A stretch of DNA of 36,389 nucleotides from an uncultured Eubacteriales bacterium (GTDB taxonomy: Bacteria > Bacillota > Clostridia > Peptostreptococcales > Anaerovoracaceae). The DNA is taken from NCBI GenBank assembly GCA_902801255.1, contig CADCHO010000018.1:1-36389 (forward strand), read 5' to 3'. Positions 1-36,389 of the stretch are shown piece after piece (position 1 is the first letter of the stretch; each line of letters begins with the position of its first letter). The translations under genes and the position numbers were made by a program. Under the pieces are notes generated by a model. It was not told the DNA's origin and did no database searches. It worked only from the letters and a program-made list of their open reading frames with translations.

Positions 1-511
1 TCAGGTATTCTTCGAGAGGTCCGAGCCATGTCATGGCGCTCTTTGGCGGAACGTCTCTTCCGTCGAGGAAGCAGTGAACTGCCACGTCTTTGACGCCATT
101 CTTCTTAGCCATGTTTATCGTGGCCATGAGGTGTTTCATATGGCTGTGTACGCCGCCGTCCGACACGAGACCCATGATATGGAGTGTGTGTCCATCAGCT
201 GCATTCTTCATGGCAGCCATCAGAGCTTCATTCTCAAAGAATTCTCCGGAATCTATAGATCTCGAGATCTTGAGAAGGTTCTGATAAATGACACTGCCGG
301 CACCAATGTTAAGATGCCCTACTTCGGAGTTGCCCATCTGTCCTGCAGGAAGTCCTACAGGCTCACCGCTTGCATAGATTGTGATGAACGGATAATTATC
401 AAAAAGTTCATCCAGAACAGGCGTCTTTGCTCTGAGAATGGCGTTTCCGTAAAAATCTTCTCTGTAGCCAAATCCGTCAAGGATCATCAGCATGGTTGGT
501 CTGTGTTTCAT
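1..511 (-). CDS. gpmI: 2,3-bisphosphoglycerate-independent phosphoglycerate mutase, 5' part only (170 residues)
   Basis: Interconverts 3- and 2-phosphoglycerate in glycolysis with a serine-linked phosphate and two divalent metals, in the cytoplasm. The gene runs off the window at base 1, so about the first third of a roughly 510-residue protein is visible. Family landmarks are in place: LDGFG with metal-binding Asp12, GNSEVGHLN with the catalytic Ser62, SDGGVHSH at 117-124 and DGRD at 150-153. The start at 511 is three bases after the rpoZ stop and uses the GAGGAG that encodes the last rpoZ residues as its ribosome binding site, so the two are translationally linked. Metal content (Mn or other) cannot be told from this part. 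The family call is secure. Confidence 0.96.
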   Translation of the reverse strand, partial: MKHRPTMLMILDGFGYREDFYGNAILRAKTPVLDELFDNYPFITIYASGEPVGLPAGQMGNSEVGHLNIGAGSVIYQNLLKISRSIDSGEFFENEALMAAMKNAADGHTLHIMGLVSDGGVHSHMKHLMATINMAKKNGVKDVAVHCFLDGRDVPPKSAMTWLGPLEEYL

Positions 512-514
512 GAC

Positions 515-718
515 TTACTCCTCTTCTTTTCTTGTGTAAGTGATCATGTCAGCGGCGATCTCCTTTGCCGCCTGACTTACCGGCCTTTCGCTTTCTTCTT
601 CTGTAAGGGCAGGCTTTCCGTCAACGATATCCCTTGCTCTCTTTGCAGTAAGGATTACGAGCGAATACCTGCTGTCTGTCTTGTCTCTGAGTTTGTTTAT
701 TGATGGATAAAGAAGCAT
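515..718 (-). CDS. rpoZ: DNA-directed RNA polymerase omega subunit
   Basis: Small accessory subunit that helps assemble RNA polymerase by holding the beta-prime subunit. The 67-residue product has the family pattern: N-terminal YPSINKL, a central SRYSLVILTAKRAR helix, then DIVDGKPAL and a C-terminal helix SQAAKEIAADMI. Length fits clostridial omega proteins. It lies 23 bases after gmk and 3 bases before gpmI. The gmk-rpoZ pairing is a conserved Firmicute arrangement, which supports the call despite the small size. An AAAGGGG about 10 bases before the ATG acts as the ribosome binding site. No promoter of its own is visible, so it is probably read from upstream. Confidence 0.95.
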   Translation of the reverse strand: MLLYPSINKLRDKTDSRYSLVILTAKRARDIVDGKPALTEEESERPVSQAAKEIAADMITYTRKEEE

Positions 719-741
719 TTGCGGTTTTCCCCTTTCTTGTA

Positions 742-1365
742 TTACTTCTGTTTTGCCTCGTTTTCGTATTCCCTGATAATAGGTTTTACAGCCTCCGGCA
801 CCTTAGCTGCCTCTGCAGCCATTATGCATTTTGCCAGTGCAACGGCTTCCTCAAGATCATCATTAACTATGTAGTAATCATATTCTCCTATGAGCTTGAT
901 TTCGTTAAGAGCCTGTCCGAGCCGTTTTTCGATCTTCTCTGCCGTCTCGGTGCCTCTTCCTTCAAGGCGCCTTCTGAGCTCGGCGAGACTTGGCGGAAGT
1001 ATGAATATGAGTACTGCCTCAGGCATCGCCTTTTTTACCTGAAGACCGCCCTGCACATCGATGTCCAGAATCACGTTGCGGCCTCTTTCAAGACGGTTAA
1101 GCACCATATCTTTCGGTGTTCCGTAAAGATTGTCAAAAACGGTCGCATGCTCAAGGAAATTCCCTGCCTCTATGTGCTCAAGAAAGACCTCTCTGGAGAC
1201 AAAGTAATAATCCTTTCCGTCGACCTCACCCTCGCGCGGATCTCGTGTAGTCATCGATACTGAAAACTCGTTGCCGATCTCCTTCAGAAGTTCGCCACAC
1301 ACAGTACCCTTGCCCGTTCCTGACGGTCCAGATATGACATATAATCTGCCTTTTTTACGGCTCAT
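742..1365 (-). CDS. gmk: guanylate kinase
   Basis: Phosphorylates GMP to GDP with ATP, an essential step in guanine nucleotide supply. The P-loop GPSGTGKGT lies near the N-terminus. It is followed by the GMP-binding segment with SMTTRDPREGEVDGKDY, then LDIDVQGG, and the lid region ELRRRLEGRGTE. The frame is open two codons further up to a GTG at 1371, but that GTG lies inside the GGGAGG ribosome binding site. The ATG at 1365 sits three bases behind that motif and gives MSRKKGRLYVISGPSG, the typical family start, so 207 residues is preferred. It lies between a DAACS symporter (18-base gap) and rpoZ (23-base gap). Confidence 0.97.
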   Translation of the reverse strand: MSRKKGRLYVISGPSGTGKGTVCGELLKEIGNEFSVSMTTRDPREGEVDGKDYYFVSREVFLEHIEAGNFLEHATVFDNLYGTPKDMVLNRLERGRNVILDIDVQGGLQVKKAMPEAVLIFILPPSLAELRRRLEGRGTETAEKIEKRLGQALNEIKLIGEYDYYIVNDDLEEAVALAKCIMAAEAAKVPEAVKPIIREYENEAKQK

Positions 1366-1383
1366 ATACACCTCCCAGCTAAC

Positions 1384-2598
1384 TTATAATTTTAGCATAC
1401 TCTCCTCTGATTTAGCAATTATCAGATTGGCTGCAATGTCTCCCTCTACGTTGATAGTAGTAAAGGCCATGTCGAGCAGCCTGTAGAATGCAGCTATAGG
1501 TCCGATCAGATCTATCGGCAGGTTGAATATAGTAAGGAATGATGTCATCAGCACTATCCCGCCTCCCGGTATTCCGGGAGCCGCCATGTTGATTAGTGTT
1601 GCAACTATTGCCATCGCAGCAAACTGCGCGAGCGGTATATTGAGCTCATAAAAGTCTGAGACAAAAATCGCCAGGCAGCAAAATGAGCAAGCGCCTCCGC
1701 ACATGTTTATGGTGCACCCGAGCGGCAGCGTAAAATCGCTTATGGCAGCCGGAACACCAAGGTCTTCAGTGCTCACTCTGATGGTGGTTGGAAGTGTAGC
1801 CGCTGAGCTGGTAGTGGAGAGAGTCATAAGTGCGATCTCTCCGCAAGCAAGGAGGAATCTCTTCGCGTCTATTTTCGTGTAGAGCAGCACCGGTATAAGG
1901 AATACTATTATGTAAACTGCAATACATGCGAGCCAGCAGCACAATATGTATTTGCCGATTGCCATGAACAATCCGGTACCGTATTGCGCAATAGAGAATG
2001 CCATCAGAGACATTACTCCTATAGGCGATGTTTCCATTATTATCGACAGAAGGCGGAACACTGCTTCAGACAGGCTGTTGATCACGTCCACTAATGGTCG
2101 CCCTTTATCTCCTATAGAGACTATCGCTGCGGAAAGCAATATCGCAAACAGCATGGTCGGGAGAATGTTATTTGCCGACAGCGCCTCGAATATGTTGTCA
2201 GGGAATATGCCCAGCAGCACTTCGGAAATCCTTATCGGGCCTCCGACTTCGCCATCATATACCGGCTGGTTTTCGAACACCACGTCCACGCCCGGCCTTA
2301 TTATCATCGCCACTCCGAACGCAACTGCGAATGAAGCCAGGAACATCACTACATACAGCAGCACAGTCTTTACCGCTACTCTTTTGAGTGATCCCAGGTT
2401 TGCGGAGTTGATGATACCTGTCATTACCGCACAGATCAGGACAGGTATGACCATCATCTTGATGATGTTAAGATAAACATCACCGATGACTTTGGCATCA
2501 ATTGAAAACTGCGGAGCCAAGGTTCCCAGCAGGATCCCGGCCCCGAAGCCAATAGCTATCCTAATGAACAGATTCTCTTTTTTGAATACAGTACTCAC
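1384..2598 (-). CDS. dicarboxylate/amino acid:cation symporter (DAACS family), altered substrate site
   Basis: A 404-residue inner-membrane secondary transporter of the GltP/SstT/DctA fold. The serine-rich hairpin is STTSSAATLPTT (261-272), TM7 carries TINMCGGA (297-303) and hairpin 2 has APGIPGGG (340-347). TM8 reads DMAFTTINVEGD (376-387). Compared with GltPh, Asp394, Asn401 and Asp405 are kept (Asp376, Asn383, Asp387), but Arg397, which binds the acidic side chain, is Phe379. Asp312 of NMDGT, a sodium ligand, is Cys300. The substrate is therefore probably a neutral amino acid, and sodium coupling may differ. The start is GTG at 2598, overlapping the yicC stop as GTGA, so translation is coupled. 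The family is certain; the substrate is inferred. Confidence 0.9.
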   Translation of the reverse strand: MSTVFKKENLFIRIAIGFGAGILLGTLAPQFSIDAKVIGDVYLNIIKMMVIPVLICAVMTGIINSANLGSLKRVAVKTVLLYVVMFLASFAVAFGVAMIIRPGVDVVFENQPVYDGEVGGPIRISEVLLGIFPDNIFEALSANNILPTMLFAILLSAAIVSIGDKGRPLVDVINSLSEAVFRLLSIIMETSPIGVMSLMAFSIAQYGTGLFMAIGKYILCCWLACIAVYIIVFLIPVLLYTKIDAKRFLLACGEIALMTLSTTSSAATLPTTIRVSTEDLGVPAAISDFTLPLGCTINMCGGACSFCCLAIFVSDFYELNIPLAQFAAMAIVATLINMAAPGIPGGGIVLMTSFLTIFNLPIDLIGPIAAFYRLLDMAFTTINVEGDIAANLIIAKSEESMLKL

Positions 2599-3488
2599 TC
2601 TATGTTCTGTACCTGTTCTCTTACCTTCTCGATCTCCGCCTTGAGATCAAGCATGCTGGATGTGATTTCCCTGTCATTCGATTTGGATCCGATCGTGTTT
2701 GCCTCACGGTTCATCTCCTGGATGAGGAAATCTATTTTTTTGCCCACGGCTTCCCTGCCGTCGGACTGAAGAAATTTTCTGAGCTGACTGATATGACTGC
2801 CGAGTCTTACGAGTTCTTCCGTTATATTGGCTTTGTCTGCGAAGATTGCGGCTTCGAGAGCTATCCTTTCCTCAGGCACCTCGTAAACTCCTCCGAGTAT
2901 CTCTTCGACTCTCGCTTTAAACTTAGCGGCATATTCTTTTTCGATCTCAGGAGCCCTTTTATCTATGCGGTCCCTGATCTCCTGTATAGTATCAGCTCTT
3001 GCGGAAAGATCTGCCGCAAGTTTCTCTCCTTCGGCCTCTCTCATACTGCAGAAGTCATCAAGCGCCCTTGACGTTGCTCCAAGAAGTCTTTTCGCCATGG
3101 CTTCTTCATCCTCAGCAGCAGGTGTCGTGACTATAACATCGGGCATTTTTGAGAGAAGGCTGAGCGAAACGCGAGAGTCATCTCCGAAATCGAAGCTGTC
3201 TTTCAGCTCTGAAAGGACACTGTAATAACGTGCCGCAAGCTCTTTGTCGAGTCTGACATCGCTGTCGCTCTTGCCGACGTTGTCGACGCTGACGCTCACC
3301 TCCACTTTACCGCGATGGAGCCTTTCCTTGATGGCCGACTTTATTGTTTCCTCAGCGAATGAATATCGCCTCGGCATTTTTACGTATATATCCAGATATC
3401 TGTGATTTACCGATCTTATCTCTACTGTTACTTTGCTGATTTCGTCAGAGTACTCACCTCTGCCGAATCCCGTCATGCTTCTTATCAT
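2595..3488 (-). CDS. yicC: YicC/YloC-family endoribonuclease
   Basis: Homologue of E. coli YicC and B. subtilis YloC, reported to be endoribonucleases that act in RNA turnover. It begins with the hallmark MIRSMTGFGRG and has VEIRSVNHRYLD near residue 24. It ends with the DUF1732 block GKKIDFLIQEMNREANTIGS and SMLDLKAEIEKVREQVQNIE. The frame stays open to 3545, but the ATG at 3488 gives the conserved N-terminus, has a GGAG about 11 bases upstream, and lies 19 bases after the preceding gene, so 297 residues is chosen. In many Firmicutes the next genes are remA, gmk and rpoZ. Here a symporter stands in the remA position, and its GTG overlaps this stop codon. Confidence 0.93.
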   Translation of the reverse strand: MIRSMTGFGRGEYSDEISKVTVEIRSVNHRYLDIYVKMPRRYSFAEETIKSAIKERLHRGKVEVSVSVDNVGKSDSDVRLDKELAARYYSVLSELKDSFDFGDDSRVSLSLLSKMPDVIVTTPAAEDEEAMAKRLLGATSRALDDFCSMREAEGEKLAADLSARADTIQEIRDRIDKRAPEIEKEYAAKFKARVEEILGGVYEVPEERIALEAAIFADKANITEELVRLGSHISQLRKFLQSDGREAVGKKIDFLIQEMNREANTIGSKSNDREITSSMLDLKAEIEKVREQVQNIE

Positions 3489-3507
3489 GTTGTCAAAACT
3501 CCGTTGT

Positions 3508-3738
3508 TTATTCTGTGACCTCGTCCAGCGCTTCTTTAGAAGCATCTTCTATCACTTCTGCCTCTACGTCAACTGCCTCTTCACGTGTCAGTTCATCTTC
3601 AGCTTCTGCCTCGGCTTCCTCTCTGAGACGCTGCTCTTCGGCTTCGCGTCTGGCGTCAGCCTCAGCAAATTTAGCTCTAGTGTTCAGTACTTTTAACACA
3701 ACATAAATAATTGCGAGTACTACCAATAATTTAAACAT
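3508..3738 (-). CDS. small membrane-anchored acidic protein, unknown function
   Basis: A 76-residue protein not recognised as a named family. Residues 1-17 form one hydrophobic segment (MFKLLVVLAIIYVVLKVL), followed by a highly charged tail dominated by Glu, Ala and Arg. The tail is predicted to be helical or coiled coil and becomes strongly acidic towards the C-terminus. The topology suggests a membrane-tethered cytoplasmic helix. An AGGAGGG seven bases before the ATG is a strong ribosome binding site and argues that the frame is translated. It precedes yicC by 19 bases and is probably cotranscribed with it. Low-complexity composition makes homology claims unreliable; no function is proposed. 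Confidence 0.75.
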   Translation of the reverse strand: MFKLLVVLAIIYVVLKVLNTRAKFAEADARREAEEQRLREEAEAEAEDELTREEAVDVEAEVIEDASKEALDEVTE

Positions 3739-3773
3739 ATATACCCTCCTTAAATACTCATCAGGATTTATCT

Positions 3774-4442
3774 TCAGTACATCATATTCTGAGGACGCAG
3801 CACGAGTATATCTGCGTCGAGATCATACTCAGCTGTGTTGATGAACCACACCTGCCCGAGGCTTATACCATGTCCCCTGCCTGCTGCATCCTTGAGGAAA
3901 TTCTCGATGCTGTCGATATTAGGCAATCCGAATTTTGCGGACTCCGATCTGTAATGCATAGGGAGCACCAGCTTTGGCGTCGTCCTCTCGATGAGGTCGA
4001 GCGCCTCGTGGCGGTCGTATGTGTAAACACCGCCTATCGGCACGAGAGCTATGTCAGCATCTTTTAGAAGCTCAAGGTTCTCTTCAGTCAGAAGATCGTC
4101 GAGCACCTCCCCGATATCGCCGTAATGTATGAGTTTCTCTCCTGTCGTCTTGTGAGTTATCACATATATCCTGTTAGGACCTCTGAGAGCGCCTTTCTTG
4201 GGATCGTGGAACGTATCTATCCACTTTACCTCAAACGGGCTTTCGTCCTTAGGCTCGAGCATGATGGCGTCCCTGTAATTGTGATCAAAATGATCGTGCG
4301 AGCACAGCACTTCGCTCGCCGCGTCTCTTATGTCCCTGAAACCTCTGACCGAGCCGGGCTCATACGGATCAAAAACTATTGAATAGCCTGTCTCTTCATC
4401 AAGGATCTTGAAGCATGCATGTCCTGAATACTTTATTATCAT
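3774..4442 (-). CDS. metallo-beta-lactamase-fold hydrolase, UlaG-like
   Basis: A 222-residue cytoplasmic hydrolase of the metallo-beta-lactamase superfamily, in the UlaG/YtkL-type branch. It opens with MIIKYSGHACF, typical of this branch. The metal-binding HxHxDH is HDHFDH at residues 49-54. Further likely ligands lie in HYGDIG (about 106) and in the late segment LVLPMHYRSE. The length matches the branch, which often gets vague labels; a physiological substrate cannot be assigned. AGGGG lies seven bases before the ATG. It is the last gene of the run starting at the SCIFF peptide, 14 bases after the lipid kinase. There is no terminator between it and the next gene at 3738. Confidence 0.88.
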   Translation of the reverse strand: MIIKYSGHACFKILDEETGYSIVFDPYEPGSVRGFRDIRDAASEVLCSHDHFDHNYRDAIMLEPKDESPFEVKWIDTFHDPKKGALRGPNRIYVITHKTTGEKLIHYGDIGEVLDDLLTEENLELLKDADIALVPIGGVYTYDRHEALDLIERTTPKLVLPMHYRSESAKFGLPNIDSIENFLKDAAGRGHGISLGQVWFINTAEYDLDADILVLRPQNMMY

Positions 4443-4456
4443 AATAGTCCCCTTTT

Positions 4457-5365
4457 TTATAGTATGAGTGAGACAGCTGATTCGATCGTATCGATTTCAC
4501 ATAACCCGCTGCCTTTTTCATATTCTCCGTCAAGAGTCCAGTGTACGTTTTCATCCAGCTCAAACGAAACTCTCTTCGCCGAGTATTTTTCTATATGTTG
4601 TGAATTGAAGGTGCCGTTGAGTATGCTGGCAGTCGTGTCGCTAAGTTCGATAAGGTCCTTAGGCATTTTGATCAGGAGCACTTCCATCAGGCCGTCATTC
4701 ATATCAACATCGAGTTTCTGAAGATTGACTATGCCGCCTATGGACTTGGAATTGCATACACCTCCGAGAACATAATCACCTTCGTGGATCTCTTCTTCCG
4801 GTGTTCCCTTCTCAAGTGTTATTTTTGCATGTATCGATTTTATATGTGCAAGCTCCTTTACGCCTGCCATTACATATGCTGAGTGTCCCAGAATGTTCTT
4901 GATATTCTGCGGCACGGAATATGTAGTCGACGTAAATGCACCGAAACTTGCTACATAGCTGAAATAACGGCCATTGAAGCAGCCAATATCTACATGCTGC
5001 GGTGTACCCCTGACAACCTTTTCTGCACATTCAAGAATCGACTTCGGCAGCCCTATGGAATTGGCAAAGTCATTTGTTGAACCTGCCGGAATGTATCCTA
5101 TAGGTGTATTATGACCGCCTTTGAGAAGTCCGTCTATAGCACCGTTCAAAGTACCGTCACCGCCCGACACTGCCACTATATCGGCTTCTCCGCCGTATTC
5201 AGCCGCAAAAGAATTCGCATCTCCGGGGCCAGTAGTCATCAGTACCTGAGTCAGATAACCTGCTCCCGAAAAGATTCCGATAATATCCGCCATGTGCTTC
5301 GGTGCCTGCATGAGCCCCGATTTCGGGTTCATGATAAACAGTATTTTTTTTCTGCTATGTACCAT
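4457..5365 (-). CDS. diacylglycerol kinase family lipid kinase (DgkB/YegS type)
   Basis: Probable soluble lipid kinase that phosphorylates diacylglycerol or a related lipid, recycling it into phosphatidate. Motifs in order: NPKSG near residue 13, VSGGDGTLNGAIDG with the family's nucleotide-binding GGDGTLN near 68-74, PAGSTNDFANSIGLP near 93-107, and DMNDGLMEVLLI in the C-terminal beta domain. About 302 residues is the normal size. Two ATG codons are adjacent at 5368 and 5365; AAGGAG is two bases from the first and five from the second, so the second is preferred. It lies 25 bases after the YihY gene and 14 before the metallo-hydrolase. Similar proteins are NAD or sphingosine kinases, but PAGSTNDFA favours the diacylglycerol kinase branch. 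Confidence 0.9.
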   Translation of the reverse strand: MVHSRKKILFIMNPKSGLMQAPKHMADIIGIFSGAGYLTQVLMTTGPGDANSFAAEYGGEADIVAVSGGDGTLNGAIDGLLKGGHNTPIGYIPAGSTNDFANSIGLPKSILECAEKVVRGTPQHVDIGCFNGRYFSYVASFGAFTSTTYSVPQNIKNILGHSAYVMAGVKELAHIKSIHAKITLEKGTPEEEIHEGDYVLGGVCNSKSIGGIVNLQKLDVDMNDGLMEVLLIKMPKDLIELSDTTASILNGTFNSQHIEKYSAKRVSFELDENVHWTLDGEYEKGSGLCEIDTIESAVSLIL

Positions 5366-5390
5366 CATTTCTCCTTAGCATTATATGCAT

Positions 5391-6530
5391 TTACTGATCG
5401 TCATCGCCCTCTTCCAGCTCTGCCCTGCGAGTTTCGATCTCCTCTTCAATCATTTCCATGACCTGCATGGTCTCAACCAGCTCTGCGATCTCCCTTTCAC
5501 GTTTCTCGTCATAACCGGGGTCAAATTTTCTCGACATTCTCACTGCAAGACTGTCAAGCGACCTGTCTACCATATCGTAATCGCCTATAATGAGCTTGTT
5601 CCACATCTCATCGCCGTTGGCACCGTACTGCTTAATGAGGTATTCCTTGATTTTTGCAGGAGTTAACCTGCCCCGCCTCATATGTATGTCCCATGACTTG
5701 TTGAACATCATGCCTATGCAGAGCACCCAGCTTATGAGGTAGAACCACAGCATCATGGCTACGATGTTTGAGAATGCTCCGTATAGAACGTTGTAATTTG
5801 TAGCCCTGGAAATGTACAGCGAATATAGCCAAGTGACTATCAGTATGCCGATTGTTGCGAACACGGCCCCCGGAAGGATTGCTCTGACAGGGACACGTAT
5901 GCGCGGCAACAGATAGTAATTTGCGAGGATGACGATGAAAAACATGCCCGCGAGAATAGGAGTCCTGAGTCCTGAAATGAGTCCCTCAATATAGGTGTTC
6001 TGCAAAACCCTTCTGGCAATGATTTCTCCGTACACATAGCCTACTACGGTTATGGCAACTGCTATTATTGAAATAGCAGCGATCGGAATAGCCTTGAGTC
6101 TCTCTGTAAAGAAGCTGAACCGGTATCTGCCGTAACTGAGAGTGTATGTTGTCAGTCTCGACAGCGAATATGCGAGGGATGAACTCGCCCAGAGGGCAAG
6201 GAGTACCAGAAAGAAGCTGCTTACCGCAGTAGATGATGCAGAGAACAGACTCTGAAGAAAACTTCCCATCTCAGTCGAAAGATGGGCCTCGAGCCAGTCC
6301 CTGATAAAATCCATCGATACATCGAAAATACCCAGCACCTGGGTAAGTACGATCAGCATCGGTACTGACGCCATAAAGAAGAAATACGCGATCTGCGCAG
6401 CAAATCCCGCATAATATTGGTCGTCAAACTGCCTCCACAAGTGGAAGCCTATCTTCAGAACTCTTTTCCATGTAAGATGGAGTTTCTTCTGTTCCGGATT
6501 ATCAGATGTACTGTCCCAGAATTCATTCAT
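5391..6530 (-). CDS. YihY/BrkB-family integral membrane protein
   Basis: A 379-residue protein with about six membrane segments, near residues 42-66, 105-125, 148-170, 190-207, 220-242 and 250-275. The last contains the family signature YGAFSNIVAMMLWFYLISW. Members were once called ribonuclease BN; that activity belongs to another protein, and the function of this family is unknown. After residue 280 comes a cytoplasmic tail of about 100 residues, ending in an acidic, coiled-coil-like segment (ELVETMQVMEMIEEEIETRR), longer than in many relatives. No clear ribosome binding site precedes the ATG, 19 bases after rdgB, so coupling to rdgB translation is likely. Confidence 0.9.
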   Translation of the reverse strand: MNEFWDSTSDNPEQKKLHLTWKRVLKIGFHLWRQFDDQYYAGFAAQIAYFFFMASVPMLIVLTQVLGIFDVSMDFIRDWLEAHLSTEMGSFLQSLFSASSTAVSSFFLVLLALWASSSLAYSLSRLTTYTLSYGRYRFSFFTERLKAIPIAAISIIAVAITVVGYVYGEIIARRVLQNTYIEGLISGLRTPILAGMFFIVILANYYLLPRIRVPVRAILPGAVFATIGILIVTWLYSLYISRATNYNVLYGAFSNIVAMMLWFYLISWVLCIGMMFNKSWDIHMRRGRLTPAKIKEYLIKQYGANGDEMWNKLIIGDYDMVDRSLDSLAVRMSRKFDPGYDEKREREIAELVETMQVMEMIEEEIETRRAELEEGDDDQ

Positions 6531-6549
6531 GCTGTCAGTTTAGCCGGCA

Positions 6550-7206
6550 TCAGCCCAGCAGTCTCTCCAGTTCTGCAAGGGCTTTCGCTCTATGGCTTAT
6601 GGTGTTCTTGAAATCCGTTCCCAGTTCCGCAAAAGATTTGCTGTATCCATCCGGTATAAATACCGGATCGTATCCGAAGCCGCCTTCACCCTTTTTTGAA
6701 GTTGCAATATGCCCCCTGCACTCTCCTTTTGCCACAAGCACATATCTGCCGTCCTGAGGCTTAGCTTCCTCAGGAACGTCTTTTCCGTTCGGATATATCA
6801 GGGTGATCACCGTTACAAATTTAGCTGTCCTTTCGTTTTCAGGCACGCCGTCAAGGGCGGCAAGCAGCTTTGTGTTGTTGTCGTCGTAAGTGCAACCCTC
6901 ACCTGCGTATCTTGCGCTGTATACACCCGGCGCTCCGCCGATGGCATCTACCATAAGTCCTGAATCATCAGCTATAACAGGACTGTCAAGGTATTTTGCA
7001 AGCGCAGGATCAGCAGCTATCATGTCCATTATGACGCTGGCCTTCAGATGTGAGTTTTCTTCAAAAGTGGTGCCCGTTTCCTCTATGTCGTCTGTCGGGA
7101 TCCCCGCGTCGTCACGCGTTATAACATCAAGGCCGAACTTCTCAAGTATGGCCCTGATTTCTTTGATCTTATTCTTATTTTGTGATGCTAATATTGCTGT
7201 TCTCAT
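6550..7206 (-). CDS. rdgB: XTP/dITP diphosphatase (non-canonical purine NTP pyrophosphatase)
   Basis: House-cleaning enzyme that hydrolyses ITP, dITP and XTP to monophosphate and pyrophosphate, keeping deaminated purines out of nucleic acid. The 218-residue protein has SQNKNKIKEI (8-17) and IADDSGLMVDAIGGAPG (78-94, with the likely catalytic Asp81). It also has YSARYAG, GFGYDPVF (177-184) and ISHRAKAL (203-210). A small expansion near 142-155 is not unusual. It starts 15 bases after the maturase stop. No Shine-Dalgarno is visible; TGATACAAT, an extended -10 match, ends ten bases before the ATG, so a nearly leaderless transcript is possible besides read-through from scfB. Confidence 0.96.
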   Translation of the reverse strand: MRTAILASQNKNKIKEIRAILEKFGLDVITRDDAGIPTDDIEETGTTFEENSHLKASVIMDMIAADPALAKYLDSPVIADDSGLMVDAIGGAPGVYSARYAGEGCTYDDNNTKLLAALDGVPENERTAKFVTVITLIYPNGKDVPEEAKPQDGRYVLVAKGECRGHIATSKKGEGGFGYDPVFIPDGYSKSFAELGTDFKNTISHRAKALAELERLLG

Positions 7207-7221
7207 AGATATGTAATTGTA

Positions 7222-8646
7222 TCATTTTTCCCGCGCGGCCGCCATCATAAGAGCGCATTCTATGCGCTTTCTGTGCAGTTTGCAGCCAAAACGGTAAACT
7301 TTATTGATATCTCCGTTTGAGTGATAATTGTTTGCAGCACAGCCTCCTGCGCAGTAAAGCCTTGCCCAGCAGTCTTTGCAGTCGTCCCGTGTATAGATGT
7401 TGTTGCCGTTTCTGAAGAAGTCTACAGTCTCCGGATGAGTTATGCCCTCATAAATATTACCTACTATCATATTGTCATCGCCGACAAACTGATGACACGG
7501 ATAGAGGTCGCCGGTCGGTGTTACTGCAAGGTATTCCGTAGCAACTCCGCAGCCTGCCACCCTCTTATAGATGCAAGGTCCGCCGGTCAGATCGACTGTA
7601 TAATGATAAAAACTGAAGCCTTCTCCGCGCTCCTCACGTGCGAGCATTTCGAGAGCAAGTTTCTCATATTCCTCATAGAGCTGCGGCAGATCATCTTCGT
7701 GCAAAGCATATGGAACATCAGGATCAGATACAACAGGCTCGATCGACGTTTCTCTGAACCCGAGATCCGCCATCGCCAGTACGTCAGCTGCAAAGTCCTT
7801 GTTATATGCGGTGTACGTGCCGCGCATGTAGTACTCGGATGACCTCCCGGCATTCTTCAGGCGCGAGTCCACAAGAGCCTTGAAGTTGTCCATTATCAAA
7901 TCATATGTGCCGCCTCCGGTCTTGCTGTGCCGCATGCGGTCATGAGTTTCACGCCTTCCGTCCATGCTGAGCACAACATTGCCCATCTCGCGGTTCGTGA
8001 ACTCTATAACATCGTCATCGATCAGCACCCCGTTCGTCGTCAGTGTGAAATTGAACAACTTGTTGTGCTTTTTCTCGAGCTCCCTTCCGTACGCCACTAT
8101 CTCTTTGCAGACATCCCAGTTTATGAGCGGTTCACCTCCGAAAAAGTCAACTTCAAGATGCCTGCGGGCACCGGAATGCTCCACGAGATAATCCAAAGCG
8201 CGCTTTCCGACCTCAGCACTCATGATGCCGCTCTTACCGCTGTAATCACCTTTACCGGCAAAGCAGTACTCACAGTCCATATTGCATCCATGCGCAACGT
8301 GAAGGCATATTGCCTTGAGGACAGACTGTTTGATCTTGATCTCGTCTGCTGCCTGTTCGAAGGGATCTTCCGACCACAGCAGCCCGTTTTCACAGAGTTC
8401 AGCTATGTCTTCCAGTGTCTCAGCTGCATCTTCCATGGTGATGCCGTGTTTACGGGCGATCTCAGATGAGATCTCAGTTCTGAGCCTGCTGTCGTTCAAA
8501 ACTGCTTTGGGATCGCACTCAGACCTGCATACTTCTGTATCCAGTCTCTCAATTGCATCGTAAGCGACATCGTCGACCGAGTGCACTGCACCGCTCGCCG
8601 CGTCGATAATCATATTGAATCCGTTTAATCTGTATGTATGTATCAT
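7222..8646 (-). CDS. scfB: radical SAM SCIFF peptide maturase (thioether cross-link forming)
   Basis: Installs thioether cross-links from peptide cysteines in the SCIFF precursor encoded just upstream. The 474-residue protein has an N-terminal peptide-recognition-like domain (about 1-100) and the radical SAM cluster motif CNMDCEYC (Cys121, Cys125, Cys128). FFGGEPL (168-174) contributes to S-adenosylmethionine binding. A SPASM/twitch C-terminus supplies auxiliary-cluster cysteines at 358, 366, 384, 423, 426, 432, 436 and 455. All motif cysteines expected for a functional enzyme are present. The ATG follows AGGG by eight bases. A terminator-like hairpin lies between scfA and this gene, consistent with less maturase than peptide. 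Length and cysteine layout match the SCIFF maturase family closely. Confidence 0.95.
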   Translation of the reverse strand: MIHTYRLNGFNMIIDAASGAVHSVDDVAYDAIERLDTEVCRSECDPKAVLNDSRLRTEISSEIARKHGITMEDAAETLEDIAELCENGLLWSEDPFEQAADEIKIKQSVLKAICLHVAHGCNMDCEYCFAGKGDYSGKSGIMSAEVGKRALDYLVEHSGARRHLEVDFFGGEPLINWDVCKEIVAYGRELEKKHNKLFNFTLTTNGVLIDDDVIEFTNREMGNVVLSMDGRRETHDRMRHSKTGGGTYDLIMDNFKALVDSRLKNAGRSSEYYMRGTYTAYNKDFAADVLAMADLGFRETSIEPVVSDPDVPYALHEDDLPQLYEEYEKLALEMLAREERGEGFSFYHYTVDLTGGPCIYKRVAGCGVATEYLAVTPTGDLYPCHQFVGDDNMIVGNIYEGITHPETVDFFRNGNNIYTRDDCKDCWARLYCAGGCAANNYHSNGDINKVYRFGCKLHRKRIECALMMAAAREK

Positions 8647-8666
8647 TTATTTTCCCTAAGTGAAGC

Positions 8667-8701
8667 AAAAGAAAAAGCGGCGCTGCATTCAGCAGCGCCG
8701 C
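8667..8701 (-). terminator. intercistronic attenuator/terminator between scfA and scfB
   Basis: A perfect 10-base stem (8692-8701 pairing with 8677-8686; arm GCGGCGCTGC) with a five-base loop is followed on the minus strand by TTTTTCTTTT. It starts 10 bases after the scfA stop and ends about 20 bases before the scfB ATG. It probably releases most transcripts after the peptide gene while letting some continue into the maturase. Confidence 0.85.
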
Positions 8702-8711
8702 CGTAAGCATC

Positions 8712-8861
8712 TTACTTTTCCTTGCGCTGCTCGCAGTGCTGATTTGCAACGCTGCAGGAAGTCTTGCTTGCAGACTGGCATGAAGTCTGGCACTCACCGC
8801 ATCCGCCTGTGACTCTGGACTCAGCCATATCTCTTGTTGTAATTGTCTTAATTCTCTTCAT
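8712..8861 (-). CDS. scfA: SCIFF ranthipeptide precursor with five cysteines instead of six
   Basis: Precursor of the ribosomally made SCIFF peptide (six cysteines in forty-five), substrate of the adjacent maturase. The 49-residue sequence starts MKRIKTITTRDMAESR (leader-like) and continues GGCGECQTSCQS, ASKTSCSVANQHCE, which is unmistakable for the family. Cysteines are at 21, 24, 28, 36 and 43. Family members read SACKTSCT here; this one reads SASKTSCS, so the fourth cysteine is Ser32 (codon AGC, one base from TGC) and the usual threonine at 37 is serine. In the characterised Clostridium thermocellum peptide the reported thioether joins exactly these two positions. GGAGGG lies eight bases before the ATG, under a strong promoter. 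Confidence 0.95.
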   Translation of the reverse strand: MKRIKTITTRDMAESRVTGGCGECQTSCQSASKTSCSVANQHCEQRKEK

Positions 8862-8895
8862 TTTTAAATCCCTCCGTCAGAATTTATCCCTATGT

Positions 8896-8924
8896 AGGAT
8901 ACCATCACGTCGCAAATCTGTCAA
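8896..8924 (-). promoter_or_regulatory. sigma-A promoter of scfA
   Basis: Consensus -35 TTGACA at 8919-8924, exactly 17 bases, then TATCCT (four of six) at 8896-8901. Transcription would start near 8889, leaving a leader of about 28 bases that carries GGAGGG. It lies directly after the stop codon of the stress-protein gene. Confidence 0.8.
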
Positions 8925-8950
8925 TCTGCTGCGGGTGGTTGAGCATCATG

Positions 8951-10060
8951 CTAGTCGTTTATTTCAACTGAGAACATCGTACCCGAATCCTTGAAAGTTT
9001 TTCCGGCCGGCTCTTTACTCTCATCAGCCAGGTAATCAACGAAACTCGATGCATCATAAACCTTAGTTTCTGCAGAAGCTCTCTCCTCTTTTGAAATCGC
9101 TTCTTTTGCTGCTGCAGCATCCGCGATTTCTTTCTCAAGAGCATCAAATTCTGCTTTTGCTTCTGCAACAAAGGTCGGAACTTCAGGTGCTTCGAAATCC
9201 GCCGGGATAGCTGTTCTAGGGACTTCAAGTGTAGCACGTCTCTCGAAAGGCGTTTTCTTTTCGACGGTCTCAGGTGCAGGTTCATGATGTTCAGGAGCAG
9301 CTGTGATCCTGAAATCGAACACAGCTTCCTTTCTCATGTCTCTGTTGACTATCCTGATTCTGTCAGCCTTTCCATCAGTGCTGTCTGCTTTAACAAGAAT
9401 GTCTTTTGTCTCTCCTGCTGCTATGTCAAGAGTTACATCCTGGCCGGGGATAGGCGGAAGATCCCAGTTTCTGGTATCAGGATTGTAAGCAGTGTGGAAG
9501 AATCTGATTTTTCCGACTGTAACATTTATGTGATATATGCAGTCCTGATTGACGCTAGGAAGCAGGCATTCACTCTGCTTATCACCCAGCTGTCCTCTGA
9601 GGTTGACCGTTCCTCTCGCTGTTTTGTATACAAGACCTCTGTACACATGGCGGGAGTGAGCTTGTTCACTTACGATGACAACTTCGCAAGGAGCGTTATT
9701 TATCACATACTCGGTTGTAGCTCCGATGGAGTTGATCATATCCTCTTTGGAGGACTTAGTCATGATTATGAGGTCAGCTCCCGTTTCGCGTACTGCTCTG
9801 ACGATCCTGACACCTGCTTTGCCGACAGCTGACAGCTTTGCCACCTTATAGCCATCAAAAGATTCAGCAATGAGATCGAGTTTCTCATCGAGCGCTTTGA
9901 GAGCGGCATTTTCCATTTCGCTCCTGACTGAATAGTCCAGTCTCTCATCTATCATCATAAGTATGAGATCCGCTTCCTCAGGAGTGTAATGATCTTTAAC
10001 GTATGCCAGTGCTTTCAGGCTGCGCTGTGTTTCTTCGATTGGGATAAGTATCTTTTTCAT
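8951..10060 (-). CDS. universal stress protein (UspA) domain with long unknown C-terminal extension
   Basis: Residues 1-132 form a UspA domain: MKKILIPIEETQRSLKAL at the start and AVGKAGVRIVRAVRETGADL in the middle. The strand closing it is EYVINNAPCEVVIVS. The usual ATP loop GxxG-x9-G(S/T) is degenerate (SSKEDMINSIGAT), so nucleotide binding is doubtful. A typical family member stops near residue 145; this one has 369 residues. Residues 138-255 look like a beta-rich domain, with IYHINVTVGKIRFF, LPPIPGQDVTLDIAAGETK and AVFDFRITAAPEH. The rest is an acidic, Ala/Glu-rich helical linker ending in FKDSGTMFSVEIND. I do not recognise the second half. GAGG lies nine bases before the ATG, and the gene has its own promoter. 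A role in stress signalling is only inferred from the first domain. Confidence 0.85.
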   Translation of the reverse strand: MKKILIPIEETQRSLKALAYVKDHYTPEEADLILMMIDERLDYSVRSEMENAALKALDEKLDLIAESFDGYKVAKLSAVGKAGVRIVRAVRETGADLIIMTKSSKEDMINSIGATTEYVINNAPCEVVIVSEQAHSRHVYRGLVYKTARGTVNLRGQLGDKQSECLLPSVNQDCIYHINVTVGKIRFFHTAYNPDTRNWDLPPIPGQDVTLDIAAGETKDILVKADSTDGKADRIRIVNRDMRKEAVFDFRITAAPEHHEPAPETVEKKTPFERRATLEVPRTAIPADFEAPEVPTFVAEAKAEFDALEKEIADAAAAKEAISKEERASAETKVYDASSFVDYLADESKEPAGKTFKDSGTMFSVEIND

Positions 10061-10101
10061 AAGTTTATCCTCTTCTAAATTCCCAATATATTAACTGTTT
10101 A

Positions 10102-10131
10102 ATTGTAGCACGCGAATATTGATATTATCAA
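10102..10131 (-). promoter_or_regulatory. promoter of the stress-protein gene with palindrome over the -35
   Basis: TTGATA (five of six) at 10126-10131, an 18-base spacer, and TACAAT (five of six) at 10102-10107. Bases 10118-10132 form the palindrome ATTGATATTATCAAT around one central base, covering the -35 and the adjoining spacer, so it could be an operator. It resembles TTGAT-N4-ATCAA of FNR but has a three-base centre. Confidence 0.7.
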
Positions 10132-10142
10132 TTTTATTAACT

Positions 10143-11225
10143 CTATTTAAGGAACTTGCTGTTGTTCGTCAGAATAAAGATTTCAGCAATAGCATACAGC
10201 ACCAGATAGTCGTCATCATATGAAATTATGATGTCATTTCTGCACCTTCCATGCTGATCAAAAAGAAGATTCGGCGAACCTCCGATGACCGCTTTCAGCT
10301 TTCCCTCATGCTCTATCATATAGTTGCATGATATCTTTGCTTTCATGCATGACGGGAAGAGGATCATCGTAAATATTCCTGCATCGGTGTCAGCCTCAAA
10401 GCCCTCACCACGGGAATCCCTGAACCTCCTGATTTCTCCGAAATGCTCTCCGTCAGAAAACAGCTCAAAGCCTGCAGATTCAGCAGGATAACCTTTTTTG
10501 TCGAAAGAGTGCGGCACCACGGATGCCATCTCATTGCCATCTACATCATACACTTTTGCTGTGAACGGACGCAGCGAAGTCTCAACTCTGAGCACATCAT
10601 TGCCATCTGAATCCCTGAAGTATCCTTCGACTGAATTGTGATAGTAAAACTTGTAGAAATCCAGGCTTTCCGGCACTTTCGCACCTCTTTCCGCATGGAG
10701 CTTTTCTATAAGTTCCGCCAGATGTTTTACCAGCATCACAGACGCGAGTTTAAATCCTGCAAACACTGCGTATCTTTCAGGGGTAACTTCTGCCTCCTGC
10801 GGATTTACAAGATTCCCGAATCTGTATTCGTCCTCATCTTTTCTGATGATGTTCTCAAGTCTGGTAACATGTTTGACGTCGATATAGTTTTTTCCGCGCG
10901 AAATAACCACGCAGTCCTTGAAGCTGCACGGTCCGAATACTATGCTGTCACCCGGAAATCCCTTATGTTCAGCTATCCACGGTTTGCCGAGAGGAGTGTC
11001 AAGATCCTTGAGTTTTTCATAGATCTCGGCAATGCTCATATCGGTCTTTACGATCTTTTCATAGATGCTGCGTTCATTACGGGTCCCCCCGCCGCGGTTC
11101 CAGAATATCCCGAATGCGATCAGCAGGGTGATCCCGCCCATGATGTATCTGCCTACAGACATCATGAGCAGGCTCATTATTACTGCCAGAATTCCAACAG
11201 CGGTTATCGCTTTATCTTCTTTCAT
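10143..11225 (-). CDS. membrane-anchored protein of unknown function
   Basis: A 360-residue protein that I do not recognise. Two hydrophobic segments (about 7-24 and 28-42) form an N-terminal hairpin, followed by a positively charged stretch (NRGGGTRNERS), so the remaining 310 residues are probably cytoplasmic. That part has a helical zone near 155-180 (LASVMLVKHLAELIEKL). It is followed by beta-rich segments with short repeats of the type VYDVDGNEMASVV, FRDSRGEGFEADTD and ISYDDDYLVLYAIAEI, loosely reminiscent of Tubby/LURP-one-like folds; this resemblance is not proof. It is the last gene of the glutaminase operon, 31 bases after phosphoglucomutase, with a weak GGGG ribosome binding site. 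The stop lies next to the stress-protein promoter without a terminator. Confidence 0.7.
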   Translation of the reverse strand: MKEDKAITAVGILAVIMSLLMMSVGRYIMGGITLLIAFGIFWNRGGGTRNERSIYEKIVKTDMSIAEIYEKLKDLDTPLGKPWIAEHKGFPGDSIVFGPCSFKDCVVISRGKNYIDVKHVTRLENIIRKDEDEYRFGNLVNPQEAEVTPERYAVFAGFKLASVMLVKHLAELIEKLHAERGAKVPESLDFYKFYYHNSVEGYFRDSDGNDVLRVETSLRPFTAKVYDVDGNEMASVVPHSFDKKGYPAESAGFELFSDGEHFGEIRRFRDSRGEGFEADTDAGIFTMILFPSCMKAKISCNYMIEHEGKLKAVIGGSPNLLFDQHGRCRNDIIISYDDDYLVLYAIAEIFILTNNSKFLK

Positions 11226-11256
11226 GCGAGATAAGATCCCCTTCTATACCCTTATT

Positions 11257-12966
11257 TTATGCAAGCAGAGCGTCGATAGCTTCCCTAACTGCCTTGCGGT
11301 TCTCTTCTGCCTTCTCAGCTGTTGCTCCCTGAGCCATGACATAAGTCTTGATCTTAGGCTCTGTACCCGATGGTCTGACTGCTACAGCGCATCCGTCAGC
11401 GAGATTGTAGAAAAGAACATTGCTCTTTGTGAATCCAGGAACATCTCCGAGATAGTCAGTCACGCTTTCAACCTTGAGCCCTATCTCTTCCGGAGCATTC
11501 TTTCTTATGCGTGCCATGACGGCTTCTCTTCTTTCATTAGAATCAAAGCCTCCGAATACTGTGGATTCTGTATTCTCTACAAAATATCCGTACTTCTCGT
11601 AAAGAGCCATGAGTCCGTCATAGACCGACATTCCCTGTGCCTTGTAGTAGCATGCCATCTCAGCCATCATCATAGCTGCATATACGGCATCCTTATCTCT
11701 TGCATAAGATCCGCCGAGGAATCCGATACTCTCCTCGAATCCGAAGAGGAAGTGCTCATCGCCGTTTTCTTCGAGATCCTTGATCTTCTCTCCGATGAAC
11801 TTGAATCCTGTAAGTACGTCGTACATCTTTACGCCGTTGTCAGCTGCGATCTTGTCAGCCATAACGGTCGAAACGATTGATTTGCAGACGAATGGCTTCT
11901 CAGGCATTGTGCCGAGTTCTTTTCTGACTGTGAAGATGTAGTCGAGCATAAGGCATGCTTCCTGGTTGCCCGAAAGGATCTTGTAACCGTCTTTTGCCTT
12001 TACGACTGCGCCGCATCTGTCGCTGTCAGGGTCAACGCCGATGACGAGCTCTGCGTCATTCTTCTTTGCGTACTCGATAGCAAGAGCGAAGCCCTCTGTG
12101 TTTTCAGGGTTCGGCGACTTTACAGTCGGGAAGTTTCCGTCAGGTATCATCTGCTCTTCTACAGGAATGATAGCTCCGTAGCCCTGTCTTCTGAGGATCT
12201 CCGGAACCAGCTTGTAGCCTGCGCCGTGGAACGGAGTGAAGACGATCTTCATGTCTTTCGCCACTTGATCAATGTACTTGCGTGTGATTGAAGTCTCCAT
12301 TACCCTGTTGATGTATGTCTCATCCATAGGATCGCCGAGGATCTCAACCAGTCCTTCAGCTACAGCTTCGTTATAATCCATTGTCCTTACATCCTTGAAG
12401 ATGTCGACCTTTGCGATTTCAGCAGACACAATGTTCGCATGCTCAGGTCCGAGCTGTGCTCCGTCTGCCCAGTAAGCCTTGTAGCCATTGTATTCCTTAG
12501 GGTTGTGGCTTGCCGTGATATTGATGCCTGCGATCGAGCCGGTCTCTCTTACTGCAAATGAAAGCTCAGGAGTAGGACGCATGTCGTCGAAGATATAGAC
12601 CTTTATGTTGTTAGCTGCGAGTACTGCTGCCGCTTCCTCTGCGAACAGCCTTGAATTATTTCTTGAGTCGTGTGCTATGGCTACGCCATTGCCCTCTTTG
12701 GATTTGCCGCCGAGCTGACCTCCGTTAGCGATAATGAGATTGGCCAGACCCTGTGTAGCATATCTTACGGTATAAACGTTCATCATGCCTATACCGGCTC
12801 CCATTATGCCTCTAAGGCCTGCTGTTCCGAAAGTGAGCATGGCCTTGAAACGGCCTTCTATTTCTTTTTCGTCTCCCTCGATCGCTCTGAGCTCTTCCTT
12901 TGTCTTTTCATCAACTACTCTTGACGAAAGCCAATACTCGTACTCTTCTTTGTAGTTTCTCTTCAT
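11257..12966 (-). CDS. pgcA: phosphoglucomutase/phosphomannomutase (alpha-D-phosphohexomutase family)
   Basis: Interconverts glucose 1- and 6-phosphate (possibly mannose phosphates) for glycan and cell-envelope precursors. The 569-residue size and the four family motifs fit the PgcA type. TASHNPKEYNGYK carries the phosphoserine Ser153, DPDSDR (312-317) binds the metal, FGFEESIG (408-415) recognises the sugar, and RPSGTEPKIK (531-540) binds the phosphate. A start at 12966 with AAAGGCGG upstream gives the typical beginning with YEYWLSSRVVDEKTKEEL. It lies 16 bases after the second ABC exporter gene and belongs to the same operon. Exact sugar preference cannot be read from the sequence. Confidence 0.94.
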   Translation of the reverse strand: MKRNYKEEYEYWLSSRVVDEKTKEELRAIEGDEKEIEGRFKAMLTFGTAGLRGIMGAGIGMMNVYTVRYATQGLANLIIANGGQLGGKSKEGNGVAIAHDSRNNSRLFAEEAAAVLAANNIKVYIFDDMRPTPELSFAVRETGSIAGINITASHNPKEYNGYKAYWADGAQLGPEHANIVSAEIAKVDIFKDVRTMDYNEAVAEGLVEILGDPMDETYINRVMETSITRKYIDQVAKDMKIVFTPFHGAGYKLVPEILRRQGYGAIIPVEEQMIPDGNFPTVKSPNPENTEGFALAIEYAKKNDAELVIGVDPDSDRCGAVVKAKDGYKILSGNQEACLMLDYIFTVRKELGTMPEKPFVCKSIVSTVMADKIAADNGVKMYDVLTGFKFIGEKIKDLEENGDEHFLFGFEESIGFLGGSYARDKDAVYAAMMMAEMACYYKAQGMSVYDGLMALYEKYGYFVENTESTVFGGFDSNERREAVMARIRKNAPEEIGLKVESVTDYLGDVPGFTKSNVLFYNLADGCAVAVRPSGTEPKIKTYVMAQGATAEKAEENRKAVREAIDALLA

Positions 12967-12982
12967 GTCTGTCCGCCTTTCT

Positions 12983-14896
12983 TTAACCTACTTCTTCAAA
13001 CTGTGAATTGTATAATTCTGCGTAGGCACCGCCCTTTGCGAGCAGTTCCTCATGTGTGCCCTGCTCAACGATATCGCCGTGATCCATAACAAGGATGAGA
13101 TCGGCGTTTCGTATGGTCGAGAGCCTGTGTGCGATGATGAAGCTTGTCCTGTCTTCAGTGAGGGCATCCATCGCCTTTTGAATTTCTTCTTCTGTTCGTG
13201 TATCTACTGACGAAGTCGCTTCGTCGAGTATCAAAAGTCTTTTGTCTGCCAGCACGGCACGCGCTATCGTAAGGAGCTGTCTCTGCCCCTCGGATATGTT
13301 GGTAGCGTCCTCGTTGAGCACCATCCTGTATCCGCCCGGCAGCGCCTTTATGAAGTGGTGCGCCTTGGCCGTCTTTGCAGCCCGTATGATCTCTTCGTTT
13401 GTGGCATCTTCTCTGCCATAAGCTATGTTCTCTTTGATGGTACCGCTGAACAGCCATGTGTCCTGGAGAACCATCGCGAAATTGTCACGGAGTTCCTTAC
13501 GGGTGAATTCCCTGATGTCATGACCGTCTATAAGAATAGCTCCTCCGTCTACATCATAGAACCTCATAAGTAATTTTACCATAGTTGTCTTGCCGGCGCC
13601 CGTAGGACCTACGATCGCTATCTTCTGACCCGGCTCGACTTTTGCGCTGAAGTCCTTTATGACCGGATGATCCTTCTTGTATCCGAATCTCACGTGTCTG
13701 AATTCAACAGCGCCCTTTATCTCTCCCATCTCGTCATCAGCTCCCGGTGCGTCGATCTCTTCTTCCTCGTTCAGGAATTCAAAGACTCGCTCTGCAGCTG
13801 CTGCCATCGACTGCACCTGGTTCATTATCTGTGCGATATCCTGTATAGGCTGGCCTATGTTTTTTACGTACTGTACGAACGCCTGTATGTCTCCTACTCC
13901 TATTGCGCCTCTTACACAGAAGATACCTCCTGCGACTACGACTGCAGCGTATCCGAGATTGCTCACTATCCTCATCAGCGGCCGCATCAGTCCGGACAGG
14001 AACTGTGACTTCCACGCGGATTCATACAGTTTCTCATTCGACTCGTCAAATTCCTGCCTGACCGCTTCTTCCCTGTTGAAAGCTTTGACTACCAGGTGAC
14101 CCGAAAAGGTTTCCTCTACCTGTCCGTCTATGATGCCCAGGTACTTCTGCTGAGCAGCGAAATGTTTCTGCGACACCTTTATGAGCAGACCCATGACCAA
14201 AGCTGAAAGAGGCAGTACGAGGAGCGCTATCAGTGTCATCGTTACGTTTATCGTAAGCATCACTACTATGATGCCTGTCATGCTTATTATAGCCCATATG
14301 AAGTTAGAAATGCTCTGACTTAATGATTGTCCGAGTGTATCGACATCGTTTGTTATCCTTGAAAGGATCTCTCCTGTCTGCACGCGCTCAAAGTAGCCTA
14401 TCGGCATGCGGTTGATCTTTTCAGATATGTCCCGCCTCATCCTGTAGACTATCTTCTGTGTGATGTTAGTCATGATGAGAGCCTGTATGTACTGGGCAAT
14501 GGCACCTATGAAATACAGCGCCATGGTCAGCAGAAGAACACGTGCTACGGCATCAAAGTCGATGCCGCCGGTGCCGTGTATCTTGTTCATAACACCCTCT
14601 GCCAGCAGTGTAGTGGCCTTTCCCATTACTTTAGGGCCGACTGTCTCAAAGACAGTAGCGATCGCGGACACTACAATAACTACCGCCACGGCAAATTTAT
14701 ACCCGCCCATGTATCTGAGCGTGTCTCCTACCGCTTTGCGGAAGTTTTTAGGCTTTTCTCCCGGAGCAAGTATGCTGCTCGGCCCGCCGCCTCTTCTTCT
14801 CTGCCGCTTGCCGTCGCCCTGCCCGGTCTGAGGTTCTTCAGCTTCCTGTCCGGTCTGCTCTGCGTATTCTGTTTTCGGCTTCTTTTCTTCGCTCAT
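12983..14896 (-). CDS. ABC exporter half-transporter with catalytic Walker B (MdlB/LmrD type)
   Basis: Multidrug- or lipid-type exporter subunit of 637 residues: a basic, disordered N-terminus (1-50), a six-helix membrane domain (about 65-365) and an ATPase domain. Walker A is GPTGAGKT (430-437) and Walker B is LLILDE with Glu559. The switch His590 (IIAHRLST) is present. The signature is ISEGQ (534-538) rather than LSGGQ. With its partner, which has a good VSGGQ but a degenerate Walker B, this makes a heterodimer with one working and one degenerate ATP site. The gene begins three bases after the partner's stop. The transported substrate is unknown. Confidence 0.94.
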   Translation of the reverse strand: MSEEKKPKTEYAEQTGQEAEEPQTGQGDGKRQRRRGGGPSSILAPGEKPKNFRKAVGDTLRYMGGYKFAVAVVIVVSAIATVFETVGPKVMGKATTLLAEGVMNKIHGTGGIDFDAVARVLLLTMALYFIGAIAQYIQALIMTNITQKIVYRMRRDISEKINRMPIGYFERVQTGEILSRITNDVDTLGQSLSQSISNFIWAIISMTGIIVVMLTINVTMTLIALLVLPLSALVMGLLIKVSQKHFAAQQKYLGIIDGQVEETFSGHLVVKAFNREEAVRQEFDESNEKLYESAWKSQFLSGLMRPLMRIVSNLGYAAVVVAGGIFCVRGAIGVGDIQAFVQYVKNIGQPIQDIAQIMNQVQSMAAAAERVFEFLNEEEEIDAPGADDEMGEIKGAVEFRHVRFGYKKDHPVIKDFSAKVEPGQKIAIVGPTGAGKTTMVKLLMRFYDVDGGAILIDGHDIREFTRKELRDNFAMVLQDTWLFSGTIKENIAYGREDATNEEIIRAAKTAKAHHFIKALPGGYRMVLNEDATNISEGQRQLLTIARAVLADKRLLILDEATSSVDTRTEEEIQKAMDALTEDRTSFIIAHRLSTIRNADLILVMDHGDIVEQGTHEELLAKGGAYAELYNSQFEEVG

Positions 14897-14899
14897 TTA

Positions 14900-17032
14900 C
14901 TATGCGAGCGCTGCCTCCGACAGCTGCGATATCGCTGTGTCTCTGTATATCTCACAGGTTTCCATAAGTTCTTTATGGGTTCCCTTGCCTACTATCCTTC
15001 CCTCATCGAGCACGATTATCTGCTCCGCATGGAGGATCGTTCCTACTCTCTGTGCCACTATGATGCGCGTACTGCCGGTTATCTGTTCGGCAAGCGCTTT
15101 TCTGAGAGTGACGTCTGTCTTCATATCAAGGGCTGAGAATGAATCGTCAAACAGCATGATCGCAGGTTTTTTCACGACCGCCCTTGCGATCGCAAGTCTC
15201 TGCTTCTGACCGCCCGATACATTGGCGCCGCCCTGCGACACCTCCCGGTCAAAGCCCTCAGGCCTTTCATCTATGAATTCAGCAGCCTGGGCTATATCTG
15301 CAGCCCGTCTTATTTCCTCATCGCTCGCATCCTCATCACCCCAGCGGATGTTTTCAGCCACGGTGCCGGAGAAGAGTATGCCTTTCTGCGGTACATATCC
15401 AATGGCATCTCTAAGTGACTCAAGACTGATGTCTCTTACATCGATGCCGCCCACGGTGACCCTTCCTTCCGTAACATCGAAAAATCTCGGTATCAGGTTG
15501 ATAAGCGTAGTCTTTCCGCATCCAGTTGCGCCAATGATGGCAGTAGTTTCACCCGGCTTTGCAGTGAAGTCGATATCCGTCAGGACATCCTCCTCAGCGT
15601 CCGGATACCTGAATGTAACATGCTCGAACCTGATCTCAGCGCCCTTCCTGTGTCCGTCTGCTTCATCCGCGGTCAGGATCTCCGCATCTTCCCTGTTCTT
15701 TATGGAAGTCTCCGTATTAAGCACTTCATAGACTCTGTCCGCAGCTATTCCCGCTCTCGGAATGAATATGGCCATGCTGGCTATCATCAGGAACGAGAAA
15801 ACTATCTCCATAGCATATGCGATGAATGCTGTCATGGTGCCTACCTGGAGACCGCCTGTGTCGATGCGCCCTGCCGAGACCCATGTGATCCAGATCGAAA
15901 GACCATACATGATGATCATGAGTAAAGGTGTGATCGATATCATCGTCCTATTTACGAATAGCTGGTTACGGTAAAGGTCATTGTTAGCCTTGTCGAAACG
16001 CTCTTCTTCGGTCTCTTCCCTGCCGAATGCGCGTATTACCTGGATACCTGTCAGTATCTCACGCGATACAGCGTTGAGAGCATCTATGAGGGTCTGCATT
16101 ATCCTGAACTTAGGCATCGCTATGACGAACATGGCCCCCGCCATAAGCAGAATAGCAATGACTCCTGTCACTATCACGAAGTTCATGTGCGCATGCGTCT
16201 GATATACCTTTATGATAGACCATGTGCATATACATGGCGCAAAGAGCATCATTCTCAGCATCATGGTCGATGTCATCTGTACCTGCTGGATGTCGTTCGT
16301 GGCACGGGTTATCAGGGACGATGTCCTGAATTCTGTCATCTCAGCATTTGAGAACGACATTACATTAGCAAAAAGGCGTGATCTCAGATCACGTCCTATA
16401 CTGGCTCCGACTCTTGCTGCCAGGAGCGATATAAGAGTGGTGAATATCATAACAGAAACAGACATCAGCAGCATAAGGCCGCCGCATCTGAACATGAACG
16501 AATTCTGGATGGCAAGGAGATCGAGGCCCGCCTCCTGGTCGCAGTCTCCTGCATAAGCAATGCCCATGGCGAGCATATTGCTGTTCATTTCGCGGCTTCT
16601 TCCGCTGATCGATGAAATGTTTTCACTTCCGCCGCCGGCAGAAGCCTCAGCATCAGACAGGGTTTCCCCATTCTTCTCGGCATAGCGTCTCACCAGCGGG
16701 GTGAGCAGGACTTCATCCAGCTCATCCAGCTCATCTTCAGACATATTTCTTCTGTGATAAACACCACCAGTATCCGATGTCTCAGTGTCAAACGCGTTCT
16801 CCCAGAAGGACCGCTGGCCGTCTGTCATCAGAGCCCCTGCTGCTTTGAACTCTGTCTCGGTTATGGCTTCAGGTACAATATGCTCTATGCCTCTGTTCTG
16901 GATGCCTGTATCGATAAGCGCCTGCGTGTACTGCGGCAAATTCATCTCACAAAAAGCCTGTCCTGCCATAAGAAGCAGAACAAGCAACGCAGTCCATTTA
17001 TAAGGTATCAGTGTCCTGAAGAGATTCTTCAT
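14900..17032 (-). CDS. ABC exporter half-transporter with degenerate ATP site (MdlA/LmrC type)
   Basis: Partner of the next gene. The 710-residue protein has a first membrane helix at about 12-30, then an extracytoplasmic insertion of about 140 residues before helix two (near 178-205), as in many clostridial members of this branch. The ATPase domain has Walker A GATGCGKT (501-508) and an intact VSGGQ (605-609). Walker B is IMLFDD, with Asp630 in place of the catalytic Glu, and Gln661 replaces the switch His (VAQRVGTI). These changes mark the non-hydrolysing half of heterodimeric exporters. It starts three bases after the LOG-family gene. The substrate cannot be inferred from the insertion. 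Confidence 0.93.
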   Translation of the reverse strand: MKNLFRTLIPYKWTALLVLLLMAGQAFCEMNLPQYTQALIDTGIQNRGIEHIVPEAITETEFKAAGALMTDGQRSFWENAFDTETSDTGGVYHRRNMSEDELDELDEVLLTPLVRRYAEKNGETLSDAEASAGGGSENISSISGRSREMNSNMLAMGIAYAGDCDQEAGLDLLAIQNSFMFRCGGLMLLMSVSVMIFTTLISLLAARVGASIGRDLRSRLFANVMSFSNAEMTEFRTSSLITRATNDIQQVQMTSTMMLRMMLFAPCICTWSIIKVYQTHAHMNFVIVTGVIAILLMAGAMFVIAMPKFRIMQTLIDALNAVSREILTGIQVIRAFGREETEEERFDKANNDLYRNQLFVNRTMISITPLLMIIMYGLSIWITWVSAGRIDTGGLQVGTMTAFIAYAMEIVFSFLMIASMAIFIPRAGIAADRVYEVLNTETSIKNREDAEILTADEADGHRKGAEIRFEHVTFRYPDAEEDVLTDIDFTAKPGETTAIIGATGCGKTTLINLIPRFFDVTEGRVTVGGIDVRDISLESLRDAIGYVPQKGILFSGTVAENIRWGDEDASDEEIRRAADIAQAAEFIDERPEGFDREVSQGGANVSGGQKQRLAIARAVVKKPAIMLFDDSFSALDMKTDVTLRKALAEQITGSTRIIVAQRVGTILHAEQIIVLDEGRIVGKGTHKELMETCEIYRDTAISQLSEAALA

Positions 17033-17035
17033 TTA

Positions 17036-17617
17036 TCAGTCGTATTTTGAGGTCCTTGTTTCGTCTATACTGCCTACTGTCTCAAGAGCGCGCACTATAT
17101 CCTCCAGACATCTGACCTCTATCACATTGTCGCGGTCAAGCTGCCTGCAGAAATCCTGCGCTCTCATATCATCAAGGAAGCTGAAAAAGCGGTCATAATA
17201 GCCGTTTACGTTATATATCATCACCGGCTTGTTGACTTTGCCGAGCAGTCCAAGGCGTTTGTATGTCATGACCTCAGTGATTTCATCAAGGGTGCCCATC
17301 CCGCCCGGAAGAGCAATAAATGCGTCCCCGTTTTCTATCATCCAGTTCCGCCTTGCCGACATGTCATCAGAGATCACGACCTCCGCAAGATCATCGCGTG
17401 TCTCCTCGGCAAGAATAAAGAACCGCGGCGTGACGCCTATCGCCTCGCCGCCTCCTTCGATCAGAGCATCAGAAACCGCGCCCATCATACCGGAGTTGCC
17501 CGCTCCGTAGACAAGTGTGTGGCCTTTTGCCGCCATCCACGCGCCAAGCTCCCTGGCACGTGCGATGTATTCAGGATCCATTCCTTCCGCTGCTCCGCAA
17601 TATACTGTTATATTCAT
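17036..17617 (-). CDS. LOG-family nucleoside 5'-monophosphate phosphoribohydrolase
   Basis: Rossmann-fold protein of 193 residues in the LOG/TIGR00730 family, whose members release the base from (often N6-modified) AMP or other nucleotides. The motif MSARRNWM (86-93) and PGGMGTLDE (104-112) together form the active site and both are intact; VYGAGNSGMMGAVSDA near 36-51 is the nucleotide-binding loop. In bacteria outside plant associations the physiological substrate is often unknown, so cytokinin production should not be assumed. The ATG directly follows the glutaminase stop codon (TAG then ATG), and the stop is three bases before the ABC gene, so the three are tightly coupled. Confidence 0.92.
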   Translation of the reverse strand: MNITVYCGAAEGMDPEYIARARELGAWMAAKGHTLVYGAGNSGMMGAVSDALIEGGGEAIGVTPRFFILAEETRDDLAEVVISDDMSARRNWMIENGDAFIALPGGMGTLDEITEVMTYKRLGLLGKVNKPVMIYNVNGYYDRFFSFLDDMRAQDFCRQLDRDNVIEVRCLEDIVRALETVGSIDETRTSKYD

Positions 17618-18700
17618 CTACATCACCGATCTGGCCTGCATGTCTTTGAGGACTGTTTCATCAGAGTTTTCATCAGCGTTTTCCTTATCCCACTCAGGAT
17701 CATAGAACAGGTTGAGTCTCAGCTTGTTGGAGATCTCCCTGAGGAGCTTGCATCCGGCGATACTGTTGCCCTGAGCGTCAAGTGCAGGTCCGAATACGCC
17801 TATACCTGCGCGCTTGTCGGAAACTGAAAGAAGTCCGCCGCCGACTCCTGACTTTGTAGGGATGCCTACTTTGATCGCAAATGTTCCGGATCCGTCATAC
17901 ATGCCGCATGTAAGCATCAGAGTCTTGGCGATACGTGCCGTGCGCGAAGACATATATCTCTTTCCGTCGACTACGCATACACCGTCATTGGCAAGCTTCT
18001 TTCCGAGGTTCGCAAGCGATTCGGCAGTGACATTCATGGAGCACATCTTTGTATAGAATCTGAGAGTATCCTCTACATCAGTCGTTATGATGCCCTTGCT
18101 CTCGAGCAGATACGCGATGGAGCGGTTACGTGAGCATGTCTTCATTTCTGAATCGAATACAGACTCGTTAAGCTCTATATCCATGTCCGAGCATACATTT
18201 CTTGTATATCTGATCATGTCCTGGAACGACACCTCAGGCAGAAGAAGTCCGCATACAGCCAGAGCTCCGGAGTTGATGAGCGGATTGTACGGTTTCGAAT
18301 TACTGACATCCAGCTCGACCAGAGAGTCAAAAGCTTCTCCTGAAGGTTCCATGCCCACCTTCCTGAACACCGCCTTGAGTCCGCATACTTCCAATGCTAC
18401 TATGAGCATTATTACTTTTGAAACAGACTGTATCGTAAACCTTGTATCGTAATCACCCAGGCAGATTTTATCGCCCTTAAGAGGATACAGGCATATTCCG
18501 AGCTGATGAGGATCCATTTTGCCCAGCTCCGGGATATACGTTGCTACTGCACCCTTTGGGATCTCTTCTCTGGCAAGATTCATCGCCTTATCGATGATCT
18601 CCGCTGCTCTTTTTGTTTCTATCAGTTGATAATGCTTATCAATAACAGGTTCCGCTGCCGTCTCGGTTACGAGCACTTTTTCGTTTGTATTATCAGCCAT
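17618..18700 (-). CDS. glsA: glutaminase (serine-dependent beta-lactamase-like fold)
   Basis: Hydrolyses glutamine to glutamate and ammonia. The 360-residue protein has the catalytic QSVSKV with Ser92 and Lys95. It also has SKPYNPLINSGAL (135-147), the segment with NRSIAYLL, and PTKSGVGGGL (281-290), all family hallmarks. It is somewhat longer than the usual 310 residues, with a polar N-terminal extension of about 25 residues and an acidic C-terminal tail. GGAGG lies six bases before the ATG. It is the first gene of the operon that continues with LOG, the ABC pair and phosphoglucomutase; a perfect TATAAT lies about 66 bases upstream. Glutaminases can aid acid resistance by ammonia release, but nothing here shows that role. 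Confidence 0.95.
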   Translation of the reverse strand: MADNTNEKVLVTETAAEPVIDKHYQLIETKRAAEIIDKAMNLAREEIPKGAVATYIPELGKMDPHQLGICLYPLKGDKICLGDYDTRFTIQSVSKVIMLIVALEVCGLKAVFRKVGMEPSGEAFDSLVELDVSNSKPYNPLINSGALAVCGLLLPEVSFQDMIRYTRNVCSDMDIELNESVFDSEMKTCSRNRSIAYLLESKGIITTDVEDTLRFYTKMCSMNVTAESLANLGKKLANDGVCVVDGKRYMSSRTARIAKTLMLTCGMYDGSGTFAIKVGIPTKSGVGGGLLSVSDKRAGIGVFGPALDAQGNSIAGCKLLREISNKLRLNLFYDPEWDKENADENSDETVLKDMQARSVM

Positions 18701-18765
18701 TTTGACCTCCCTGCTGCAGTCACTGCGCCTTGTAAAGAGCAGTAAGCAACGCTTGTTGATATCAG

Positions 18766-18771
18766 ATTATA
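18766..18771 (-). promoter_or_regulatory. -10 element of the glutaminase operon promoter
   Basis: A perfect TATAAT on the minus strand. No good -35 is found at 16-18 bases (TTTTGA, GTTTTG or TGTTTT are the options), so an activator or a weak promoter is possible. The start site would fall near 18759, about 58 bases before the glsA ATG. The operator-like dyad at 18824 lies just over 50 bases upstream. Confidence 0.5.
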
Positions 18772-18823
18772 GTTAATTAATTGTACATCAAAACAGCCTT
18801 TTATGAAAGGCAGGCACGTATTA

Positions 18824-18845
18824 TTAATCCCCTGCCCGGGGTTAA
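18824..18845. promoter_or_regulatory. putative CsoR-family operator
   Basis: A 22-base dyad with the pattern TTAA-N-CCC-NN-GC-NN-GGG-N-TTAA, matching its own reverse complement at 14 of 22 positions. A C-tract and a G-tract flanked by A/T is the general form of operators bound by CsoR/RcnR/FrmR-type repressors. Its right end overlaps the -35 of the metal-sensor gene, so binding would block that promoter. Confidence 0.55.
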
Positions 18846-18870
18846 CTTTTCAAAGCGCTTTTGTTAAAAT
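18842..18870 (+). promoter_or_regulatory. promoter of the His-rich metal sensor gene
   Basis: TTAACT (four of six) at 18842-18847, a 17-base spacer, and TAAAAT (five of six) at 18865-18870. Transcription would start near 18877, followed by a GGGGAGG ribosome binding site five bases before the ATG at 18907. Confidence 0.65.
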
Positions 18871-18906
18871 GCATATTATCAGGAAAATGAATCCGGGGAG
18901 GCTGAA

Positions 18907-19311
18907 ATGTCAGACAATCACGAACACGGTCACACTCATGAACACGAACATTTTCATGAGCATACGCATGTAGACGAGAACGGTCACGAATACACACATA
19001 CACATGTACATGGCAGCGGGTCGCATCACCATGAGCACGGTCATGTCCACTCTGCAGAACATACAAAAGCAGTAATGAACAGAATGAGCCGTATAATAGG
19101 CCACATGGAATCCACCAAGCGAATGGTGGAAGACGGCCGCGACTGTTCCGAAGTGCTGATCCAGCTCTCAGCTATTGAATCAGCTATCAAATCGGTTAGC
19201 CGCGTGATCCTCAAAGAACACATGTCTACCTGCATCATAGATGCCGTCAAGCACGACGATCTTGATACCATAGAAGAACTCAATAAGGCTATCGATAAAT
19301 TTATAAGATAA
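18907..19311 (+). CDS. CsoR/FrmR-family metal-sensing repressor with His-rich N-terminal extension
   Basis: DUF156-family all-helical repressor that binds metal (Cu, Ni or Co in known members) and then leaves its operator. Residues 53-134 are the normal repressor: AVMNRMSRIIGHMESTKRMV, then GRDCSEVLIQL with Cys80 and LKEHMSTCI with His105 and Cys109. This is the Cys-His-Cys pattern of the CsoR metal site. Residues 1-52 hold 20 histidines, mostly alternating with Glu, Thr or Gly. Such an extension is not part of standard CsoR; it could buffer metal or tune specificity towards nickel or zinc. No metal transporter gene is adjacent, which is unusual. A G/C-tract dyad overlaps its promoter, suggesting autoregulation. 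Confidence 0.9.
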   Translation: MSDNHEHGHTHEHEHFHEHTHVDENGHEYTHTHVHGSGSHHHEHGHVHSAEHTKAVMNRMSRIIGHMESTKRMVEDGRDCSEVLIQLSAIESAIKSVSRVILKEHMSTCIIDAVKHDDLDTIEELNKAIDKFIR

Positions 19312-19330
19312 ATTATTTTTGCATATACAG

Positions 19331-19367
19331 AAAATGGAGCATCTGCCGATGCTCCATTTTTGTTTTT
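19331..19367 (+). terminator. bidirectional Rho-independent terminator
   Basis: A perfect 13-base stem (19331-19343 with 19348-19360; core ATGGAGCATC) and four-base loop, followed by TTGTTTTT-type sequence on the plus strand and ending in TTTT on the minus strand. It lies between the convergent metal-sensor and flavodiiron genes and can serve both. Confidence 0.9.
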
Positions 19368-19382
19368 CTGTTGTCTTGCGGT

Positions 19383-20564
19383 TTATTTGTAAGCAGCTGC
19401 GAGTTCCTCAGCAAGTGCATCGAGCTGTGCTCTGCTTGCGTCATTCAATGCCGAGATGATTTTTACATCATTTTCGCAGTATGTCATGTTCTTGCATCCT
19501 TCGAGCATGCCCTTCATGACCTTTGCAGCCTGCGGTGCCCAGGATCCGTTCTCGATGAACGCGAGTCTCTTGTTCTGATAATTGCGCTCAGTAAGTGACT
19601 CGATGAATTCCCTCATGAACGGGAAGATGCCGTTATTGAAAGTCGTAGTAGCAAATACGACTGTATCGTATCTGAATGCGTCTTCAACAGCTTCAGCGAT
19701 GTCGTCCCTTGCAAGGTCTGTTACTTCGACTTCAGGTACACCCATTGCCTCAAGCTTCTCCGCAAGGAGCTCTACCGCCTTCTTTGTGTTGCCATATACA
19801 GAAGTATAAGCTATAACAACACCCTTCGATTCAGACTCATACTTTGACCATGTATCGTAAAGTCCGATGTAGTAGCCGAGGTCGGATACGAGAACAGGGC
19901 CGTGAAGTGCACAGATGATCTCAATATCCAGCTTGGCAGCTTTCTTGAGAACTGCCTGAACCTGAGGGCCGTACTTTCCGACGATACCGAAATAGTAGCG
20001 TCTTGCCTCACATGCCCAGTCGTCGTCCTCTTCGCTTGTTTCGCCGATCACATCAAGTGCTCCGAATCTTCCGAAGCCATCTGCCGAAAACAGCACTTTA
20101 TCTGTCGCATCATAGGTCATGATGACTTCAGGCCAGTGCACCATCGGAGCTGCGATGAAGTTCAGAACATGTCCGCCGAGATCAAGAGTATCGCCTTCCT
20201 TTACGACTACTCTTCTGTCAGCAAAATCTTCGCCTTCGAAGAAGTTTGCTATCATTGTGAACGCCTTCTGTGACGAGACGATCTTTGCATCAGGGAATGC
20301 GTTCATGAATCCCATGATCGACCCGGAGTGATCCGGCTCCATGTGCTGGATAACGAGGTAGTCAGGAGCACCTGCAGCTTCCCTTACCTTGCCGATCCAC
20401 TCGTCTGTGAAATGAGCGTCAACGGAATCCATGACTGCGGTTTTTTCACCCTTTACTACATATGAATTGTAGGCCATACCGTCCGGAACTATATAATGGC
20501 CCTCAAAGAGGTCGATGTCGTGATCGTTGACACCGACATACAGGATATCATTTGTAATCTTCAT
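19383..20564 (-). CDS. fprA: flavodiiron protein (FprA family A-type flavoprotein)
   Basis: Reduces oxygen to water (or nitric oxide to nitrous oxide) at a diiron site fed by FMN, protecting anaerobes. The metallo-beta-lactamase domain (1-245) has the iron ligands HMEPDH (His74, Glu76, Asp78, His79), His143 in MVHWPE, Asp162 and His221 in LHGP. The flavodoxin domain follows with the FMN phosphate loop TSVYGNT (254-260). At 393 residues it is a class A protein without a fused rubredoxin, so electrons must come from a separate rubredoxin or reductase not in this window. It lies 24 bases after desulfoferrodoxin and shares its promoter. AAGGAG is rather far (about 11 bases) from the ATG. Confidence 0.96.
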   Translation of the reverse strand: MKITNDILYVGVNDHDIDLFEGHYIVPDGMAYNSYVVKGEKTAVMDSVDAHFTDEWIGKVREAAGAPDYLVIQHMEPDHSGSIMGFMNAFPDAKIVSSQKAFTMIANFFEGEDFADRRVVVKEGDTLDLGGHVLNFIAAPMVHWPEVIMTYDATDKVLFSADGFGRFGALDVIGETSEEDDDWACEARRYYFGIVGKYGPQVQAVLKKAAKLDIEIICALHGPVLVSDLGYYIGLYDTWSKYESESKGVVIAYTSVYGNTKKAVELLAEKLEAMGVPEVEVTDLARDDIAEAVEDAFRYDTVVFATTTFNNGIFPFMREFIESLTERNYQNKRLAFIENGSWAPQAAKVMKGMLEGCKNMTYCENDVKIISALNDASRAQLDALAEELAAAYK

Positions 20565-20588
20565 TCTCGATTAATCTCCTTGGTTTAA

Positions 20589-20966
20589 TTATTCTGCTTT
20601 CCAGAGCGAGTGCAGGTTGCAATATGCATAAACAGCCTCTACCTCATCTCCATCGCAGATCTTGAAGCATGCAGCAGGAGCTTCTCCAGGATTGAGTGCT
20701 TTTCTCTGATTGCCCTGCTTTGTCTTAAGCGCGATCCATTCGATGTAGTGCTCAGGAACCATTGGATGCTCTGCAGCTCCTACCTTTACCTCTACGACGT
20801 CGCCCTTTACTTCAAAAACAGGCACGTGCTTTTCAACAGCAGCATCTGTTGTCCCCGCAACGATCTCCTTCATAGGCTCTCCACAGCATATAACAGGAAC
20901 ACCGGTTTTCTTTACGATAGCTACGATCTGTCCGCAATGCGCACACTGATAAAATTTCATTTCCAT
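20589..20966 (-). CDS. dfx: desulfoferrodoxin (two-iron superoxide reductase)
   Basis: Reduces superoxide to hydrogen peroxide without making oxygen, suited to anaerobes. The N-terminal desulforedoxin-like domain has the rubredoxin-type centre Cys8, Cys11, Cys27 and Cys28. The C-terminal catalytic domain has the His4-Cys iron site: His47 (in EKHVPV), His67, His73, Cys116 and His119 (CNLHSLW), plus the loop Glu45-Lys46 that assists catalysis. At 125 residues it is a complete class I enzyme. GGGAGG lies seven bases before the ATG. It is the first gene of a two-gene unit with fprA, pairing superoxide and oxygen removal. Confidence 0.97.
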   Translation of the reverse strand: MEMKFYQCAHCGQIVAIVKKTGVPVICCGEPMKEIVAGTTDAAVEKHVPVFEVKGDVVEVKVGAAEHPMVPEHYIEWIALKTKQGNQRKALNPGEAPAACFKICDGDEVEAVYAYCNLHSLWKAE

Positions 20967-21008
20967 AATTATCCTCCCGGTAAAAGTTACCTTTAATTCA
21001 TCCTGATA

Positions 21009-21037
21009 ATTGTAGCATAGCGAGGCAAAACGGGCAA
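21009..21037 (-). promoter_or_regulatory. promoter of dfx-fprA
   Basis: TTGCCC (four of six) at 21032-21037, 17-base spacer, TACAAT (five of six) at 21009-21014. The start site would lie near 21002 with a leader of about 36 bases. The palindrome GCAATTGC at 21034-21041 overlaps the -35 and might bind a regulator. Confidence 0.65.
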
Positions 21038-21056
21038 TTGCGGGACCGCTTTTTTA

Positions 21057-21086
21057 TTGACGGGTATCGCTTTAGCATGGTAAATT
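21057..21086 (+). promoter_or_regulatory. promoter of the GNAT gene at 21144
   Basis: TTGACG (five of six) at 21057-21062, an 18-base spacer and TAAATT (four of six) at 21081-21086. The start site near 21093 is only about six bases before the first in-frame ATG at 21099, which supports the later start at 21144. Confidence 0.55.
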
Positions 21087-21143
21087 AATGTATCAAAAAT
21101 GAGTAAAAAAGCAAGTTTAAATAATCAAACGGAGGACAGCAAA

Positions 21144-21701
21144 ATGAAGACTTTACCTTTCAGATATGAGGTTATGGACGGCAAGGGAGAGCCTATGTTT
21201 ATAGATTTCAGAAGAGCCACTGTGGACGATCTTGACAAGGTGATCGCACTTCAGAATGAAATAGTGGAAGCTCTGCCTGATAAAGACCTTTACGCTACTT
21301 TCACCAGGGAGGAATCTCTTGGCCAGCTAGAACACGATATCTGCATGATGGCCGAGTGTGACGGTGAAGTCGCGGGCTATTCCGTTATGATACCGAACGA
21401 TCCTGACAACCCGGAAAACTACGGCAAATACTTCAATTATGACAGAGAGCAGCTGGCGAAAACGGTCTCCATGGACCTTACGATGGTCGCTCCTAAATAC
21501 AGAGGGCGCGGTATACAGCGTATTTTCAATAAGCTGCGTCTCGGCATGGCCGCTGAGATGGGAGCTTCCGAAGCGCTGACTACCATATCTCCTGACAATC
21601 CATACAGCTACAGGAACTTCCTGGTACTCAACTTCGACATCGTCGATGAAAGAGAGCTGTATGGCGGAAAGCGCCGTTACATACTCCGCAAGGAATTCTG
21701 A
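21144..21701 (+). CDS. GNAT-family N-acetyltransferase
   Basis: Acetyl-CoA-dependent acyltransferase of 185 residues. The coenzyme A loop is visible as VSMDLTMVAPKYRGRGIQRI, with the R-G-R-G pattern, and the fold starts with IDFRRATVDDLDKVIALQNE. The ending NPYSYRNFLVLNFDIVDERE, YGGKRRYIL is typical of a GNAT C-terminal strand. The frame is open to an ATG at 21099, but that codon has no ribosome binding site and lies next to the predicted transcription start. The ATG at 21144 has GGAGG eight bases upstream and is chosen. The substrate is unknown. The gene stands alone on the plus strand between two minus-strand units. Confidence 0.88.
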   Translation: MKTLPFRYEVMDGKGEPMFIDFRRATVDDLDKVIALQNEIVEALPDKDLYATFTREESLGQLEHDICMMAECDGEVAGYSVMIPNDPDNPENYGKYFNYDREQLAKTVSMDLTMVAPKYRGRGIQRIFNKLRLGMAAEMGASEALTTISPDNPYSYRNFLVLNFDIVDERELYGGKRRYILRKEF

Positions 21702-21706
21702 CATGC

Positions 21707-21734
21707 AAAAAGCGGGCAGGTCGCTCGCTTTTTT
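21707..21734 (+). terminator. bidirectional terminator between GNAT and thioesterase genes
   Basis: An 11-base stem (21707-21717 with 21723-21733, one G-U pair) around the loop AGGTC, flanked by an A-run on one side and a T-run on the other, so it can stop transcription from both directions. It begins five bases after the GNAT stop and ends six before the convergent thioesterase stop. Confidence 0.85.
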
Positions 21735-21739
21735 AATAG

Positions 21740-22471
21740 CTATTTAAATGCGCATGTAAAGCATACTTTACCTTCTTCGTTTAGCGCTCCGATCTCCATG
21801 AACCAGTCTTCCGATGGACGGCTCACAAACCTGATGGTTTCACCCTCATAGCACTGCAGATGGTACTGCAGGTCCATTTCCGTGATGTTCATCTCCGCGA
21901 TCTGCGCACAGGTGAAGCATCCGAGCATGGCTCTGACGTAATTGCCGTTGTTGAAATGTCCGCCCCTGTCGATATCAACGGAGCGTATCCTGTATTCTCC
22001 TATCAGCTCAGCATTATCAAATTTTTTTCTGATCCTTGTAAAAGGTCTGTCGTCAGGCGGTGCAAGAGTATAGTCCGAATCCGGATAGACATCTGCCATA
22101 AGCGCCGGCCTGAAATCTTCCCTTTTCAGCAACGCCCATATGCTTCTGACATATGCAAGCTGTTCGCCGTCTTTGCAAAGCTCCCAGTCCCTTTCACAGA
22201 CTACCTTTTCAGCCGGCTGTATCCAGGTGGTTTGTTCAAGTATCTCCTGAACCAGAGGTCTCTTGTTTATTTTAAGCCTGATTTTTGAGACTATCCAGAA
22301 AAGCCCCTTCTCTTCAAGCTCAAGAGCGCCAATACCGATGGATTTCGCATGAAATCCGGCGGCATCCTGAAACATGTCAAGAAAGCCGGGTATGCTGATA
22401 CGCGAAGTTTCATTGCACATACTTGGCAATGCCCTTACGGTTTCTGTGTAACTGCAGTTTACCTTGCTCAT
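21740..22471 (-). CDS. acyl-ACP thioesterase (FatA/FatB-like, double hot-dog)
   Basis: Releases fatty acids from acyl carrier protein in the cytoplasm. The 243-residue protein has two hot-dog units: the first holds IPGFLDMFQDAAGFHA and GLFWIVSKIRLKI. The second holds the active-site segment DIDRGGHFNNGNYV (166-179), corresponding to the plant N-x-H-V-N-N motif with His172 and Asn174-Asn175. IRKKFDNAELIGEYRIR is the usual linker. The size matches bacterial members of the acyl-ACP thioesterase family. It overlaps the ROK kinase by four bases (ATGA), so translation is coupled. Chain-length preference cannot be judged. Confidence 0.9.
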   Translation of the reverse strand: MSKVNCSYTETVRALPSMCNETSRISIPGFLDMFQDAAGFHAKSIGIGALELEEKGLFWIVSKIRLKINKRPLVQEILEQTTWIQPAEKVVCERDWELCKDGEQLAYVRSIWALLKREDFRPALMADVYPDSDYTLAPPDDRPFTRIRKKFDNAELIGEYRIRSVDIDRGGHFNNGNYVRAMLGCFTCAQIAEMNITEMDLQYHLQCYEGETIRFVSRPSEDWFMEIGALNEEGKVCFTCAFK

Positions 22472-23406
22472 AACTGCTGCCTCCCTGCAGTGCTGTCAAT
22501 AAAGTATTTCACTGCTCCAACCATGCCTGCGTTATTTCCGAGCGCTGCGGCTTTTACCTGAAGTTCGGCCGCCATGTCTGGTGTGACCGTTTTCAGCACC
22601 TTTGCACGCACAGGTTTTACGAGCAGTTCCTCCTGTGCCGAGACGCCGCCGCCTATGAGCACTACCAGCGGATCAAATATATGCACGAGGCCTGTTATAC
22701 CGGCTGCGATCTCGTCCGTCCAGCCATCGAGGATCTCAAGCGCATCTTCATTACCCGATGCTGCTGCTTCGAATATTTCTCTTCCGTTAGGCCAGTCTTT
22801 TCCGGATGCAAATGCCCTTCTTACCAGAGCTCCGGTAGATGCAAACGTCTCATAGTGCGAGCTCCACTTGCCTCCGCCGGCCATAAGCAAATCGGCATGT
22901 GTTGGGAAATGTCCGATCTCTCCCCCGAATCCGTGTGCACCTTCAATAAGTCTGCCGCCTGATACTATGCCGCCGCCGACACCTGTTCCCAGCACCACGC
23001 AGATCACATCCCTGACGCCCTTCGCAGCTCCTATCCATGCTTCCGCGAGAGCAACACAGTTGCCGTCATTGGCTATTGTTGCCCTGATACCGTATCTTTC
23101 AAAGAGCGGTCCGGTAACAGATGTAAATGACCAGTTTGGTATATTACCGCCGTTTTCAGCTACACATCCCTTAGTGGTATCAATGCATCCTGCTGCCGAA
23201 ACACCCATGCCTTCGAAAGCGTCTGCAGTGAGACCTGAATCCTCCAGAAGTGTATCTATTCCACTCATCAGAGTCTCCATGACTGTCTCGCTGCCGCTCC
23301 TGTCGATCGGCACTTCGCGGCGCATGCTGACATTACCGGCATCATCGACGATGCCAAGCTTTATGAATGTGCCTCCGATGTCTATTCCCAGATACTTTTT
23401 TCCCAT
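22468..23406 (-). CDS. ROK-family sugar kinase lacking the zinc-binding cysteines
   Basis: ATP-dependent sugar kinase of 312 residues. It has the ATP-binding DIGGTFIKLG (9-18) and GTGVGGG (140-146), Asn113-Asp114 with the catalytic Asp, and EIGH (163-166), which binds sugar hydroxyls. ROK proteins normally carry CxCGxxGCxE shortly after EIGH, where three Cys and a His hold zinc. Here the stretch reads AGGGKWSSHYETFAS and has no cysteine, so the zinc site is gone. This makes glucose specificity uncertain; N-acetylated or other sugars are possible. AGGAG lies six bases before the ATG. It follows the NifX-SlyD fusion by nine bases and overlaps the thioesterase. Confidence 0.9.
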   Translation of the reverse strand: MGKKYLGIDIGGTFIKLGIVDDAGNVSMRREVPIDRSGSETVMETLMSGIDTLLEDSGLTADAFEGMGVSAAGCIDTTKGCVAENGGNIPNWSFTSVTGPLFERYGIRATIANDGNCVALAEAWIGAAKGVRDVICVVLGTGVGGGIVSGGRLIEGAHGFGGEIGHFPTHADLLMAGGGKWSSHYETFASTGALVRRAFASGKDWPNGREIFEAAASGNEDALEILDGWTDEIAAGITGLVHIFDPLVVLIGGGVSAQEELLVKPVRAKVLKTVTPDMAAELQVKAAALGNNAGMVGAVKYFIDSTAGRQQL

Positions 23407-23415
23407 ATTATTCTC

Positions 23416-24291
23416 CTAAACTATCTCGAGCATCTCTATAGTGAAGTTGAGCGCCTTGCCTGCCATTTCATGGTTGCAGTCGAACGTTATGGTTTCTTCG
23501 TCCTGAGCTGTAACGAGTGCGTCAAAAGGTCTTCCGAGCTCATCCTGGAGCATGACCTTGTCTCCGGTCTCTATTCCGTCGAGTCCCTGAATTGATGCCT
23601 TAGGAACGGTGATCACCATATTCGGATTCGGCATTCCATACGCTTCTTCAGGCTCCAGATGAACGTCTATGATATCGCCGACTCCCATCTCAGCTACAGC
23701 TTTATCGAAACCTCTGATCATATCGCCGACTCCGCAGACAAACTCGAGCGGCATATTGCGGTCATATGATGCATCAAACTGAGTTCCATCATCAAAAGTT
23801 CCTCTATAGTGAACTTTGACTTTCTTGCCTACATTCGTGCCTTCGAAGAAATAAAACGGCTCAAACTGAGGCATTCCTCCGCAGCCGGCGCATCCCGCAC
23901 AGTCCTGAGGACTGCAACCGTGATCATGGTCATGGTCATGATCGTGTCCATGCTCGTGGTCGTGATGATCGCAGTTGACCCCCGTATTCACGAGTTCACC
24001 TGCAAGATATGCTGCAACCGCCTCATCAGTATTTCCCTCTGCTCCTGCGCAGACTTCGATACCTGCTTCAGCAAGAGCATCCTGTGCACCCTGGCCCATG
24101 CCCCCGCATATCAGCACATCAATATCGCTGTCCTTCAGCAGCCAGGCCAGAGCTTCATGGCCAACTCCGTTGGAGTTCATCACCTCTGATGAGACTACCC
24201 TGCCGTTTTCCACATCGTAGATCTTGAAATTTTCTGTTCTTCCGAAATGCTGAAACACATTTCCATTATCATAAGCGACAGCTATTTTCAT
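23416..24291 (-). CDS. fusion of NifX/NifB-type cofactor domain, His/Cys-rich linker and SlyD-like FKBP prolyl isomerase
   Basis: Three parts in 291 residues. Residues 1-104 are a dinitrogenase iron-molybdenum cofactor (NifX/NafY) domain: MKIAVAYDNGNVFQHFGRTE, then ICGGMGQGAQDALAEAGIEV. Residues 107-138 are a metal-binding linker with eleven histidines, mostly HD/HE/HG repeats, ending in CSPQDCAGCAGCGG. Residues 150-291 are an FKBP-type peptidyl-prolyl isomerase with a SlyD-like insert. They begin VGKKVKVHYRGTFDDGTQFD and end with FDCNHEMAGKALNFTIEMLE. SlyD itself has a His/Cys-rich nickel-binding tail, here moved between the domains. A metal chaperone or insertase role is inferred. No nitrogenase gene is nearby. 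GGAGGAG precedes the ATG. There is no frameshift or internal start hinting at two genes. Confidence 0.92.
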   Translation of the reverse strand: MKIAVAYDNGNVFQHFGRTENFKIYDVENGRVVSSEVMNSNGVGHEALAWLLKDSDIDVLICGGMGQGAQDALAEAGIEVCAGAEGNTDEAVAAYLAGELVNTGVNCDHHDHEHGHDHDHDHDHGCSPQDCAGCAGCGGMPQFEPFYFFEGTNVGKKVKVHYRGTFDDGTQFDASYDRNMPLEFVCGVGDMIRGFDKAVAEMGVGDIIDVHLEPEEAYGMPNPNMVITVPKASIQGLDGIETGDKVMLQDELGRPFDALVTAQDEETITFDCNHEMAGKALNFTIEMLEIV

Positions 24292-24314
24292 TTATATACT
24301 CCTCCAATAATATA

Positions 24315-24944
24315 TTAAAATCCCAGGTTGTCATCGACCAGGATCACAAAGATCCTGTCATCGTGCCTTGAGTATCTCGTTATAAGGAACTGGCAGCAGA
24401 TAGTGTCTGGCGATTTGCAGTCCATGCACGAGCCGGTCTTTGAGCAAGGTGTGTCAAGGCCGAATCTCTGAGCATTGACCGGAGCTGCAACATTGCGAGC
24501 CCTCTTCATCGCGCTGTCGACATCCTTGCAGACTTTGTTCATGCCTACGATGAAGACCACCTTTCTTGGTCCGTAGGCTATAGCCGACACTCTGTTGGCA
24601 TTGCCGTCTATATTCACAAGGACGCCATCTTCTGTCATGGCATTGCAGCTGGCAAGGAATACATCCACATCATATGCCGCCAGAGCTGCGGCACGCTTAT
24701 TGTCTGCCAGATCTCTGTCAATGAAACTGTAATCACCGACCTTCAAAGCGTCGACAAGACCGATCTCTCTTGCACTTACGCAGCCTCCCATTGTGACCGT
24801 GCTTCCGGAAGGAATGAGTTCAAGTGCCATCTTCAGAGCTTCTGCTTTGCTGTGAGCATAGAAACCCTTCATGTTCCTGGACTCCAGCCCCTTTATTATC
24901 TTCTGCGAAAGCAGATCATTTCTCTTTGTTATCATTTCGTTCAT
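24315..24944 (-). CDS. LUD-domain (DUF162/LutC-like) protein with C-terminal cysteine cluster
   Basis: A 209-residue LUD-domain protein of the kind usually annotated lactate utilization protein. The N-terminal helix (NDLLSQKIIKGLESRNMKGF) is followed by the conserved TVTMGGCVSAREIGLVDAL (49-67). Next come ASCNAMTEDGVLVNIDGNAN (98-117) and GPRKVVFIVGMNKVCKD. The C-terminus holds Cys167, Cys173, Cys176, Cys183 and Cys184, which could bind metal or an iron-sulfur cluster. Stand-alone members like this lack LutA and LutB partners and have no proven lactate role; no lutAB is here. GGGAGG lies eight bases before the ATG. It follows the stomatin-like gene by 14 bases and precedes the NifX-SlyD fusion. 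Confidence 0.88.
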   Translation of the reverse strand: MNEMITKRNDLLSQKIIKGLESRNMKGFYAHSKAEALKMALELIPSGSTVTMGGCVSAREIGLVDALKVGDYSFIDRDLADNKRAAALAAYDVDVFLASCNAMTEDGVLVNIDGNANRVSAIAYGPRKVVFIVGMNKVCKDVDSAMKRARNVAAPVNAQRFGLDTPCSKTGSCMDCKSPDTICCQFLITRYSRHDDRIFVILVDDNLGF

Positions 24945-24958
24945 AAGTGTTCCTCCCG

Positions 24959-26119
24959 TTATATCACGCTTCTGCGGGTCTCAACATCTACTCTGATCGC
25001 GTCTCCTGTGTCAGCTGCCTTGCGGCCTTCCCTGCTTGTACCTTCGTTTATGCAAGGGTCGGCTTCCTGTTTTTTTGCATGCTTTTCTGTTTTGTCGACA
25101 GGTGTGGAATCGCCTATTCCGAGCGATTCTGAAACGACTCCCAGTGTTGACACTACCTTGCTGATATCTGTAGGCATGTAGATCTTTGTGGCTCTTCCGT
25201 CCGCAACATCCCTGAGCGCTTCAAGGCCTTTTAGTCTGAGAACGCTTTCGTCGATATGCGCTTCTCTCAGTTTTTCAAGTCCCTGAGCCTGAGCTTCGTA
25301 TACAAGTCTGATGGATTCAGCTTCACCCTGGGCAAGCGCGATCTTAGCTTCCTTTTCAGCCTCAGCAGCGAGCACTTTGGCCCTCTTGTCACCTTCCGCT
25401 CTTGATACCACGGATTCCTGATGTGCCTGTGCTTCAAGAACTGTCTGACGTCTTTCGCGCTCTGCTCTCATCTGCTTTGTCATGACCTCCTCGATTGCCG
25501 GAGGCGGATCGATGTTCTTGAGCTCGACTCTGTTGACCTTGATCCCCCAAGGATCCGTTGCCTCATCGAGTATCGCTTCCATCTGGCTGTTAATGGACTC
25601 CCTGGATGAAAGTGTCGTGTCAAGCTCCATTCCGCCGATAATGCTTCTCAGTGTTGTTGCGGAAAGGTTCTGCAGACCTGCAATCGGATTCTCCACGCCA
25701 TAAGTGTATTTCTGAGGATCAAAAACTTTTGAAAAAACTACAGAATCGACTTTTACCGATACATTATCCTTTGTAATGACCGGCTGCGGCGGGAAATCAA
25801 ACACCTGCTCCTTAAGGGAAATCTTGTTTACGATATTGTCAATAACAGGGATCTTCACATGCAGACCCGCATACCATACGGATTTGAACTTTCCGAGCCT
25901 TTCAATGATATACGCATGTTCCTGAGGAACTATCCTGATATTTGCTACTATGGTCCATACAACAAGGACCGCTATTGCCAGATACCACATTTTTCCTATA
26001 ATCGATGCAACGATTCCGGCTACTGCTATGATGCCGATAAAGAATGATGTGACTGATGATGATGAAGCTGCCGGACTTGCCTGGACCGGTCTGTTGAAAT
26101 TACCCGGTAAATTACTCAT
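24959..26119 (-). CDS. SPFH/stomatin-like membrane protein (slipin)
   Basis: A 386-residue membrane scaffold protein. A polar N-terminus (1-22) is followed by hydrophobic segments at about 24-41 and 44-60. The SPFH domain starts IRIVPQEHAYIIERLGKF and contains VITKDNVSVKVDSVVF and the ATTLRSIIGGMELD region. A long Ala/Glu-rich coiled coil runs from about 220 to 290 (RAERERRQTVLEAQAHQESV, LAAEAEKEAKIALAQGEAES). The C-terminal 40 residues are polar and probably disordered. Family members organise membrane microdomains and often pair with NfeD; no NfeD gene is present. AGGAGG lies nine bases before the ATG. It is the first gene of a five-gene run and diverges from the large secreted protein. Confidence 0.93.
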   Translation of the reverse strand: MSNLPGNFNRPVQASPAASSSSVTSFFIGIIAVAGIVASIIGKMWYLAIAVLVVWTIVANIRIVPQEHAYIIERLGKFKSVWYAGLHVKIPVIDNIVNKISLKEQVFDFPPQPVITKDNVSVKVDSVVFSKVFDPQKYTYGVENPIAGLQNLSATTLRSIIGGMELDTTLSSRESINSQMEAILDEATDPWGIKVNRVELKNIDPPPAIEEVMTKQMRAERERRQTVLEAQAHQESVVSRAEGDKRAKVLAAEAEKEAKIALAQGEAESIRLVYEAQAQGLEKLREAHIDESVLRLKGLEALRDVADGRATKIYMPTDISKVVSTLGVVSESLGIGDSTPVDKTEKHAKKQEADPCINEGTSREGRKAADTGDAIRVDVETRRSVI

Positions 26120-26155
26120 AGCGGTAAACCTCCTGTCTGTTGATTGCTGACAATA

Positions 26156-26161
26156 AGTATA
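26156..26161 (-). promoter_or_regulatory. -10 element upstream of the stomatin-like gene
   Basis: TATACT (five of six) on the minus strand, 36 bases before the ATG. A convincing -35 at 16-18 bases is missing (TGTGAA or ATGTGA). The 223-base divergent region 26120-26342 otherwise holds the plus-strand promoter near 26286 and A/T-rich sequence without genes. Confidence 0.45.
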
Positions 26162-26271
26162 GCATCATTCTAATAAATTCACATCCTTCCCTTGGTGCTT
26201 TACCATCTTTTTTACTTACTTTTTTACATAAATCCGACAGCCGCATTGTACGGTTAATTATGTAGCCAAAG

Positions 26272-26291
26272 TGTATCATTTTTGATACAAT
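26272..26291 (+). promoter_or_regulatory. extended -10 promoter within a palindrome, upstream of the secreted protein
   Basis: TGATACAAT at 26283-26291 is an extended -10 (TGn plus TACAAT, five of six); the -35 is poor (TAGCCA). TGTATCA at 26272-26278 and TGATACA at 26283-26289 form a perfect 7-base inverted repeat around TTTT, so a repressor bound there would cover the -10. Confidence 0.5.
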
Positions 26292-26342
26292 AACGGTGCA
26301 AAAGACTCATTTCTTTGAGGGACGGGAAATGGAGAAAAAACA

Positions 26343-29156
26343 ATGAAAAAAAGTTCTATTAAAACACTGCGCAGGCTCTTGTGTTTAGGTCTGATCATGA
26401 CCTTGATGCTTTCGCCTGCCTTTTCTGTTTTTGCCGCAGATGAAATTACTGAAGAACAAAGTGGTGAAGGCAGCGCAGTGAATGAATCGATCATACAGGA
26501 GACTCCGCCGGTGCAGCATTCCAATTCAACGGAATCAGCTGAGTCAAAGTCTCCTGAGCCTGCATCTGAGGAGTCAGTAAAGCCTGCGGCTGAAGAAGCT
26601 CCGGGAGCTGCACCTATTGAAACTGTGGAAACTGACGGAAACAATGAGCAGGCGGAACCGGCTGAAATCTCAGAAGAAGCCTCAACAACAGAGCAAGCTT
26701 CCTCTGAAAGCTCTGAAGGATCCGCACCGGATCCTTCGGTTACGGCACCTTCCACAGAAGTAATTACAAAAATCGCTTCGAACAGTTCTTCTTCCGGGTC
26801 TATCCATATAGGAGACGCGTCATTCAGTTCTGAAGACGATGAGTCATCTCACTGGTCTGAGGGCAAAGGCTGGAAAAATGTAGCCGGGAAATATGTTGCC
26901 ATGGTTGACTATGACGGCAGTGAAGCAGAGATCTCCGCAGAAGGAGGCGTAGTTACGCTGGCTGTTGCAGGAGTAAACAGGATCGGAAAGCTGACCGGCA
27001 ACTGCTCCTACCAGATTTCGGGTACAGGTATAGTGCTGATCGACAGCATTGAGATCGAGGATGGAAATACAATCACTCTTCATCCCGATTCCGCTATATA
27101 CAACGAAGGAAGCGCCGCTGTTTTCCTGAAACAGGGTGACAGTTACGTGCTCATCAATGGCGGAATTACAGGTATTCTGGATGAGGTGTATGAGCTGGAC
27201 AATGTAAATCTTGTGCTGCCTAAGGATTCGTCTCTGACAATCAGTGTTGCCGCTGTCCGCACAGAAACATGGGACGATGAGGAAGGAATTAAGGAGGATG
27301 TCACTTTTTATCTGACAGACTTACCTCCTGATGCAGAGTATGAGACTCATTATAACGGACGCGTCGAAATAGCAGAATATGTAGGCAACGTTGTTCTCGG
27401 AAAGAACAGCACTCTCACTATTAACGATGGCGCTTCAGTGCAGATGAAAAAAATTTCGACCGGTTTCACATCCATTGAGGCAGAACTGATCGTACAGGGT
27501 GTTCTGAACGTCTTGGGTATTGTTGAGGGCGGCTTCATAGATATCAATAACAGCGGTTCTGTCACCGGAAACGGAACCATACGGTCTGCAGAAGTAGAGC
27601 TGGCTGCTGAGGGAACCATATCTTCAGATCTCCTGCTGGATAACAGCGGTCTGACAATAAAGGGAGACGGGACGTTTACCCCGCCAACCCTTAAAGATAG
27701 TATTATTTATCTGAAAGGATCCGATATAACCATATCCGAGCTTAATGCTTCGGGAGTTTCACGTATTGGTGTCAACACCAATAATGGTCCTTCATACACT
27801 AACAAGTACAAAATTGGTGATATTACAATCAGCTCAGAAGGCAGTCTTGAGATAGTCTGCAATGACCACCCATATGGAGATGATTTATACTCAAGGCTTT
27901 TGGAAGACAGTAATCTGGAAATCAATGGCAAAATCAGCGGAGGTCCTGTCTATGTGCTCGGCGGCGGTGTATGGTATACAGGAGATCAGAAAGATATATT
28001 ACCGGTAGTTCCGGACGGATACGCTTCCAGAGTATTTGTTGACAACATCGCTGCAGGTTTTTCCCTGTATCCGCTGAATATGACAGCTGAGAAAGCTGCC
28101 GAGCTGGTGAAGAGTGATAAGATACCATTTTCAAGGCTCACAGTATACGATTCTTTGATTTCACCGGATATTCTGGGCCGCACATGGTTCGTCCATGACC
28201 GCCAGATTCTTAATATTCCTGAAACTATTGACAGGGTAAAAGATCAGGAATTTACCTGTGAATCTTTCCTGAAGCACGTTGGTATGACCGGTGAGAGCAA
28301 TCCTCAGATGTATTTTACTGCGGTGGAAGTGATCCATTCCGATATGAAGCGTGATCGTTTTTACCTCGGGGACACAGCGACCTTCGATCTGAATGATGCA
28401 ATTACGGTGCGTGTACTCGATTGTATAGGCAGAGGCGGACAGGGAGGATCAGCAGCCACCCATACCAATGCCTCTTTTACCGGGAACGGCGTTATAGGCA
28501 GCACCGGCTCAGGCTCTGTGCAGGCAGGTAACGGTAAAGTAATCTTTGGAAAAGCTTCATACACAGAACCGGAACCAACTCCTTCTCCTGATCCTGAGAA
28601 TAACAATACCGGCAATGCAAGCACTGACAGCAACGGCAGCAGCAAAATAACAGTATCAGACAATAAAGAGAGTGTCATAAAAACACTCAGGACTAATACC
28701 GGAACAACTTCTGTTTCCTCTGTCAGTGCCGGCAAGTTGGTTGTGACCGTTTCACCTGTTGTGCAGAATGCTGAAGAGCAAAACAAGGCTGATCCAAAGT
28801 GCCCTCAGATCTATAAGCTTGCTGTCACGAACACAGGCGTTCCTGTAACAGATCTGCGCGGAAACCCGGTAAAAGCAGCATTCCCGTTCACAGTTCCTGA
28901 GTCCTGGGGAGATCCCGCAAATATCGCGAATGACAGCCTCTATGCCGTTTTCGCGGATGAAGACGAAAATCTGACAGCATATAGTGCAGAGTATGATCCT
29001 GAAGCCGGTGAAGTGTCGTTCGAATCGGAGCAGACAGGAGATTTCGTTATAGTACAGTTCGCATATGAAGATGAGCCATTTACGGAAGACTTCTACCGCG
29101 CATTGGCTGATCTGGAAGAGATCCGCTTATTCCTTGCAGAACTCAGGGAGCCGTGA
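26343..29156 (+). CDS. large secreted protein of unknown function
   Basis: A 937-residue exported protein. Residues 1-31 are a Sec signal peptide (basic MKKSSIKTLRR, a hydrophobic core, probable cleavage after AFSVFA). Residues 32-145 are low-complexity Glu/Ser/Pro/Ala. About 150-760 look beta-rich, with runs such as GKNSTLTINDGASVQMKKIS, NNSGSVTGNGTIRS and DNSGLTIKGDGTFTPP, suggestive of a repetitive solenoid. A PEPTPSPDPENNN linker near 745 leads to a C-terminal domain with PVKAAFPFTVPESW and DSLYAVFADEDENLTAY. It ends with EDEPFTEDFYRALADLEE, of a kind seen at the ends of clostridial surface proteins. No LPXTG, SLH or repeat cell-wall anchor is visible, so attachment is unclear. GGAG lies eight bases before the ATG. 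Confidence 0.88.
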   Translation: MKKSSIKTLRRLLCLGLIMTLMLSPAFSVFAADEITEEQSGEGSAVNESIIQETPPVQHSNSTESAESKSPEPASEESVKPAAEEAPGAAPIETVETDGNNEQAEPAEISEEASTTEQASSESSEGSAPDPSVTAPSTEVITKIASNSSSSGSIHIGDASFSSEDDESSHWSEGKGWKNVAGKYVAMVDYDGSEAEISAEGGVVTLAVAGVNRIGKLTGNCSYQISGTGIVLIDSIEIEDGNTITLHPDSAIYNEGSAAVFLKQGDSYVLINGGITGILDEVYELDNVNLVLPKDSSLTISVAAVRTETWDDEEGIKEDVTFYLTDLPPDAEYETHYNGRVEIAEYVGNVVLGKNSTLTINDGASVQMKKISTGFTSIEAELIVQGVLNVLGIVEGGFIDINNSGSVTGNGTIRSAEVELAAEGTISSDLLLDNSGLTIKGDGTFTPPTLKDSIIYLKGSDITISELNASGVSRIGVNTNNGPSYTNKYKIGDITISSEGSLEIVCNDHPYGDDLYSRLLEDSNLEINGKISGGPVYVLGGGVWYTGDQKDILPVVPDGYASRVFVDNIAAGFSLYPLNMTAEKAAELVKSDKIPFSRLTVYDSLISPDILGRTWFVHDRQILNIPETIDRVKDQEFTCESFLKHVGMTGESNPQMYFTAVEVIHSDMKRDRFYLGDTATFDLNDAITVRVLDCIGRGGQGGSAATHTNASFTGNGVIGSTGSGSVQAGNGKVIFGKASYTEPEPTPSPDPENNNTGNASTDSNGSSKITVSDNKESVIKTLRTNTGTTSVSSVSAGKLVVTVSPVVQNAEEQNKADPKCPQIYKLAVTNTGVPVTDLRGNPVKAAFPFTVPESWGDPANIANDSLYAVFADEDENLTAYSAEYDPEAGEVSFESEQTGDFVIVQFAYEDEPFTEDFYRALADLEEIRLFLAELREP

Positions 29157-29185
29157 TCCGAAAAACCAGCAAATACCTGCATCAG

Positions 29186-29216
29186 AAAAGCCTGACGTGT
29201 TCCACGTCAGGCTTTT
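29186..29216 (+). terminator. bidirectional terminator after the secreted protein gene
   Basis: A perfect 14-base stem (29186-29199 with 29203-29216; core GCCTGACGTG) with a three-base loop, beginning in AAAA and ending in TTTT, so it can act on both strands. It overlaps the stop codon of the convergent GNAT gene at 29215. Confidence 0.9.
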
Positions 29217-29712
29217 AAACTTTCTCGTAAGCATATCTCGGATAATTGTCCTCAACAACGTATATGATCCCGCATCTTACGAACCCCAGCTTTGTCAGTA
29301 GATTTTGCATGATCACATTATCTGTATGCGTATCCATCCTCAGATGTCCACACTGTTCGAACGCCCAGCTGATGCAGAACCGTCCTATACCCTTTTCGGA
29401 GCCGTCAGAGGCAATTCTGTGAACTACTCCATAAGTACTATCGCCGAACCAGTCACCATCAGTGATTTCACGGTATGTTGGCTCAATGTCCTTTCCTTGG
29501 GTGAAATAGAATACGCCTGTCACTTTTCCGTCATCATTGATGCACACATAGCTGCTGCCCTCTCTGATGTCGTCATGGATAAGTGCTTCAGGCGGCCAGT
29601 TTGTTGGTCCCCATTGATTCGGGTTCCCTGTCTTTGCCATAAAATCTCTCGCAAAGGCATAGATTTCCATGATTCTGTTAAAATCTTCTTCTGCTGCTTT
29701 TCTTATTTTCAT
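29215..29712 (-). CDS. GNAT-family N-acetyltransferase
   Basis: A 165-residue acetyltransferase. It starts MKIRKAAEEDFNRIMEIYAF, a standard GNAT first strand and helix. A middle section (NQWGPTNWPPEALIHDDI, SSYVCINDDGKVTGVFYF) follows. The acetyl-CoA region is YGVVHRIASDGSEKGIGRFC, with the degenerate loop EKGIG in place of R/Q-x-x-G-x-G. The end MDTHTDNVIMQNLLTKLGF fits the family. The substrate is unknown. It overlaps the previous GNAT gene by four bases (ATGA) and ends inside the terminator shared with the secreted-protein gene. Confidence 0.9.
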   Translation of the reverse strand: MKIRKAAEEDFNRIMEIYAFARDFMAKTGNPNQWGPTNWPPEALIHDDIREGSSYVCINDDGKVTGVFYFTQGKDIEPTYREITDGDWFGDSTYGVVHRIASDGSEKGIGRFCISWAFEQCGHLRMDTHTDNVIMQNLLTKLGFVRCGIIYVVEDNYPRYAYEKV

Positions 29713-30191
29713 AATTCCGGTTCACTCAGGCTGCACAACATTATGTATTCTTCATCGTTTTCACTAATCGTTATGAAACCTGCCTGTCTGTACATGCGGG
29801 CTGCATAATTCGCCTTCTGAACTGAAAGCGACACCCTTTCATATCCCTTGCTTTTCAGCATTCCAAGTATCTTTTGAAGCAGCTGTGTACCTATGCCCTT
29901 ACCTCTATAGTCCTTAAGAACAGATATGGCAAGTGAGGGAGTATCGTCATACACATGACCATAGTCATCCATAATGCGCACCCAGGCAGCACCAACAACA
30001 CAGCCGTTATCCTCTGCGACTATGCAGTGATCAGCAGCGCCGCTGCCAAAGTCATCGTAATAAATTGAAAGCTCCGGCAGCTCTATAATAGAGCGATCCG
30101 GAAGCTCCACACCCTCCGGAATGAAGACAGCTTCATAAGTGAAAGTCTTAAGGAGTTCATATTCATACAGTTTCAGCTCTCTGAATATCAT
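29709..30191 (-). CDS. GNAT-family N-acetyltransferase
   Basis: A 160-residue acetyltransferase with a clean acetyl-CoA site: SLAISVLKDYRGKGIGTQLL contains the R-G-K-G-I-G loop. It is followed by the helix QKILGMLKSKGYERVSLSVQ and NYAARMYRQAGFITI. AAGG lies nine bases before the ATG. The gene comes 11 bases after the glycosyltransferase and overlaps the next GNAT as ATGA, so three to four genes here form one transcript. The two adjacent GNATs are not obvious copies of each other. The substrate is unknown; antibiotics, amines or protein N-termini are all possible. Confidence 0.92.
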   Translation of the reverse strand: MIFRELKLYEYELLKTFTYEAVFIPEGVELPDRSIIELPELSIYYDDFGSGAADHCIVAEDNGCVVGAAWVRIMDDYGHVYDDTPSLAISVLKDYRGKGIGTQLLQKILGMLKSKGYERVSLSVQKANYAARMYRQAGFITISENDEEYIMLCSLSEPEL

Positions 30192-30202
30192 TAAAGTTAG
30201 CC

Positions 30203-31375
30203 TTATTCCCCTTTTTTCTGAGCCGCGATCTGTTCCAGAAAATCTTTTGCTTCTGCCGTTCCTCCGCAGCTTTTGAAGCTGTCAGATACCTTTCCGGCAC
30301 CTGCCTTATACTGTGGTTCGTTAATGACTGTATTCAGTGCATCATAGACATCCTCTTCGGATATCGATTTCAATCTTACTCCGGCTCCAAGCTCTTCAAC
30401 TCTTTTTGCAACGGCATTCTGCTCCGGAGTCTGAGGGAAAAGCACAAGCGGCACGCCATAGTACAGTCCCTCTGAGGCGGAATTCATGCCGCAGTGTGTG
30501 ATAAATGCATCGGCAATCGAAAGCACAGCCATCTGATCTACTGATTCATATACCTGAATGTTCTCAGGCAGATTATCAAAGTGATCGGTATTTGTTCCCA
30601 TTGAAATGATCACCTGCCAGCCTGTAGGCGCAAGAACGTTGATGCAGTTGCGGTAAAACTGTCTGTTCTGATTTACGGTCCCCATCGAAATATATATCGT
30701 TTTATCTGAAGTCTTATCTACAGGTCTGGTGACCGGGCGCATAGACGGTCCGATAAAATGATATTTGTCAGAGAATGTTTCAGAGCATGGCTGAAAGTAT
30801 CCGGATGTATACACTATGGTATTTGTATCGTTATCATTCTGTACGATGTCGAGCAGGCTTTTCACCGGATAGCCTTTTTCGCGCAGGCGTTTAAGCTGCT
30901 TGTTTATGCGCGGCATTGATACCAGCATCCTTGCAATATCCCACGCACTTTCCTGCATATACTTCGCTGAATACCGGTTAAAAGCAAACGTCGTAGTTGA
31001 TGAAACATAAGGCAGTCCGTGCTTCATTGCCGCAAGCTTGCCCCAGAACGCTACGGAGTCGGAAACAACTACATCAGGTCTGATTTCTCCTATAACGCGA
31101 GTTGTCATGTCATCAAGCGCAAGAGTCGATGAAACCAGCAGCTCGGTCGCAAAGACCTTATCTTTACCGACCCGGTCTGCGTTGTCCTTATCTTCCATCT
31201 CGAAATCGTATCCGTCGCAGCCTATGAATGTCGCACCGGCTTTCTCTATTTTCTCTCTGAATTCTTCAAAGGAAAAATACCAGATCTGATGTCCGGCTTC
31301 AGTCAGTGTCTTAACCAGCCCCAGCGTCGGATTGGTATGTCCGTGTGCGGGAATGCAAAACCATGCGATTTTCAT
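30203..31375 (-). CDS. macrolide-type (MGT/YjiC-like) family 1 glycosyltransferase
   Basis: UDP-sugar-dependent glycosyltransferase of GT-B fold, 390 residues. The N-terminal acceptor domain begins MKIAWFCIPAHGHTNPTLGL, a hallmark of the MGT/UGT family. The C-terminal donor motif is ADAFITHCGMNSASEGLYYG (288-307), followed by VPLVLFPQTPEQ. Related enzymes glycosylate macrolides or other hydrophobic molecules, often for inactivation or export; the acceptor here is unknown. The frame is open to 31483, but the ATG at 31375 gives the conserved start. It has GGAGGAG about nine bases upstream and lies 19 bases after the phosphatase stop, so it is preferred. Neighbouring acetyltransferases suggest small-molecule modification. 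Confidence 0.91.
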   Translation of the reverse strand: MKIAWFCIPAHGHTNPTLGLVKTLTEAGHQIWYFSFEEFREKIEKAGATFIGCDGYDFEMEDKDNADRVGKDKVFATELLVSSTLALDDMTTRVIGEIRPDVVVSDSVAFWGKLAAMKHGLPYVSSTTTFAFNRYSAKYMQESAWDIARMLVSMPRINKQLKRLREKGYPVKSLLDIVQNDNDTNTIVYTSGYFQPCSETFSDKYHFIGPSMRPVTRPVDKTSDKTIYISMGTVNQNRQFYRNCINVLAPTGWQVIISMGTNTDHFDNLPENIQVYESVDQMAVLSIADAFITHCGMNSASEGLYYGVPLVLFPQTPEQNAVAKRVEELGAGVRLKSISEEDVYDALNTVINEPQYKAGAGKVSDSFKSCGGTAEAKDFLEQIAAQKKGE

Positions 31376-31394
31376 TTTATACTGCTCCTCCTGT

Positions 31395-31925
31395 CTATTC
31401 TGTGCCTGCCTGGTTGACATACATTCTGACTTCGCAGTTTTCCTGAGAGAATTGTACAAATTCTTCATTACCCATATCTTCAAAGTAATTTCGGATCACC
31501 CTGCAAATACCGCCATGTGTCACGAGAAGAGCGTTTGCTCCGTCCAATTCTTTTATCAGAGGAAAGACTCTGGCAGCTAAATCAAAAAAAGATTCTCCGC
31601 CGGGATATCTGGCAAAGTATTCTCTCTTTGCTTTCTGATACTCTTCATCAAACCTGTTGATACCTTCGAATCTGCCAAAATCCTGTTCAATCAGGCGGTT
31701 ATCGGTTTTGTATCGGACACCTGTTTCATTTGCAATGGCGTCAGCAGTTTGTCTGGCCCTGCACAACGGTGAGCAAAGGAAGATATCTATCTTCAGATCT
31801 TTCAGAGAACGAGCAAGCTCCTGCGCCTGCTCCATGCCTTTGGCATTGAGAGGTATATCAGTCCGGCCTAAAACCTTATTAATAGCATTCCACTCAGTCT
31901 CTCCATGTCTTACAACGTATATCAT
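31395..31925 (-). CDS. histidine phosphatase family protein (phosphoglycerate-mutase-like)
   Basis: A 176-residue phosphatase. The phospho-acceptor motif VVRHGETEWN holds His7, with Arg6 and Glu9. SPLCRARQTADAI supplies the second Arg (RARQT), and LLVTHGGICRVI near 134-145 supplies the second catalytic histidine. LIEQDFGRFEG is the typical middle segment. Family members include alpha-ribazole phosphatase, small-metabolite phosphatases and phosphoglycerate mutases; this short form is more likely a phosphatase. AAAGG lies eight bases before the ATG. It lies between an alpha/beta hydrolase and a glycosyltransferase, and its ATG directly follows the stop of a possible 30-codon frame. Confidence 0.92.
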   Translation of the reverse strand: MIYVVRHGETEWNAINKVLGRTDIPLNAKGMEQAQELARSLKDLKIDIFLCSPLCRARQTADAIANETGVRYKTDNRLIEQDFGRFEGINRFDEEYQKAKREYFARYPGGESFFDLAARVFPLIKELDGANALLVTHGGICRVIRNYFEDMGNEEFVQFSQENCEVRMYVNQAGTE

Positions 31926-32018
31926 CTATCTGCCTTTCATCTTTATATCCATGAGCATCGCAAACAGCACAGCGTCCTTATCGGATCGTATCTGATAGAA
32001 AACCTCTGATGCACGCAT
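31926..32018 (-). CDS. possible 30-residue small protein or coupling frame
   Basis: An ATG-started frame of 30 codons overlaps the 3' end of the alpha/beta hydrolase gene in another frame and stops (TAG) directly before the phosphatase ATG. It begins MRASEVFYQIRSDKD and ends with AMLMDIKMKGR, an amphipathic, protein-like composition. AGAGG stands only three bases before the ATG, which is close. It may be a real small protein, a device coupling translation of the hydrolase to the phosphatase, or chance. I see no known family. Confidence 0.3.
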   Translation of the reverse strand: MRASEVFYQIRSDKDAVLFAMLMDIKMKGR

Positions 32019-32781
32019 TTACCTCTTCCGGCTTATCGACATTCACATTATGTGCAGCATCTTTGATTATCTTCAATGGATATCCGGTTTGCGCGGCCCA
32101 GGCTTTATTGTAATGTGCAACCTTACCGGTTCTATCCTTTTCTCCCAGTATCAGCAAAACCGGACACGGGATTTTCAGCTCACAATTATCGTTCAGGAAA
32201 CCGGCATAGCCCAATCCCATCAAATGACAGAGTTCACTTTTGTTATACGGAGAAAGCATCTGCATCATGTTTTCGTAGGACTTCTGAGTCGTGGACACCT
32301 GCTTCGCCATCGCTTTTTTCATCATGCGGAACGGATACAGATGTGCCATCCACTCTACCTGCTTCAGTATCCAGATATCAAATCCTGAATAATAGCCAAA
32401 ACCATATGGAGTGCTGTCTATTGAGACAAAACATTTTACACGGGACGGATATCGCTTTATAAAGGACTGTGCCAGAAACCCGCCCAATGACTGTCCGACA
32501 AGGATGACCTGATCCACAGAATACTTATCGAGAATACTCCTGATATACTCAGAAGTATCAGCAAAATCAAACGCCGCAAAAGGTCTGGATTTCCCGTGTG
32601 CAGGTGTGTCCCAGGTCAGTATGTTAAAGTCTTCTGCGAAAGCCGAAATCTGTCCATCAAACATACTGTGATCAGCAGTGAGTCCGTGAAGAAAGAAGAT
32701 CGTATCCTTCCCGGTATCCCAGACCTCCGACCGCCAATAAAAGGCTTCTCCTTTTTTTGTTTGCAGTATCTGTTCTTCCAT
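31978..32781 (-). CDS. alpha/beta hydrolase
   Basis: A 267-residue serine hydrolase. Landmarks: IFFLHGLTADHSMF with the oxyanion HG, WDTPAHGKSRP, and the nucleophile elbow VGQSLGG with Ser98. The acid residue is in LILGEKDRTGK and the catalytic His is in IKDAAHNVNVDKPEEVN. No signal peptide is present. Substrate unknown; it could be an esterase or lipase of the large single-domain group. The frame is open to 32850, but the ATG at 32781 is preferred because an AAAGGGTGAAGG stretch lies directly upstream and the fold needs no earlier residues. It precedes the histidine phosphatase by 52 bases. Confidence 0.88.
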   Translation of the reverse strand: MEEQILQTKKGEAFYWRSEVWDTGKDTIFFLHGLTADHSMFDGQISAFAEDFNILTWDTPAHGKSRPFAAFDFADTSEYIRSILDKYSVDQVILVGQSLGGFLAQSFIKRYPSRVKCFVSIDSTPYGFGYYSGFDIWILKQVEWMAHLYPFRMMKKAMAKQVSTTQKSYENMMQMLSPYNKSELCHLMGLGYAGFLNDNCELKIPCPVLLILGEKDRTGKVAHYNKAWAAQTGYPLKIIKDAAHNVNVDKPEEVNACIRGFLSDTIR

Positions 32782-32830
32782 GTCCTTCACCCTTTTATGC
32801 TTCTGCACTTGCAAACTCCGATTATCTGCT

Positions 32831-33051
32831 TCATGACCTTTTGAATGCAAGACGGAATACTTTTGTCATAAGCGGGATGTATGTTGCTGCAAATACGCAT
32901 GCTGCTGCTCCGGTTGCTTTTTCTTATGCTTAGCCGAAATCTGTGTACCTGCTGCCAGTCCCATCGAAAACAGGCAGAACTTGACAAGAGCAAAATCCTT
33001 CCAGGTGCTTTCCTTTGCGTAACGGTTGCCAAAATCAAACAGTTTATTCAT
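32831..33051 (-). pseudogene. small membrane protein split by a -1 shift at an A5 run
   Basis: From the ATG at 33051 (GGAG nine bases upstream) the frame encodes MNKLFDFGNRYAKESTWKDF, ALVKFCLFSMGLAAG and SAKHKKK, then runs on into unrelated sequence and stops at 32866. If the reading moves by -1 at the run of five A at 32918-32922 (codons AAG AAA AAG), it continues ATGAAACVFAATYIPLMTKV, FRLAFKRS and stops at 32831. That gives a 73-residue, two-helix protein. This matches a common clostridial family of small membrane proteins often labelled permease of phosphate ABC transporter (label from memory, no experimental basis known to me). Loss of one A, a sequencing error, or genuine ribosomal slippage could each explain it. 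Confidence 0.7.
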
Positions 33052-33123
33052 AGCTGATTTCTCCTCCAGTCTGAATTGTCCCCTTTTCATAATACTGACA
33101 AAACCACTTTAATGCGGATTTAT

Positions 33124-33669
33124 CTACAGTTCCAGCAGCATATAAACAAGTTCCTGATACCCGCTTATCCGAGAGTTGAACCCTCTGGGATTTCGGCCGA
33201 ATTCCGTAAATCCCAGGCTTTTATACAAAGATATTGCAGCTGCATTTTCAGCCACCACGTTCAGTTCCAGCTGTGTATATCCGGCTTCTTTTGCGCATTG
33301 GATACATGCTTCCGTAAGGGCTTTTCCCAAACCGAGTCCCCAGTATTCTCTCAAAACACTGATCCCCAATTCGGCCCTGTGTTTAACCTTGTACTTATTT
33401 CCTACAGCTTCAATGCCCGCAGTTCCTGCTATTGTTCCGTCTATCAGGGCGATTATCTCTATTTCATCAGGGCTATTCGTCTTTTTCTCCAGAAATAGTG
33501 CTTCCTGTTCCGGATCAAAGCTGTTTTCGTCCGGATATGAAAGCAGATAGTCGGTCTCAGCATGGGTGGCATTGAAACAGTCATAGACAGCGGCACCATC
33601 AGCCGCATCGCCGTTTTTCAGTAAAGCTTCTTTACCGTTTTTAAGAATGATTTTCTGATAATACCTCAT
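33124..33669 (-). CDS. GNAT-family N-acetyltransferase
   Basis: A 181-residue acetyltransferase. The acetyl-CoA loop lies in AELGISVLREYWGLGLGKAL (W-G-L-G-L-G in place of R-G-x-G-x-G), followed by the helix TEACIQCAKEAGYTQLELNV. The C-terminal AAAISLYKSLGFTEFGRNPR is the usual last motif. It begins with a strand and loop, KIILKNGKEALLKNGDAADG. The overall plan resembles RimJ/RimL-like or aminoglycoside-type GNATs, but the substrate cannot be assigned. It is the first intact gene upstream of the frameshifted membrane protein. No good Shine-Dalgarno is seen (AGGGGTATTGAA is the nearest). Confidence 0.9.
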   Translation of the reverse strand: MRYYQKIILKNGKEALLKNGDAADGAAVYDCFNATHAETDYLLSYPDENSFDPEQEALFLEKKTNSPDEIEIIALIDGTIAGTAGIEAVGNKYKVKHRAELGISVLREYWGLGLGKALTEACIQCAKEAGYTQLELNVVAENAAAISLYKSLGFTEFGRNPRGFNSRISGYQELVYMLLEL

Positions 33670-34051
33670 TTCAATACCCCTCTATCGATGGTTCTGCCAG
33701 TATTTTGTTTTAGTCAGTCTTCAGGCCCCAGCCAGCATCAAGTCACACTTTATCTGTTCCTATCTGATTTACGGAACTGTACCACGGACTCGGCAGTTTG
33801 CCTGTGAATTCTGCTCCTCCGCACAGGGCATCGGTTATTCCCTGCGCCTCAGAACCCGGCAGATAGCAACGAGAACAACAGGAGCATCACAAGCAGTTTG
33901 TAACATGATTTCTTCATTTCCCAGTCCCTTTTTTCCCGGTGTCAGTGCTATCCCTTTTCTACCTAATAATATACCCTCTTGCTTTACCTTAACATAATCG
34001 TTTGTCATTTCTATTAGTTTGATCATGCCTGCTTTTCGCAAATGATATTTG
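33670..34051. other. 382-base stretch without an intact gene
   Basis: Between the GNAT gene and the DUF4256 gene no intact, convincing gene is found. Its one notable content is a frameshifted lipoprotein-like reading frame at 33743-33917. A 68-codon open frame (33835-34041, minus) has no ribosome binding site and no recognisable sequence. I see no terminator or strong promoter. Confidence 0.6.
33743..33917 (-). pseudogene. remnant of a small lipoprotein or secreted peptide gene
   Basis: From the ATG at 33917 (AAGGGA eight bases upstream) the frame reads [20 protein letters not shown], then G-F and a stop (33849). This is a perfect signal-peptide start with the beginning of a lipobox (LLSAG). 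The +1 frame continues at once as [36 protein letters not shown] and stops at 33743. Two missing bases (TG) at the joint would restore LSAG-C-S, a true lipobox, so a small frameshift in a lipoprotein gene of about 58 codons is a reasonable reading. No family is recognised. Confidence 0.4.
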
Positions 34052-34579
34052 TCAAATCATTATGTAACCACGCCATCCACGCACTGAATAGTATGAATCT
34101 GCACCATTGTGAAATGTAAACACAGTGTCATAGCGCCGCTCGCAGAACAAAGCTCCTCCTTTGCTGCGAATATCGACCGGAGTATCTATCCAGCTAGACG
34201 TTTTTCGGTCAAATGTACCAAGCTCCTGCAATCGCCTGTAAAGTTCTTCAGTTAACATGGATACTCCCATTTCCTTTGCCTGATGCATAGCACTTCCCTT
34301 CGGAGGATTCTTTTTACGCTTTTCTAAAGCTTCTTCATCATAGCACAAGCTTCTGCGCCCGGAAGGAGATTCCTCTGAACAGTCACAGAAAATGAGTTTT
34401 CCGGTTTCTTCATCTAATCCGATAGTATCCGGCTCGCCTCCACTTTCCTCCATCCGCCTGATCACCTCAAGGGCTTCAGTATTCTCGTTTAGACGAGCTT
34501 CGACGAATTCCCATTGTAAATCAGGATGTCTCGTCATATTCCTATAAAATCTGTTTTTTAATACTTCAGTTATCATCAT
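34052..34579 (-). CDS. DUF4256 domain-containing protein
   Basis: A cytoplasmic protein of about 175 residues that fills a whole DUF4256 domain, a family of unknown function. Recognisable blocks are FYRNMTRHPDLQWEFVEARL, GGEPDTIGLDEETGKLIFCD and CSEESPSGRRSLCYDEEALE. Further blocks are GVSMLTEELYRRLQELGTFD, KTSSWIDTPVDIRSKGGALF and CERRYDTVFTFHNGADSYY. The frame can start with GTG at 34585, but AGGGG is five bases before the ATG at 34579 and eight before the next ATG at 34576; 34579 is chosen. It follows the truncated transporter by 30 bases. Conserved charged and aromatic residues hint at an enzyme, but no function is known to me. Confidence 0.9.
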   Translation of the reverse strand: MMITEVLKNRFYRNMTRHPDLQWEFVEARLNENTEALEVIRRMEESGGEPDTIGLDEETGKLIFCDCSEESPSGRRSLCYDEEALEKRKKNPPKGSAMHQAKEMGVSMLTEELYRRLQELGTFDRKTSSWIDTPVDIRSKGGALFCERRYDTVFTFHNGADSYYSVRGWRGYIMI

Positions 34580-34609
34580 CCCCACCCCTGCAATTTTGAT
34601 GCCTGCATC

Positions 34610-34870
34610 TTACATATCCAAGCAGCAACTAATCCTCTGTAAAGCTGATCCTGAAACTGACCAAAGCGGCTGCGTCACACCATACATAAGCTGTGCTATT
34701 CCAAGAATGAAGCTTATCGAGGCATAACCGACACCTGAATATTCGGTAAGAGGCTGAATTATTATACCGAAATTCGATCTTACACCGCCTCCTAATGCAT
34801 TGATAACGACTCCGGTAATTATAAGGATCAATATAGTAGCCGAACCTGAAGATCTTCTGTCTTTTGCCAT
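34610..34870 (-). pseudogene. truncated major facilitator superfamily transporter, N-terminal remnant
   Basis: Only about 86 residues remain of what should be a 400-residue, 12-helix transporter. The start MAKDRRSSGSATILILIITG and helix one (VVINALGGGVRSNFGIII) are good MFS sequence. SGVGYASISFILGIAQLMYG is helix two and QPLW begins the loop to helix three. After QPLW the sequence becomes unrelated (SVSGSALQRISCCLDM) and stops. The remaining ten helices are absent and the DUF4256 gene follows, so a deletion is likely. TATAAT and an inverted repeat lie upstream, so the promoter appears preserved. Confidence 0.8.
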
Positions 34871-34905
34871 TATAGTCACCAACTCTTCAATTTTTTGTTC
34901 GGATC

Positions 34906-34940
34906 ATTATACTTCATGTTAACCTTCCACAAACAAGGTT
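34906..34940 (-). promoter_or_regulatory. promoter with inverted repeat upstream of the truncated transporter
   Basis: A perfect TATAAT at 34906-34911 with a possible -35 TTGTTT at 34931-34936 (19-base spacing). AACCTT at 34935-34940 and AAGGTT at 34921-34926 (minus-strand order) form a 6-base inverted repeat around eight bases, overlapping the -35. Long spacing and an ACCTT...AAGGT dyad recall MerR-type promoters; no merR gene is nearby. Confidence 0.45.
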
Positions 34941-34950
34941 GTACAGTTCA

Positions 34951-35430
34951 TTACAACTCATACACTGCAACAATCTCATTTCCGCACATTTCGCCGTTTT
35001 CCACGAAACCATACTTTTGATATATTTCTCTTGCCCTATTGTTTTCAGGTTCATAAGACAGCCATACTTTTTTTGCCTTCCCAAAAGGGAATGTGCGGAT
35101 CAATGCCATTGCAGCATCCATTGTCTGCTTTCCAAGACCTTGACCCTGGAATTTCTTATCGATCATGAGTCTCCAGAAGCAGTAGTTTTCTTTGATCAAA
35201 TCGCTTTCGTCCGGGTTGCCCACAGTTCCCTTTCCAATCATAATAAATCCGATGAGATCGTCGTCATTGTAAACAGCCAGAGGTAATGCATTATTGCCTT
35301 CGTTCCTCGTAGCATATGCCTCTGCCAGGCTCTGGACGTTTTCCGCAACGAAGTTTTTTTGTTCTTCAAAAGGTTCCAAATCACACACCTTCCAGATGTT
35401 TTTGTTTGTAATTTCTTCAAATTGAATCAT
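34951..35430 (-). CDS. GNAT-family N-acetyltransferase (polyamine acetyltransferase-like)
   Basis: A 159-residue acetyltransferase. The CoA loop is in WRLMIDKKFQGQGLGKQTMD (Q-G-Q-G-L-G), preceded by DLIGFIMIGKG and followed by VWLSYEPENNRAREIYQKYG and FVENGEMCGNEIVAVYEL. This layout, with LSYEPEN in the V/Y region and the E-x-x-A-x-Y-x-L end, resembles spermidine/spermine acetyltransferases such as BltD and PaiA. That substrate is a suggestion only. AAGGA lies nine bases before the ATG. Its stop is next to the promoter for the truncated transporter. Confidence 0.9.
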   Translation of the reverse strand: MIQFEEITNKNIWKVCDLEPFEEQKNFVAENVQSLAEAYATRNEGNNALPLAVYNDDDLIGFIMIGKGTVGNPDESDLIKENYCFWRLMIDKKFQGQGLGKQTMDAAMALIRTFPFGKAKKVWLSYEPENNRAREIYQKYGFVENGEMCGNEIVAVYEL

Positions 35431-35547
35431 AATTAGTTTTCCTTTTAATACTTTTGTCTAATCTTAACACAATCGTATTAATCGGATGCTCCAAAAATAG
35501 CAAATACTGCATCTATACATAAGAGCATGTGTATATTCAACCAAGGC

Positions 35548-35579
35548 AAAAAGAATAGGCCCATTGATTTCTCAACGGG
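35548..35579 (-). terminator. Rho-independent terminator after the anti-sigma gene
   Basis: Minus-strand stem CCCGTTGA / TCAATGGG (one G-U pair) around the loop GAAA, followed by CCTATTCTTTTT. It lies about 20 bases after the anti-sigma stop. The U-tract is slightly displaced from the stem, so efficiency is uncertain. The 166-base region 35431-35596 otherwise holds only the leader of the GNAT gene and A/T-rich sequence. Confidence 0.6.
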
Positions 35580-35596
35580 TCTGGTGGTGTGATGCT

Positions 35597-36346
35597 CTAT
35601 TCATTTGACCATACAAGTGTTGCTTCATCTTCGATCCCGGATATCAGTTTATCCATTTCTTCCTGCATCTGCTCTTCACTCAGACTTCTGCCTTGAGAGT
35701 ATATATGGTCGAATATAGTTCTGTCTGCGGAAAAGAATCCATCAAGTCTGTTTTCCTTCACGTATTTTTCCGGAAGGTAGTACACCTTGTCTACTGCATC
35801 TGCATCTTCAGTTTCATGAAATCTCATCACATGCTGTTTGTTAATCTCAGATACCTTTTCCCAGTTTCTGGAATAGTAGCTGCTGGTCAGAAAGAAAAAC
35901 GCAATGCGGTTTCCATCGCTGTCTTTACCCCAATACACTCCTTTATAACCATAATATGGTTTCTCAACATACATGTCGCCATTCTCTGTCATGCGGATCC
36001 CTGTGTCTTCGTATGCGATGTAGCTTGGATTATGGAAGATAAGAATATCTCCCGCAATAATAATCAGAACGACTACAGCTGCAGTAGCAGCTATTGTTAT
36101 GATCCTTTTGAGCATCATTTTTCTTTTGAGTCGTTTGAGCCGCTCAGCCTCATCAAGTCTCCCAAGAACTTCTTCAGCCTCTGCCTCTGCGTCAGTAAGT
36201 TCTGAACCATGCATCATGCGGTAGTATTCTCTGCATTCTTCGCAGACTGTCAGATGCTCTTCAACTGCTGCTTTGCTCTCTTCAGACAGCGCATCATCTA
36301 TATAAAGCGGCATCAGGTCTTTTGCTATATTACAATGAATCTTCAT
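35597..36346 (-). CDS. zinc-finger anti-sigma factor with extracytoplasmic sensor domain
   Basis: A 249-residue single-pass membrane protein. The N-terminal zf-HC2/ZAS motif has Cys5 and HLTVCEEC (His31, Cys35, Cys38), the zinc site that holds an ECF sigma factor. An acidic helical linker leads to a membrane segment at about 82-104. The outer domain of about 145 residues (EDTGIRMTENGDMYVEKPYY, GYKGVYWGKDSDGNRIAFFF) is beta-rich and of no recognised type, and it presumably senses an envelope signal. AGGAGG lies six bases before the ATG. The start overlaps what appears to be the 3' end of the sigma factor gene. Confidence 0.9.
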   Translation of the reverse strand: MKIHCNIAKDLMPLYIDDALSEESKAAVEEHLTVCEECREYYRMMHGSELTDAEAEAEEVLGRLDEAERLKRLKRKMMLKRIITIAATAAVVVLIIIAGDILIFHNPSYIAYEDTGIRMTENGDMYVEKPYYGYKGVYWGKDSDGNRIAFFFLTSSYYSRNWEKVSEINKQHVMRFHETEDADAVDKVYYLPEKYVKENRLDGFFSADRTIFDHIYSQGRSLSEEQMQEEMDKLISGIEDEATLVWSNE

Positions 36347-36389
36347 CGAGTTCCTCCTTGATCATCATGCGCGAACGGTAGTAGGTGAC
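36330..36389 (-). CDS. probable ECF sigma factor, last 19 residues only
   Basis: The frame entering from the window edge reads VTYYRSRMMIKEELDEDSL and stops at 36330, overlapping the anti-sigma start by 17 bases. A basic-then-acidic C-terminal helix directly before a zf-HC2 anti-sigma gene is what is expected for the end of sigma region 4. The assignment rests on this context; the piece is too short for a family match. The other two frames stop within the segment. Confidence 0.45.
   Translation of the reverse strand, partial: VTYYRSRMMIKEELDEDSL

Follow-up and report, generated by a model that had tools for sequence, protein, structure and literature searches.

A SCIFF precursor with serine at the position of the bridging cysteine

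What does a SCIFF maturase do with a precursor in which the cysteine reported to form the thioether is a serine, and is that serine real? The question is raised by scfA, a small gene within 36,389 nucleotides of an uncultured Eubacteriales bacterium, the whole stretch analysed here and called the window below. scfA (8712..8861, minus strand) encodes a SCIFF ranthipeptide precursor of 49 aa, MKRIKTITTRDMAESRVTGGCGECQTSCQSASKTSCSVANQHCEQRKEK, as translated from the window ORF at these positions. It scored 77 bits against the TIGR03973 profile (cut-off 50) and 75.8 bits against PF13165 (cut-off 27). Translation confirmed the reading of the first-pass annotation, with cysteines at positions 21, 24, 28, 36 and 43, Ser32 and Ser37; residue 34 is Thr. 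With five cysteines and Ser32, the peptide departs from the six cysteines in 45 residues that describe the family, and it lacks the donor Cys32 of thermocellin-type peptides. By homology scfA is a SCIFF precursor, though not by the literal family name, and a TIGR03974 maturase gene, scfB, lies 65 bases downstream.

Three codons of scfA are central to what follows. Codon 32 (8766..8768, minus strand) is AGC for Ser where other SCIFFs have TGY for Cys; base 8769, named earlier for read mapping, is off by one. Codon 34 (8760..8762, minus strand) encodes Thr, the likely acceptor residue, and codon 37 (8751..8753, minus strand) encodes Ser; the Cys32 SCIFFs carry Thr or Gly at this position. The thioether had initially been placed between residues 32 and 37. 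Published work agrees on Cys32 as the donor and on Thr37 as its partner in vitro, but co-expression in E. coli gave a link from Cys32 to the γ carbon of Thr34 (PMC8326336, PMC8172795).

The window system shares its precursor family, an adjacent maturase and the cluster cysteines with CteA/CteB (thermocellin) and Tte1186a/Tte1186. Unlike these, the Ser32 systems have Ser32 for the donor Cys32, Ser37 or Ala37 for Thr37, and Val368 in the maturase; the CteB counterpart of residue 368 is Ser, at position 344 when counting starts from the Met at chain position 6 of PDB 5wgg. Freyrasin (PapA/PapB) is, like SCIFF, a radical-SAM non-α thioether peptide, but its links are Cys-Asp (PMC8172795); the window maturase scored 265 bits against the PapB model, under the cut-off of 340. 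A structure search returned no real match to the SCIFF peptide among solved structures. Our literature search found no report of a Ser32 SCIFF, although the original papers (Hudson 2019, Grove 2017, Haft and Basu 2011, Bruender 2016) could mention one.

Ser32 is conserved in the genus and recurs across the family

Genomes of the window's genus, the window's own included, carried a SCIFF above the cut-off in 43 of 47 cases, and Ser32 is present in each of the 43 peptides. At residue 37, 42 of them have Ser and one (L016) has Ala. The four genus genomes lacking the peptide, 68-94% complete, yielded no maturase at E 1e-30. In the family sample, SCIFF was present in 209 of 296 genomes and 74 of 92 genera. 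We take this family to be Anaerovoracaceae, where NCBI places Candidatus Crickella merdequi and Eubacterium brachy, two species whose records share contig coordinates with a genus genome (G003) and a family genome (G210), respectively. Peptides were read for 72 of these 74 genera, mostly from one genome per genus, giving 18 genera with Ser32, 24 with Cys32/Gly37 and 30 with Cys32/Thr37; among the genera read from several genomes, none was mixed at residue 32.

We also scanned one genome per species for the SCIFF core with any codon 32 not starting with T, a design blind to TCN serines and to other residues whose codons start with T. At least 120 stretches were found, and each of the 120 listed has a Ser codon at 32, either AGC or AGT. 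Separate assemblies titled Eubacterium brachy ATCC 33089, Baileyella intestinalis and Mobilibacterium timonense have Ser32. B. intestinalis (L195 here) was described in a study of pig isolates; in a comparison of 24 strains, which may not have included this one, that study states that every SCIFF-type precursor carried the six-cysteine motif (PMC7738495). Some of the scan matches listed come from MAGs labelled Oscillospiraceae or Ruminococcaceae, labels that may not give the true family. At the level of the class, SCIFF was found in 322 of 391 sampled genomes. None of 87 further class-sample loci had Ser32; these were 27 best-scoring matches, a choice that favours Cys32, and 60 genomes picked across families and scores.

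A normal SCIFF accompanying the Ser32 copy was looked for, without success, in the window's own genome and in the 34 other Ser32 genomes searched. In the former, no second SCIFF with Cys32 was found, the sole other match (L002, E 0.5) containing a stop; of the latter, 33 have a single SCIFF and the remaining genome carries two Ser32 copies. That single double, L181 and L209, consists of two Ser32 SCIFF-maturase pairs in one MAG (Pal332_bin16). Tandem double precursors were seen as single frames of 97 and 95 aa at L091 and L052 (both G086) and L309 (G324), each unit having its own leader-like part. At L036 / L172, the peptide frame diverges from the family beyond Cys43 and the best single maturase match covers 240 residues, which may reflect an assembly fault or decay.

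Residues 32, 34 and 37 and the remaining cysteines

Of 323 loci, counted with several genomes entered twice through two collections, 321 match a core pattern in which Cys21, Cys24 and Cys28 are fixed, residue 32 may be Cys or Ser and residue 34 may be Thr or Ser; the remaining loci, L002 and L046, do not contain a complete core. At least 182 loci have Ser32 (62 from genome searches and 120 from the named-species scan, among the matches listed), namely 174 with Cys36/Ser37, six with Cys36/Ala37 and two with Ser36/Ser37. The Cys32 loci comprise 85 with Thr37 and 54 with Gly37. Across these 321 loci, Cys32 was never paired with Ser37 or Ala37, nor was Ser32 ever paired with Thr37 or Gly37.

Reduction to distinct peptides left 211, comprising 87 Ser32 (among the matches listed), 47 Cys32/Gly37 and 77 Cys32/Thr37 sequences. 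Thr34 is constant in all 211, and residue 37 takes four identities (Thr, Gly, Ser and Ala). Many Cys32 peptides have Gly37, which makes Thr37 unlikely to be the acceptor in nature, and because Gly37 offers no side chain for a β or γ link, the comparison favours Thr34 in that role. The whole core from residue 21 to 36 is nearly invariant, however, so conservation does not single out Thr34 or Cys28.

Cys43 is present in 210 of the 211 distinct peptides, the exception being cut by a contig end. Cys36 has become Ser in 2 of the 87 distinct Ser32 peptides (among the matches listed) and in none of the 124 with Cys32. These two, L133 and L256, retain the family cysteines 21, 24, 28 and 43 and have an additional Cys13, and with Ser at 36 as well as 32 they make Cys36 doubtful as a universal substitute donor. 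Cys13 occurs in 15 of the 87 distinct Ser32 peptides, and Cys46 in 17 of the 87 (both among the matches listed), in 1 of 47 Cys32/Gly37 and in 0 of 77 Cys32/Thr37 peptides. Ser32 peptides with the extra Cys46, such as those that end in CEQC or CEKC (for example L082, L086, L102 and L107), are scattered across the Ser32 lineages. On the 66-row maturase tree described below, Cys46 requires ten changes and is present in 9 of the 31 rows with Ser32 and 1 of the 35 with Cys32. One reading is that a sixth cysteine was regained repeatedly at the C-terminus after the loss of Cys32, although these counts cannot separate gains from losses. As a general replacement donor Cys46 was rejected, being absent from the window's genus.

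The maturase is intact and differs beside a SPASM cysteine

scfB (7222..8646, minus strand) encodes a SCIFF maturase of the radical SAM/SPASM type with 474 aa. It scored 665 bits against TIGR03974 (cut-off 425), and its residues 1-470 align with PDB 5wgg (CteB) at 505.6 bits. As noted at the outset, all cysteines of the CxxxCxxC radical-SAM motif and of the SPASM region are present. The radical-SAM motif, Cys121-x3-Cys125-x2-Cys128 (8263..8286, minus strand), is kept in 29 of 29 thinned Ser32 maturases. Within the SPASM region, Cys358 to Cys455 (7282..7575, minus strand), Cys358, 366, 384, 423, 426, 432 and 436 are conserved in 29 of 29 and Cys455 in 28 of 29. dN/dS of scfB was 0.038-0.046 in three of ten genus pairs, the others being saturated at synonymous sites. 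On these comparisons scfB is judged intact and under purifying selection. Synonymous differences in scfA, counted over 42 codons against ten genus loci, were well below those in scfB (for L010, pS 0.18 vs 0.60), which suggests constraint on scfA codons or RNA.

Codon 368 of scfB (7543..7545, minus strand; GTT, Val) lies two residues after SPASM Cys366 and tracks Ser32. In the alignment of thinned maturases, column 368 is the one column with a residue that is fixed in all 29 Ser32 rows (Val) and makes up 6% or less of the remaining 73. A motif reading extended this comparison: 154 of 167 Ser32 maturases were readable, and all 154 have Val368 (among the matches listed). Cys32/Gly37 maturases (49 of 53 readable) have Ser in 46, Ala in two and Cys in one, and Cys32/Thr37 maturases (67 of 79 readable) have Ala in 46, Ser in 17 and Val in four. 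Among loci missed by the motif, 6 of 13 with Ser32 were read later and all six have Val, and 5 of 16 with Cys32 were read and have Ser or Ala; another 30 Cys32 loci gave 21 readings at 368, none of them Val. Overall, Val368 occurs in 154 of 154 readable Ser32 loci (among the matches listed) versus 4 of 137 readable Cys32 loci. The four exceptions, all Cys32/Thr37 (L301, L313, L315 and L317), mean that Val368 alone does not dictate Ser32.

The criterion that picked out Val368 also yields a private column in the Cys32/Gly37 clade (458) and two in the 17 family Cys32/Thr37 rows (405 and 467), so a single private column is unremarkable in itself. The three Ser32 signature columns (368, 427 and 458) cluster near SPASM cysteines, with a P of about 0.0006 computed post hoc; elsewhere, both Cys32/Gly37 columns and 1 of 5 and 1 of 8 columns in two Cys32/Thr37 sets do so. 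Columns 427 and 458 fail to track Ser32 throughout, the window itself having Trp427, and L190, L181 and L209 have Trp427 and Phe458 as in the Cys32/Gly37 clade. The pattern is no more than suggestive, but we consider it fairly likely that ScfB has co-adapted to the Ser32 substrate.

Evolutionary history of the Ser32 form

A quick tree was built from 102 thinned maturases out of 300 found. It places all Ser32 and all Cys32/Gly37 maturases in one clade (SH-aLRT 99), separate from the Cys32/Thr37 maturases. The Cys32/Gly37 SCIFFs of related lineages thus share a maturase clade with the Ser32 forms, and Thr37 is likewise missing from their peptides; unlike the Ser32 forms, they keep Cys32 and have Ser, Ala or Cys at residue 368 in the 49 of 53 maturases read. 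In a careful 72-row tree, L190 groups with the Cys32/Gly37 clade (99/97), and in a 66-row tree from which the four Cys32 maturases with Val368 were left out, the lineage of L190, L181 and L209 does so as well (98/98, from a bootstrap that had not settled). These three loci come from MAGs labelled Oscillospiraceae.

On the best 66-row tree, two changes are needed for Ser32, and each coincides with a change in Val368. This corresponds either to two Cys-to-Ser changes or to one change and one return to Cys. AU tests did not reject Ser32 as a single clade (p 0.256 and p 0.204), nor a single Ser32 clade without L190 (p 0.377). A sign test on the co-change of residues 32 and 368, with at most two co-changes, gave p 0.5, and two pairs cannot reach significance. 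The AU and sign tests thus fell short of statistical proof of co-evolution, and the apparent co-change of the two residues is no more than suggestive.

Organization of the locus

A terminator-like hairpin with an 11-pair stem followed by a T run lies between scfA and scfB (8676..8702, minus strand) and is a possible attenuator; the scan of the window region gave four terminator-like sites, with 2.0 expected in shuffles. By our own criterion, applied across loci without a shuffle control, the hairpin is present in 42 of 42 genus-search loci, 94 of 121 other Ser32 loci (among the matches listed), 13 of 43 Cys32/Gly37 and 28 of 70 Cys32/Thr37 loci. Such a hairpin may set the precursor level above that of the enzyme. 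A promoter-like site upstream of scfA (8896..8924, minus strand) matches the consensus at 10 of 12 positions, with TG before the second hexamer; it is a consensus match only, from a region with three such sites found and 3.0 expected in shuffles.

In the window, rdgB (Ham1 family) and a BrkB-type gene lie downstream and a universal stress protein gene upstream. These three genes were sought at Ser32 loci with at least 500 bases past scfB: of 106 such loci (among the matches listed), 35 have rdgB downstream, 28 have the BrkB-type gene on that side, and 33 have the stress protein gene upstream. None of the three was found beside SCIFF in 19 Cys32/Gly37 and four Cys32/Thr37 loci. Each occurs in a minority of the 106 Ser32 loci, and a fixed partner among them was rejected. 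A 360-aa ORF at 10143-11225 (minus strand) had no Pfam match at 1e-5.

Possible chemistry of the Ser32 system

We are highly confident that the locus represents a genuine Ser32 variant of the SCIFF ranthipeptide system. A conserved five-cysteine clade with intact maturases, set beforehand as the test of a real variant, was found, some of its peptides carrying an extra Cys46 or Cys13. Faulty sequencing or assembly, or decay of the locus, might be suspected from the window's genome, which is 78.5% complete and in 81 contigs, but Ser32 in 43 of 43 genus peptides, in 18 genera and in named isolates, together with an intact maturase of low dN/dS, leaves this explanation with almost no probability. 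For the lineage, decay and error, including the single-base error (AGC for TGC) that had been proposed for codon 32, are refuted by the recurrence of Ser32 and the state of the maturase. Because Ser replaces the bridge cysteine, the maturase is intact and it differs at the matching site, the modification chemistry has probably been altered in the Ser32 lineage.

With Cys32 replaced by Ser, the reported Cys32 thioether cannot form. Our leading guess, held at somewhat less than an even chance, is a relocated thioether joining another cysteine to Thr34. As in CteB, the leader peptide would be bound by the N-terminal recognition domain of ScfB. The 5'-deoxyadenosyl radical would still attack Thr34, and the sulfur would be supplied by another conserved cysteine, for which Cys28 is favoured over Cys36 because two Ser32 peptides have lost Cys36. 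In CteB, a substrate cysteine binds at the open site of an auxiliary cluster and was proposed to mimic the donor (PMC6231123, PMC8326336). An altered residue next to a SPASM cysteine would be in keeping with a lost Cys32 donor; a moved donor leaves the changed surroundings of that cysteine unexplained. The explanation as a whole, a genuine variant with an intact Val368 maturase and a relocated donor, is similarly tentative and falls short of even probability.

Two other outcomes have to be weighed against a relocated thioether. The maturase might instead join Oγ of Ser32 to Thr34, an ether isosteric with the Cys32-Thr34 thioether, with Ser replacing the thiolate near the open auxiliary cluster. 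A hydroxyl is a worse donor than a thiol, and we found no report of a SCIFF-type enzyme making such a link. The residue replacing Cys32 was Ser in all 120 listed among at least 120 scan stretches (codons beginning with T being outside the scan), 321 of 323 loci fit a core in which residue 32 is either Cys or Ser, and Thr34 is retained in every distinct peptide; but core positions with no known part in the chemistry are just as invariant, which makes the conservation of Ser weak evidence. Moreover, two of the nine codons one step from TGC encode Ser, which also counts against the ether. In its favour, the residue two past the SPASM cysteine changes along with residue 32. Rotapeptides, a known radical-SAM class, provide a precedent for a C-O cross-link, although theirs runs from Thr to Gln (PMC9055067), and Ser has been named as a cluster ligand in LipA (PMC6231123). 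On balance, we regard the ether as improbable. It is also conceivable, if rather unlikely, that no link is made at residue 32, either because the Cys32 thioether is not the selected output or because other links, common to all SCIFFs, are; Ser32 would then be a tolerated near-isostere in a peptide that works through its other cysteines or unlinked. In vitro and in vivo studies place the link at different positions (PMC8326336, PMC8172795), Cys43 is retained in 210 of 211 distinct peptides, and residue 37 varies among lineages, all of which is in keeping with such a peptide. However, the low dN/dS of scfB (measurable in three of ten pairs), the absence of the maturase from the four peptide-less genus genomes and a maturase change that tracks residue 32 beside a SPASM cysteine argue that modification here may still be selected.

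Implications for SCIFF biology

The Ser32 lineage constitutes a natural experiment in a modified peptide that is widespread in clostridia (322 of the 391 class genomes sampled). Because related lineages offer both Cys32 and Ser32 substrates, together with enzymes differing beside a SPASM cysteine, the role of the open auxiliary cluster becomes directly testable. Moreover, the variation of residue 37 (Thr, Gly, Ser or Ala) against an invariant Thr34 bears on the published dispute over which threonine is linked. Should ScfB, retuned by Val368, link the oxygen of Ser32 to Thr34 where its relatives use the sulfur of Cys32, which we think unlikely, this would be a natural thioether-to-ether switch inside one enzyme family, and one that may have flipped twice.
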